NCBI GenBank assembly: GCA_030431435.1
Contig: JAUIJI010000009.1
Span: forward strand, 1-44,498
Reading direction: 5' to 3'
DNA from: Alphaproteobacteria bacterium
Lineage (GTDB): Bacteria; Pseudomonadota; Alphaproteobacteria; Sphingomonadales; Sphingomonadaceae
DNA length: 44,498 nucleotides
The position numbers and the translations under genes are program-made. Positions 1 to 44,498 of the stretch are shown in pieces. The notes beneath the pieces are model-generated. The model did no database searches and was not told the DNA's origin. It saw only the letters and a program-made list of their open reading frames with translations. The first letter of the stretch is position 1, and each line of letters opens with the position of its first letter.

Positions 1-2
1 TG

Positions 3-503
3 TCGCACGAGGCGAGCCCCAACCACCGCAACCCGCTTTACGTCATGAGCTTCACCTATCCTGAAGAGGAAGCCGCAGCCGCACTGGCTGCTGCGGAAGC
101 CGAGGCTGAAGCTGCTGCCAACCCGCGCCAGAGCGCCAACGCCACCGAAATGGCTGCTGCGAATGACGATCTGGCCGTGCTCGATCCCGCCGCGCTCAAC
201 TTTGCATGGGGCGCAGAAGGCGATGCCAAGCTGCTGCCCGAACAGGTCTATGACAATGGCGAGGCGACCTTCCTTGCCTGGCCCGTGGGTGAGCCGATGC
301 CCGCCATCCTCGTCAAGGATGTCGACGGCACCGAAGGCCCGGTGAACTATGCCGTGCGCGGCGATGTGATCGTGCTTGACCTTGTGCCGGCAGAGATCAT
401 CCTGCGTTCCGGCGATGATATGGCCATCCTGGTCAACAATGCCCCGCCGCAACGTGCAGCGACCGGAGAGCCCTTGTCGCTCGCCGGCAACAACCGGTCC
501 TGA
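3..503 (+). CDS. virB9: VirB9/TrbG/CagX family type IV secretion protein, C-terminal part (5' truncated by window edge)
   Basis: Open frame runs off the left edge; C-terminal motif YAVRGDVIVLDLVPAEIILRSGDDMAILVNNAP is VirB9-like; followed directly by virB10 and virB11. Confidence 0.8.
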   Translation, partial: SHEASPNHRNPLYVMSFTYPEEEAAAALAAAEAEAEAAANPRQSANATEMAAANDDLAVLDPAALNFAWGAEGDAKLLPEQVYDNGEATFLAWPVGEPMPAILVKDVDGTEGPVNYAVRGDVIVLDLVPAEIILRSGDDMAILVNNAPPQRAATGEPLSLAGNNRS

Positions 504-517
504 CAGGAGGAAACGCG

Positions 518-1657
518 ATGAAACTTGCCATGCGCCTTCCCGAAAAGAATGCCTCTTCCAAGGCAGACCACGATCCGCGCGATGATGCGCCGACCGAGGT
601 GATCGACCTCGCCAGCCGCACCTCCTATCCGGCGGTTGCCAACCGCAAGGGCAAATCGGACGCATTGGGCCTTGCTGCCGGTGTCGCTTTCGTCGCCCTG
701 CTCGGCGCAGCAACGCTTTATGGCCTCAACGCCGGTCGCGATACGCAGGAGGCAACGCCTGCCGAAAACGCTGCCATCGTGCCTCCTGCGCAGTCCGCCG
801 TAGCCACGCCTCCGCCTGCGGTGGAAGGCTTGCCCAGCGCCAATGCCGGTGCGGCGCAGCCCGCTGTTGGCCCTGCCCCCGTGCTGGCCCAGCCGCCACA
901 GCAGGAAGGCTATCAGCCCAGCATCAACCCCTATTCCTCGCCCACGGTGGTGTTCGATGCCGGCCTTGCTCCCGGCACGGCAGCAGCCAATGCGGCAGCA
1001 GCTGCAGATGTCGCTGCAGCGCCTGAAGGCGGAGTGGTGCCCGGCTCCGGCTCGGCGGGTGACTTTGCCGCGCGCATCGGCGGTGTCGGCGGTGGCCCGG
1101 CCATGGCGCAGCAGACCTTCGATCCCGCCACCACGGTGACGCAGGGCACGATGATCCCTGCGGTGCTGGAAACCGCGATCAACACCGATGTGCCGGGCTA
1201 TGTCCGTGCAGTGGTGAGCCAGGATGTGCGCAGCTATGACGGCAGTCGTATCCTCGTGCCGCGTTCCAGCCGCCTTGTCGGCCAGTACCAGTCCGGGCTG
1301 CAGGCAGGTCAGCGCCGCGCCTATGTGATCTGGACCACGCTGATCCGTCCCGATGGCGTATCGGTGAACATTTCCAGCCCCGCGACCGGGTTTGACGGCA
1401 CGACGGGTCTTGCCGGCGATGTCGACAGCCATTTCTTCTCGCGCTTCGGCTCGGCCATGCTGCTGTCGGTGATCGGCGGCCTGACCACCATCGCCAGTGG
1501 TGGCACATCGGTGATCCTTGGCGGTGGCCAGTCCGCCGCGCAGACCGCACTGGAGCAGGACGGCCAACGCCCGCCCACGATCCGCGTGCGCCAGGGTGAG
1601 CCGATCCGCGTCTTCACCTCGCGCCATCTCGATTTCAGCCAGGCCCCGCAGCTTTAA
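518..1657 (+). CDS. virB10: VirB10/TrbI family type IV secretion protein
   Basis: Single N-terminal TM segment, Pro/Ala-rich linker, C-terminal TMIPAVLETAINTDVPGYVRAVVSQDVRSYDGSRILVPRSSRLVGQYQSG typical of VirB10. Confidence 0.93.
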   Translation: MKLAMRLPEKNASSKADHDPRDDAPTEVIDLASRTSYPAVANRKGKSDALGLAAGVAFVALLGAATLYGLNAGRDTQEATPAENAAIVPPAQSAVATPPPAVEGLPSANAGAAQPAVGPAPVLAQPPQQEGYQPSINPYSSPTVVFDAGLAPGTAAANAAAAADVAAAPEGGVVPGSGSAGDFAARIGGVGGGPAMAQQTFDPATTVTQGTMIPAVLETAINTDVPGYVRAVVSQDVRSYDGSRILVPRSSRLVGQYQSGLQAGQRRAYVIWTTLIRPDGVSVNISSPATGFDGTTGLAGDVDSHFFSRFGSAMLLSVIGGLTTIASGGTSVILGGGQSAAQTALEQDGQRPPTIRVRQGEPIRVFTSRHLDFSQAPQL

Positions 1658-2688
1658 TGGCCGCAGAAATTCACAGATTGGGCGACGACAGAGCCCCTGA
1701 TGCGGTGAACCCCGCAGAGGCAGAAGCGATGCCTGCGGCCAGCGGTTCTGTCTATCTCGACGCTTACCTCGCGCCGTTCCGGCAGTGGCTGGACAAGGAC
1801 ACCGTTACCGAAGTGCTGGTGAACCGCCCGGGCGAAGTCTGGGTGGAGGATGTCGCGCAACCGGGCATGCAGCGGATCGAGGTTCCCGAAGTCGACGACA
1901 AGCTGGTGCAGCGCCTTGCCGAACAGGTCGCCCGCGTCAGCCACCAGGGCATCAACCGCGAGCATCCGCTGCTGGGCGCGACCCTTCCCGATGGCGGGCG
2001 CATCCAGTTCTGCGGACCGCCTGCCACACGCAAGCACTGGGCGCTGGCGATCCGCCGCCATCGCCGCCTCGACTTGCCGCTCGATGCCTATGACGCCGGC
2101 CCGCTGACCCGTCCCACCGAAGCGGATATGCCCGATCCCGAAGCGCAGCCTGTCGAGTTCCTGCGCGCCGCGATCAAGGCCCGCAAGACCGTGCTGGTTT
2201 CGGGCGGCACCAGCACCGGCAAGACCACCTTCCTCAACGCCATGCTCGGCGAGATTCCGCGCGATGAGCGCGTGGTGCTGGTGGAAGACACGCCCGAACT
2301 GAAGCTGCCGGGCGCCAATGGCGTGGGGCTGGTTGCGGTGAAGGGCGAACTGGGCGAGGCCAAGGTCACCGCCAATGAATTGCTGCAATCGGCGCTGCGC
2401 CTGAGGCCTGACCGTATCGTGCTGGGCGAATTGCGCGGGCAGGAGAGCGTATCCTTCCTGCGCGCGATCAACACCGGCCATCCGGGCAGTTTTTCGACCA
2501 TTCACGCCAATTCCCTGCGCGGTGCTCTCGAGCAATTGAGCCTGATGGTGATGCAGACCGGCATCGGCCTCACCCGCAGTGACACAATTGCCTATGCCGC
2601 CAGCGTGATTGACGTGATCGTCCAGCTCGACCGGAGCGAAGGCAAGCGCGGCATTTCCGCCATCGCCAAGGCAAGTGACCTGCTCTGA
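1657..2688 (+). CDS. virB11: VirB11-type secretion ATPase
   Basis: Walker A GGTSTGKTT; VEDTPEL and RPDRIVLGELRG motifs; TAATG overlap with virB10 stop. Confidence 0.93.
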   Translation: MAAEIHRLGDDRAPDAVNPAEAEAMPAASGSVYLDAYLAPFRQWLDKDTVTEVLVNRPGEVWVEDVAQPGMQRIEVPEVDDKLVQRLAEQVARVSHQGINREHPLLGATLPDGGRIQFCGPPATRKHWALAIRRHRRLDLPLDAYDAGPLTRPTEADMPDPEAQPVEFLRAAIKARKTVLVSGGTSTGKTTFLNAMLGEIPRDERVVLVEDTPELKLPGANGVGLVAVKGELGEAKVTANELLQSALRLRPDRIVLGELRGQESVSFLRAINTGHPGSFSTIHANSLRGALEQLSLMVMQTGIGLTRSDTIAYAASVIDVIVQLDRSEGKRGISAIAKASDLL

Positions 2689-2797
2689 GCCATCCGGGCG
2701 AGGTGGGACACGCCCGCCCCGCCCCTTGCGCCAGATCAGCGAAATCTCCACATTTCGGGTCTATTGAGGTGCAAACCAGCAGGATACCCGCAGCGCG

Positions 2798-4945
2798 ATG
2801 AGCACAGCCCCGCAAACCGAGGCGATTGAGACCACCGACCCCGAAAGCCGCTATTTCAACCGCGAGCTGTCGTGGCTTTCGTTCAACGAGCGCGTGCTGG
2901 CAGAAGCCCGCAACCCCGCCTATCCGCTGCTGGAACGGCTGCGCTTCCTGTCGATCAGCGGCAGCAATCTCGATGAATTCATGATGATCCGCGTGGCCGG
3001 TCTTGCCGGGCAGGTGCGTTCCGGCGTGGGCCGCGTTTCCATTGACGGGAAGACACCGAGCCAGCAACTCGCCGCGATCAAGGATAAGGTCAGCCAGTTG
3101 GAACAGACCCAGCAGGCCGCGCTGCGCGAATTGCAGCCACTGCTCGCCGCGCAAGGCATCCACATCAAGGGCGAGGACCGCATCAATCCGCAGACCGATG
3201 AATGGCTGCGGCAATATTTCCTCGATCACATCATGCCGGTGATCACCCCGCAGGCGATCGACCCGGCGCATCCCTTCCCCTTCGTCGCCAATGGCGGCAT
3301 CGGCGCGCTGTTCAACCTTGTGCGCGAGGAAGACGGCTCGCGGCTGGTGGAGATGGTGCTGATCCCCTCTGCCTTGCCGCGCTTCATCCGCGTTCCGGGC
3401 GAGGATGCCACCTATGTCGCGATCGAGCGATTGATCTGCCGTTATGCCCGGCTGCTGTTTCCCGGATTCCGCATCGAAGGCGATGGCGTTTTCCGCGTAT
3501 TGCGTGACAGCGATATCGAAGTGGAGGAAGAGGCCGAAGACCTTGTCCGCTATTTCCGCAGCGCCATCCAGCGCCGCCGCCGCGGCCTTGTGATCATGCT
3601 GGAGATTGACGAGGATTTCGATCCGCAAGCCGCCGAATTGCTGCGCGACAAGCTGGGGCTCGAACAGGCCATCGTGAACTCGAGCGACGGCATGATCGGC
3701 GTATCCGGCCTGTCTGCCGTGGTCGACGAGGACCGCCCCGACCTCAAGTTCACGCCCTACAGCCCGCGCTATCCCGAGCGTGTGATGGAACATGACGGCG
3801 ACGTCTTCGCCTCCATCCGCGAGAAGGACATCGTGATCCACCACCCTTATGAGAGCTTCGAGGTGGTGGTCGATTTCCTGCGGCAGGCAGCGGCGGACCC
3901 TGCAGTGGTTTCGATCAAGCAAGCGCTCTATCGCGCCGGCCAGCAATCTCCCGTTATCAATGCGCTGTGCGCCGCTGCCGAGGCGGGCAAGTCCGTCACT
4001 GCCGTGGTGGAACTGAAGGCCCGTTTCGACGAGGAGCAGAACCTCAAATGGGCCGCCGAGCTGGAACGGTCCGGCGTGCAGGTGATCTACGGCTTCATCG
4101 ACTGGAAGACCCACGCCAAGATTTCCATGGTGGTGCGCGCGGAAGACGATGGCTATCGCACCTACTGCCATTTCGGCACCGGCAATTATCACCCGGTGAC
4201 GACCAAGATCTATACCGACCTCAGCTATTTCACCGCAGACCCGGCCTTCGGGCGCGACGCTGCGCGGCTGTTCAACTTCATCACCGGCTATGTCGAACCG
4301 CAGCAAACCGAGATGATCGCCATCTCCCCGCTCAACCTGCGGGAACGGCTGTATGAACACATCGACCAGGAAATCGCCAATGCCCAAGCGGGCAAGCCCG
4401 CGGCGATTTGGGCCAAGGCCAATTCCGTAACCGAGAAAGGCATCATCGACCGGCTCTACGAAGCCAGCCAGGCAGGGGTGAAGATCGTGCTGGTGGTGCG
4501 CGGCATCTGCTGCCTGCGCCCCGGCGTGCCCGGCCTGTCAGACAATATCGTGGTCAAATCGATCATCGGTCGATTCCTCGAACACAGCCGCATCTGGGCC
4601 TTCGCCAATGGCGAGCCGCTGCCCAGCGACCGGGCCAAGGTCTATATCTCCAGCGCCGATGCGATGAGCCGCAACCTCAACCGCCGGGTGGAAACGCTGG
4701 TGCCGATCACCAATGACACGGTGCAGGACCAGGTGCTCGAGCAGGTGCTCCTCGCCAATCTTCTCGACACCGAACAGAGCTGGCTGCTGGACGGGGAAAC
4801 CGGGGAATATGAGCGGGTGGAGGATGACGGCGAGCCGTTCAACTGCCACGAATATTTCATGACGAATCCCTCGCTCTCCGGCCGTGGCGGTGCCTTGAAG
4901 GACAGCCGCGTCCCGCGCCTGACGCTGCGCAAGGGCGGGGTCTGA
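2798..4945 (+). CDS. ppk1: Polyphosphate kinase 1
   Basis: RYFNRELSWLSFNERVLAEA N-terminus; HHPYESF and ARFDEEQNLKWA motifs. Confidence 0.96.
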   Translation: MSTAPQTEAIETTDPESRYFNRELSWLSFNERVLAEARNPAYPLLERLRFLSISGSNLDEFMMIRVAGLAGQVRSGVGRVSIDGKTPSQQLAAIKDKVSQLEQTQQAALRELQPLLAAQGIHIKGEDRINPQTDEWLRQYFLDHIMPVITPQAIDPAHPFPFVANGGIGALFNLVREEDGSRLVEMVLIPSALPRFIRVPGEDATYVAIERLICRYARLLFPGFRIEGDGVFRVLRDSDIEVEEEAEDLVRYFRSAIQRRRRGLVIMLEIDEDFDPQAAELLRDKLGLEQAIVNSSDGMIGVSGLSAVVDEDRPDLKFTPYSPRYPERVMEHDGDVFASIREKDIVIHHPYESFEVVVDFLRQAAADPAVVSIKQALYRAGQQSPVINALCAAAEAGKSVTAVVELKARFDEEQNLKWAAELERSGVQVIYGFIDWKTHAKISMVVRAEDDGYRTYCHFGTGNYHPVTTKIYTDLSYFTADPAFGRDAARLFNFITGYVEPQQTEMIAISPLNLRERLYEHIDQEIANAQAGKPAAIWAKANSVTEKGIIDRLYEASQAGVKIVLVVRGICCLRPGVPGLSDNIVVKSIIGRFLEHSRIWAFANGEPLPSDRAKVYISSADAMSRNLNRRVETLVPITNDTVQDQVLEQVLLANLLDTEQSWLLDGETGEYERVEDDGEPFNCHEYFMTNPSLSGRGGALKDSRVPRLTLRKGGV

Positions 4946-4958
4946 GAAGGATCGGCCG

Positions 4959-6464
4959 GTGGTGACCCGCAGGGCTCGCAGCCAGACGCGGCAGGCAGAA
5001 CGCGCCGATCGCGCGGTCATCGATATCGGATCGAACACGGTGCGCCTCGTGGTCTACAGCGGCACGCGGCGAACCCCTTCAGTCTGGCTGAACGAAAAAG
5101 TGACGGCCAAGTTGGGCCAGGACCTGTCGACCACCGGCAAGCTGCCTGCCAAGTCCATCGCGCTGGCCATGAACGGCCTCGCCCGCTTCACCACCATCCT
5201 CAAGGACCTCGAGATTGCAGACGTGCAATGTGTCGCCACGGCCGCCGTGCGCGAGGCGAAGAACGGCCCGCAATTCCTCAAGAAGGTTCGTGAATTCGGC
5301 GTGGAGCCGCGCCTGCTGTCCGGCGAGGAGGAAGCCAACATATCGGCGCTCGGCGTGATCGGCGCCTTCCCCGGCGCGAAGGGCATCGTGGCAGATCTTG
5401 GCGGCGGGAGCTTGGAACTGGTCGCCATCGGAGAAGGCACGTACCACGACGGGATCAGCATGCCGCTGGGCACGCTGCGCCTGCCAGCCTTGCGCGAAAA
5501 AGGCGAACGCGCATTTCGCAAGGCAGTAAACCAGGAACTGAAATCGGCAAGCTGGGCGAAGGAGCAAGAGGGTCCGCTCTATCTTGTCGGCGGCACCTGG
5601 CGCGCGCTGGCAGCCTATGCGATGCACCGGTCACACTATCCGCTGACTGATCCACATGCGTTTAAGCTGAGTAACGCGGAAGCCGAGAAAGTAGCGCGAA
5701 AGCTGGCCAAGATGGATCCCGAAAAGCTCTCAAACATCGCCGGCATCTCATCCTCGCGCGCGGCGGGCCTGCCCGATGCTGCTGCCATGCTGCGGGTAAT
5801 CCTGTCCACCTTGAAGCCCGATGGCGTGGTGGTTTCCAGCTGGGGCCTTCGCGAAGGCCTGTTGTTTGACCGGCTCGAACCTGCGGCACGCGAGCAGGAT
5901 CCCTTGCTCACTGCCGTCACTCATTTCACTACCCCGCGCGGCGCATCGCTGAGCCATGCGACCATGATCGCCGGCTGGACCAGCCGCGTGGTGACGCCCA
6001 ACGGTCGCGGTACGGAACGGCTGCGGCTCGCAGCTATCATGCTGGCGATGGCGCAAGTGCGGCTGGAGCCGAACATGCGCCTGAAGCACAGTTTCGATTG
6101 GGCAATCGACAAGCGCTGGACCGGGCTGGACCATCGCGGCCGCGCGCTGATCGGTGCAGCCCTGCGCGGTGCCTGCAACCAGCCTGAGGTTACGGACGAC
6201 CTCCTGGCGCTGGCCAGCGAGAAGGACCTCCGCGAAGCGGCCAGCTGGGGCCTCGCCTTTCGCCTGTGCCGCCGGATCGGTGCAGGGACGCGCGCCTCGA
6301 TGCTCACCAGCCGCCTGACGCGCGAGGACGGGAAAGTCGTGCTGTGGCTTGATGAAAGCCGCGCCAGCCTGGCATCCGATCATGTCCATTCGGACCTCAA
6401 ATCGCTCGCCAGCTGGCTTGATTGCGAAGCGGTGCTCAGGATCGGCGACGCGGACGAAGACTGA
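4959..6464 (+). CDS. ppx: Ppx/GppA family exopolyphosphatase
   Basis: AVIDIGSNTVRLVVY and DLGGGSLEL motifs; downstream of ppk. Confidence 0.92.
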   Translation: MVTRRARSQTRQAERADRAVIDIGSNTVRLVVYSGTRRTPSVWLNEKVTAKLGQDLSTTGKLPAKSIALAMNGLARFTTILKDLEIADVQCVATAAVREAKNGPQFLKKVREFGVEPRLLSGEEEANISALGVIGAFPGAKGIVADLGGGSLELVAIGEGTYHDGISMPLGTLRLPALREKGERAFRKAVNQELKSASWAKEQEGPLYLVGGTWRALAAYAMHRSHYPLTDPHAFKLSNAEAEKVARKLAKMDPEKLSNIAGISSSRAAGLPDAAAMLRVILSTLKPDGVVVSSWGLREGLLFDRLEPAAREQDPLLTAVTHFTTPRGASLSHATMIAGWTSRVVTPNGRGTERLRLAAIMLAMAQVRLEPNMRLKHSFDWAIDKRWTGLDHRGRALIGAALRGACNQPEVTDDLLALASEKDLREAASWGLAFRLCRRIGAGTRASMLTSRLTREDGKVVLWLDESRASLASDHVHSDLKSLASWLDCEAVLRIGDADED

Positions 6465-6561
6465 CCGATTTTTGACACTTTTGTGACTCTGCTTGTCCCG
6501 TGCTTGCGAGATGGCGCAAACCGCTCTTTCGTGTTTCGCCAGATCGGGAGAGACTGCAAAC

Positions 6562-6819
6562 ATGGCCCCAAGCCCTGCCAAGAAAACCACTGACGCTGTT
6601 CCGGCGGATCAGGATGCGCTGAGCGTAACCGAGCTTGCCAAAGGCGTACTGGCGCGGGATTTCCGTCCGCGCGCGGCCTCGGTTCGCCGGCTTGCAGAGG
6701 CAGTGCTGGCGAAACAGGAGTCCCCCGCCAAGCCCAAGAAAAAGAAGAAGAAATCAGCAGGCAAGAAGCGCCGACTGGCCAAGATTCCGGGGCAGAAGGG
6801 CAAGAAGAAAAAGGACTGA
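6562..6819 (+). CDS. Small protein with strongly Lys-rich C-terminal tail
   Basis: 85 aa ending KPKKKKKKSAGKKRRLAKIPGQKGKKKKD; ATG at 6562. Confidence 0.7.
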   Translation: MAPSPAKKTTDAVPADQDALSVTELAKGVLARDFRPRAASVRRLAEAVLAKQESPAKPKKKKKKSAGKKRRLAKIPGQKGKKKKD

Positions 6820-6838
6820 TAAGCTCCGCTCCGTCGCT

Positions 6839-7393
6839 TCAGAACGGGTCCTTCGTCTGCTCGTCAAACGGGCGTGTGTCCGCAGGCGGGACCTTGTAGG
6901 GCGGGCGCTGCGGCAGTGTGCGATCCCCCTTCCACGGCACCTGGTCGACATCGGTCCAGGCATTCACATGCAGGCGGAAGAACTTCCACCGCCCGTCTTC
7001 CCTGATCAGCCTGTCATCGCGCGTGCCGATGCCGAACACGAAATTGGTGCGGTAATCCGCATTCCACTGGATGATCTGGAAGAAGCAGCGCACCCGCGCG
7101 CCTTGCTCCATCGGGTCCATGATGAAGTGGTTCATGATGTGCTGGCGGCCATACCACCAGTGCTGCCGGTCATACCAAAGGCTGCGCAGGTTCTCGCGAA
7201 TCGCGTCGTGACCCTTCACCTTGCCCTGCCACAGATGGTCGAATTCGGCGTCGCGGGCGAAAGTGGCTATCGCCTGCTCCTCGTCCGCGAGGTCGATACC
7301 CCAGGCATAGCGGGCATAGAGTTCCTCGATCTCGCCGCGATCATCGGCAGGCATTACTGCGGGCACACCGTCCGGCCAGCACTGTTCGCTCAT
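6839..7393 (-). CDS. NTF2/SnoaL-like protein (possible lyase or ring-fission partner enzyme)
   Basis: EIEELYARYAWGIDLADEEQAIATFARDAEF start and NTF2-like length; divergent from CCO gene at 7475. Confidence 0.8.
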   Translation of the reverse strand: MSEQCWPDGVPAVMPADDRGEIEELYARYAWGIDLADEEQAIATFARDAEFDHLWQGKVKGHDAIRENLRSLWYDRQHWWYGRQHIMNHFIMDPMEQGARVRCFFQIIQWNADYRTNFVFGIGTRDDRLIREDGRWKFFRLHVNAWTDVDQVPWKGDRTLPQRPPYKVPPADTRPFDEQTKDPF

Positions 7394-7474
7394 TTCCCTT
7401 CTCTCCCGTCAAATGCGCGCTTGATTTGCGCGGCTAATGTCCGTTCAATTGCTTCTATCAAATGGGAGAGAACA

Positions 7475-8887
7475 ATGCCGGAAGTATTTCAACCCTTCGC
7501 CAGCTTCGGCCTGCAGCAACGCATGCCCATGCGGTTCGAGGCGGATGTCTTCGAATGCGAGGTTGAAGGCGAAATCCCCGAAGCGCTGCGCAACGGCGCC
7601 TATTATCGCACGGGCGGCGACCGGCTGTATCCCACGCTGGAGGAGGACATCATCCTCAACGGCGACGGCATGTTCTCCGCCTTTCATTTCGAGGACGGCC
7701 ACGTTTCCTATCGCAGCCGCTATGTGAAAACCGAAAGGCTGAAGGCAGAGCAGGCCGCGCGCCGCCGCCTTTATGGCAAGTATCGCAACAAATATACCGA
7801 TGACGAAAGCGTCTCGAACCTGCCCAACCGCGACAACACGGGCAACACCTATGCCTTCGCCCACCATGGCGAGCTCTATGCCCTGCGCGAGGATTCGCGG
7901 CCCTATCGCCTTGATCCCGATACGCTGGAAACGCTCGGCGTAGGTGATTTCGGCGATCTTGAGTCCACGGCTTTGACCGCCCACCCGAAGATCGACCCGG
8001 TCACCGGCGAATGGTGGAGCTATGGCGTATTCGCCAAGGGTGAGCCGACCACCGATGCCAGCATCCATGTGTTCGACAAGGACGGGAAGCTGGTGCGCGA
8101 GCAGTGGTTCCACACGCCCTATCCCGGCCTCAGCCATGACTGGGGTATCACCCGAGAACATATCGTGCTGCCGATCATGCCACTGCTGGCAGACGAAGCA
8201 CGACTGCGCGCAGGCGGCGATTACTACCAATATGACCCCGACCTGCCCAGCAAGTGGGGCGTGATGCCGCGCGATGGCGATCCGGCAAGAGACATGCGCT
8301 GGTTCGACATTCCCGGCATCGTGATGGGCCATGTGATGAATGCCTATACTGATGGCGACAAGGTGATCATCGACACGCCGTGTTCGCCCGGCAACTGCTT
8401 CAGCTTCTTCAAGGACAAGCACGGCAACCAGCCGAGCATGCCGGAAACCATCACCCAGATCACCCGCATCACTTTCGACCTGTCGAAGCCCGATGCCGAG
8501 GCAGTCACGCTGGAGGCTCTCAACGGAGCACTGGGCGACATGCCCAAGATCGATGATCGCTATGCCATGCAGAAGTACAATGTGGGCTATTTTGCGCTGC
8601 GCGATTTCCCGCAAATGGGCATCGGCCAGATCGATTGGGAAAGCGGCGAGATCAAGGTCCACGAACTGGAGGGCGCGGCCAGCCAGGAGCCGGTGTTCGT
8701 GCCCCGCACGCCCGACAGCCCCGAAGGCGATGGCTATATCCTTGTCGCCGTGGACCGGATGGCGGAAAAGCGCATGGACCTGCTGATCCTTGACGGGAAT
8801 GACGTTTCGCGCCCCGCCCTTGCCACCATCAAGCTGCCCTTTGCCCAGCCCATGTGTTTCCACGGGTGCTGGGTGCCAAACGGATGA
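7475..8887 (+). CDS. Carotenoid oxygenase family protein (lignostilbene dioxygenase/isoeugenol monooxygenase-like), CCO1
   Basis: Four Fe-ligand His contexts TAHPKID, SHDWGIT, GHVMNAY, FHGCWV; MFSAFHF, YRNKYTDD motifs. The 6635 start in the ORF track is read-through of a non-coding frame. Confidence 0.92.
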   Translation: MPEVFQPFASFGLQQRMPMRFEADVFECEVEGEIPEALRNGAYYRTGGDRLYPTLEEDIILNGDGMFSAFHFEDGHVSYRSRYVKTERLKAEQAARRRLYGKYRNKYTDDESVSNLPNRDNTGNTYAFAHHGELYALREDSRPYRLDPDTLETLGVGDFGDLESTALTAHPKIDPVTGEWWSYGVFAKGEPTTDASIHVFDKDGKLVREQWFHTPYPGLSHDWGITREHIVLPIMPLLADEARLRAGGDYYQYDPDLPSKWGVMPRDGDPARDMRWFDIPGIVMGHVMNAYTDGDKVIIDTPCSPGNCFSFFKDKHGNQPSMPETITQITRITFDLSKPDAEAVTLEALNGALGDMPKIDDRYAMQKYNVGYFALRDFPQMGIGQIDWESGEIKVHELEGAASQEPVFVPRTPDSPEGDGYILVAVDRMAEKRMDLLILDGNDVSRPALATIKLPFAQPMCFHGCWVPNG

Positions 8888-9104
8888 CGAAGCTGACAGC
8901 GTGACGATGCCCCATACCACTGCCAAGCCCGCAGAAATCTGCGGCAAATGGTGGCCAAAGTGAAATTGACACATGGCAATGACTTTTTTGAGCGGCGCGT
9001 CTTTATTCATGGGGTGAGTTGAGCGGCTTTTGCTGCATGTAGGAAAGCAGCTTTGGACAGGTTGATCGCCTGTTGGCTCAACACGACAACGAGAGGAGCG
9101 ATGG

Positions 9105-9428
9105 ATGACTGACTTATCCCGGGCAAAGGCCTTGCTTGAAGACCAGTTGCAGGAGCTGAAGGCCCGGCTGGAACATATCGAGCGCGACCTTGCCGAACCG
9201 ATGGATGCCGACAGCGGCGAACGCGCCGTCCAGATGGAGGATGACGAGAGCCTGGAAGGCCAGGCCGCGGTCATCGAACAGCGCATCACTGCCACCCAGC
9301 GCGCACTGATGCGGGTGGAGGATGGCTCTTACGGCGAATGCATGAACTGCGGTGAAGAGATCGCCCAGGGAAGGCTCGATGCACGGCCCGAGAGCACGCT
9401 ATGCGTGGCCTGCAAGTCTGAAGGATAG
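9105..9428 (+). CDS. DksA/TraR family zinc-finger protein
   Basis: GSYGECMNCGEEIAQGRLDARPESTLCVACKSEG C4 zinc finger. Confidence 0.88.
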   Translation: MTDLSRAKALLEDQLQELKARLEHIERDLAEPMDADSGERAVQMEDDESLEGQAAVIEQRITATQRALMRVEDGSYGECMNCGEEIAQGRLDARPESTLCVACKSEG

Positions 9429-9487
9429 AGCCTGCGCCATCCCCCGCGCCTGACCGCATGGCATGGCTGTAGGAAAGGCATAAGAAA

Positions 9488-9518
9488 GGGGCGGATCGCT
9501 GCTTTAGCGATCCGCCCC
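9488..9518. terminator. Bidirectional hairpin terminator candidate
   Basis: GGGGCGGATCGCT-GCTTT-AGCGATCCGCCCC, 13-bp perfect stem between convergent genes. Confidence 0.8.
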
Positions 9519-9557
9519 TCTTGCTGTGTCGGTGCCTGTGTGGCGGCGACCGGAAGC

Positions 9558-9794
9558 TTATTCGCCCGGTTCGCCCGCGTCAGCTTCTTCGACATCAAGC
9601 GTGGGCACTTCGATGGTTTCTTCTTCCATCTCGACATCGACATCTGCGGTATCGACGTCATATTCGGGCAGTTCACCGCCATCGACCTGCATATCGACTT
9701 CGGGCATGTCGCCTTCTTCGGTCTGTTCGACATCGCAGGCGGCAAGGCCAAGGGCTGCTGCGGGAAGGATGGTGGCAATGATAATCTTGCGCAT
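9558..9794 (-). CDS. Small, highly acidic predicted lipoprotein
   Basis: MRKIIIATILPAAALGLAAC lipobox, then a mature part dominated by D/E. Confidence 0.7.
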   Translation of the reverse strand: MRKIIIATILPAAALGLAACDVEQTEEGDMPEVDMQVDGGELPEYDVDTADVDVEMEEETIEVPTLDVEEADAGEPGE

Positions 9795-9896
9795 TGTATT
9801 CTCCTGTTGGTCAACCAATCGAACGGGAAGCTGACAAACAGGTTCCGAAAAACTGCAAAATCTCTTACTTGCCAATTACTTGGTGCGTATCCGGGC

Positions 9897-10766
9897 CTAT
9901 AGCTGACGCGCAACCCGCCGCACGAATCCTGACAGCATGCGCTCTGTCTCGCGGCTCGAACTGCCAATTGATAGCGCGGGCGTCAGATGGTTGTGGCCGG
10001 ACAAATAGTGCATTTCCGGCATCTGTCCCTTGGCATCGGTCCATTGTGCAACGAGCTGCGCGGCTTGCCGCTGGAAGTCCTCCGGATCGAATTCGGCGAC
10101 AGAGAATTGCATCGGAACCTCGCTCGCCAGCAGGCCAGCCATGCAGCTGGCTGGCCCCCAGCCTGCGCGGTCTTCACCGTAATAGGCCTCGGCATGCGAG
10201 TTTGGCTCGCAGGTCGTGGTGTCGAAAATGCCGCTCATCAGCACGGCCCCGGCGATCCCCGCCGCATGCTCGCGTCGGTGAGCGAGGTAGCCTGCCACAT
10301 GCGTTGCACCCGCAGACTGTCCGGAAATGACAATCTTGTCCGGATCGCCGCCATATTGCGCCACGTTTTCGCGCAGCCACTGCACGGCAGCCTGCATGTC
10401 ATCCGGGCCGGACGGGAAGCGGTTCGCAGGCGCAAGGCGATAGGTCAGCGTCACCCCCACCCAGCCGTGCCGCGCGGCGAAATCGCCCATGTTGGAATAG
10501 AACGGGCTGCCTTCGGTGTGCTTGTCCCCCATCACGAAGCCGCCGCCATGGACATAGACGAAAACCGGCGCGCCCTGAGGTTTGCCCTGGGTGAAAATGT
10601 CGAGCCGGTTGCGCTCGTCAGGGCCATAGGAAATGTCGCGGACAACTTCGGTATCCGGGTCCATCCCCTTGCTGATCGTGCGCATCAGCTGCTGGGTGCC
10701 ACCGAGCATGTCTGGCGTCAGATCCCGGCCAAGGGCTTCGAGTTGCGAGCGAATTGCTGGGGTCAT
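9897..10766 (-). CDS. Alpha/beta hydrolase (hormone-sensitive-lipase-like carboxylesterase)
   Basis: [11 protein letters not shown] oxyanion motif, ISGQSAGA nucleophile elbow. Confidence 0.88.
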
Positions 10767-11863
10767 GGTTGTTCCTCCATCAACAGGACTGGTTTGATTG
10801 CCTTGCCGGAGTGTGCATCGGCAAAGGCACGTTCGATTTCGGCGAAGGGGTAGAAGCTCAAAAGGCGGTCAAACGGCAGCTTGCCTTGGCGCCAGTATTC
10901 GGCGAGCTGCGGCAGGAAGGTTTGTGGATTGGCATCGCCTCCCAAAATGCCGCGCAGTTGCTTGCCCCCTGCCAGCATGGCGAACATCTGCGGCGCCCAT
11001 TCTCCCAGGGGAGCAGCCACAAAGCCCGCCGTGCCATTCATCGCCAGCACCTCCAGCGCCAGCGAATGGACCGGCGGTGCATTGGTGGTGTTGAATGTGA
11101 AGTCGACACCCCGCCCCGTCAACCGGCGGATCTTGCCGCCGATGTCGTCCTCGTCACCCTTGACGCAGTCTGTGGCGCCCAGATCGCGGGCGAGTTCCAG
11201 CCGATCCTCGCTAAGGTCCACCGCCACGATCCGCTTTGCGCCGACCAGCTTGGCCGCCATCACGGCAGACAGGCCCACGCCGCCGGTGCCGAAAATCGCG
11301 ATAGTATCGCCAAAGCCCACCTTCAGCGCCTCGATCACCCCGCCAGCACCGGTCACCACGCCGCAACCCAAGGGGCCAAGCTTTTCCAGCGGCAGGTCCT
11401 TGTCCATCTTCACCGCCGTGCGCACGGGCACGATGGAATGGCTGGCGAAGCTCGATTGGCCGAAGAAGTGCGAATGCACCGCACCTTCATCGCCGCATAG
11501 CGCGGTGGAGCCATCCAGCCGCTTTCCGCCAAAGCACAAAGGCATGGCGAGATCGCAATAGGTCGGCCTTCCGGCAAGGCAGCTGGGGCATTTGCCGCAG
11601 CTATTGCCTGACAGGATCACATGGTCGCCGACTTCGAAAGCGCTGACGCCCTCGCCCAGTTCCTCGACCACGCCCGCGCCTTCATGGCCAAGCACGATGG
11701 GCTGCGGCGAATGACGGCCGGGATGTTCGTGCAAATCCGTGTGGCAGATGCCGGTGGCGACCAGCCTTATGCGCATTTCACCTGCGCGCGGAGCCTCCTG
11801 CTCCAGCTCGACAAGCTGCGGCGCAGGCCCCCCATGGCCGCTCAAGGCTGCGGTTATTTTCAT
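10763..11863 (-). CDS. Zn-dependent alcohol dehydrogenase, aryl-alcohol dehydrogenase type
   Basis: [21 protein letters not shown], structural Zn Cys cluster [25 protein letters not shown] overlap with hydrolase gene. Confidence 0.88.
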
Positions 11864-11888
11864 TGAATGCTCCCCTGCAAGGGAAGGA

Positions 11889-13340
11889 TCACGATGCCTT
11901 CCCCATGTGATGATCGTCCTGGATGTTGGCGACATCGCCGGTCTGGGTCAGCAGGCTCTTCCGCCTGAGGAAGCGGCGCAGGCTTTCCAGCCCCATGCGC
12001 GGCGCGCCATAGCCGGACCAGCCGAAGCTGTCCGAACCGAAGGTGCGCGACTTGGCGAAGGTGAGGAAGGTATCCTGCAGGAAGATGCCGCCTGCGTTGA
12101 TCTGCTTGCCGATGGCTTTCGCTTCCTGTGCATCGCCCGCGATCACGCTGGCGGTGAGTCCGAAATTGGTATCGTTCGCCAGCCGGATCGCCTCCTCCGT
12201 GGTCGAATAGGCCATCACCGGGATGCACGGCCCGAAAGTCTCGTCCTGCATGATTTCCATGTCGTGATTGACGCCGGTGAGCACGGTCGGGCGCAGGTAG
12301 AGCCCGCCGTCGATATCCTCGATCTCCCCGCCCGTCAGCACGCTCGCGCCCTTGGCTTTCGCATCCGCGATATGACGCGCGACGATCTCTGCCTGCGGGG
12401 CAAAGGTGAAGGGGCCGATATGTCCGGCGCGCGGGTTTTCGTTGTTGAGGCGCACGGCCTTCGCTTTTTCCACCAGCTGCGCCACGAATTCATCGTGAAT
12501 GCTCTCATGCACATAAACCCGCTCGATCGAATAGCAGACCTGGCCCGTCGCATAGACCGCGCCGCGCAGCACCGCCGTGCTCGCGCGGTCGATATCGGCA
12601 GTCTCGGTAACGATGCACGGGTCCTTGCCGCCAAGTTCGAGGTTGCAGGGAATGAGCCGTTCGGCACAGGCCACCGCCACCTTGCGGCCCGTGGGAACGG
12701 AGCCGGTGAAGCAGATCGTATCCGCTTCCTCGATCACGGCCTGGCCCACTTCGCCGGGGCCGGTAACATAGTCGAACACTGCCGCCAGCTCAGGCACCTT
12801 GCGCACGGTTTCGAACAAGGCCTCGATCACGCGCGGGGTCACTTCGCTTGGCTTCAAGAGCACGGCAGACCCGGCGAACAGTGCAGGCACGGCATCGAGC
12901 AGGGCGAGCATCAGCGGCGCATTCCACGGGCTGATAACCCCGGTGATCGGGTAAGCGACGACCTGCGATTCCACCGATACAGTGGGCATCGAACTGCTCA
13001 TGCCTTCCCATTTCAGGCTCTCGAAGGCCTTGGGCGCATCTTCCAGCCAGCCGCCGATATTGCCCATGGTAATAAAGCCCTGCAGGTAGCTGGTGTGGCA
13101 CCCGCCGGTATCGACCGCGTCAGCCTCGCCAATGGCCATCGCGCTTTCCTTCACCGCACCCAGCCAGCGCGCCATGACGCCGCAACGCCCTTCCACGCCC
13201 ATGGCTTCCCAGCCGCGCTGGTTTTCGCGCAGCCGAGCGGCCTTTTCAGCCACTTCCTCACGGGTGGAAACAGGTATGGAATGGTCAGCAGCGCCGGTGC
13301 GCGGATTGCGCACGTCAAGCACGGCAGCAGTGGCTGTCAT
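11889..13340 (-). CDS. Aldehyde dehydrogenase family protein
   Basis: NLELGGKDPCIV, ATGQVCYSIERVYVH, ETFGPCIPV motifs. Confidence 0.9.
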   Translation of the reverse strand: MTATAAVLDVRNPRTGAADHSIPVSTREEVAEKAARLRENQRGWEAMGVEGRCGVMARWLGAVKESAMAIGEADAVDTGGCHTSYLQGFITMGNIGGWLEDAPKAFESLKWEGMSSSMPTVSVESQVVAYPITGVISPWNAPLMLALLDAVPALFAGSAVLLKPSEVTPRVIEALFETVRKVPELAAVFDYVTGPGEVGQAVIEEADTICFTGSVPTGRKVAVACAERLIPCNLELGGKDPCIVTETADIDRASTAVLRGAVYATGQVCYSIERVYVHESIHDEFVAQLVEKAKAVRLNNENPRAGHIGPFTFAPQAEIVARHIADAKAKGASVLTGGEIEDIDGGLYLRPTVLTGVNHDMEIMQDETFGPCIPVMAYSTTEEAIRLANDTNFGLTASVIAGDAQEAKAIGKQINAGGIFLQDTFLTFAKSRTFGSDSFGWSGYGAPRMGLESLRRFLRRKSLLTQTGDVANIQDDHHMGKAS

Positions 13341-13404
13341 GGTTCTCTCCCTCTGGCCGGACAATGCCTAACCGCTTGCCTTGCCAGAGGGTAGAGGGAA
13401 ATGG

Positions 13405-15417
13405 TCAGAAACCGTAACGCAGGCCCAGCCAGAAGGTCTGCGGCACGCCGTAATCCATCGATCCGCCCTGGTTGCGGGTCACGATGATCTCGTCAAACAG
13501 GTTTTCGACGCGGGCAACGGCTGACAGGCGGCCAGCCACCGGCACCTGCGCAAACAGGTCCACCGTGGTGGCGGCAGGCAGTACGTCGGTTTCCTGGTCG
13601 CTTTCGAACTGGTCAGAAACGTGGCGCAGTGTCGCAGCAAAGCGCATGCCATTGGTATCGGTATAGCTCGCCGTTGCGCTGGCCGAGAAGCTGGGCACCT
13701 GCGAGGGGCGGTTGCCATCGAGCGGCGCGGCAAATCCGGTGCCCACGACCTCGGCATCTGTCAGCGCCATCGACGCGTTGAAGCCCCACGGCCCGCGCTG
13801 CAGGTTTGCGGCAAACTCGATCCCGAAGGCATCGATTGCATCGAGGTTGCGGCGCTGACGCAGATTGGGCGCGAGCGTGACGTTGGCGATGGCGTTCTTC
13901 ACCTTGTTATCGAATACGGTGACGGCAAATTGCGTGCCCTCGTCAATGTCGAAGTCGATCCCTGCCTCATACCCTTCGAGCTTCTCGGGCTGCAGGTCCT
14001 CGTTCGCATTGGTCACGACAGGGAAGACCACGAAAGGCCGGTACAGCTCATTGAGCGTGGGCAAGCGGATGCCGGTGTAGGCTGCGGCACGCAGGCGCAC
14101 CACGTCACTTGCCTCGACAATGGCGCCGGCGCGCCAGGTCACTTCCCAGTCCGAGCGGTTGGCATAGCTGTCATCGCGAACAACTGCGCCGCTACCGTCG
14201 AAGCTGCGATAGAAGCCGTCCTTGATCGCATAGCGGTCTGCACGAAGGCCCCCGGTCAGCGTGACCGGGCCAAGCTCGACATCATTCTCGACGAACAGGC
14301 CAAGGTTGGTGTTCACACCGCCGGCAAAGCGTTCCTCGGTCAGATTGCCGGAAAATGCGGAATAGGCATCTTCGAACAGGTTGCCCTTGCTGCGGCGGTA
14401 ATCGACACCGATGCGCAGGACCATGCCCTCACCCACAGGCGGGCGCACTTCGATTTTGCCACCCTGCCCCTCTGAAGGCGTATCTTTCTGGTCGAGCACG
14501 CGAACGAACCGGGTGGAGGAGATCACGACATTGGTGAAGTTGCGCCACTGGGCATAGGCCACCGCGTCCACTTCCCACGGACCGCGGCTTACCACGCGCA
14601 GGCTCAGGTCCTCTCCGCTCATGGAATTGTCCGCACCGTCAAAACGCAAGGTGCGGTTGTCTTCATAGGCAAGTCCGCGCAACTGCACTTCCAGCGGGCC
14701 GACTTCCTGCACAACACGGCCACTGACCGACCATGCATCGTAATTGGCGCGGCTGGTTGCGGGGACACGCTGGCTGGGCGGGGTGGTGAAGAAACCGTCC
14801 CCGCGCTCCCACCGGCCGGAAACAACCGCAAAGCCATTGCCGATCTCAGGCGCGATGCTGGCGGACATTTCGGTCGCCTCGCGCTGGTTGGCCAGCACCT
14901 GCCCGGTAAACAGGCCCAGTTCCGGTGCACCGGCGCTGTTGAGTTCGATGGTGCCGGCAAGCGCGCCGGAACCGAACGGACCGGAACCGCCGCCGCGCGT
15001 CACACGGATCGATGAAAGGCGGTCAGGTGCAATTGCGCTGAAAGGAATGTAGCCGAAGAACGGGTCATTCATTGGCACGCCATCGAGCAGCACCAGCGCG
15101 CGGCTGGAGGCATTGCCCCCCAGCGCCCGCAAGGTTGCGCCCTGTGCCGAAGGATTGGACGATCGGCTGTCCGACCGGCGGAACTGTTGGAAACCGGCAA
15201 CGTTTGCCAGGGCATCTTCCAGGCGACCCGAAGCCGCAGTCTGGATCAGGTCGCGATCGATGTCGACGGTGGAATAGGCATCAGGGTTTGCCGGGGTATC
15301 CCCCAGGCCTTCACCCAGCACGATAATGGTATCCTCGTTCGCCTGTTCATCATCCTGCGCGACGGCAGGAGCAGAGATCAGGGCGGCACTTGCGCTGGCG
15401 AGCAGCAGCTTTTTCAT
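13405..15417 (-). CDS. TonB-dependent outer-membrane receptor
   Basis: Signal peptide MKKLLLASASAALISAPAVAQ; plug domain LLDGVPMNDPFFGYIPFSAI; C-terminal GVPQTFWLGLRYGF. Confidence 0.93.
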   Translation of the reverse strand: MKKLLLASASAALISAPAVAQDDEQANEDTIIVLGEGLGDTPANPDAYSTVDIDRDLIQTAASGRLEDALANVAGFQQFRRSDSRSSNPSAQGATLRALGGNASSRALVLLDGVPMNDPFFGYIPFSAIAPDRLSSIRVTRGGGSGPFGSGALAGTIELNSAGAPELGLFTGQVLANQREATEMSASIAPEIGNGFAVVSGRWERGDGFFTTPPSQRVPATSRANYDAWSVSGRVVQEVGPLEVQLRGLAYEDNRTLRFDGADNSMSGEDLSLRVVSRGPWEVDAVAYAQWRNFTNVVISSTRFVRVLDQKDTPSEGQGGKIEVRPPVGEGMVLRIGVDYRRSKGNLFEDAYSAFSGNLTEERFAGGVNTNLGLFVENDVELGPVTLTGGLRADRYAIKDGFYRSFDGSGAVVRDDSYANRSDWEVTWRAGAIVEASDVVRLRAAAYTGIRLPTLNELYRPFVVFPVVTNANEDLQPEKLEGYEAGIDFDIDEGTQFAVTVFDNKVKNAIANVTLAPNLRQRRNLDAIDAFGIEFAANLQRGPWGFNASMALTDAEVVGTGFAAPLDGNRPSQVPSFSASATASYTDTNGMRFAATLRHVSDQFESDQETDVLPAATTVDLFAQVPVAGRLSAVARVENLFDEIIVTRNQGGSMDYGVPQTFWLGLRYGF

Positions 15418-15521
15418 GTGTAAATCTCTTATCAAGTTGATTTTGTCCGAAATGCCCTTAGCGACTCTGCCTTGCCGCGTCACCATGGGAATGGCAGTAA
15501 GCGTGTGGAGAGGGGAAATTC

Positions 15522-16100
15522 ATGCGAATTCTGACTATTTCGATTGCTGCCGCCCTTCTGGCCGGCTGCTCTGACACCACGCTGACAGACGAGGAAGCAC
15601 AAGTGAGCGAACAACCAACCGCCATTGGCGAAAACACCCTTTCAGGCACGGCGCCTGAAGTGGCCCAGGACCACGCAGTGCTGCTGGCAAGTGACGACCC
15701 CCAGCTCGCCGCCAACAAGAAGCTGGTCTATGACATGTATCGCATCGTGCTGCAGGCAGGCCTGGCTGACCGCGCGGGTGAATTCATCCGCGAGGATTAT
15801 ATCCAGCACAACCCGATGGCGGCGCAAGGCCTTGCTGGCGTGCAGGACTATGTGCGCGCGACACGCCCCGAGCGCGAGATCAAGGACGTGATCGACCTCC
15901 CGCTGATCAGCATGGTGGCCGAGCGGGACATGGTGACGATGGCCTTTGTCCGTCCGGAAAAGGACGCGAACGGCGAAACCTATTATTCGACCTGGTTCGA
16001 CCTGTTCCGGATCGAGGACGGCAAGATCGCCGAACACTGGGACCCGATGCTGAAAAGCGATGCCCCAATCGATCCCAACGACAATAGGCTTGAGGGCTAG
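15522..16100 (+). CDS. SnoaL-like/NTF2-like predicted lipoprotein
   Basis: Lipobox LLAGC; YIQHNPMAAQG and FRIEDGKIAEHWDPM motifs of the SnoaL-like aldol-condensation group. Confidence 0.82.
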   Translation: MRILTISIAAALLAGCSDTTLTDEEAQVSEQPTAIGENTLSGTAPEVAQDHAVLLASDDPQLAANKKLVYDMYRIVLQAGLADRAGEFIREDYIQHNPMAAQGLAGVQDYVRATRPEREIKDVIDLPLISMVAERDMVTMAFVRPEKDANGETYYSTWFDLFRIEDGKIAEHWDPMLKSDAPIDPNDNRLEG

Positions 16101-16128
16101 GGGAAACAGATCGGGACGGGAGAGGATC

Positions 16129-18327
16129 ATGGCGGGCAGCAGGTTTGCCGCAAGGGTGATGCTGGGCGCGGCCATCGGCGCCTTGGCGCTCGCGCAGGCT
16201 CACGGGCAATCGGGCAGCCAGGCAGATGACAGCGGCTTCGCCCCGGTCACCGATGCCGAGATCCAGAATCCCGATCCGGCAGACTGGCTGAGCTGGCGGC
16301 GCACGCTAGATAGCTGGGGCTATTCGCCGCTTGACCAGATCAACCGCGATAACGTGGGTGCCTTGCGCATGGTATGGGTGCGCCCGCTCCCGTCCGGCCA
16401 TCAGGAAGGCACGCCGCTGGTGCATGACGGGGTGATGTATTTTCCCGGCCCGGCGGATGTGATCGAGGCGATCGACGCGAAATCGGGCCAGTTGCTGTGG
16501 CAGTACCGCCGCCAGTTGCCAGAGGATATCGGCGATTACCTGCCGGTCTATGACACCAATCGCAACCTCGCGATTTATGGTAACAGGATCATCGGGCAAG
16601 GGGCCGACAATTACCTCTATGCGCTGGATGCGCGCACCGGCGAACTGGTCTGGGAAACGCAGATCGACGAATATGATTCGGGCGCGAAGATCAGTTCCGG
16701 ACCGATCATCGCCGAAGGCCTCGCCATCACCGGACGATCGTGCGAGCCCGAGGGCGGACCCGATGCCTGCGTGATCGTGGCGCATGATGCCACGACAGGC
16801 GAGGAGGTGTGGCGCACTTCCACCATTGCGCGCGGTGATGATCCCAATGATGCCTCATGGGGCGGGCTGCCGCTGGATGATCGCAGGCAGGTGGGCTCAT
16901 GGATGATCGCCAGCTACGATCCCGAACTGAAGCTCATCTATATGGGCACATCGGTCACCGCTCCTGCGCCCAAGATCAGCCTTGCGGGCAATGAGCACGA
17001 CTACCTCTACCACAATTCCACGCTGGCGCTGGATGTGGAGACGGGGGAGATCCGCTGGCATTACCAGCACCTTGTCGACCAGTGGGATCTCGATCACCCC
17101 TTCCCGCGCCTGCTGGTGGACGCGCAGCAGGCACCCGATCCTTCCCAGGTCAGCTGGATCAATCCGGATATCGATCCCGCCAAGACCTACCGCGTGCTGA
17201 CCGGCGTGCCGGGCAAGACCGGGGTGATCTACACGCTGGACCGCGAGACGGGCGAATTCCTCTGGGCGCGCGAGACGATCCATCAGAACGTGGTCGGCAG
17301 TATCGACGGGACAACCGGCAGGGTCACGCTGAACCCCGAAACCGTGCCAACAGCCTATGGCGAGATGCACACCGTTTGCCCTTCGCCCGCCGGCGGCACC
17401 AATTATCCTTCGCCTGCCTACAGCCCGAAGACGGGGCTGATGTATCTCACGTCCAACAACACCTGTTCGGAAATGTCGGCGCTCGATCCGGCTGAAAATC
17501 CGGGCGTCTATGGCATGTCGAGCCGCCAGCACATCGCCCCCGGCGCGGGCGACAATGTCGGTGTGATCCACGCAGTGAGCGCGAGCACCGGCACCACCGC
17601 GTGGGAGTTCTTGACACGCCCGGGCATGCAAAGCCTGATGGCCACCGGTGGAGGCTTGCTCTTCGCAGCCGATGCGGGCGGCTGGTTCCGGGCGATGGAT
17701 GACAGGACCGGCGACGTGCTGTGGGCGATGAACCTCGGCTCCAGCGTCACCGGATACCCGGCCACCTATTCGGTCGACGGGCAGCAGTATGTCGCGGTTT
17801 CCACCGGAATCTGGCTCAATGACACCTTCACGCCCGAACTCACCCACGGCCGCCAGAACACCTTGTTCGTCTTCGCCCTGCCGGAAGCCGGGATCGGCCA
17901 CGCCGGCCCTTATCGCGCGCCGGTGAACACTGCAGGGCGCCTGTCCACGGCAGACCCGGCGCAAGTCGCCAGCCGGACCGAGGGGTTCGCGCGGGTGGCT
18001 GCGGATGGCATCTATTCAGCGCAGCAAGCGGCGGCGGGCAAGGCGGTTTACCAGCGTGCCTGCGCGGCGTGCCACGGGGTAGATTTCCAGCCCGCCCCCG
18101 GCTCGCCAACGCTGAAGGGCGGCGCCTTCATGGCCAACTGGCGCGGGCGCTCTGTCGCCGAATTGTTCACCTACACAAGCAGCAGCATGCCGGTGGGCAT
18201 GGGCGGATCGCTGCCTGACAGCGACTACCTCGCGCTGACGGCCTACATGCTGGAGATCAACGACTTTCCTGCTGGCGAAGCCCTGGAGGCGGATGAGGCC
18301 CTGCTCGCTGCCATCGGCATTCAATAG
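16129..18327 (+). CDS. PQQ-dependent dehydrogenase with C-terminal cytochrome c domain (quinohemoprotein type)
   Basis: Beta-propeller W-motifs (ALDARTGELVWET, ALDVETGEIRWHYQ, RAMDDRTGDVLWAMN); heme site CAACH; signal peptide. Confidence 0.9.
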   Translation: MAGSRFAARVMLGAAIGALALAQAHGQSGSQADDSGFAPVTDAEIQNPDPADWLSWRRTLDSWGYSPLDQINRDNVGALRMVWVRPLPSGHQEGTPLVHDGVMYFPGPADVIEAIDAKSGQLLWQYRRQLPEDIGDYLPVYDTNRNLAIYGNRIIGQGADNYLYALDARTGELVWETQIDEYDSGAKISSGPIIAEGLAITGRSCEPEGGPDACVIVAHDATTGEEVWRTSTIARGDDPNDASWGGLPLDDRRQVGSWMIASYDPELKLIYMGTSVTAPAPKISLAGNEHDYLYHNSTLALDVETGEIRWHYQHLVDQWDLDHPFPRLLVDAQQAPDPSQVSWINPDIDPAKTYRVLTGVPGKTGVIYTLDRETGEFLWARETIHQNVVGSIDGTTGRVTLNPETVPTAYGEMHTVCPSPAGGTNYPSPAYSPKTGLMYLTSNNTCSEMSALDPAENPGVYGMSSRQHIAPGAGDNVGVIHAVSASTGTTAWEFLTRPGMQSLMATGGGLLFAADAGGWFRAMDDRTGDVLWAMNLGSSVTGYPATYSVDGQQYVAVSTGIWLNDTFTPELTHGRQNTLFVFALPEAGIGHAGPYRAPVNTAGRLSTADPAQVASRTEGFARVAADGIYSAQQAAAGKAVYQRACAACHGVDFQPAPGSPTLKGGAFMANWRGRSVAELFTYTSSSMPVGMGGSLPDSDYLALTAYMLEINDFPAGEALEADEALLAAIGIQ

Positions 18328-18402
18328 GGGCAGTTTGCATCTGGCAGGAAAGGTGGGGTCTTTGTCCTAACGGCATTTGCTTCCACCGGCTAATGTCAGG
18401 AC

Positions 18403-19446
18403 ATGACAGACACAGCATCATCCAGCCGGAAAGAAGCACGCGGCACCGGCAACGTCACCATGGTGGCCTATCACGACGCCCATATCCTGGACGTGGTGGG
18501 GCCGCTTGAAGTCCTGGCAGGCGCGGCGTTGTTCCTGCCTGAAGGCGCTGCGCCTTACGTCACCCGCCTTGTTGCGCCCGAGAAGGGAGCCGTGCGCACC
18601 ACCAGCGGCATCCAACTCCAGGTGGACATGAGCTGCGCGGAAGCGCTGGCCGATGATACGCCGATTGATACGCTGATCATTTCCGGCGGCCACGGCACTG
18701 CCGCGGCCATTGAAGACACTGTGCTGATGCGTTTTGTTGAACAAGCGGCAGGTCGTGCACGGCGCGTGATCTCCATCTGTACCGGGGCGATGATCCTTGC
18801 CGAACTTGGCTTGCTGGACGGTCGCCGGGCCACCACGCACTGGTGGTGGTGCCCGATCCTCTCGCGCAGTTATCCCGCTGTGCAAGTGGATGAGAATGCC
18901 ATCTACGTGCGCGATGGCAAATACTGGACATCAGCCGGTGTTACCGCCGGAATGGATCTGGCTCTGGCGGTGTTGAGCGAAGATCTGGGCCACGATGTGG
19001 CACTGCAGGTTGCCCGCTATAACGTGATGTACATGATCCGCCCGGGCGGGCAGGCGCAATTCAGCGCCAATCTTGTTGCCGCACAGGCGCAGGACAAGGC
19101 GATCGCTGCAACGCTGGAACACGTGCTGGACAATGTGGCGGGTGACCTCACCGTCACCGCGCTGGCAGCACGAGCGGCCATGTCCGAGCGATCCTTTGCG
19201 CGCAAGTTCAAGGACGAGACGGGCCTTACTCCTGCCCAGTATGTCGAGGCGGCCCGCTTGCAGGCTGCGCGTATTCGGCTGGAGCAATCCGATCAGGGGG
19301 TGGAACAGATTGCCCTTGCTTGCGGCTTTGGCTCTGCAGAACGCATGCGGCGTGCCTTTCAGCGAAACCTGGGCATTTCAGCCAGCGACTACCGTGACCG
19401 CTTCACCATTCCCGATCTGCCGGTGCGGCAAGTTGCCCCGCCCTGA
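18403..19446 (+). CDS. GlxA family AraC-type regulator (DJ-1/PfpI domain + HTH)
   Basis: LIISGGHGTAAAIED, SICTGAMILAELGLLDGRRATTHW; C-terminal AraC HTH IALACGFGSAERMRRAFQRNLGISASDYR. Confidence 0.92.
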   Translation: MTDTASSSRKEARGTGNVTMVAYHDAHILDVVGPLEVLAGAALFLPEGAAPYVTRLVAPEKGAVRTTSGIQLQVDMSCAEALADDTPIDTLIISGGHGTAAAIEDTVLMRFVEQAAGRARRVISICTGAMILAELGLLDGRRATTHWWWCPILSRSYPAVQVDENAIYVRDGKYWTSAGVTAGMDLALAVLSEDLGHDVALQVARYNVMYMIRPGGQAQFSANLVAAQAQDKAIAATLEHVLDNVAGDLTVTALAARAAMSERSFARKFKDETGLTPAQYVEAARLQAARIRLEQSDQGVEQIALACGFGSAERMRRAFQRNLGISASDYRDRFTIPDLPVRQVAPP

Positions 19447-19630
19447 TTAAGCGGCCCGCGCTTTCCGTACAGGCCTGAACAGCTGACGCAGCGCCCCTGG
19501 CTTCTGCGCAAGGCAAAGCTGCGCCCAATCCTCCTGCCTCACCCCCCCGATCACTCACCCAGGCGCAGGTCCCGATCCTGCGTGAAAGATCAATGCAAGC
19601 AACTGAAATCACACAATGAAAGGAAACATC

Positions 19631-20275
19631 ATGACACATTCGCTCAACCACTTCTCCGCACTCGCCTCCGCCGTCCTGGCCGTTTCGCTCGGCGCGGCCG
19701 CTCTCGCGCCTACAAGTGCCCATGCCGCGGAAGGCGATGCCTTCGATGGCTTTCACATCGGCGTCGAAGCCGGGTGGGAAGATCGCGCAATCAACGGCAA
19801 CGTTCCCACGGACACCACCGCCGTGACCCTGCAGGACAAGGCAGACGATTTCAGCTGGGCGGTAAACGTCGGCTACGATCATCGCTTCGACAGGATCGTG
19901 ATCGGTGTGGAAGCAGGCCTTTCCCCCGATGTGGCCAAGCTGAGCGCGCCGATCGCCAACGCCGGAACGCTGGAAATCGATCCCAAGTGGCGGCTTGACC
20001 TGTCAGCCCGTGCCGGTGTGGTGGTGGCGCCTCGCCTACTGGCTTACGGCCGCGTTGGCTACACCATGGAACGTAGCCGCATTTCCGGCTTGGTCGATGG
20101 ACAGTCCGTCCCACTGGCCAGCGAGAAGACGACCATCGACGGCATCTCCTTCGGCGGCGGTCTGGAATACGGGTTGTCGCAAGGCCTTGCCCTGCGCGCA
20201 GAATATCGCCGTACCGAACTGGACGGCGCGATGAGCGCGGACCGCATCCTTGGAGGCGTATCGGTCCGCTTCTGA
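19631..20275 (+). CDS. Outer-membrane beta-barrel protein (opacity/porin-like)
   Basis: Signal peptide, VNVGYDHRFDRIVIGVEAG, GYTMERSRISG, terminal ILGGVSVRF. Confidence 0.85.
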   Translation: MTHSLNHFSALASAVLAVSLGAAALAPTSAHAAEGDAFDGFHIGVEAGWEDRAINGNVPTDTTAVTLQDKADDFSWAVNVGYDHRFDRIVIGVEAGLSPDVAKLSAPIANAGTLEIDPKWRLDLSARAGVVVAPRLLAYGRVGYTMERSRISGLVDGQSVPLASEKTTIDGISFGGGLEYGLSQGLALRAEYRRTELDGAMSADRILGGVSVRF

Positions 20276-20293
20276 TCAGGCGCGCAAATACAG

Positions 20294-20340
20294 GACACCC
20301 CGGGAAGCCGAGTTACCGGCGCCCGGGGTGTTTGCGTTTT
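20294..20340. terminator. Intrinsic terminator candidate between convergent genes
   Basis: ACACCCCGGG (20294-20303) and CCCGGGGTGT (20321-20330) followed by TTGCGTTTTC. Confidence 0.75.
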
Positions 20341-20380
20341 CGCTGCTGTCAAAGGCGCAGCAAGTGCATCGGCAAGACGA

Positions 20381-21844
20381 TCAGGCCGGCGCGCCGTCCA
20401 GCAGGATGGACTTGGTTTCGACATAGGCGTGGATGCCTTCATCGCCGCCTTCGCGGCCGATGCCGGACTGCTTGTAGCCGCCGAAGGGCGCGGTCCATTC
20501 CATGCGCATGCCGTTCTGGCCGACCACGCCGGTGCGCACCTTGCGGGCGATATCATAGGCAGCCTGCGGATCATTGGTGAAGACGCTGCCGTTGAGGCCG
20601 AAATTGCTCTCGTTGGCGATGCGGATGGCATCTTCCTCATCCTCTGCCGGGATCAGGCACAGCACGGGGCCGAAGATCTCTTCCTGCGCAATGCGGCTGG
20701 TGTTGTCGACATTGGCGAACAGGGTGGGCTCGATATAGTAGCCCTTGTTCATATGCGCCGGGCGCTGGCCACCGGTGACGAGGTCCGCAGTCTTCTTGCC
20801 TTCCTCGATGTACATTTCCACACGGTCGCGCTGGCGGCGCATGGCAAGCGGGCCAAGCTGTGTTTCGGCATCGTTCGGATGGCCGATCTTCACGCCCTTC
20901 ATGACACCGGCAATGGCTTCGGCCAGCTCGTCATGGCGCGCCTTGGGCACGATCGCGCGGCTGAGCATGGCGCAGACCTGCCCGCTCATCACGGTGATGG
21001 TGTTGCCCAGGATGCCAGCCGCCGCCTCGATCGGAAAATCGTCACGAATGATCGCGGCCGACTTGCCGCCCAGCTCGAAAGTCGCGCGGGTCATGTTGGC
21101 ACCGCAGACGCTGGCGATGTGCATCCCGGCGGCAGACGATCCGGTGAAAGTGACCTTGTCGATCTGCTTGGAGTGGACGAGATGGTCTGCCGCTTCACGG
21201 TCACTGGGCACAAGGTTTACCGTGCCGGCGGGAAGCCCTGCCGCTTCGATAGCCTCGGCCAGGATATAGGCTTCCAGCGGCGTTTCGGGGGAAGGCTTCA
21301 TGATCACGGTGCAGCCTGCGATCAGCGCGTAGAACACCTTGTTCGCCATGATCGGGAACGGTCCGTTCCACGGCGCGATGGCGGCCACAACGCCGACGGG
21401 CTCGCGCAGGATGCACACGGTATCCACCGCCATGCCGGGGCGGCGTTCCTCCCACTGGAAGCGCTCGCCCAGCGAAGCGATGCCGCGCAGGCCCGCCACG
21501 GCCCCGCCGTGCATGGGGCCAGCCGCGCTGGCAAGGCCGCCGATCTGGGCAGTCCACGCTGCAGCGATTTCCGGCACACGCGTTTCGAGGATGTCGATCA
21601 CTTCCATCAGCTTTGCCTGGCGTTCTACCGGCGTCAGGCGCGGCCAGGGGCCGTTGTCGAAAGCTTCACGCGCAGCAGCGACAGCGCGGTCCATATCGGT
21701 GCTGTCGGCATGGGCGACGCGGGCGACGATCTCTTCCTCGGCGGGGTTCTCCACCTCGATCACGTCGGTACCGTGGGGCTGCACCCATTCGCCGCCAATG
21801 AACAGCTTGTCGGGGTGCTTGATGTTTACGCCTTCGGGGGTCAT
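20381..21844 (-). CDS. Aldehyde dehydrogenase family protein
   Basis: FELGGKSAAIIRDDF, TVMSGQVCAMLSR, EEIFGPVLCLIP motifs. Confidence 0.92.
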   Translation of the reverse strand: MTPEGVNIKHPDKLFIGGEWVQPHGTDVIEVENPAEEEIVARVAHADSTDMDRAVAAAREAFDNGPWPRLTPVERQAKLMEVIDILETRVPEIAAAWTAQIGGLASAAGPMHGGAVAGLRGIASLGERFQWEERRPGMAVDTVCILREPVGVVAAIAPWNGPFPIMANKVFYALIAGCTVIMKPSPETPLEAYILAEAIEAAGLPAGTVNLVPSDREAADHLVHSKQIDKVTFTGSSAAGMHIASVCGANMTRATFELGGKSAAIIRDDFPIEAAAGILGNTITVMSGQVCAMLSRAIVPKARHDELAEAIAGVMKGVKIGHPNDAETQLGPLAMRRQRDRVEMYIEEGKKTADLVTGGQRPAHMNKGYYIEPTLFANVDNTSRIAQEEIFGPVLCLIPAEDEEDAIRIANESNFGLNGSVFTNDPQAAYDIARKVRTGVVGQNGMRMEWTAPFGGYKQSGIGREGGDEGIHAYVETKSILLDGAPA

Positions 21845-21885
21845 CGAAATTCTCCTTTGGGGGGTCTTCTCCAGGCCGGAGCCTG

Positions 21886-24108
21886 TCAGTAGTTTGATAG
21901 GATCGTGAGCGACTGCGTATCGAGCGGCAGGCCGCGGGCCTGCAGTTCCAGCTCACGCGCGCGCAGGGTTTTCTGCGCGTCAATCAGGAAGGCGTGGATC
22001 GCCTTCACCTGCTCCTCGTTCAAGCGGTCATCCCAACGCGGCATGCCATTGTGCAGCAGCAGCCCTTCCAGCACGATCTGGTTGAAAGCCGCATGCACGC
22101 CGCTGTTCATCCGCCGCAAGTCCGGCAGGGGTGCGCGCGGCTGGTTCGAATGGCAGATGGTGCAGTTCTCTGTGAACAGGCCGGCACCCATGGCGATCAT
22201 TTCCGGCGTCGCATCCTCGAACTGCGCAGGCGGTTCGTCCGCCGGTTGCAGCGGCGGCAGGTCATCGGGCACGGGCACCTCGCCCCCGCCGATGCGGAAC
22301 ACCAGCAGCCGGTTGCGATTGCCCTTGCCATAGGCGGCTGCGTAGTTGGGGACAAAGCCCCAGCCACCGCCACCCCAGCCGGTCGCCACCGCGACATACT
22401 GCACGCCGTCCACCGAATAGGTCATGGGAGCTGCCATGATGGTGGAACCCGTGTCCACGCTCCAAAGTTCCTCGCCCGTATCGGCGTCGCGGGCAAACAG
22501 CTTGCCCGCCGCATTGCCGTGGAAGACGATCCCGCTCTGCGTGGCGAGTGCGCCCTGCCGGTCCTGCCAGCCGAGCGAATCCACCGCCCATTTGGTTGCG
22601 CCTGTCAGCGGATCGATGGCGCGGAACTGGCTGGTAAAGGGCTGGTCTTTCACCCATTGCCAGTGCGGATGATTTTGCACGGCTTCGAGAACAGGCGGCG
22701 GCAGTGTGGGTGCCGCTGCTTCAAGATCGGGGGTGAAGAGGATTGCGGCGCCTGCATTCAGGAATTTTTCCTGCCGCGCCACATCATCAACCGGGCCGGG
22801 CAGCCACAGCAAGTTCCCCATATCGAGCACATGCGCGAAATAGGTGTTGCGGCCGGGATCATACGCCGCCGGGTACCAGTTGCGCGCCCCGGGCGATCCG
22901 GGGAACACGATCTGCGGCCTGTCCGTGTAATCGGCCCAGTCCATGCGCACATTGGGGCGGCCAGCCTCGTAATCCCAGCCATCCGCCCAGTTCGTGCGGA
23001 CGATCGGATTGGCGGCCAGCGCCTCGCCCGTTTCGCGATCAACCACGAAGAAGAAGCCGTTCTTCGGCGTGTGCAGGATGACGGGGCGCTGCTCGCCGTT
23101 CACGTCGATATTCGCCAGCAGCATGGGCTGGGTGGCGGTAAGGTCCCAGTTGTCTTCCGGCGTTTCCTGCAAATACCATTTCATCTCGCCGCTTGTCCGG
23201 TCGATGGCCACCAGCGAGTTGAGGTAGAGGTTATCGCCGCCACCGGGTGATCGGATCGCCTGCGGATAGGGACCGCCATTGCCGGTGCCGATGATCACCT
23301 GGTCGAATTCGGGATCATAGGTGATGGCATCCCACACCGTCCCGCCGCCGCCGATGTCCCAGCGCGTTTCCTCGCTCCAGCTATCCAGCGCCGCATCCAG
23401 TTCAGCATGTTCCTGCGGGCCGAGAGCCGGATCGCGCGGAACGGTGAAGAAGCGCCATGCCTCTTCCCCGCTTTCCACGTGATAGGCGGTGACATAGCCG
23501 CGCGCGTCATATTCGCTGCCCGCATTGCCGATCACCACCAGGTTTCCGGCAAGTTCAGGCGCGCCGGTGGAGGAATACCCACGGGTCTTGTCGATGATGG
23601 TGTCGGCCGACCATTCGATCGCCCCGGTTGCGGCATCCAGTGCATAGAGAACGCCGTCAGCAGCGCCCACGATCACCTTGTCCGCGCCATCGGGGCCTTG
23701 CGAAACCGCAACCCCGCGATTGGCCCAGTCACAGCAGATCGAACGGGTAATCTGCATGTCCATCTCGGGCGTGAAGGTCCACAATTCCTCACCCGTCGCG
23801 GCATTCAGCGCATAGACCCGGCCCAGCACGCCGGAGGTGTACATCACCCCGTCGATGACAACCGGCGTTGCTTCCTGCACGCGTGCGCTGCCGAGATCAT
23901 ATTCCCATGCGAGGCCAAGCTCTGCGACATTGGATGGATTGATGTCCTCCAGCCGCGAGAAGTGGCTCTCGGCCCAGTCACCGCCGGGATTGTCCCAGTT
24001 TTCGCCCGCGCCATAGGTGGCGGTGTCGATGCTGGCGGGATCGAAGGAATCGCCGCAAGATGCCAGCGCGAGCGCGGCAAGTGTGGCAAGGCCAAGCTTC
24101 TTCATCAT
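21886..24108 (-). CDS. PQQ-dependent dehydrogenase with C-terminal cytochrome c domain, predicted lipoprotein
   Basis: Vicinal Cys pair ITRSICCDWANRG, GGGDNLYLNSLVAIDRTSG, heme site CTICH; ATGATG start overlaps upstream stop. Confidence 0.9.
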   Translation of the reverse strand: MMKKLGLATLAALALASCGDSFDPASIDTATYGAGENWDNPGGDWAESHFSRLEDINPSNVAELGLAWEYDLGSARVQEATPVVIDGVMYTSGVLGRVYALNAATGEELWTFTPEMDMQITRSICCDWANRGVAVSQGPDGADKVIVGAADGVLYALDAATGAIEWSADTIIDKTRGYSSTGAPELAGNLVVIGNAGSEYDARGYVTAYHVESGEEAWRFFTVPRDPALGPQEHAELDAALDSWSEETRWDIGGGGTVWDAITYDPEFDQVIIGTGNGGPYPQAIRSPGGGDNLYLNSLVAIDRTSGEMKWYLQETPEDNWDLTATQPMLLANIDVNGEQRPVILHTPKNGFFFVVDRETGEALAANPIVRTNWADGWDYEAGRPNVRMDWADYTDRPQIVFPGSPGARNWYPAAYDPGRNTYFAHVLDMGNLLWLPGPVDDVARQEKFLNAGAAILFTPDLEAAAPTLPPPVLEAVQNHPHWQWVKDQPFTSQFRAIDPLTGATKWAVDSLGWQDRQGALATQSGIVFHGNAAGKLFARDADTGEELWSVDTGSTIMAAPMTYSVDGVQYVAVATGWGGGGWGFVPNYAAAYGKGNRNRLLVFRIGGGEVPVPDDLPPLQPADEPPAQFEDATPEMIAMGAGLFTENCTICHSNQPRAPLPDLRRMNSGVHAAFNQIVLEGLLLHNGMPRWDDRLNEEQVKAIHAFLIDAQKTLRARELELQARGLPLDTQSLTILSNY

Positions 24109-25009
24109 TTGGGCCACTGGTCCTGGTACTGTTCGAACACGCTCTTGAGGCTGCGCGGCTTCTTGCCGGTGATGCGTTCCACGGCATCGGAATCGATATC
24201 CATAAAGCCTTCGCGGATTGTCCGAAGGTCACCATTCCCTCGCTCGCCCACGGAATCGGCGTTTCGGGCGTGATGTCTTCCGACTTGCGCATCGCACCGA
24301 TCGAATCGAAATACTGGTACATGCCTTCTTCATCGACCTGCTGGATTTCGATCGGCTTGCCGGTCATTTCACTCACCAGCGCCATCGCCTCGGGCACGGT
24401 CCACAGCTTCGGCCCGCTGACTTCGTAGACCTTGTTTTCGTGGCCTTCCTGCGTCAGCACCGCCACTGCGGTCGCCACGCAGTCGTCGCGGCTGATGATC
24501 GGCACGCGGCCGTCACCCGTATTTTCCATTTTCGAACCGGCCATCAGCGCAGGAATGGCCATCGCGGTGGCAACGGCTTCTGCATAGAGGCTGTTGCGCA
24601 GGATGGTGAAGGCAAGGCCCGATTCGCCCAGCAGCTTTTCGGTTGCGATATGGTCAAACCCCTCGACCGAGGGGTTGCCGGGTTTGCCCACGCCGAGCAG
24701 CGAGGTGTAGACTATGTGCTTCACCCCAGCGGCCTTGGCGGCATTGATGGCATTGCCATGCTGGCGCGCGCGCTGGCCGACCATGGTGGTGGAGATCAGC
24801 AGCAGCTTTTCGCCGCCTGCCATCGCGTCTTCCAGCCCGTCCGGCGAATCGAAATCGGCAGCACGCACCTCGGCACCGCGTGCGGCAAGGTCTGCCAGCT
24901 TGTCGGTCGAGCGCGACAGCGCGATCACTTGTTCGCCCATATCAAGCAGCTGTGACGCGGCGGCATGGCCGAACTGTCCGGACGCACCGGAAACGATAAT
25001 CTTGCCCAT
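24105..25009 (-). CDS. NmrA-like NAD(P)-binding protein; coding sequence appears frameshifted near 24211-24220
   Basis: MGKIIVSGASGQFGHAAASQLL Rossmann start. The computed ORF runs on to 23978 in a non-native frame; the alternative frame gives REGFMDIDSDAVERITGKKPRSLKSVFEQYQDQWPK and stops at 24105. Confidence 0.8.
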
Positions 25010-25038
25010 GAAAGTCCTCTCCTTCTTGGCAATTGATA

Positions 25039-25053
25039 TTAACGAGTGTTACG
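25039..25053. promoter_or_regulatory. Candidate operator site 1 (TTAACGAGTGTTACG)
   Basis: TAAC-N4-GTTA palindrome in a divergent intergenic region; shared with sites at 30563, 33808, 43609. Confidence 0.6.
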
Positions 25054-25084
25054 ATTGGTGCAACACAAGAGGGAGAGCAATTTC

Positions 25085-25582
25085 GTGACCAAACTGACTG
25101 TCGAAGACCGCCTGGGCCTGCAGGATCTCATCGCCGATTACAGCTGGGCGCTGGATACCGGCGATGCCGATGCGCTGGTGGAATGTTTCACCGAAGACTG
25201 CCTGATGAGCGAGGAAGTGTTCGACGAACCCGATATCTGGAACGGGCACGAAGGGATTCGCGGCCTGATGAACCATTATGCCAATGCCGAGGGTTTTCCC
25301 GGCAGGCAGCATCACGTCACGCAGGTGAAGTACTTCCCGCAAGATGATGGCAGCGTGAAACTGAAAAGCTTCGCCTTCGTTACCGAATGCCATGACGAAC
25401 CGCCCTTCGAACTGCGCTTCTGCGGCTGGTATGACGATCATGCGGTGAAGGGCGCGGACGGCAAGTGGCGCTTCCAGACGCGCATCGTGCGATTGTGGGA
25501 TGGCGAAGTGCTGAAGAACTTCCCCGGCCGCGGCCACTGGGTGCCGCGCAAGCGCCCCGCTTCGCTGATCATCAAGAAATAG
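25085..25582 (+). CDS. SnoaL-like/NTF2-like protein
   Basis: LQDLIADYSWALDTGDADALVECFTEDCLM; GTG start with GAGGGAGAG Shine-Dalgarno. Confidence 0.82.
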   Translation: MTKLTVEDRLGLQDLIADYSWALDTGDADALVECFTEDCLMSEEVFDEPDIWNGHEGIRGLMNHYANAEGFPGRQHHVTQVKYFPQDDGSVKLKSFAFVTECHDEPPFELRFCGWYDDHAVKGADGKWRFQTRIVRLWDGEVLKNFPGRGHWVPRKRPASLIIKK

Positions 25583-25644
25583 GTCGGCTCTGGCGCTGTT
25601 GGCCGACCCGCAGTAGGTTGCGGGCAAACAGGGGAGAGAATTCG

Positions 25645-27213
25645 ATGACACTCAAGGCATTGTTCGGCATTGGCGGATCGATTGCCGCACTGGCGCTTTC
25701 CGCGCCTGCCCATGCCGCCTGCGCGGATCTTGCGGCGATGGACATCGATGGCGGCACGATCACTTCTGCAGAAGTGGTGGCCGCCGGAGGCTTCGAAGCG
25801 CCGCCCAGCGGGTTTGGCCCGCCTCCGGGCATCGCCGAATCGCCCTTTGCCGATGTGCCGCAATTCTGCCGCGTGCGGATGACGCTGACGCCCACCAGCG
25901 ATTCCGACATCAAGAGCGAGGTCTGGCTGCCGCTGTCGGGCTGGAACGGCAAATATGTGGGCGTGGGCAATGGCATCTGGGCGGGCTCGATCTCCTATAC
26001 CGAAATGGGCCGCAACGTTGCCCGCAACTATGCCACCGCTGCCACCGATACCGGCCATGTCGGCAACGGGCTGACCGCAGAATGGGCGATCGGCCATCCG
26101 GAGAAGCTGGTCGATTTCGGGCACCGCGCGGTTCACGTCACCACCGTGGCGGCGAAAGCCGTGGTGGAGGAGTTCTATGGCCGGGCGCCTTCGCTCTCGA
26201 TCTGGAACAGCTGCTCCACCGGCGGGCGGCAGGGCCTGATGGCGGCGCATCGCTATCCCGAAGATTTCGACGCGATCTCGTCCATGGCACCCGCCAACCC
26301 GATGACCGACCTGATGACGCAGAGCATGTGGCAAGGCTGGCAGCCGCAGCGATTCGGCGTGCGTATCACGCCTGCCGAGCTGGGGCTGGTCCACGGCGAG
26401 ATCCTGCGTTCGTGCGATGCGCTGGACGGGGTAGCAGACGGGGTGGTCGGCCGCCCGCTGCAATGCCGCCCGGACCTTGCCCGCCTGCAATGCGAGCCAG
26501 GGCAGGACAGCGGCTGCCTCAGTAGCGGCCAGTTGCAGGCCGTTTACAACCTGTTCGGCGGGACGCGCGCGGACAATGGGGAACTGCTGCTTCCCGGCTG
26601 GCCCTATGGCTCCGAAATGCAGATGGCGGCGCTGGTGATGGGCGAGGAACCCTTCCCCGTGGCGATGAGCTATTTCCGTGACCTGGCCTATGGCGGACGC
26701 AGCGACTGGAACTGGCGCACAACCGATTACCGCGATTACATGGTCGATGCCCGCAGCTATGGCGCTGACATCCTCAATGTTCCGGCTGACGGGCTTTCCG
26801 CCTTCTTCGCGCGCGGCGGCAAGCTGCTGCTCTCGCACGGCTGGGCGGACGGGTTGATCCCGGCCAACAACACGCTGGAGTTCTACCACGGCCTCTACAA
26901 CGCGCTGCCGCTGGAACAGGCGCAACAGCAGACCCGGCTGTTCATGGCGCCGGGCATGGATCACTGCTCCGGCGGTGTGGGGCCGAGCGATTTCGACACG
27001 CTGGGCACGGTGGATGCCTGGGCGACGACGGGCGTCGCGCCCGATCGCATCATTGCCACCCGTCCGGTGCAGGCAGCTGGCGGCTTCGGTGGTCCTCCGC
27101 CCCCTCCGCGCGAGCCGATGGAGCGCCCGCTCTGCGCATGGCCGATGGTGGCCATTCATGATGGCGAGGGTGATCCCGCTGTCGCGAGCAGCTTCAGCTG
27201 CGGACTGGAATGA
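25645..27213 (+). CDS. Tannase/feruloyl esterase family protein, secreted
   Basis: Signal peptide; WNSCSTGGRQG nucleophile, GWADGLIPANNT, MDHCSGG (CS-D-HC arrangement). Confidence 0.92.
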   Translation: MTLKALFGIGGSIAALALSAPAHAACADLAAMDIDGGTITSAEVVAAGGFEAPPSGFGPPPGIAESPFADVPQFCRVRMTLTPTSDSDIKSEVWLPLSGWNGKYVGVGNGIWAGSISYTEMGRNVARNYATAATDTGHVGNGLTAEWAIGHPEKLVDFGHRAVHVTTVAAKAVVEEFYGRAPSLSIWNSCSTGGRQGLMAAHRYPEDFDAISSMAPANPMTDLMTQSMWQGWQPQRFGVRITPAELGLVHGEILRSCDALDGVADGVVGRPLQCRPDLARLQCEPGQDSGCLSSGQLQAVYNLFGGTRADNGELLLPGWPYGSEMQMAALVMGEEPFPVAMSYFRDLAYGGRSDWNWRTTDYRDYMVDARSYGADILNVPADGLSAFFARGGKLLLSHGWADGLIPANNTLEFYHGLYNALPLEQAQQQTRLFMAPGMDHCSGGVGPSDFDTLGTVDAWATTGVAPDRIIATRPVQAAGGFGGPPPPPREPMERPLCAWPMVAIHDGEGDPAVASSFSCGLE

Positions 27214-27221
27214 TGTGAGCG

Positions 27222-27247
27222 GGTGCCGCGCCTAGCCGCGCGGCACC
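27222..27247. terminator. Hairpin between convergent genes
   Basis: GGTGCCGCGC-CTAGCC-GCGCGGCACC, 10-bp perfect stem. Confidence 0.65.
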
Positions 27248-27762
27248 AGCACCCAGCCGAGCACCGTGCCCGGATCGCTGGCGGCAGCAAAGCGCCTGAC
27301 CTGCGGCAGCTCGCTCGCCTGCGGGTTTGCTGCCCAAGCGGCCAGCAGTTCCACCCAGTTGGCACCTGCACTTGAAGCCACGCGGTTGAGCGCGTTCCAC
27401 CCCGGTGACAGGGTGAAGCCTTCGCAAGTGCCATCGCAGCCGCGCAATTCGGTGGCGAGGACATAGCCTTCCTCCAGCGCGACTTCGCCAATCAGCAACG
27501 CTTCGGCATGGCGGCTGACACCGGCGACCAGCGCGGGACGATCAGCCAGAACTTCGCGGGCAAAGCGGATCGCGTCACCTCCGATGGCGCGGGTACGGGC
27601 ACCAGCCGCGCGCCCGGCATCGGCAAAGCGCCTTCCGGCGATCAGGCTGTCATCGTGGAGCAGCAGCGATTGCCCCCCGGTCTTCCATTGCCAGCTGGCA
27701 AGGCCTGCCACTGTCGGCACGGCCAGCGCGCCAAGCATCATTCCGCGGCGGGAAACCTTCAT
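27232..27762 (-). CDS. Uncharacterised protein with Tat-like signal
   Basis: N-terminus MKVSRRGMMLGALAVPTVAGLASW; CDGTC motif; ATGA overlap with upstream cytochrome c gene. Confidence 0.75.
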   Translation of the reverse strand: MKVSRRGMMLGALAVPTVAGLASWQWKTGGQSLLLHDDSLIAGRRFADAGRAAGARTRAIGGDAIRFAREVLADRPALVAGVSRHAEALLIGEVALEEGYVLATELRGCDGTCEGFTLSPGWNALNRVASSAGANWVELLAAWAANPQASELPQVRRFAAASDPGTVLGWVLVPRG

Positions 27763-28190
27763 TGTGGTCCTCCCGCCGGTGTCGGCTCGATGTGCGGTCC
27801 GGCCGCGAGGTAATCCGCAATTTCCTGCAGGTCTTCGTCCGACACTTCGCCGCGCGGGATGGACGGCATGTTGCCGATGCCAAGGCGCGCTGCGGAGATC
27901 ACATAATCTGCTGTCAGATTGTCCCGCGCCTCCAGCAAGGAAACCTCCATACGGCGACCGAGCAGGCCGGTGCCCATGCCGTTCGGCCCATGGCACATGA
28001 TGCAGTATTCGATGTATTTCGCTTCGCCCCCGGTCGCTTCGGGCCGCGATGCCATGGTGATGGGTTGCGGCATCGGCGGCGGACCGGCAGCAGCGGTTTC
28101 ATCACCGCCTGAGCCGTCTCCGCCGGTACATGCGGCGAGCAAAAATGCTGCAGCAATCAGTGCAGCATAAGGTGCAGCAAAATTCCTCAT
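27759..28190 (-). CDS. Cytochrome c subunit of a flavocytochrome (4-cresol dehydrogenase/eugenol hydroxylase-like)
   Basis: Lipobox LLAAC, heme site CIMCH, YVISAARLGIGNMPSIP; ATGA overlap with flavoprotein gene. Confidence 0.85.
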   Translation of the reverse strand: MRNFAAPYAALIAAAFLLAACTGGDGSGGDETAAAGPPPMPQPITMASRPEATGGEAKYIEYCIMCHGPNGMGTGLLGRRMEVSLLEARDNLTADYVISAARLGIGNMPSIPRGEVSDEDLQEIADYLAAGPHIEPTPAGGPQ

Positions 28191-29749
28191 TGTCCGCGCT
28201 CCCCTGCGAAGTTTCTCGGCCATATGCCGCTCTTGCCCGGGGCGATGATGCCGTTGGGATCGAGGGCATTCTTCACCTTCTCGTTCAGGCGCAGCAAAGC
28301 GTTGTTATTGAAGTCATAAGTGCTGGCAACCAGGTCCATGTAATCAAGGTGGGTGCGGTATTCGCCGTAACCCTGTTCCTTGGCATCAGCCACCAGCGTG
28401 CGGAAGAAGGGATCCACCTTCGCCATCATCTCCGGATCGTCCTTGTTGAAGACCATCGCGTTGACATTGGTGAGGTGGCGTTCGCCGAATGCGAAGCTGC
28501 CCTGGTAGTCCATCCCGTATTCCTGATAGCGGGCATAGGTTCGCTGGAATTGTGCCAGCGCCTTGTCGCCATTCTGTTCGATGATCGGCGAGAAGCCGAT
28601 ATGACCGCCGCGTCCGCCGTACCAGTTGACGTTCTGCATCGGGAAGGTGAGCGGCGTGCCGGTCCAGCCGGTATATTCCAGCGGCTCACCCCTGACCCAG
28701 CTCGTCGGCTTGATGGCCATGGGGCCGGCATTGCCGATCGCCTCTTCAAGGATCTTGTAGGCCGCCTTGTTCACGTCCTCGCGGCCATAGAGGCGCAGTG
28801 ACACACCCCACCAGCCGATGTTGAACTGCTTGCGGATGGCATCGATCACGCTGTCGGACAGCGCGCCGGGCTCGTCGGTCCAGTCCGTGCGGCGGGTGAG
28901 CACGGCGGCTGCGCGCATCCAGTTGCCGATCGACGGGCTCTGCGTCAGCACACGCTCGCGCCGCAAGGGAGCGATGGTATCCACCATCACCTTCAGGTCT
29001 TCCGGCTTGTCGAATTCGACATCCATGCCCATCAGGCTTTCCGGCTCGGGCATCATCCACATGCCCATTTTGGTCACGATGCCGAAGTTGGACTGGACGA
29101 ACATCTGGTCCCACGCCGGGCCGAAGCCGAAGGGATAGGCGGACCATGTCGGCGCGTTGGAGAAGGCGCCCATGCCGGTACGCACCAGGTCGCCATCCGG
29201 CAGCACCACCTCGAGCCCGCAGATATTCTTGGTGTGCTCGCCATAGGGCGTGTAGCCCACGCCGCGATCGAGCGCATTGCCCATGACCGAACCCCAGCTG
29301 TTGCCGGGGGTCGAGAGCCAATAGGGCAGGTTGTTGCGCTGCACATAATCATAGAGATCATAGAAGCCGACGCCCGGCTCCAGGATCACCGTGCCCAGTT
29401 CCTCGTCGAACTCGATCTTCTTCATCCGCGAGAGATCAAGCACCACAGAACCTGCGAGAACGGGCGCGGTGCCGCCATAGCCAAGGTTCTTGCCGCGGGC
29501 GATCGGGAACAGCGGCAGGCGGTACTGGTTGGCGATGCGCACCACCGCCTGCACTTCCTCCACGCTTTCGCAGGCAACGGCGCCCGAAGGATGGTGTGCT
29601 TCGTCATTCACCGCGAACTTGTCGAGATAGGTTGTGCGATCCAGTTCCTCGAAGAAGACCTTGTTCGCGCCCAGCACGCTTTCAAAGGCGCGCTGTGCCT
29701 GGGTCAGCTTCTGGAGCGTGAAATCGGGGGGAAGGCGGAGTTCTGCCAT
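28187..29749 (-). CDS. FAD-dependent oxidase/dehydrogenase of the vanillyl-alcohol oxidase/4-cresol dehydrogenase family
   Basis: PLFPIARGKNLGYGGTAPVLAGSVVLDLSRM; GEYRTHLDYMDLVASTYDFNNNALLRLNEKVKNALDPNGIIAPGKSGIWP. Confidence 0.92.
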   Translation of the reverse strand: MAELRLPPDFTLQKLTQAQRAFESVLGANKVFFEELDRTTYLDKFAVNDEAHHPSGAVACESVEEVQAVVRIANQYRLPLFPIARGKNLGYGGTAPVLAGSVVLDLSRMKKIEFDEELGTVILEPGVGFYDLYDYVQRNNLPYWLSTPGNSWGSVMGNALDRGVGYTPYGEHTKNICGLEVVLPDGDLVRTGMGAFSNAPTWSAYPFGFGPAWDQMFVQSNFGIVTKMGMWMMPEPESLMGMDVEFDKPEDLKVMVDTIAPLRRERVLTQSPSIGNWMRAAAVLTRRTDWTDEPGALSDSVIDAIRKQFNIGWWGVSLRLYGREDVNKAAYKILEEAIGNAGPMAIKPTSWVRGEPLEYTGWTGTPLTFPMQNVNWYGGRGGHIGFSPIIEQNGDKALAQFQRTYARYQEYGMDYQGSFAFGERHLTNVNAMVFNKDDPEMMAKVDPFFRTLVADAKEQGYGEYRTHLDYMDLVASTYDFNNNALLRLNEKVKNALDPNGIIAPGKSGIWPRNFAGERGQ

Positions 29750-29764
29750 GGTTTCTCTTCTTTC

Positions 29765-30529
29765 CTAGCTGGCCGACCACTGCGTGCGCGCGGGCGGCCT
29801 GGTCCCGGCATCAAGCCGGATCACCTCGCCGTTGATAAGCGGGTTCTCGATGATGAACAAAGCGGTGCGGGCGAATTCCTCTGCCCGGCCTGCCCGGCGT
29901 GGAAACTCGCAGTCCTTGAGCAGTTCCGCCACGAAATCCTCCGGCAGGAAGGCCACCATCGGCGTGGCCATGAAACCGGGGGCGATGCCGGCGCAGCGGA
30001 CATTGTGCCTGCCCATGTCGCGCGTCCACACCAGCGTTAGCCCGGCAAGTGCGGCCTTGGCGGCGGTATAGGCGGTCATGCCTTCCTGGCCTTCGAAACT
30101 GGCGATGGAGCAGGCGTTGATGATCACGCCGCGCTCTGCATCCAGGCCGCAAACCTCGTTGCCCGTCATGCGGTGGGCAACTTCGGCGGTGACGTTGATC
30201 GCGCCCATCAGGTTCACGTCGATCACCTTGCGGATCGCATCGACATCTCCCGGCCCATCGGCATCGGCAATGGCGCCAATCCCGCCGATGCCGGCCGAAT
30301 TCACCAGGATGTGAATGTCGCCGAAGCCTTCGGCCACCTGCTCTACAGCGCGTTTGACCTGGGCCGGGTCGGACACATCGCAGGTAATGAACGCAGCGCC
30401 TTCGGGCGCATCACCGCCAAGATCGAGGCTGACCACCCGGCAGCCGCGCGCCATCAGGGCGATGGCCGTGGCCTCGCCCAGTCCCGAATTGCCGCCCGTG
30501 ATGACAGCGAGCTTTCCGCCCGGATCCAT
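29765..30529 (-). CDS. SDR family oxidoreductase
   Basis: VITGGNSGLGEATAIAL, NSAG, YTAAKAAL motifs. Confidence 0.92.
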   Translation of the reverse strand: MDPGGKLAVITGGNSGLGEATAIALMARGCRVVSLDLGGDAPEGAAFITCDVSDPAQVKRAVEQVAEGFGDIHILVNSAGIGGIGAIADADGPGDVDAIRKVIDVNLMGAINVTAEVAHRMTGNEVCGLDAERGVIINACSIASFEGQEGMTAYTAAKAALAGLTLVWTRDMGRHNVRCAGIAPGFMATPMVAFLPEDFVAELLKDCEFPRRAGRAEEFARTALFIIENPLINGEVIRLDAGTRPPARTQWSAS

Positions 30530-30562
30530 TCCCTCTCCCCAGTCGCGATTCCCAAACGACTT

Positions 30563-30574
30563 TAACGAACGTTA
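30563..30574. promoter_or_regulatory. Candidate operator site 2 (TAACGAACGTTA)
   Basis: TAACG-NN-CGTTA palindrome between divergent genes. Confidence 0.6.
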
Positions 30575-30620
30575 CTTTTGAGGTAGCAAGCGCGCAAGTC
30601 AAGCCAAGGAGAGGGATGTC

Positions 30621-31484
30621 GTGACAACGCGCGAGAATCTGTATGGCATCATGGATGCCTATCTTTCCGCGCTGGGTGCGCGCACGATTGGCGCGGCACC
30701 GCTGGCGGCGGAGGTTTTCAACACCGAGAACAATGTGGTTATCGAGCCCGGCGACGGATGCTGGAACACAGTGACGTCTCTCCACAACTACCGCCTCTAC
30801 ATGGCCGATCCGGAGGCGGGACAGGTGGCTGTGTTCACCGCGATCGAGGAAACCGACTCGCTCAATCCGTGCTGCATCCGCCTGGAACTGGACGAGAGCG
30901 GACTGGTCAGCGGCGTGGAGACCGTGGTGGCGCGCAACAAGGACGAGGGCTTTCCCTTTGGTCCGCAGTTCTTCGTCGACAAACCGGCCATGCTGGCGCC
31001 TGTGCCGGAGGGCAAGCGCATGAACCGCGACGACCTGATTCGCGTGGCCAATGGCTATTTCGAGACGATCGAGCGCAACGACGGCACGATCAACACGGTC
31101 TTCGCCCCGACGTGCAACCGCGTGGAGAACGGCGTGCAGACCACCAACAACGCCGATTTCCCCCTGCCCATCGCGCGGCTGGGGTGCGAGGAACAGTTTG
31201 CGCTCGGCTGGTATCGCTATGACGACGACTTGCGCGCCCGCCGCTTTCCGCTGGTGGACGTGGAACAGGGCATTGTGCTCGCTTATGGGTTTATCGATCA
31301 CTCGGGCGCGCTGGGCGAATACGAGCTGACCGATGGCACCCCGGCAAGCAGCCCGGTGCGTCGCCCCCATTCCTATTATCTTGCAGAGGCATTCAAGATC
31401 GTCGATGGCGCGATCACGCAAGTGGAAGCCGATTTCCTGACGGTGCCCTATCGCATGCCCAGCCCGTGGGATGCGCGGGCCTGA
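30621..31484 (+). CDS. Uncharacterised protein, paralog of 36952-37938; likely tandem NTF2-like (DUF8021-like)
   Basis: VANGYFETIERNDGTINTVFAPTCNRVENGVQTTNN; same architecture as the paralog. Confidence 0.7.
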   Translation: MTTRENLYGIMDAYLSALGARTIGAAPLAAEVFNTENNVVIEPGDGCWNTVTSLHNYRLYMADPEAGQVAVFTAIEETDSLNPCCIRLELDESGLVSGVETVVARNKDEGFPFGPQFFVDKPAMLAPVPEGKRMNRDDLIRVANGYFETIERNDGTINTVFAPTCNRVENGVQTTNNADFPLPIARLGCEEQFALGWYRYDDDLRARRFPLVDVEQGIVLAYGFIDHSGALGEYELTDGTPASSPVRRPHSYYLAEAFKIVDGAITQVEADFLTVPYRMPSPWDARA

Positions 31485-31520
31485 CAGGCCCGGATCGAAC
31501 TGGCGGAGAGGACAACACAC

Positions 31521-32777
31521 ATGAACCAGACGCGTCGCCTGACTGCGCTCGTTTTCCTTGGCGGGATATTCGTCATGGAAGGATTTGACATTGCCGCCAT
31601 GTCGCTGGCTGTCCCGCGGCTCGAAGGCGCGCTGGGGCTGGACCCGGCTTCATTCGGCTGGGTCTTCACCGCGCTGCTGATCGGCCTTGGTGCCGGCGGC
31701 GCGTTGATCGCCCCGCTGGGAGACCGTTTTGGCCGGCGGACGCTGATCGTTTTCGGCTGCCTTGCCACCGGTCTCGCCACCCTGGCGACGGCAACCGCCA
31801 CCTCGACCGTCGAGTTCCTTGTCTGGCGTCTGCTGACCGGCCTTGCGCTTGGGGCCTGCCTGCCCAATGTCAGCGCCCTGTCTTCTGAACTTGCCCCGGC
31901 TGGCATGCGCGCCACCATCATGGCGGTGGTTGCTGCCGGCATCCCCATCGGCCTTGCCGTGGCAGGCATTCTGGCACCGGAGATCGTCGCCCTGGCGACA
32001 TGGGCCGGGCTCTTCCTTGTTCCCGGTGCCTTCGCGGTGCTGCTGTCGGTGCTCCTGTGGTTCACGCTGGAAGGCGGCCTGCCAAGCGGCGCGAAGAAGA
32101 GCGAGGAGAAGGCCGAAGGCAGCCTGACCGAAAAGCTGCCGCAGCTGGTCCTGTTCAGCCGCCCGTGGCTGTTCCCCTTTGCCGTGCTCGCCGCCATGTT
32201 GGCGCTCAACGCGCTCAACCTCTACCTGCTCAACAGCTGGCTGCCCACAGTGCTGCCGGGCGCAGGACTGACGCTGGACCATGCTGCGCGCGTGGCGGGC
32301 GTTGCCAACCTCGCCGGGCTGGGCATTGGCATTGCCGCAAGCATGCTGCTGGATCGCTGGAACAAGCGGGTCACGCTGATGCTGCTGTTCGGATCGATGG
32401 CAGCCAGCTTCGCCGTGATCGGCTTCACCGCGCCCGATCCAGATCTGTGGACACTGATGCTGATGGTCGGTGTTGGCGGTGCCAATGCCGGCGGCATGGT
32501 GCTGCCCGGACTGGCCGCATACCTGTTCCCTGCACACCTGCTGTCATCAGCGGTGGGGATGAGCGTGCTGGTCGCACGGCTGGGGGCCTTTGCCGGGCCG
32601 CCGCTGGGTGCTGCGATGATCGCGGCCGATGTGCCGGCACAGACATTCCTGTCGGTCGCGGCTGTGCCTGCCTTCGCCTGCGTGGTGGTGGCGGTGTTGG
32701 TCACGCGCGCCCTGCTGGTCCGTCCGCGCGAGGAAGCGAAGGAAGAGGCTGAAGCCGATGCGGCGGCGCTCGCCTAG
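31521..32777 (+). CDS. MFS transporter (aromatic acid:H+ symporter-like)
   Basis: 12-TM pattern, GDRFGRRTLIVFGCL loop 2-3 motif, EGFDIAAMSLAVP TM1. Confidence 0.92.
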   Translation: MNQTRRLTALVFLGGIFVMEGFDIAAMSLAVPRLEGALGLDPASFGWVFTALLIGLGAGGALIAPLGDRFGRRTLIVFGCLATGLATLATATATSTVEFLVWRLLTGLALGACLPNVSALSSELAPAGMRATIMAVVAAGIPIGLAVAGILAPEIVALATWAGLFLVPGAFAVLLSVLLWFTLEGGLPSGAKKSEEKAEGSLTEKLPQLVLFSRPWLFPFAVLAAMLALNALNLYLLNSWLPTVLPGAGLTLDHAARVAGVANLAGLGIGIAASMLLDRWNKRVTLMLLFGSMAASFAVIGFTAPDPDLWTLMLMVGVGGANAGGMVLPGLAAYLFPAHLLSSAVGMSVLVARLGAFAGPPLGAAMIAADVPAQTFLSVAAVPAFACVVVAVLVTRALLVRPREEAKEEAEADAAALA

Positions 32778-33223
32778 GGCCGGAAGTCCAGCGCGCCGAC
32801 ACGTTCCTTGAAGCGCCAGCCTTGCGGGGTCAGCACGCACAGGTCCGTGAAAGTCCCGATCAGCGGGCTCTTGGCGTCCTGCACAGGCAGGCCACCGTCT
32901 TCCGGCGCATCGCCCATATAGAGGACGATCACGCTTTTCGCGCGCGCTGTTGCGGGGCCTTCGACGTCGACAAGGATATTGGCGATGGTGTGGTGCTGGG
33001 CGCGGGCGGGGCGTGACAGAAAGCCATCAAGGATCGCCTGCCGCCCGACGATGGCATCGCCGCCGCTGGGCCTGCGGAAGGTCGCATCATCGGTGTAGAG
33101 CGAGGCGCATTTGTGCCAGTCCTGCGCGTCATTCGCCCAGGTATATTCATGGATCAGCCGGGCGATATCCGCCTCGACAGCGCGGCGATCATCCTCGCCC
33201 ATTCCATAGGGTGTGTGGGTCAT
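32774..33223 (-). CDS. SnoaL-like/NTF2-like protein
   Basis: DIARLIHEYTWANDAQDWHKCASLYTDDATFRRP. Confidence 0.85.
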   Translation of the reverse strand: MTHTPYGMGEDDRRAVEADIARLIHEYTWANDAQDWHKCASLYTDDATFRRPSGGDAIVGRQAILDGFLSRPARAQHHTIANILVDVEGPATARAKSVIVLYMGDAPEDGGLPVQDAKSPLIGTFTDLCVLTPQGWRFKERVGALDFRP

Positions 33224-33238
33224 CCAGTGTTCTCCCGC

Positions 33239-33772
33239 TCAGTCTTCGTCGGGCTTGGTAGCCTCGAGGAAAGCCGAACGGCCCTCCTCATCCGTCGCTT
33301 CCAGCTTTGCGATCAGGCGGCCGACCACATCGCCGAGGCCCGCAAGCTCGGCATCTTCGAGTTCGGCAAACAGGTAGTCCGCAACCTTTTCGCTCTGCGG
33401 CCGCATCACCGCATAGAGACGCTGCCCCTCCTCGGTCAGCGTCAGCCACTTGCGGCGGCGGTTGGCGGTATCGCGCTCCACGTTGACACGCCCGTCACGC
33501 TGAAGGGTGGCGACCGCTCGGCTCACGCTCATCACGTTCACGCCTGTCAGTTCGGCCACTTCGTGGCTCGCGGTGCGACCCAGCGCACCGATGCTCATCA
33601 GCAGGCGGAACTCGTTCAGCGAGATGCGATAGCGGTGAGCCAGATGGGTGCTGAACGGTGCCATGAGCCGGTTCTGCAACTTGAGCAGCTCATGCAGCAG
33701 GCCCGATTTATAGGAAATGTTTCCATCCGGCCGGTTTTCTTTCAGTTTTGCCGCGCTGTTCTGCACTTCCAC
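33239..33772 (-). CDS. MarR family transcriptional regulator
   Basis: ISLNEFRLLMSIGALGRTASHEVAELTGVNVMSVSRAVATLQRDGRVNVERDTANRRRKWLTLTEEG winged HTH. Confidence 0.93.
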   Translation of the reverse strand: MEVQNSAAKLKENRPDGNISYKSGLLHELLKLQNRLMAPFSTHLAHRYRISLNEFRLLMSIGALGRTASHEVAELTGVNVMSVSRAVATLQRDGRVNVERDTANRRRKWLTLTEEGQRLYAVMRPQSEKVADYLFAELEDAELAGLGDVVGRLIAKLEATDEEGRSAFLEATKPDED

Positions 33773-33807
33773 CCCCTTTGAGCCGCAATGGCTGTTTGCG
33801 CCAACCG

Positions 33808-33819
33808 TAACACCTGTTA
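33808..33819. promoter_or_regulatory. Candidate operator site 3 (TAACACCTGTTA)
   Basis: TAACA-NN-TGTTA palindrome between marR and CCO2; reverse complement shares 20/25 positions with site 1. Confidence 0.6.
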
Positions 33820-33857
33820 GCGTTATGTCGAGGAATCACATGGGAGAACAAGCAGGC

Positions 33858-35345
33858 ATGACCGCCTTTCCGCAGACAATTCACTTTATCGGTACCAACA
33901 AGCCGCGCCGCGTCGAGATGTCGGTGCGCAACCTTGACGTCGAGGGCGAAATCCCCGCCGAGGTGGAAGGCGCCTTTTTCCGCGCTGTGCCGGACAACGC
34001 CCACGCGCCGATGTTCGACGATGATGTGGCGCTCAACCACGATGGCATGATCGCGCGCTTTCATTTCACCAAAGGGGCGGTGGATTTCGACATCAAATAT
34101 GTCGAGACCGAACGCTACCTGCTGGAAAAAGAAGCGCGCCGCGCCCTGTTCGGCCGTTACCGCAACCCCTTCACCGATGATCCCAGCGTCGAAGGCAAGG
34201 ACCGCACCGTCGCCAACACCACGCCGGTATGGCACGGTGGCCGCCTGTTCATGACCAAGGAAGACGGCCGCGGTTACGAGGTAAACCCGCACACGCTGGA
34301 GACCGTGGGCCGCTGGGATTACGAAGGAAAGCTCAAGAGCCAGACCTTCACCGCGCACCCGCGCATCGATCCCGAAACCGGCGAGCTGTTCTTCTTCGGC
34401 TATGAAGCTGGCGGGCTGTGCGATCCCAACGTCGCCTATGCCATTGCCGACAAGGACGGCAATCTCACCAGCGAGCAGTGGTTCGAGCAGCCCTATCTCT
34501 CGACGATCCACGATTTCGTGATCACCGAGAAATACGCGATCTTCCCGATCTTCCCCACGCTGGCTGACCTGGACCGGCTGAAGGCGGGCGGTGCGCACTG
34601 GGCGCATGACCAGACCAAGCCCAGCTATATCGGCATCATGCCGCGCTATGGCGATGTGTCGGAAATGGTCTGGATCGAAGGCCCGATCGGCGTTTCCTGC
34701 TTCCACGAAGTGAACGGCTTCGACGATGGCGACCTTGTCCATATCGACCTGTGCCTGACCGATACCAATGCCTTCGGCTTCATGCGCGAGGCAGGCGGCA
34801 TCCACCGCGAACAGCAGGACATCAAGGGCGCGCTCACCCGCTGGACCATCGACATGAGCAAGGACCAGCCGACGCTTGAAAGCCGCGAGATCGGCCCGAC
34901 GGGCGATCTGTGCCGCGTGGCCGATGCTGACCAGGGCCGCCCCTACAACCGCGCCTGGTACCTGACGATGAACCCGCAGGCCAAGGGACCGCCCATGCTC
35001 GGCGGACCGGTGGGTGCGAACTTCAACATGCTGCTGCGGATCGAGCCGGGCAATGGCCGGATCACGGGCATGGAAATCCCGCCCGGTTCGGCGATCAGCG
35101 AACCTGCGCATGTTCCTTCCAGCGAGGACGGCCACGGTGGCTGGCTGATGAGCGTGATCGATGTTCCCAACGGCCCTCCCGGACAATGCGACCCGGCGGA
35201 CTATTCCTCCGAATTGTGGATCGTGGAGGCCGATGCAGTCGAGAAAGGCCCCATCGCCAAGGTCAAGACCGGCCTCGCCCTGCGCAGCCAGGTCCACGGC
35301 ACATGGGTCAGCCGCGCCAAGCTGGATGCCAGCAAGGTGAAATGA
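33858..35345 (+). CDS. Carotenoid oxygenase family protein (lignostilbene dioxygenase-like), CCO2
   Basis: His contexts TAHPRID, IHDFVIT, FHEVNGF, VHGTWVS; GRYRNPFTDDPSV, MTKEDGRGYEVNPHTLETVG. Confidence 0.94.
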   Translation: MTAFPQTIHFIGTNKPRRVEMSVRNLDVEGEIPAEVEGAFFRAVPDNAHAPMFDDDVALNHDGMIARFHFTKGAVDFDIKYVETERYLLEKEARRALFGRYRNPFTDDPSVEGKDRTVANTTPVWHGGRLFMTKEDGRGYEVNPHTLETVGRWDYEGKLKSQTFTAHPRIDPETGELFFFGYEAGGLCDPNVAYAIADKDGNLTSEQWFEQPYLSTIHDFVITEKYAIFPIFPTLADLDRLKAGGAHWAHDQTKPSYIGIMPRYGDVSEMVWIEGPIGVSCFHEVNGFDDGDLVHIDLCLTDTNAFGFMREAGGIHREQQDIKGALTRWTIDMSKDQPTLESREIGPTGDLCRVADADQGRPYNRAWYLTMNPQAKGPPMLGGPVGANFNMLLRIEPGNGRITGMEIPPGSAISEPAHVPSSEDGHGGWLMSVIDVPNGPPGQCDPADYSSELWIVEADAVEKGPIAKVKTGLALRSQVHGTWVSRAKLDASKVK

Positions 35346-35356
35346 CCCAGCCAGCA

Positions 35357-35393
35357 TGCCGCAGCCCTTGCCAAGGGGCGGGGCTGCGGCATA
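35357..35393. terminator. Hairpin downstream of CCO2 (possible terminator/attenuator)
   Basis: ATGCCGCAGCCC (35357-35368) with GGGCTGCGGCAT (35382-35393). Confidence 0.55.
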
Positions 35394-35417
35394 CTCTTTC
35401 CCAGAGGGAGAGAGGTG

Positions 35418-36464
35418 ATGACAAGAGCGATCTTCACGCTTGCACTGGGTGTGGCGCTGGCCGCCGCGCCCGGATGGGCACAGGATAGCAACAGCACCCA
35501 GCAGCAGATGGCAGAGCGCTTCGAAGCGCCGCCCGAAGGCTGGCAAGTACCGCGCACAGAATGGGGCGATCCGGACCTGCGCGGCATGTGGCCGCTCGAT
35601 TACCTTTCTGCCACGCCGCGCGTGCGCCCGGGCAATTTCGGCACCCGCGCCTTCATGACGGACGAGGAATATGAGCGCGCCTTCAGCCGCGCCGAAGCCG
35701 ACATGGAGCGGTATGAGGAGGAAGAGCAGGCGAACATGATGGCGATGGGCCATTGGAACGAACGCCAGCTGCCCCTGAAGCAAACCTCGCTCATCGTGGA
35801 GCCTGCCAATGGCCAGTACCCGCCGCTGACCGAGCTTGGCCGCCAATATGCCGCGAACGAGAAGACCAGCTGGAACACCTATGTCTTCGAGGACATGGAC
35901 GATTTCGGCATCATGGACCGCTGCCTGACGCGCGGCCTGCCCGGCGCTATGCTGCCGGCGGTCTACAACATGGGGATCCGGGTGGCGCAATCGCCCGGAC
36001 TTGTCGCGATCACGATCGAGATGATCCACGAGACGCGGATGGTCTATCTTGACGGGCGCGAGGCTCCGCCGCCCGAGGTCCAGTTCGATCTCGGCTATTC
36101 CGTGGGCCACTGGGAGGGCGATACGCTGGTGATCGAGACCACCAATTTCCGTCCTGGTCGTTCTGCCGGTCCGGCCCCGAACTCCGACCAGATGCGGATG
36201 ACCGAACGCCTGACCCTGAAGAACCCCGACCAGGTCCATTACGAGGCATGGATCGAGGATCCGCTGGTCATGGAAGGCGCCTACAAGGTCGATTTCCCGT
36301 GGCAGCGCGACGAGGATTACGAGATTTTCGAATACGCCTGCCACGAAGGCAATGTGCAGATCCGCGGATATATCACCGCAACATCGCCGCGCTTCGCCGA
36401 TGAACGCGCTGCCGCGTGGCGCGCGCGCGGCGAGGAACCGGAATCGGGAGTTCCTGTAAGGTGA
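35418..36464 (+). CDS. Uncharacterised secreted protein
   Basis: Signal peptide MTRAIFTLALGVALAAAPGWAQ; GDPDLRGMWPLDYL start of mature part. Confidence 0.75.
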   Translation: MTRAIFTLALGVALAAAPGWAQDSNSTQQQMAERFEAPPEGWQVPRTEWGDPDLRGMWPLDYLSATPRVRPGNFGTRAFMTDEEYERAFSRAEADMERYEEEEQANMMAMGHWNERQLPLKQTSLIVEPANGQYPPLTELGRQYAANEKTSWNTYVFEDMDDFGIMDRCLTRGLPGAMLPAVYNMGIRVAQSPGLVAITIEMIHETRMVYLDGREAPPPEVQFDLGYSVGHWEGDTLVIETTNFRPGRSAGPAPNSDQMRMTERLTLKNPDQVHYEAWIEDPLVMEGAYKVDFPWQRDEDYEIFEYACHEGNVQIRGYITATSPRFADERAAAWRARGEEPESGVPVR

Positions 36465-36943
36465 TCAATACACGGCAAGCCGGACACGAAGACCTGCCCG
36501 AGGCCCTGCCCGGCCCGACGATCAAATGGATCTACCACTTCAGCCGGATTATCTTCGGCGGGTGGTGGGTCTATTCGGGCGTGATGCCTATGATCGACCC
36601 TTCATGGCAGCCACTTGGGCAGGAGCAGCAGGCGATCGATTTCTCGCTCGCCCTGATCGACAGCGGGCTGATGTTCTGGGTCAAGATTGCGGAAATCGCG
36701 CTTGGCCTGATGATCCTGTTCAACCGCTTCATGCCGTTGGCCGCGATTGCCGTGCTGCCGATCAACTTCGTGATCGTCTACTGGAACTTCATCCTTGAAG
36801 TGGGCACGGTGGAATACACATTCGGCGCGCTGACGATCATCTTCAACGCGATTCTGATCTGGCCTTGGCGGCGCTACTACTGGCCGCTTCTGGCATTTCG
36901 CGGACGGCCCGATTTCTCGACTGATCCGGGTATCCAGGACTAG
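36461..36943 (+). CDS. DoxX-like integral membrane protein
   Basis: GTGA overlap with previous stop; FSRIIFGGWWVYSGVMPM and several TM segments. Confidence 0.65.
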   Translation: MINTRQAGHEDLPEALPGPTIKWIYHFSRIIFGGWWVYSGVMPMIDPSWQPLGQEQQAIDFSLALIDSGLMFWVKIAEIALGLMILFNRFMPLAAIAVLPINFVIVYWNFILEVGTVEYTFGALTIIFNAILIWPWRRYYWPLLAFRGRPDFSTDPGIQD

Positions 36944-36951
36944 AAAGGACG

Positions 36952-37938
36952 ATGGCCTTGAAGCATGCAACGGGACTGATGCTGGCAGGCAGCGCAGCGA
37001 TGGCGCTGGCAATGCCTGCATCGGCAGACAACCACGCGGGCGGCTGTGACCGCCAGTGCCTGATCGATCTTGCAGACAGCTATGCTGCCGCGCTGGTGGC
37101 AGACAATCCTTCATCCCTGACATGGGCTGAAGGGGCGGTGGTGATGGAAAATCTTGAGACCATCACGGCTGGCACCGGTGCATTCGAAACGATCACCGGC
37201 GAAGGCAATGACAGTTACGCCATCCATGTCGCCGATCCCGTCAGCCAGCAGGTGGGCCTTCTCACCATGATGGCCGAAGGCGATGCCCCGGTGCTGGTCG
37301 GTATCCGGCTGCAGGTCGATGACAGCGGCGCCATCAGCGAGGCTGAACACCTTATCGCGCGCGATCTTTCCGAAGCCCAGGTGAGCAATTTGCAGGCTCC
37401 GCGCGCACAGCTGCTGAAGCCGGTTCCGGATGGCTGGGCCGACAGCCGCGCACGGATGATCTGGCTGGGCGAATCCTACTACGACGCGCTGGACAACAAC
37501 AACTCGCTGCATTCGCGCATGGCGGATGACTGCGTGCGGCACGAGAACGGTTTCCAGACAGCGCGCAACTCCTTTTCCCGCCCCGGAATGATGTTCGATG
37601 ACAACGAGTTCGCCTATCTTGGCGGGCTCGGCTGCGCGGCGCAGATGGACACCAACATGTGGGAGTATATCGACACGATCGCCAACCGCCGTGTCGAGAT
37701 CGCTGATCCGGTGACCGGCCTTGTCTGGGGCGTCAGCCACTTCCACCACGACATGGCGGAGGACGAGACCAAGCTGGTCGGCGTGCCATGGTTCGAATCC
37801 CGCGACATGAGCCGCTTCAGCCCATTCGACATGCCCGCCATCCACATCTACAAGGTCTGGGGCGGCGCCATCCACGAGATCGAGGCGCTCGGCATTGTCA
37901 TGCCATACCAGTCACCCCACAGCTTCGCGCAGGATTGA
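36952..37938 (+). CDS. Uncharacterised secreted protein, paralog of 30621-31484; likely tandem NTF2-like (DUF8021-like)
   Basis: Signal peptide; ESYYDALDNNNSLHSRMADDCVRHENGFQTARNS parallels paralog. Confidence 0.7.
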   Translation: MALKHATGLMLAGSAAMALAMPASADNHAGGCDRQCLIDLADSYAAALVADNPSSLTWAEGAVVMENLETITAGTGAFETITGEGNDSYAIHVADPVSQQVGLLTMMAEGDAPVLVGIRLQVDDSGAISEAEHLIARDLSEAQVSNLQAPRAQLLKPVPDGWADSRARMIWLGESYYDALDNNNSLHSRMADDCVRHENGFQTARNSFSRPGMMFDDNEFAYLGGLGCAAQMDTNMWEYIDTIANRRVEIADPVTGLVWGVSHFHHDMAEDETKLVGVPWFESRDMSRFSPFDMPAIHIYKVWGGAIHEIEALGIVMPYQSPHSFAQD

Positions 37939-37956
37939 GCCCGGGCCAAGCCGAAC

Positions 37957-37997
37957 GGAAAAGGGCCGGAAAGCACCATGCTTCCCGGCCCTTTTCC
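37957..37997. terminator. Intrinsic terminator candidate between convergent genes
   Basis: GGAAAAGGGCCGG ... CCGGCCCTTTTCC with flanking T-rich run. Confidence 0.8.
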
Positions 37998-38016
37998 TGT
38001 GCCGAACTGGCAGAGG

Positions 38017-38535
38017 TTATTCAGCCGGCTCGGCAGCGCCATCCTTCTTCGTCAGCGCATTGGCCAACAGTTCCGACGCATAGCCAAAAGCCGCACCGAT
38101 GATCACCGCAAGGATGGTCGGCAGTACAGCTTCCTGCGGAGTCTTTTCCGCCAACACCATCGAGCCGGCGATCGACGCAAAACCATAAACGCTGGCGGGA
38201 ATGGTCGACAGTAGCGAGATCGCGCTGGAAAGGCAGATCACTGCAGCACCGATACCAACCGCAATGCCCAGGGCCAGCGGCGTATCAAGGCCGGAAAGCG
38301 GGCCATTGGCCAGCATCACGGAACCCATGCCGACGATTGCGCCCCACGACATGCATGCCACCGCGGTGGTCGCCCCCTTGGTGCCGCCACCGGAATGGAA
38401 ATGGCACCCCCAGGCGATGAACGAAACCCAGACCAGGCCAACGACCAGCGTAGATGCCAGCGGCCCGAAAAACAGCCAGGTATCAAGCACGGCCAACAGC
38501 CCCACCGATACTGCAAGCGCAAGATATGCAGACAT
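38017..38535 (-). CDS. DUF1097-like membrane protein
   Basis: Multiple TM segments, VWVSFIAWGCHFHSGGGTKG motif. Confidence 0.75.
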   Translation of the reverse strand: MSAYLALAVSVGLLAVLDTWLFFGPLASTLVVGLVWVSFIAWGCHFHSGGGTKGATTAVACMSWGAIVGMGSVMLANGPLSGLDTPLALGIAVGIGAAVICLSSAISLLSTIPASVYGFASIAGSMVLAEKTPQEAVLPTILAVIIGAAFGYASELLANALTKKDGAAEPAE

Positions 38536-38839
38536 ACAAACTCCCTCCCGAACGGGTTATGTTTTTTCATAGCTGCTCCGGTTCCCCTCCGGATGCAGGT
38601 GGGCGAAGGTAATTCAAGGCCCGCTCCGGGTAAATACCCATGGTGGATAAGTCACAAGGTGCAACATAAGGCGCGGTAAACTGTTGTTTTCATGGCCTTT
38701 CATATCGCCACAGCCGGCAAGCGCAGTGGCTGGCGGGATAGTGTGCTCCTGGGCAGGCACTGCAATCCGTCAGCAATCCCTTGCGCGAGGCGGCAGTCGT
38801 GCCATGATTGCCGCCAACAGGGAAAGGGAGGCAAGACCC

Positions 38840-39406
38840 ATGAAAGCGCTTGGAAACTCAATCGCTACGCTCGGCCTGCTGTCGCTGGCCGCGTGCGGCA
38901 ATGTCGAAGTGCAGGTCGATAGCGATATGCAGGAGACGCTCGACCGCGTCGCGATCGAAGACATGGTCACCGAATATTACGCGCACCTGGGCGGCGGCGA
39001 TGCCAGTGCGTTTGACGAATATTTCACCGAAGATGCGGTGTTCGATGTCAACGGCAACATCGCCACCGGGCGCGAGGAGATCGAAGCGCTCTATGCCGAT
39101 ATAGGCGATGATGAGACCAGCGCATCAAACCAGGGCGGCCCGTTCCACATGATCCTGTCCAACCCGGTGATCGAAGTCGATGGTGACACGGCGACCGCAA
39201 AATTCATCTGGACCGGCATCGGCAACCCCGACATCAGCGCTCCGCCGGTGATCATCGAACAGGGCCGCGAGTATGACAGGCTGGTCAAGGTCGATGGCAC
39301 GTGGAAGTTCGCGCACCGCGTGGTGATCGCCGAAAGCGGCCTGCCGATGGAGCAGTATCCCGGCTGGGAGCCGCGGCTGGATTTCAGCTTTGACGATATG
39401 GAATGA
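38840..39406 (+). CDS. SnoaL-like/NTF2-like predicted lipoprotein
   Basis: Lipobox SLAAC; IEDMVTEYYAHLGGGDASAFDEYFTEDAVFDVNG. Confidence 0.83.
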   Translation: MKALGNSIATLGLLSLAACGNVEVQVDSDMQETLDRVAIEDMVTEYYAHLGGGDASAFDEYFTEDAVFDVNGNIATGREEIEALYADIGDDETSASNQGGPFHMILSNPVIEVDGDTATAKFIWTGIGNPDISAPPVIIEQGREYDRLVKVDGTWKFAHRVVIAESGLPMEQYPGWEPRLDFSFDDME

Positions 39407-39409
39407 GGT

Positions 39410-40027
39410 CTATGCCGCCTTCACCGGTTGCCTGAGCACGGTGCGCAGCTTCTCCGGTGCGCTGCGGCGCGGGTCTGACAGGTAAATCTCGTGGTGGTGG
39501 CCGTTGAAGGTTAGGCTGCGGGCAGGCAGCACTTCATCATGCAGCGCGGCGAGCTTTGGGCCTTCGTCCGCAAAGGGGCCGAGGTGAAGGTGTTGCAGGC
39601 ATCGGCCTTCCTCCAGCGCCTCCATCCGCACCTTGCCGAAATCGAGCCCCGGCTTGTTTTTCGCCTGCCGTGACAATGCCTCTGCCACGTGATCCTGCGT
39701 GATCCATTCGGGCAGCATCAGCATCATCGTCCAACGCCAGTCATCCCGGTGGTTTTCGGTGTAGGCGCTGAAATCGTCTGCCCACCACAGTCCTTCGAGC
39801 GGCGGCACGGCATAGTCCCGCCCGAGGTCGATCTTGCTCAAGAACTTGGTGCCGAAGGCTGCCGGGTATAGCACCTCGAGCGCGGCGACATATTCGGCTG
39901 CACCGGGGGCTCCCCGGCCGTCGACCATCAGGTAGTCATAGGGTGGGAAGCACTCCTCCTCCCACTCCGTTTTCGACGCGGTGAAGTAGCTTTTCAGCTC
40001 GCGCTTCAGATCCAGCTTGCCGGCCAT
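39410..40027 (-). CDS. GyrI-like small-molecule-binding domain protein
   Basis: YDYLMVDGRGAPGAAEYVAALEVLYPAAFGTKF and HHEIYLSDPRRSAPEKLRTVLRQPV. Confidence 0.8.
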   Translation of the reverse strand: MAGKLDLKRELKSYFTASKTEWEEECFPPYDYLMVDGRGAPGAAEYVAALEVLYPAAFGTKFLSKIDLGRDYAVPPLEGLWWADDFSAYTENHRDDWRWTMMLMLPEWITQDHVAEALSRQAKNKPGLDFGKVRMEALEEGRCLQHLHLGPFADEGPKLAALHDEVLPARSLTFNGHHHEIYLSDPRRSAPEKLRTVLRQPVKAA

Positions 40028-40130
40028 CGTGTCCCCCTCCCTTTGCACGCGCGAGGCTATTCCCGCGCGTGCATTCGGGAAGGCGTGATCGACAAAGCGC
40101 GATCAACTTACGGCAAATGGCGTGGGCCGA

Positions 40131-40661
40131 TCACACCAGCGCGTAATAGCGCAGCAGGTTGCCGTCGCTCTTGCGTTCGCCCACGCCGATGAAGACATGC
40201 TTGGTCAGCCAGTCATGCTTGCCAACCGCGCATTCGAAAGTGGGGTTGCCGCGCAGGTAATATTCCTCGTGCGGCACCGGCTCGCCATTGTTGAAGGCCC
40301 AGTCGCGGATGCGCGCCATGGTGTCCGGCTTGCGGCCCCACAGGAAGCCCTTGTTGTTGAGCATGATGACCGTGCCGTCATCCTCTTCCAGCAGGTATCG
40401 CGCGTCGAAGACGGCGGTGTCGTCAGGGCGGAAATAGGCATAGTCGCCGCCCGATCCGGGAATCGCCCGGCCCTTCAGCTGCGGGCCTTCGAAGGTGCCG
40501 CCCTGCACCAGCACGGCGGTGCGCATCCCGCCATTGGGATGCGGGGTGATGGTGTAGACTTCAGGGAAGGTCAGGCGCACTTCCATGACGAATTCCATGC
40601 GCGGGTTGTCCAGCGTGGAGAACGGGCCTGCAAAGGGCGTGGTATCGGAAAATTCGGTCAT
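40131..40661 (-). CDS. DUF3237 family protein
   Basis: GGTFEGPQLKGRAIPGSGGDYAYFRPDDTAVFDARYLLEEDDGTVIMLNNKGF. Confidence 0.82.
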   Translation of the reverse strand: MTEFSDTTPFAGPFSTLDNPRMEFVMEVRLTFPEVYTITPHPNGGMRTAVLVQGGTFEGPQLKGRAIPGSGGDYAYFRPDDTAVFDARYLLEEDDGTVIMLNNKGFLWGRKPDTMARIRDWAFNNGEPVPHEEYYLRGNPTFECAVGKHDWLTKHVFIGVGERKSDGNLLRYYALV

Positions 40662-40671
40662 CTCTCTCACC

Positions 40672-41427
40672 TCAACTCAATTTGATCAGGCCGCCATCGA
40701 CAAGGATATCCTCGCCGGTGATGAAGCTGGCTTCGTCGCTGGCAAGGAACAGCACGGTGCGCGCCACTTCCTCGCTTTCGCCCATGCGGTGCATGGGAAT
40801 GTTGTTGATCATCATCTCCTTCAGCTTCTCCACATCTTCCGGCCCCATGCCGGGGTTGCGGTGGAGCAGCGGCGTGTCGATGGGGCCGGGGCTGACCATG
40901 TTCAGGCGAATCTTGCGCGGCAGCAGTTCGCGCGCAAACACCCTCATCGCCATCGCCAGGCCCGCCTTGGCCGCAGCATAGGTGCCATTGCCATTGAGCG
41001 GTCCATGCGCGCCGATCGAGCCGGTGACGACGATCGAGCCGCCCTCGCCCATGATCCGCACGGCCTTCTGCAATGCAAAGACGCAGCCCTTGAGGTTGAT
41101 GCCGTGGACGAAATCCCAGTCATCCTCCGTGATGCCTTCAAGCGGGGCGAAACCGCCCACACCGGCATTGATGTAGAGCACGTCGATCCTGCCATCGGCT
41201 GCCTCGACCTTTGCCACCACCTCCTCTGTGGACGCGATATCGGCAATGTCGGACCGGTAGCCTACAGAGCCGGGCACGCTGGCCACGGCCTCGTCAATGG
41301 TCTGCTGGTTGCGGCCGGTCAGATGCACCTTGGCGCCTTCGGCAGCAAAACCCTGCGCCGCAGCGAGGCCCATGCCCGAATTGCCACCCAGCACCAGCAC
41401 GATCTTGTTTTTGAATCTCATCATCAC
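40672..41427 (-). CDS. SDR family oxidoreductase
   Basis: VLGGNSGMGLAAAQGFAAEGA; TYAAAKAGLAM; C-terminal ITGEDILVDGG. Confidence 0.92.
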   Translation of the reverse strand: MMMRFKNKIVLVLGGNSGMGLAAAQGFAAEGAKVHLTGRNQQTIDEAVASVPGSVGYRSDIADIASTEEVVAKVEAADGRIDVLYINAGVGGFAPLEGITEDDWDFVHGINLKGCVFALQKAVRIMGEGGSIVVTGSIGAHGPLNGNGTYAAAKAGLAMAMRVFARELLPRKIRLNMVSPGPIDTPLLHRNPGMGPEDVEKLKEMMINNIPMHRMGESEEVARTVLFLASDEASFITGEDILVDGGLIKLS

Positions 41428-41437
41428 ATCCTCTCAT

Positions 41438-41529
41438 CCCGTTCGTGCTGAGCTTGTCGAAGCACCGCTTTTTCTTTTGACCGCTGCCAGAAACAAGGGC
41501 GGCCCTTCGACAAGCTCAGGGCGAACGGG
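41438..41529. repeat. REP-like intergenic inverted repeat (sphingomonad-type TTCGACAAGCTCAG element)
   Basis: CCCGTTCGTGCTGAGCTTGTCGAAGCACC and CCCTTCGACAAGCTCAGGGCGAACGGG in inverted orientation between two same-strand genes. Confidence 0.85.
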
Positions 41530-41542
41530 CGTTATTTGCTGT

Positions 41543-41932
41543 CTAAAACGGCCCGATCGGATTGGGCCCGCCTTCGACAACGTCCTGCATCACGTCCCAA
41601 TGTTCGGCGATCATCCCGTCCTCGATGCGGAAGATGTCGATCACCGCCCAGCCGAGATCATCTGGCCAGCGGCGCACGTGGTAATGCACGGTGACGTGGT
41701 CACCATCGACGAAGGCACGCTTCACGTCATGCACGGCATCGGGCGTCTGCTCGCGGATCATGTCGAGGAAGGCCTTGAGGCCCTCCCGCCCCGGTTGCGC
41801 GGCCTGGTTGTGCTGGATGTAGTCGGCAGAAATGTACCGGTCGACCGCACCTGAATCCATCGGATTGAGAACGTCGCGGAACATGTCCAGCACCAGCTTC
41901 AGGTTCGCCTCTTCCTGCGCGGTGCGGCTCAC
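41543..41932 (-). CDS. SnoaL-like/NTF2-like protein
   Basis: ADYIQHNQAAQPGREGLKAFLDMI, FRIEDGMIAEHWDVMQDV; ATGA overlap with GMC gene. Confidence 0.88.
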   Translation of the reverse strand: MSRTAQEEANLKLVLDMFRDVLNPMDSGAVDRYISADYIQHNQAAQPGREGLKAFLDMIREQTPDAVHDVKRAFVDGDHVTVHYHVRRWPDDLGWAVIDIFRIEDGMIAEHWDVMQDVVEGGPNPIGPF

Positions 41933-43578
41933 GCTGCCTTCTCCGCAGGCAATTCTGCAGGTTCCAGCTTGCGGCCGCGCATCATGTCCGCCGCCTTTTC
42001 CGCCACCATGGTGGTGGGAAGCGCCGTGTTGCCGCCGGGCACGGTGGGCATCACGCTGGCATCAACCACCCGCAGGCCTTCCACGCCGATCACGCGGCAT
42101 TCCTCGTCCACCACGCTGCGCGCGCCCATGCCCATGGCGCAGGTGCTGGTGGGATGCATGCCGACATAGCAGGTGCTGCGGATCAGATCATTAAGCTCGT
42201 CATCGCTTTCGGCCCCGGCGCTGGGCGCACGTTCGGCGCCGACAAGCTGGCCCATCGGATCGGTGCGATAGATCTTGCGGGTGGTGCGAATCGCCCGGCG
42301 CATCTGCGCCAGGTCAGCCTCTTCCGTCATGATGTTGAGCGTGACCGAGGCGATGTCCTTGGGATCATTGCTCTTCAGTTCCACCCAGCCGCGGCTTTCG
42401 GGATGCAGCTGGACCACACCCGCCCAGAAAACGTGTTCCTGTTCCGGCTTGATGAGGGGAAACCAGGTCTGCGCATCGAAGCGGATCGGGTTGACCATGA
42501 TCTGCATGTCGGGCCGTTCGAGATGGTCGGCCGTTCGCACCACCACGTTGCAGCTGTTGAGCTGGCCCGCCAGCGTGCCAGTGCCGGTCAGCGCCCAGCG
42601 CACGGCGTTGAAAGCCAGGCGGTCCCAACGCAGCTGGCGCAGGAAGGTGATCTTCTTCTTCGCTTCGAACTCAAGGCTGGTGGTGGGATGTTCCTGCAGA
42701 TTGCGGCCAACGCCGGGGCTGTCATGCAGCACGGTAATGCCGTGTTCCTTCAGATGCTCCGCCGGGCCGATGCCCGACAGCATCAGCAGGTGCGGCGAAT
42801 TGTAGGCACCGCCCGACAGCACGACTTCACGGCGGGCGCGGACAATGCTGGTGGTGCCGTCCTTGCCTTCCACTTCCACGCCCACGGCGCGCTTTCCTTC
42901 AAAAACCACGCGGCGGACCAGGACACCGGTGCGCACGTCAAGATTGCGGCGGCCCAGCGCGGGCTTGATATAGGCACTGGCCGAACTGGCGCGGCGGCCG
43001 CGATCATCAACGGTCTGCTCGCCTCGCGCAAAGCCTTCGGGCTGGGCACCATTGAGATCATCGGTGGTGGCAAAGCCGGCGTTTTCCGCCGTTGCCATCA
43101 TCTCTTCATGGACAAGGTGCGGGCTGTCGATCGGGCGCACCCGCAGCGGGCCGTCACCGCCGTGATATTCGTTTTCGCCGCGCCAGCTGTTTTCCATCTT
43201 GCGGAAGTAGGGCAGGCAATCGGCATAGGACCAGCCGCGCGCGCCCATCTGCGCCCACTGGTCGTAATCCGCGGGGTGGCCGCGCATGGCGAACATGCCG
43301 TTGATCGAGCCCGAACCGCCCATCACCTTGCCGCGCGGCAAGGGCATGCGGCGCGAGTTGAGGCCGGGCTCCTCCTCGGTCCAGTAGGGCCAGTTGAATT
43401 CGGGCCGGATCATCGCGCGCAGGAAACCCAGCGGCATGCGGATAAGCGGGTGATCGTCCTGCCCGCCGGCTTCCAGCAGCAGGACATTGTCCTTGCCGTC
43501 CTCGCTCAGCCGCGCGGCCATCACGCAACCCGCGCTGCCGCCGCCGACCACGATATAATCGAATGCTGAATCGCTCAT
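41929..43578 (-). CDS. GMC family FAD-dependent oxidoreductase
   Basis: VVGGGSAGCVMAARLSED; GGSGSINGMFAMRGHPADYDQW; MHPTSTCAMG. Confidence 0.94.
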   Translation of the reverse strand: MSDSAFDYIVVGGGSAGCVMAARLSEDGKDNVLLLEAGGQDDHPLIRMPLGFLRAMIRPEFNWPYWTEEEPGLNSRRMPLPRGKVMGGSGSINGMFAMRGHPADYDQWAQMGARGWSYADCLPYFRKMENSWRGENEYHGGDGPLRVRPIDSPHLVHEEMMATAENAGFATTDDLNGAQPEGFARGEQTVDDRGRRASSASAYIKPALGRRNLDVRTGVLVRRVVFEGKRAVGVEVEGKDGTTSIVRARREVVLSGGAYNSPHLLMLSGIGPAEHLKEHGITVLHDSPGVGRNLQEHPTTSLEFEAKKKITFLRQLRWDRLAFNAVRWALTGTGTLAGQLNSCNVVVRTADHLERPDMQIMVNPIRFDAQTWFPLIKPEQEHVFWAGVVQLHPESRGWVELKSNDPKDIASVTLNIMTEEADLAQMRRAIRTTRKIYRTDPMGQLVGAERAPSAGAESDDELNDLIRSTCYVGMHPTSTCAMGMGARSVVDEECRVIGVEGLRVVDASVMPTVPGGNTALPTTMVAEKAADMMRGRKLEPAELPAEKAA

Positions 43579-43608
43579 CGCAAGAACCTCTCCCTCTTGC
43601 TGCCTTGC

Positions 43609-43620
43609 TAACGATCGTTA
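43609..43620. promoter_or_regulatory. Candidate operator site 4 (TAACGATCGTTA)
   Basis: Perfect 12-bp palindrome between divergent genes; extended TAACGATCGTTACGAT matches site 1. Confidence 0.65.
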
Positions 43621-43649
43621 CGATAGCGCGCAAGGAGAGGGATCACCCG

Positions 43650-44045
43650 ATGACACGCGAAGATTACGAACGTTACGCCGCAGCCTTCAATGCCCGCGAC
43701 TATGACGCGGTGTTCGATTTCTACACCGACACCCCGCGCATGGCCTTTTTCGGCATCGAGATCGGCACCCGCCAGCAGCTGAAGGACTTCTACAGCTTCC
43801 TCCATTCCTATGTGACCGAAACGATCACCGTGGAGAAATTCGCAGGGTCCGACGAGCTCGCCGCAGTCGAGGGAGTTATCCGCATCGAGGCTTTCAGGGA
43901 TCTCACCCGCGAGGTGCTGGATGCCAACGGGATGGAGCAGTTCTTCCCTATCGCCAGGGGCGACGTGCAGGAAATGCGGCAGTATATCCACTACCATCTC
44001 GAAGACGGGAAGATCGCCAGCGTGGGCTGCGCCCTCGTGCCCTGA
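43650..44045 (+). CDS. SnoaL-like/NTF2-like protein
   Basis: YERYAAAFNARDYDAVFDFYTDTPRMAFFG. Confidence 0.83.
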   Translation: MTREDYERYAAAFNARDYDAVFDFYTDTPRMAFFGIEIGTRQQLKDFYSFLHSYVTETITVEKFAGSDELAAVEGVIRIEAFRDLTREVLDANGMEQFFPIARGDVQEMRQYIHYHLEDGKIASVGCALVP

Positions 44046-44099
44046 CACGCCCGCCCTTGCCCTACAGGTGCAGCTTTCGGCTTTTCGGGGCGCCTTGCG

Positions 44100-44134
44100 C
44101 TTTCATACTTGCGTTTATTTCGCATATATGAAAG
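44100..44134. promoter_or_regulatory. 35-bp interrupted dyad, candidate operator upstream of MetE-like gene
   Basis: CTTTCATACTTGCG-TTTATTT-CGCATATATGAAAG, arms match at 12/14 positions; AT-rich island in GC-rich DNA. Confidence 0.55.
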
Positions 44135-44138
44135 AAAA

Positions 44139-44498
44139 ATGCTCTACAAAGGAGCATTCTTCAAAGTGATTGAAACGACCCACGTCGGCAGCCTTCCGCG
44201 CGGCGAGCAACTTGTGCCGCTGCTACTCGCCCGTGACAAGGGCGAGGATTACGATGCCGAGGAATTCGACCGTGTCGTCCAGGCGGCGGTGGACGAAGCC
44301 GTGCAGCAGCAGGTGGCCGCAGGTGTCTCTATCGTCAGCGATGGCGAACTGGGCAAGGTCGGCTATTCGACCTACATCATCGAGCGGCTTTCCGGATTTG
44401 GCGGGCATACGCCGCGCAAGCCCGCGCTGGACCTTGCCGCCGTGCCGGGCCTTGCCAAGAAGCTGGCGGCCATCATGGGCAGCCAGGAATTCACCCGC
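44139..44498 (+). CDS. Cobalamin-independent methionine synthase (MetE C-terminal domain)-like protein, N-terminal part (truncated by window edge)
   Basis: VIETTHVGSLPRGEQLVPLLLARDKGEDYD, GVSIVSDGELGKVGYSTYI; start could also be GTG at 44166. Confidence 0.82.
   Translation, partial: MLYKGAFFKVIETTHVGSLPRGEQLVPLLLARDKGEDYDAEEFDRVVQAAVDEAVQQQVAAGVSIVSDGELGKVGYSTYIIERLSGFGGHTPRKPALDLAAVPGLAKKLAAIMGSQEFTR

Follow-up and report, generated by a model that had tools for sequence, protein, structure and literature searches.

The window, a 44,498-nucleotide stretch of DNA from a member of the Sphingomonadaceae, holds at 27232-30529 four minus-strand genes that are transcribed in the order SDR, flavoprotein, cytochrome c and a 176-aa protein. 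A gap of 15 bp separates the SDR and flavoprotein genes, and two ATGA overlaps join the flavoprotein, cytochrome c and 176-aa protein genes. An earlier note had described this as a coupled four-gene operon, and a coordinate check reproduced all of its positions exactly. The features of the locus are as follows.

29765-30529, minus strand: oxidoreductase of the SDR family, 254 aa, at the head of the operon (Pfam adh_short, E 3e-43)
28187-29749, minus strand: VAO/PCMH-family FAD enzyme, 520 aa, without signal peptide (Pfam FAD_binding_4 and FAD-oxidase_C)
29300-29302, minus strand: flavoprotein Asn150 at the flavin N5 site, where VAD has Pro151 (alignments and column survey)
28601-28603, minus strand: His383 of the flavoprotein, predicted flavin-linking histidine (GGHIGFSP against GGHVGFSP in VAD)
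28187-28190, minus strand: ATGA overlap of flavoprotein stop and cytochrome start (sequence)
27759-28190, minus strand: c-type cytochrome, 143 aa, predicted lipoprotein (Pfam Cytochrome_CBB3, E 5e-13)
28128-28139, minus strand: LAAC lipobox of the cytochrome, Sec/SPII-type (sequence)
27990-28004, minus strand: CIMCH, the one heme c attachment site of the cytochrome (sequence)
27759-27762, minus strand: ATGA overlap of cytochrome stop and Tat protein start (sequence)
27232-27762, minus strand: 176-aa candidate Tat carrier, founding member of an unnamed family (iterated HMM family)
27697-27762, minus strand: Tat-type signal of the 176-aa protein, residues 1-22, S-R-R-G-M-M-L followed by a hydrophobic stretch (R5/R6 invariance)
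27424-27438, minus strand: CDGTC motif of the 176-aa protein, unconserved in the family (central segment missing in short orthologs)

The length of the cytochrome is counted from the coupled ATG, its longest open reading frame beginning at 28223, and it weakly matches the PCMH cytochrome subunit 1dii_C (E 8e-4). The 176-aa protein has matches in 29 of the 301 genomes searched from the same bacterial family; a flavoprotein and a cytochrome c are encoded directly upstream of most of these homologs and of nearly all the strong ones. The arrangement is not due to chance, since the order flavoprotein, cytochrome c, 176-aa homolog recurs in nearly all strong matches within the bacterial family and, in 23 members of the 76-100% identity clade (counting the window), the SDR gene immediately precedes the flavoprotein gene.

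The flavoprotein is a member of the VAO/PCMH family: it combines FAD_binding_4 with FAD-oxidase_C, and its solved homologs include VAO, EUGO and PCMH. Its closest solved structures are PDB 8s7n-8s7w (E 1e-135), which are of vanillyl alcohol dehydrogenase (VAD) from Marinicaulis flavus (PMC7617285). As the VAD alignment begins at flavoprotein residue 6, the enzyme has no N-terminal extension, and it carries no export signal. The predicted flavin-linking His383 is shared with VAD and the oxidases, whereas the PCMH/eugenol hydroxylase subtype has Tyr-linked FAD and no His at the VAO position. That subtype is also defined by a c-type cytochrome partner gene, which is present at 27759-28190 with its CIMCH site and ATGA coupling. 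The Leu that characterises the VAO/EUGO oxidase subtype at the flavin N5 site is replaced by Asn150; Asn occupies this site in one VAD variant chain (8s7t). The earlier note had pointed specifically to a 4-cresol dehydrogenase/eugenol hydroxylase type of complex, an assignment that we do not follow, the best relatives being VAD structures and the flavin-linking His of the VAD clade being kept.

The 176-aa protein begins MKVSRRGMMLGALAVP... and matches no family in Pfam, NCBIfam or PDB, in agreement with the earlier note, which could name none. An AlphaFold model whose input included one 87% identical relative reached a mean pLDDT of 36. A family HMM seeded by the window protein alone, and iterated over six-frame translations until convergence, gathered 105 distinct sequences from alpha-, beta- and epsilonproteobacteria that adjoin VAO/PCMH flavoproteins. 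Their [S/T/D]-R-R-x-[F/V/L]-[L/M/I] motif is the Tat consensus, and a hydrophobic stretch comes after it; two more sequences, with Lys-Arg in place of Arg-Arg, were left out of this set. In an alignment of 34 diverse members no column is invariant except R5 and R6, and Asp D37 and Gly G81 are near-invariant. Pfam TAT_signal matches 11 of the 34, and the best PDB similarities of the family profile are to the Tat signal peptides of NapA and CueO. When signals are removed, the alphaproteobacterial and Burkholderiaceae profiles match with a probability of 97.5% (E 8e-12), so the mature domains are homologous and the linkage described below is no artefact of the Tat signal. Judged by sequence, the 176-aa protein is the founder of a large family without earlier description that is encoded beside VAO/PCMH flavoproteins.

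Two further readings of the 176-aa protein can be set aside at this point. The CDGTC motif had been singled out by the earlier note and does occur at residues 109-113, but it is not a core motif since several orthologs (the short L021, L022 and L024-L026) have lost the entire central segment that carries it; its interpretation as a redox, heme or metal motif was dropped accordingly. Membership in, or descent from, the FAD-dehydrogenase small-subunit family PF13618 (Gluconate_2-dh3) is suggested by equal size, a Tat signal and a place beside a signal-less FAD enzyme and cytochrome c, and by the term hitchhiker used for the glucose dehydrogenase gamma subunit (PMC6719666). However, neither the 176-aa protein nor its family has a Pfam match to PF13618, and hhalign with signals removed gives a probability of ~0.1%, against 97.5% between the two halves of the new family. 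On these grounds membership was rejected, and we regard the relationship as highly improbable.

Co-occurrence with VAO-type flavoproteins, which the earlier note had proposed as a check, was found: members of the single-seed HMM lie beside flavoproteins in three proteobacterial classes. The converged family adjoins most of the flavoprotein loci collected, ~30 of them in Burkholderiaceae. A scan of genome contigs with the 176-aa protein alone reached one locus and a tblastn search for its plasmid relatives found none; more divergent family members, reached through the flavoprotein, adjoin plasmid-borne flavoproteins. Tat-type small genes also lie beside far more distant flavoproteins in plasmid records of Novosphingobium, Sphingobium, Caballeronia, Paraburkholderia, Massilia, Rhizobium, Roseomonas and Sulfuricurvum, the last being annotated by PGAP as a twin-arginine signal protein. 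Overall, the linkage holds in more than 100 loci with varied gene order, the small gene being upstream, downstream or divergent. The genome of the window itself encodes four VAO flavoproteins, each with a Tat-protein neighbour, and two of them flank one single candidate carrier gene. For six divergent Tat neighbours (L035, L042, L048, L186, L201 and L038), homology to the family was not established (best E 0.003, L038) and they are counted solely as Tat neighbours.

To quantify the linkage, 173 non-redundant flavoprotein loci were sorted by cytochrome c neighbour, Tat-protein neighbour and own N-terminal Tat signal. Tat signals were assigned by motif and hydrophobicity; own-Tat calls that the automatic step had made for L100, L122 and an L142 ORF did not survive inspection. 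A Tat-protein neighbour accompanies 117 of the 173 flavoproteins (108 detected by the HMM nearby on the same strand, 7 with a Tat protein that the last HMM run overlooked and 2 encoded on the opposite strand), 42 have neither such a neighbour nor an own Tat signal, and the remaining 14 have an own Tat signal, no Tat neighbour and a cytochrome c directly upstream. Tat in cis or trans is present in 92/101 loci with cytochrome c vs 39/72 without (Fisher 3e-8, p-values here being descriptive only because related sequences are not independent), and the pattern is unchanged at 34 clusters (60% identity). The 39 Tat-bearing loci without cytochrome c are mostly from Burkholderiaceae. As ~31 Burkholderiaceae loci keep the flavoprotein and the Tat protein together with no neighbouring cytochrome c, the partner of the Tat protein is the flavoprotein.

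The 14 flavoproteins with their own Tat signal form one clade (100/100 support), which sits among clades whose gene order is cytochrome, Tat protein, flavoprotein. Tat neighbour and own Tat signal occur together in 0/173 flavoproteins, although the p-value of this exclusion overstates independence given the single origin of the clade; among flavoproteins with a carrier gene, none has its own Tat signal once two algorithmic matches are discarded by eye. The nesting looks as if the carrier had been replaced through fusion of a signal to the enzyme. Its members have Val at the N5 site and lack the flavin-linking His, like the Novosphingobium enzyme of PMC7617285. The N5-site residue within the family is Leu in oxidases and Pro or Ile in dehydrogenases (PMC7617285). 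Among flavoproteins with Leu at this site 0/19 have Tat in cis or trans, vs 131/150 of the others (Fisher 6e-15, again descriptive). The Tat route thus goes with enzymes for which cytochrome c is the expected acceptor and is missing where oxygen is expected. In the actinobacterial flavoproteins without cytochrome c (L037, L039, L049) no Tat route was seen.

The earlier note had viewed the 176-aa protein as a periplasmic partner or assembly factor. That direction was right, but the role can be narrowed to Tat export in trans because the gene is missing beside flavoproteins that bear a Tat signal themselves. The broader version, in which the 176-aa protein is exported alone by Tat and serves as a periplasmic assembly factor or third flavocytochrome subunit for docking or stability, would fit the tight coupling, the shared phylogenetic range and a Tat signal suited to a protein folded before export. 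We nevertheless consider it unlikely, as it leaves unexplained how the signal-less flavoprotein is exported, why the gene is absent beside own-Tat flavoproteins, and why Burkholderiaceae have kept it at loci that lack an adjacent cytochrome c.

We propose instead that the 176-aa protein is a candidate Tat "hitchhiker" carrier that exports the signal-less flavoprotein of the same operon. Flavoproteins take up FAD in the cytoplasm, Tat exports folded proteins, and c-type cytochromes receive their heme in the periplasm; with FAD loaded inside and the cytochrome partner outside, a signal-less flavoprotein needs a carrier. The 176-aa protein is the operon's only component with a Tat signal, and TatC is encoded in the genome. 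Two marks of a hitchhiker pair are found, in the invariant R5/R6 of the 34 carrier-side members and in the window flavoprotein without an export signal of its own. The flavoprotein would fold and take up the FAD that is present in the cytoplasm, and there be bound by the 176-aa protein, whose twin-arginine signal would take the complex through the Tat translocase. The cytochrome c lipoprotein would be exported separately by Sec and receive its heme outside. In the periplasm the flavoprotein would meet the cytochrome c and pass it electrons, the substrates perhaps being 4-hydroxybenzyl-type phenols, probably lignin-derived; the carrier may also be retained as a subunit.

We put the probability of this carrier role at roughly 0.8, a value that takes account of several exceptional loci. 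Five loci (L123, L125, L126, L130 and L131) combine a flavoprotein and cytochrome c with no Tat signal in cis or nearby, and the genomes of all five hold another VAO locus with a Tat signal. Four clustered Asn-type flavoproteins (L142b, L148, L150 and L156) have neither cytochrome c nor carrier. One homolog of the 176-aa protein (L128) overlaps the gene of a TonB-dependent receptor, and no flavoprotein gene lies less than 12 kb away from it.

E. coli is the usual production host for VAO-type enzymes, and heterologous relatives are active as cytoplasmic enzymes. This general knowledge would allow for a flavoprotein that remains cytoplasmic, with the small exported protein a mere co-transcribed passenger. 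The linkage in more than 100 loci despite varied gene order, together with periplasmic cytochrome partners and a PCMH reported as periplasmic (Hopper 1985, as cited in PMC12724174), makes such an arrangement scarcely credible.

Export of the flavoprotein by way of its cytochrome has to be weighed as well. Sec transports chains in the unfolded state, and the cytochrome acquires its heme c outside, so a folded FAD protein cannot ride on it. BpfA, PchF and PcmG are without signals, their cytochromes have them, and guidance by the cytochrome signal has been proposed (PMC12724174, November 2025). Applied to the window, this would have the flavoprotein leave bound to cytochrome c through the latter's Sec/lipoprotein signal, as for BpfAB, and the Tat protein would have another job. 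Cytochrome and flavoprotein do form the complex, and PMC12724174, in which BpfAB was expressed with no third protein mentioned, credits a signal to the cytochrome alone. However, beyond the Sec argument above, the cluster of this kind in S. yanoikuyae SJTF8 (L038) has a 189-aa Tat-type gene between cytochrome and hydrolase, at the position of orf5017, unnamed in the main text of PMC12724174. We therefore judge cytochrome-guided export to be very unlikely.

Beyond the window, we think it probable, if somewhat less firmly than for the operon itself, that the new family, unrelated to known Tat co-export partners, acts in trans as the general export carrier for that half of the VAO/PCMH family which is cytochrome-linked, replaced in one lineage by a Tat signal on the enzyme, and that its presence marks periplasmic dehydrogenases as opposed to cytoplasmic oxidases. 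Such a family could explain how cytochrome-linked VAO/PCMH enzymes reach the periplasm, and a Tat carrier would be a simple answer to the periplasmic location of PCMH despite its signal-less flavoprotein. In a family with uses in lignin valorisation and the degradation of bisphenols, the carrier gene may serve as a genomic marker by which cytochrome-linked dehydrogenases can be told from oxidases that use oxygen. Reconstitution, as of BpfAB (PMC12724174) and VAD (PMC7617285), may be affected as well.

Among known systems, PchCF and BpfAB resemble the window operon in pairing a signal-less VAO/PCMH flavoprotein with a periplasmic c-type cytochrome; no carrier has been named for them so far, whereas the window operon has a candidate. 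The P. putida operon presumably holds pchX, which we take to be a gene of unexplained function, between pchC and pchF. This would be the position expected for a carrier and agrees with the order cytochrome, Tat protein, flavoprotein found at L041, L042, L047 and L057. Among the mainly open-access papers found on PchX, Tat and VAO/PCMH enzymes, none describes a carrier.

VAD and the window flavoprotein have the His and Asp around FAD in common and differ at the N5 site, with Pro151 in wild-type VAD and Asn150 in the window. A cytochrome acceptor is encoded in the window operon, whereas VAD has no known natural one and is inactive with bovine heart cytochrome c (PMC7617285). In the FAO superfamily, a Tat signal together with an adjacent cytochrome c is the mark of periplasmic flavin dehydrogenases of the NicA2/Pnao amine dehydrogenase type (PMC12224317). 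These enzymes carry the signal themselves and have another flavoprotein fold, unlike the signal-less window flavoprotein.

Firm precedents for the proposed mechanism lie in other protein families. PaoA of E. coli carries PaoB and PaoC, and HybO carries HybC, through Tat (PMC4273604), so that one signal-bearing subunit takes signal-less partners across as the carrier would. Unlike these two, which are redox subunits of known fold, the 176-aa protein has no conserved recognised cofactor motif. For FAD glucose dehydrogenase, the gamma subunit has been described as a hitchhiker that secretion requires (PMC6719666), and in Burkholderia cepacia it is likewise a small Tat protein accompanying a signal-less FAD dehydrogenase and a c-type cytochrome. 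It shares no sequence homology with the 176-aa protein; its client is a GMC-fold enzyme rather than one of VAO/PCMH fold, and it is five-helix, whereas the sequence of the 176-aa protein suggests an alternating strand/helix pattern, perhaps that of a Rossmann-like alpha/beta domain.

The Tat carrier, a protein family with a twin-arginine signal that is proposed to export the signal-less VAO/PCMH flavoprotein in trans, stays paired with the flavoprotein in Burkholderiaceae (L071-L100), and no cytochrome c gene lies near these pairs. At five loci that encode a flavoprotein and a cytochrome c (L123, L125, L126, L130 and L131), Tat signals are absent both from the flavoprotein itself and from its neighbourhood. 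Each of these five genomes has a carrier at another locus, and cross-use of carriers between loci is therefore possible.

The family also occurs in an unusual setting, at locus L128.

L128:3944-6525, minus strand, family homologue of 192 aa, overlapping a TonB-dependent receptor gene at its start

No VAO flavoprotein is found within 12 kb of this homologue, and the carrier fold may here be reused for another client. The orthologues at L021, L022, L024, L025 and L026 are short (about 120-135 aa); they have lost the middle part that holds both cysteines of the CDGTC motif, but their Tat signal, core and conserved C-terminus remain.

The genome of the window encodes four VAO/PCMH flavoproteins (L059, L063 and L070; contigs C18 and C154). 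On C154 a single Tat carrier gene sits between the two flavoproteins of that contig, together with a 72-aa ORF bearing a second Tat-like start (MIVSRRLFMAGCASLPLVSS).

Within the window, three further genes form what looks like a lignin-aromatics island.

21886-24117, PQQ quinoprotein
25465-27213, tannase-family gene
33717-35345, NOV2-type lignostilbene-alpha,beta-dioxygenase (862 bits to an NCBIfam equivalog)

In the flavoprotein of the window the flavin N5 site is naturally occupied by Asn (29300-29302), a residue common to many cytochrome-linked sphingomonad enzymes. The only contrast drawn at this site in published work is between Leu on one side and Pro, Ile or Val on the other; the Asn variant of the vanillyl alcohol dehydrogenase of Marinicaulis flavus is represented by PDB 8s7t.
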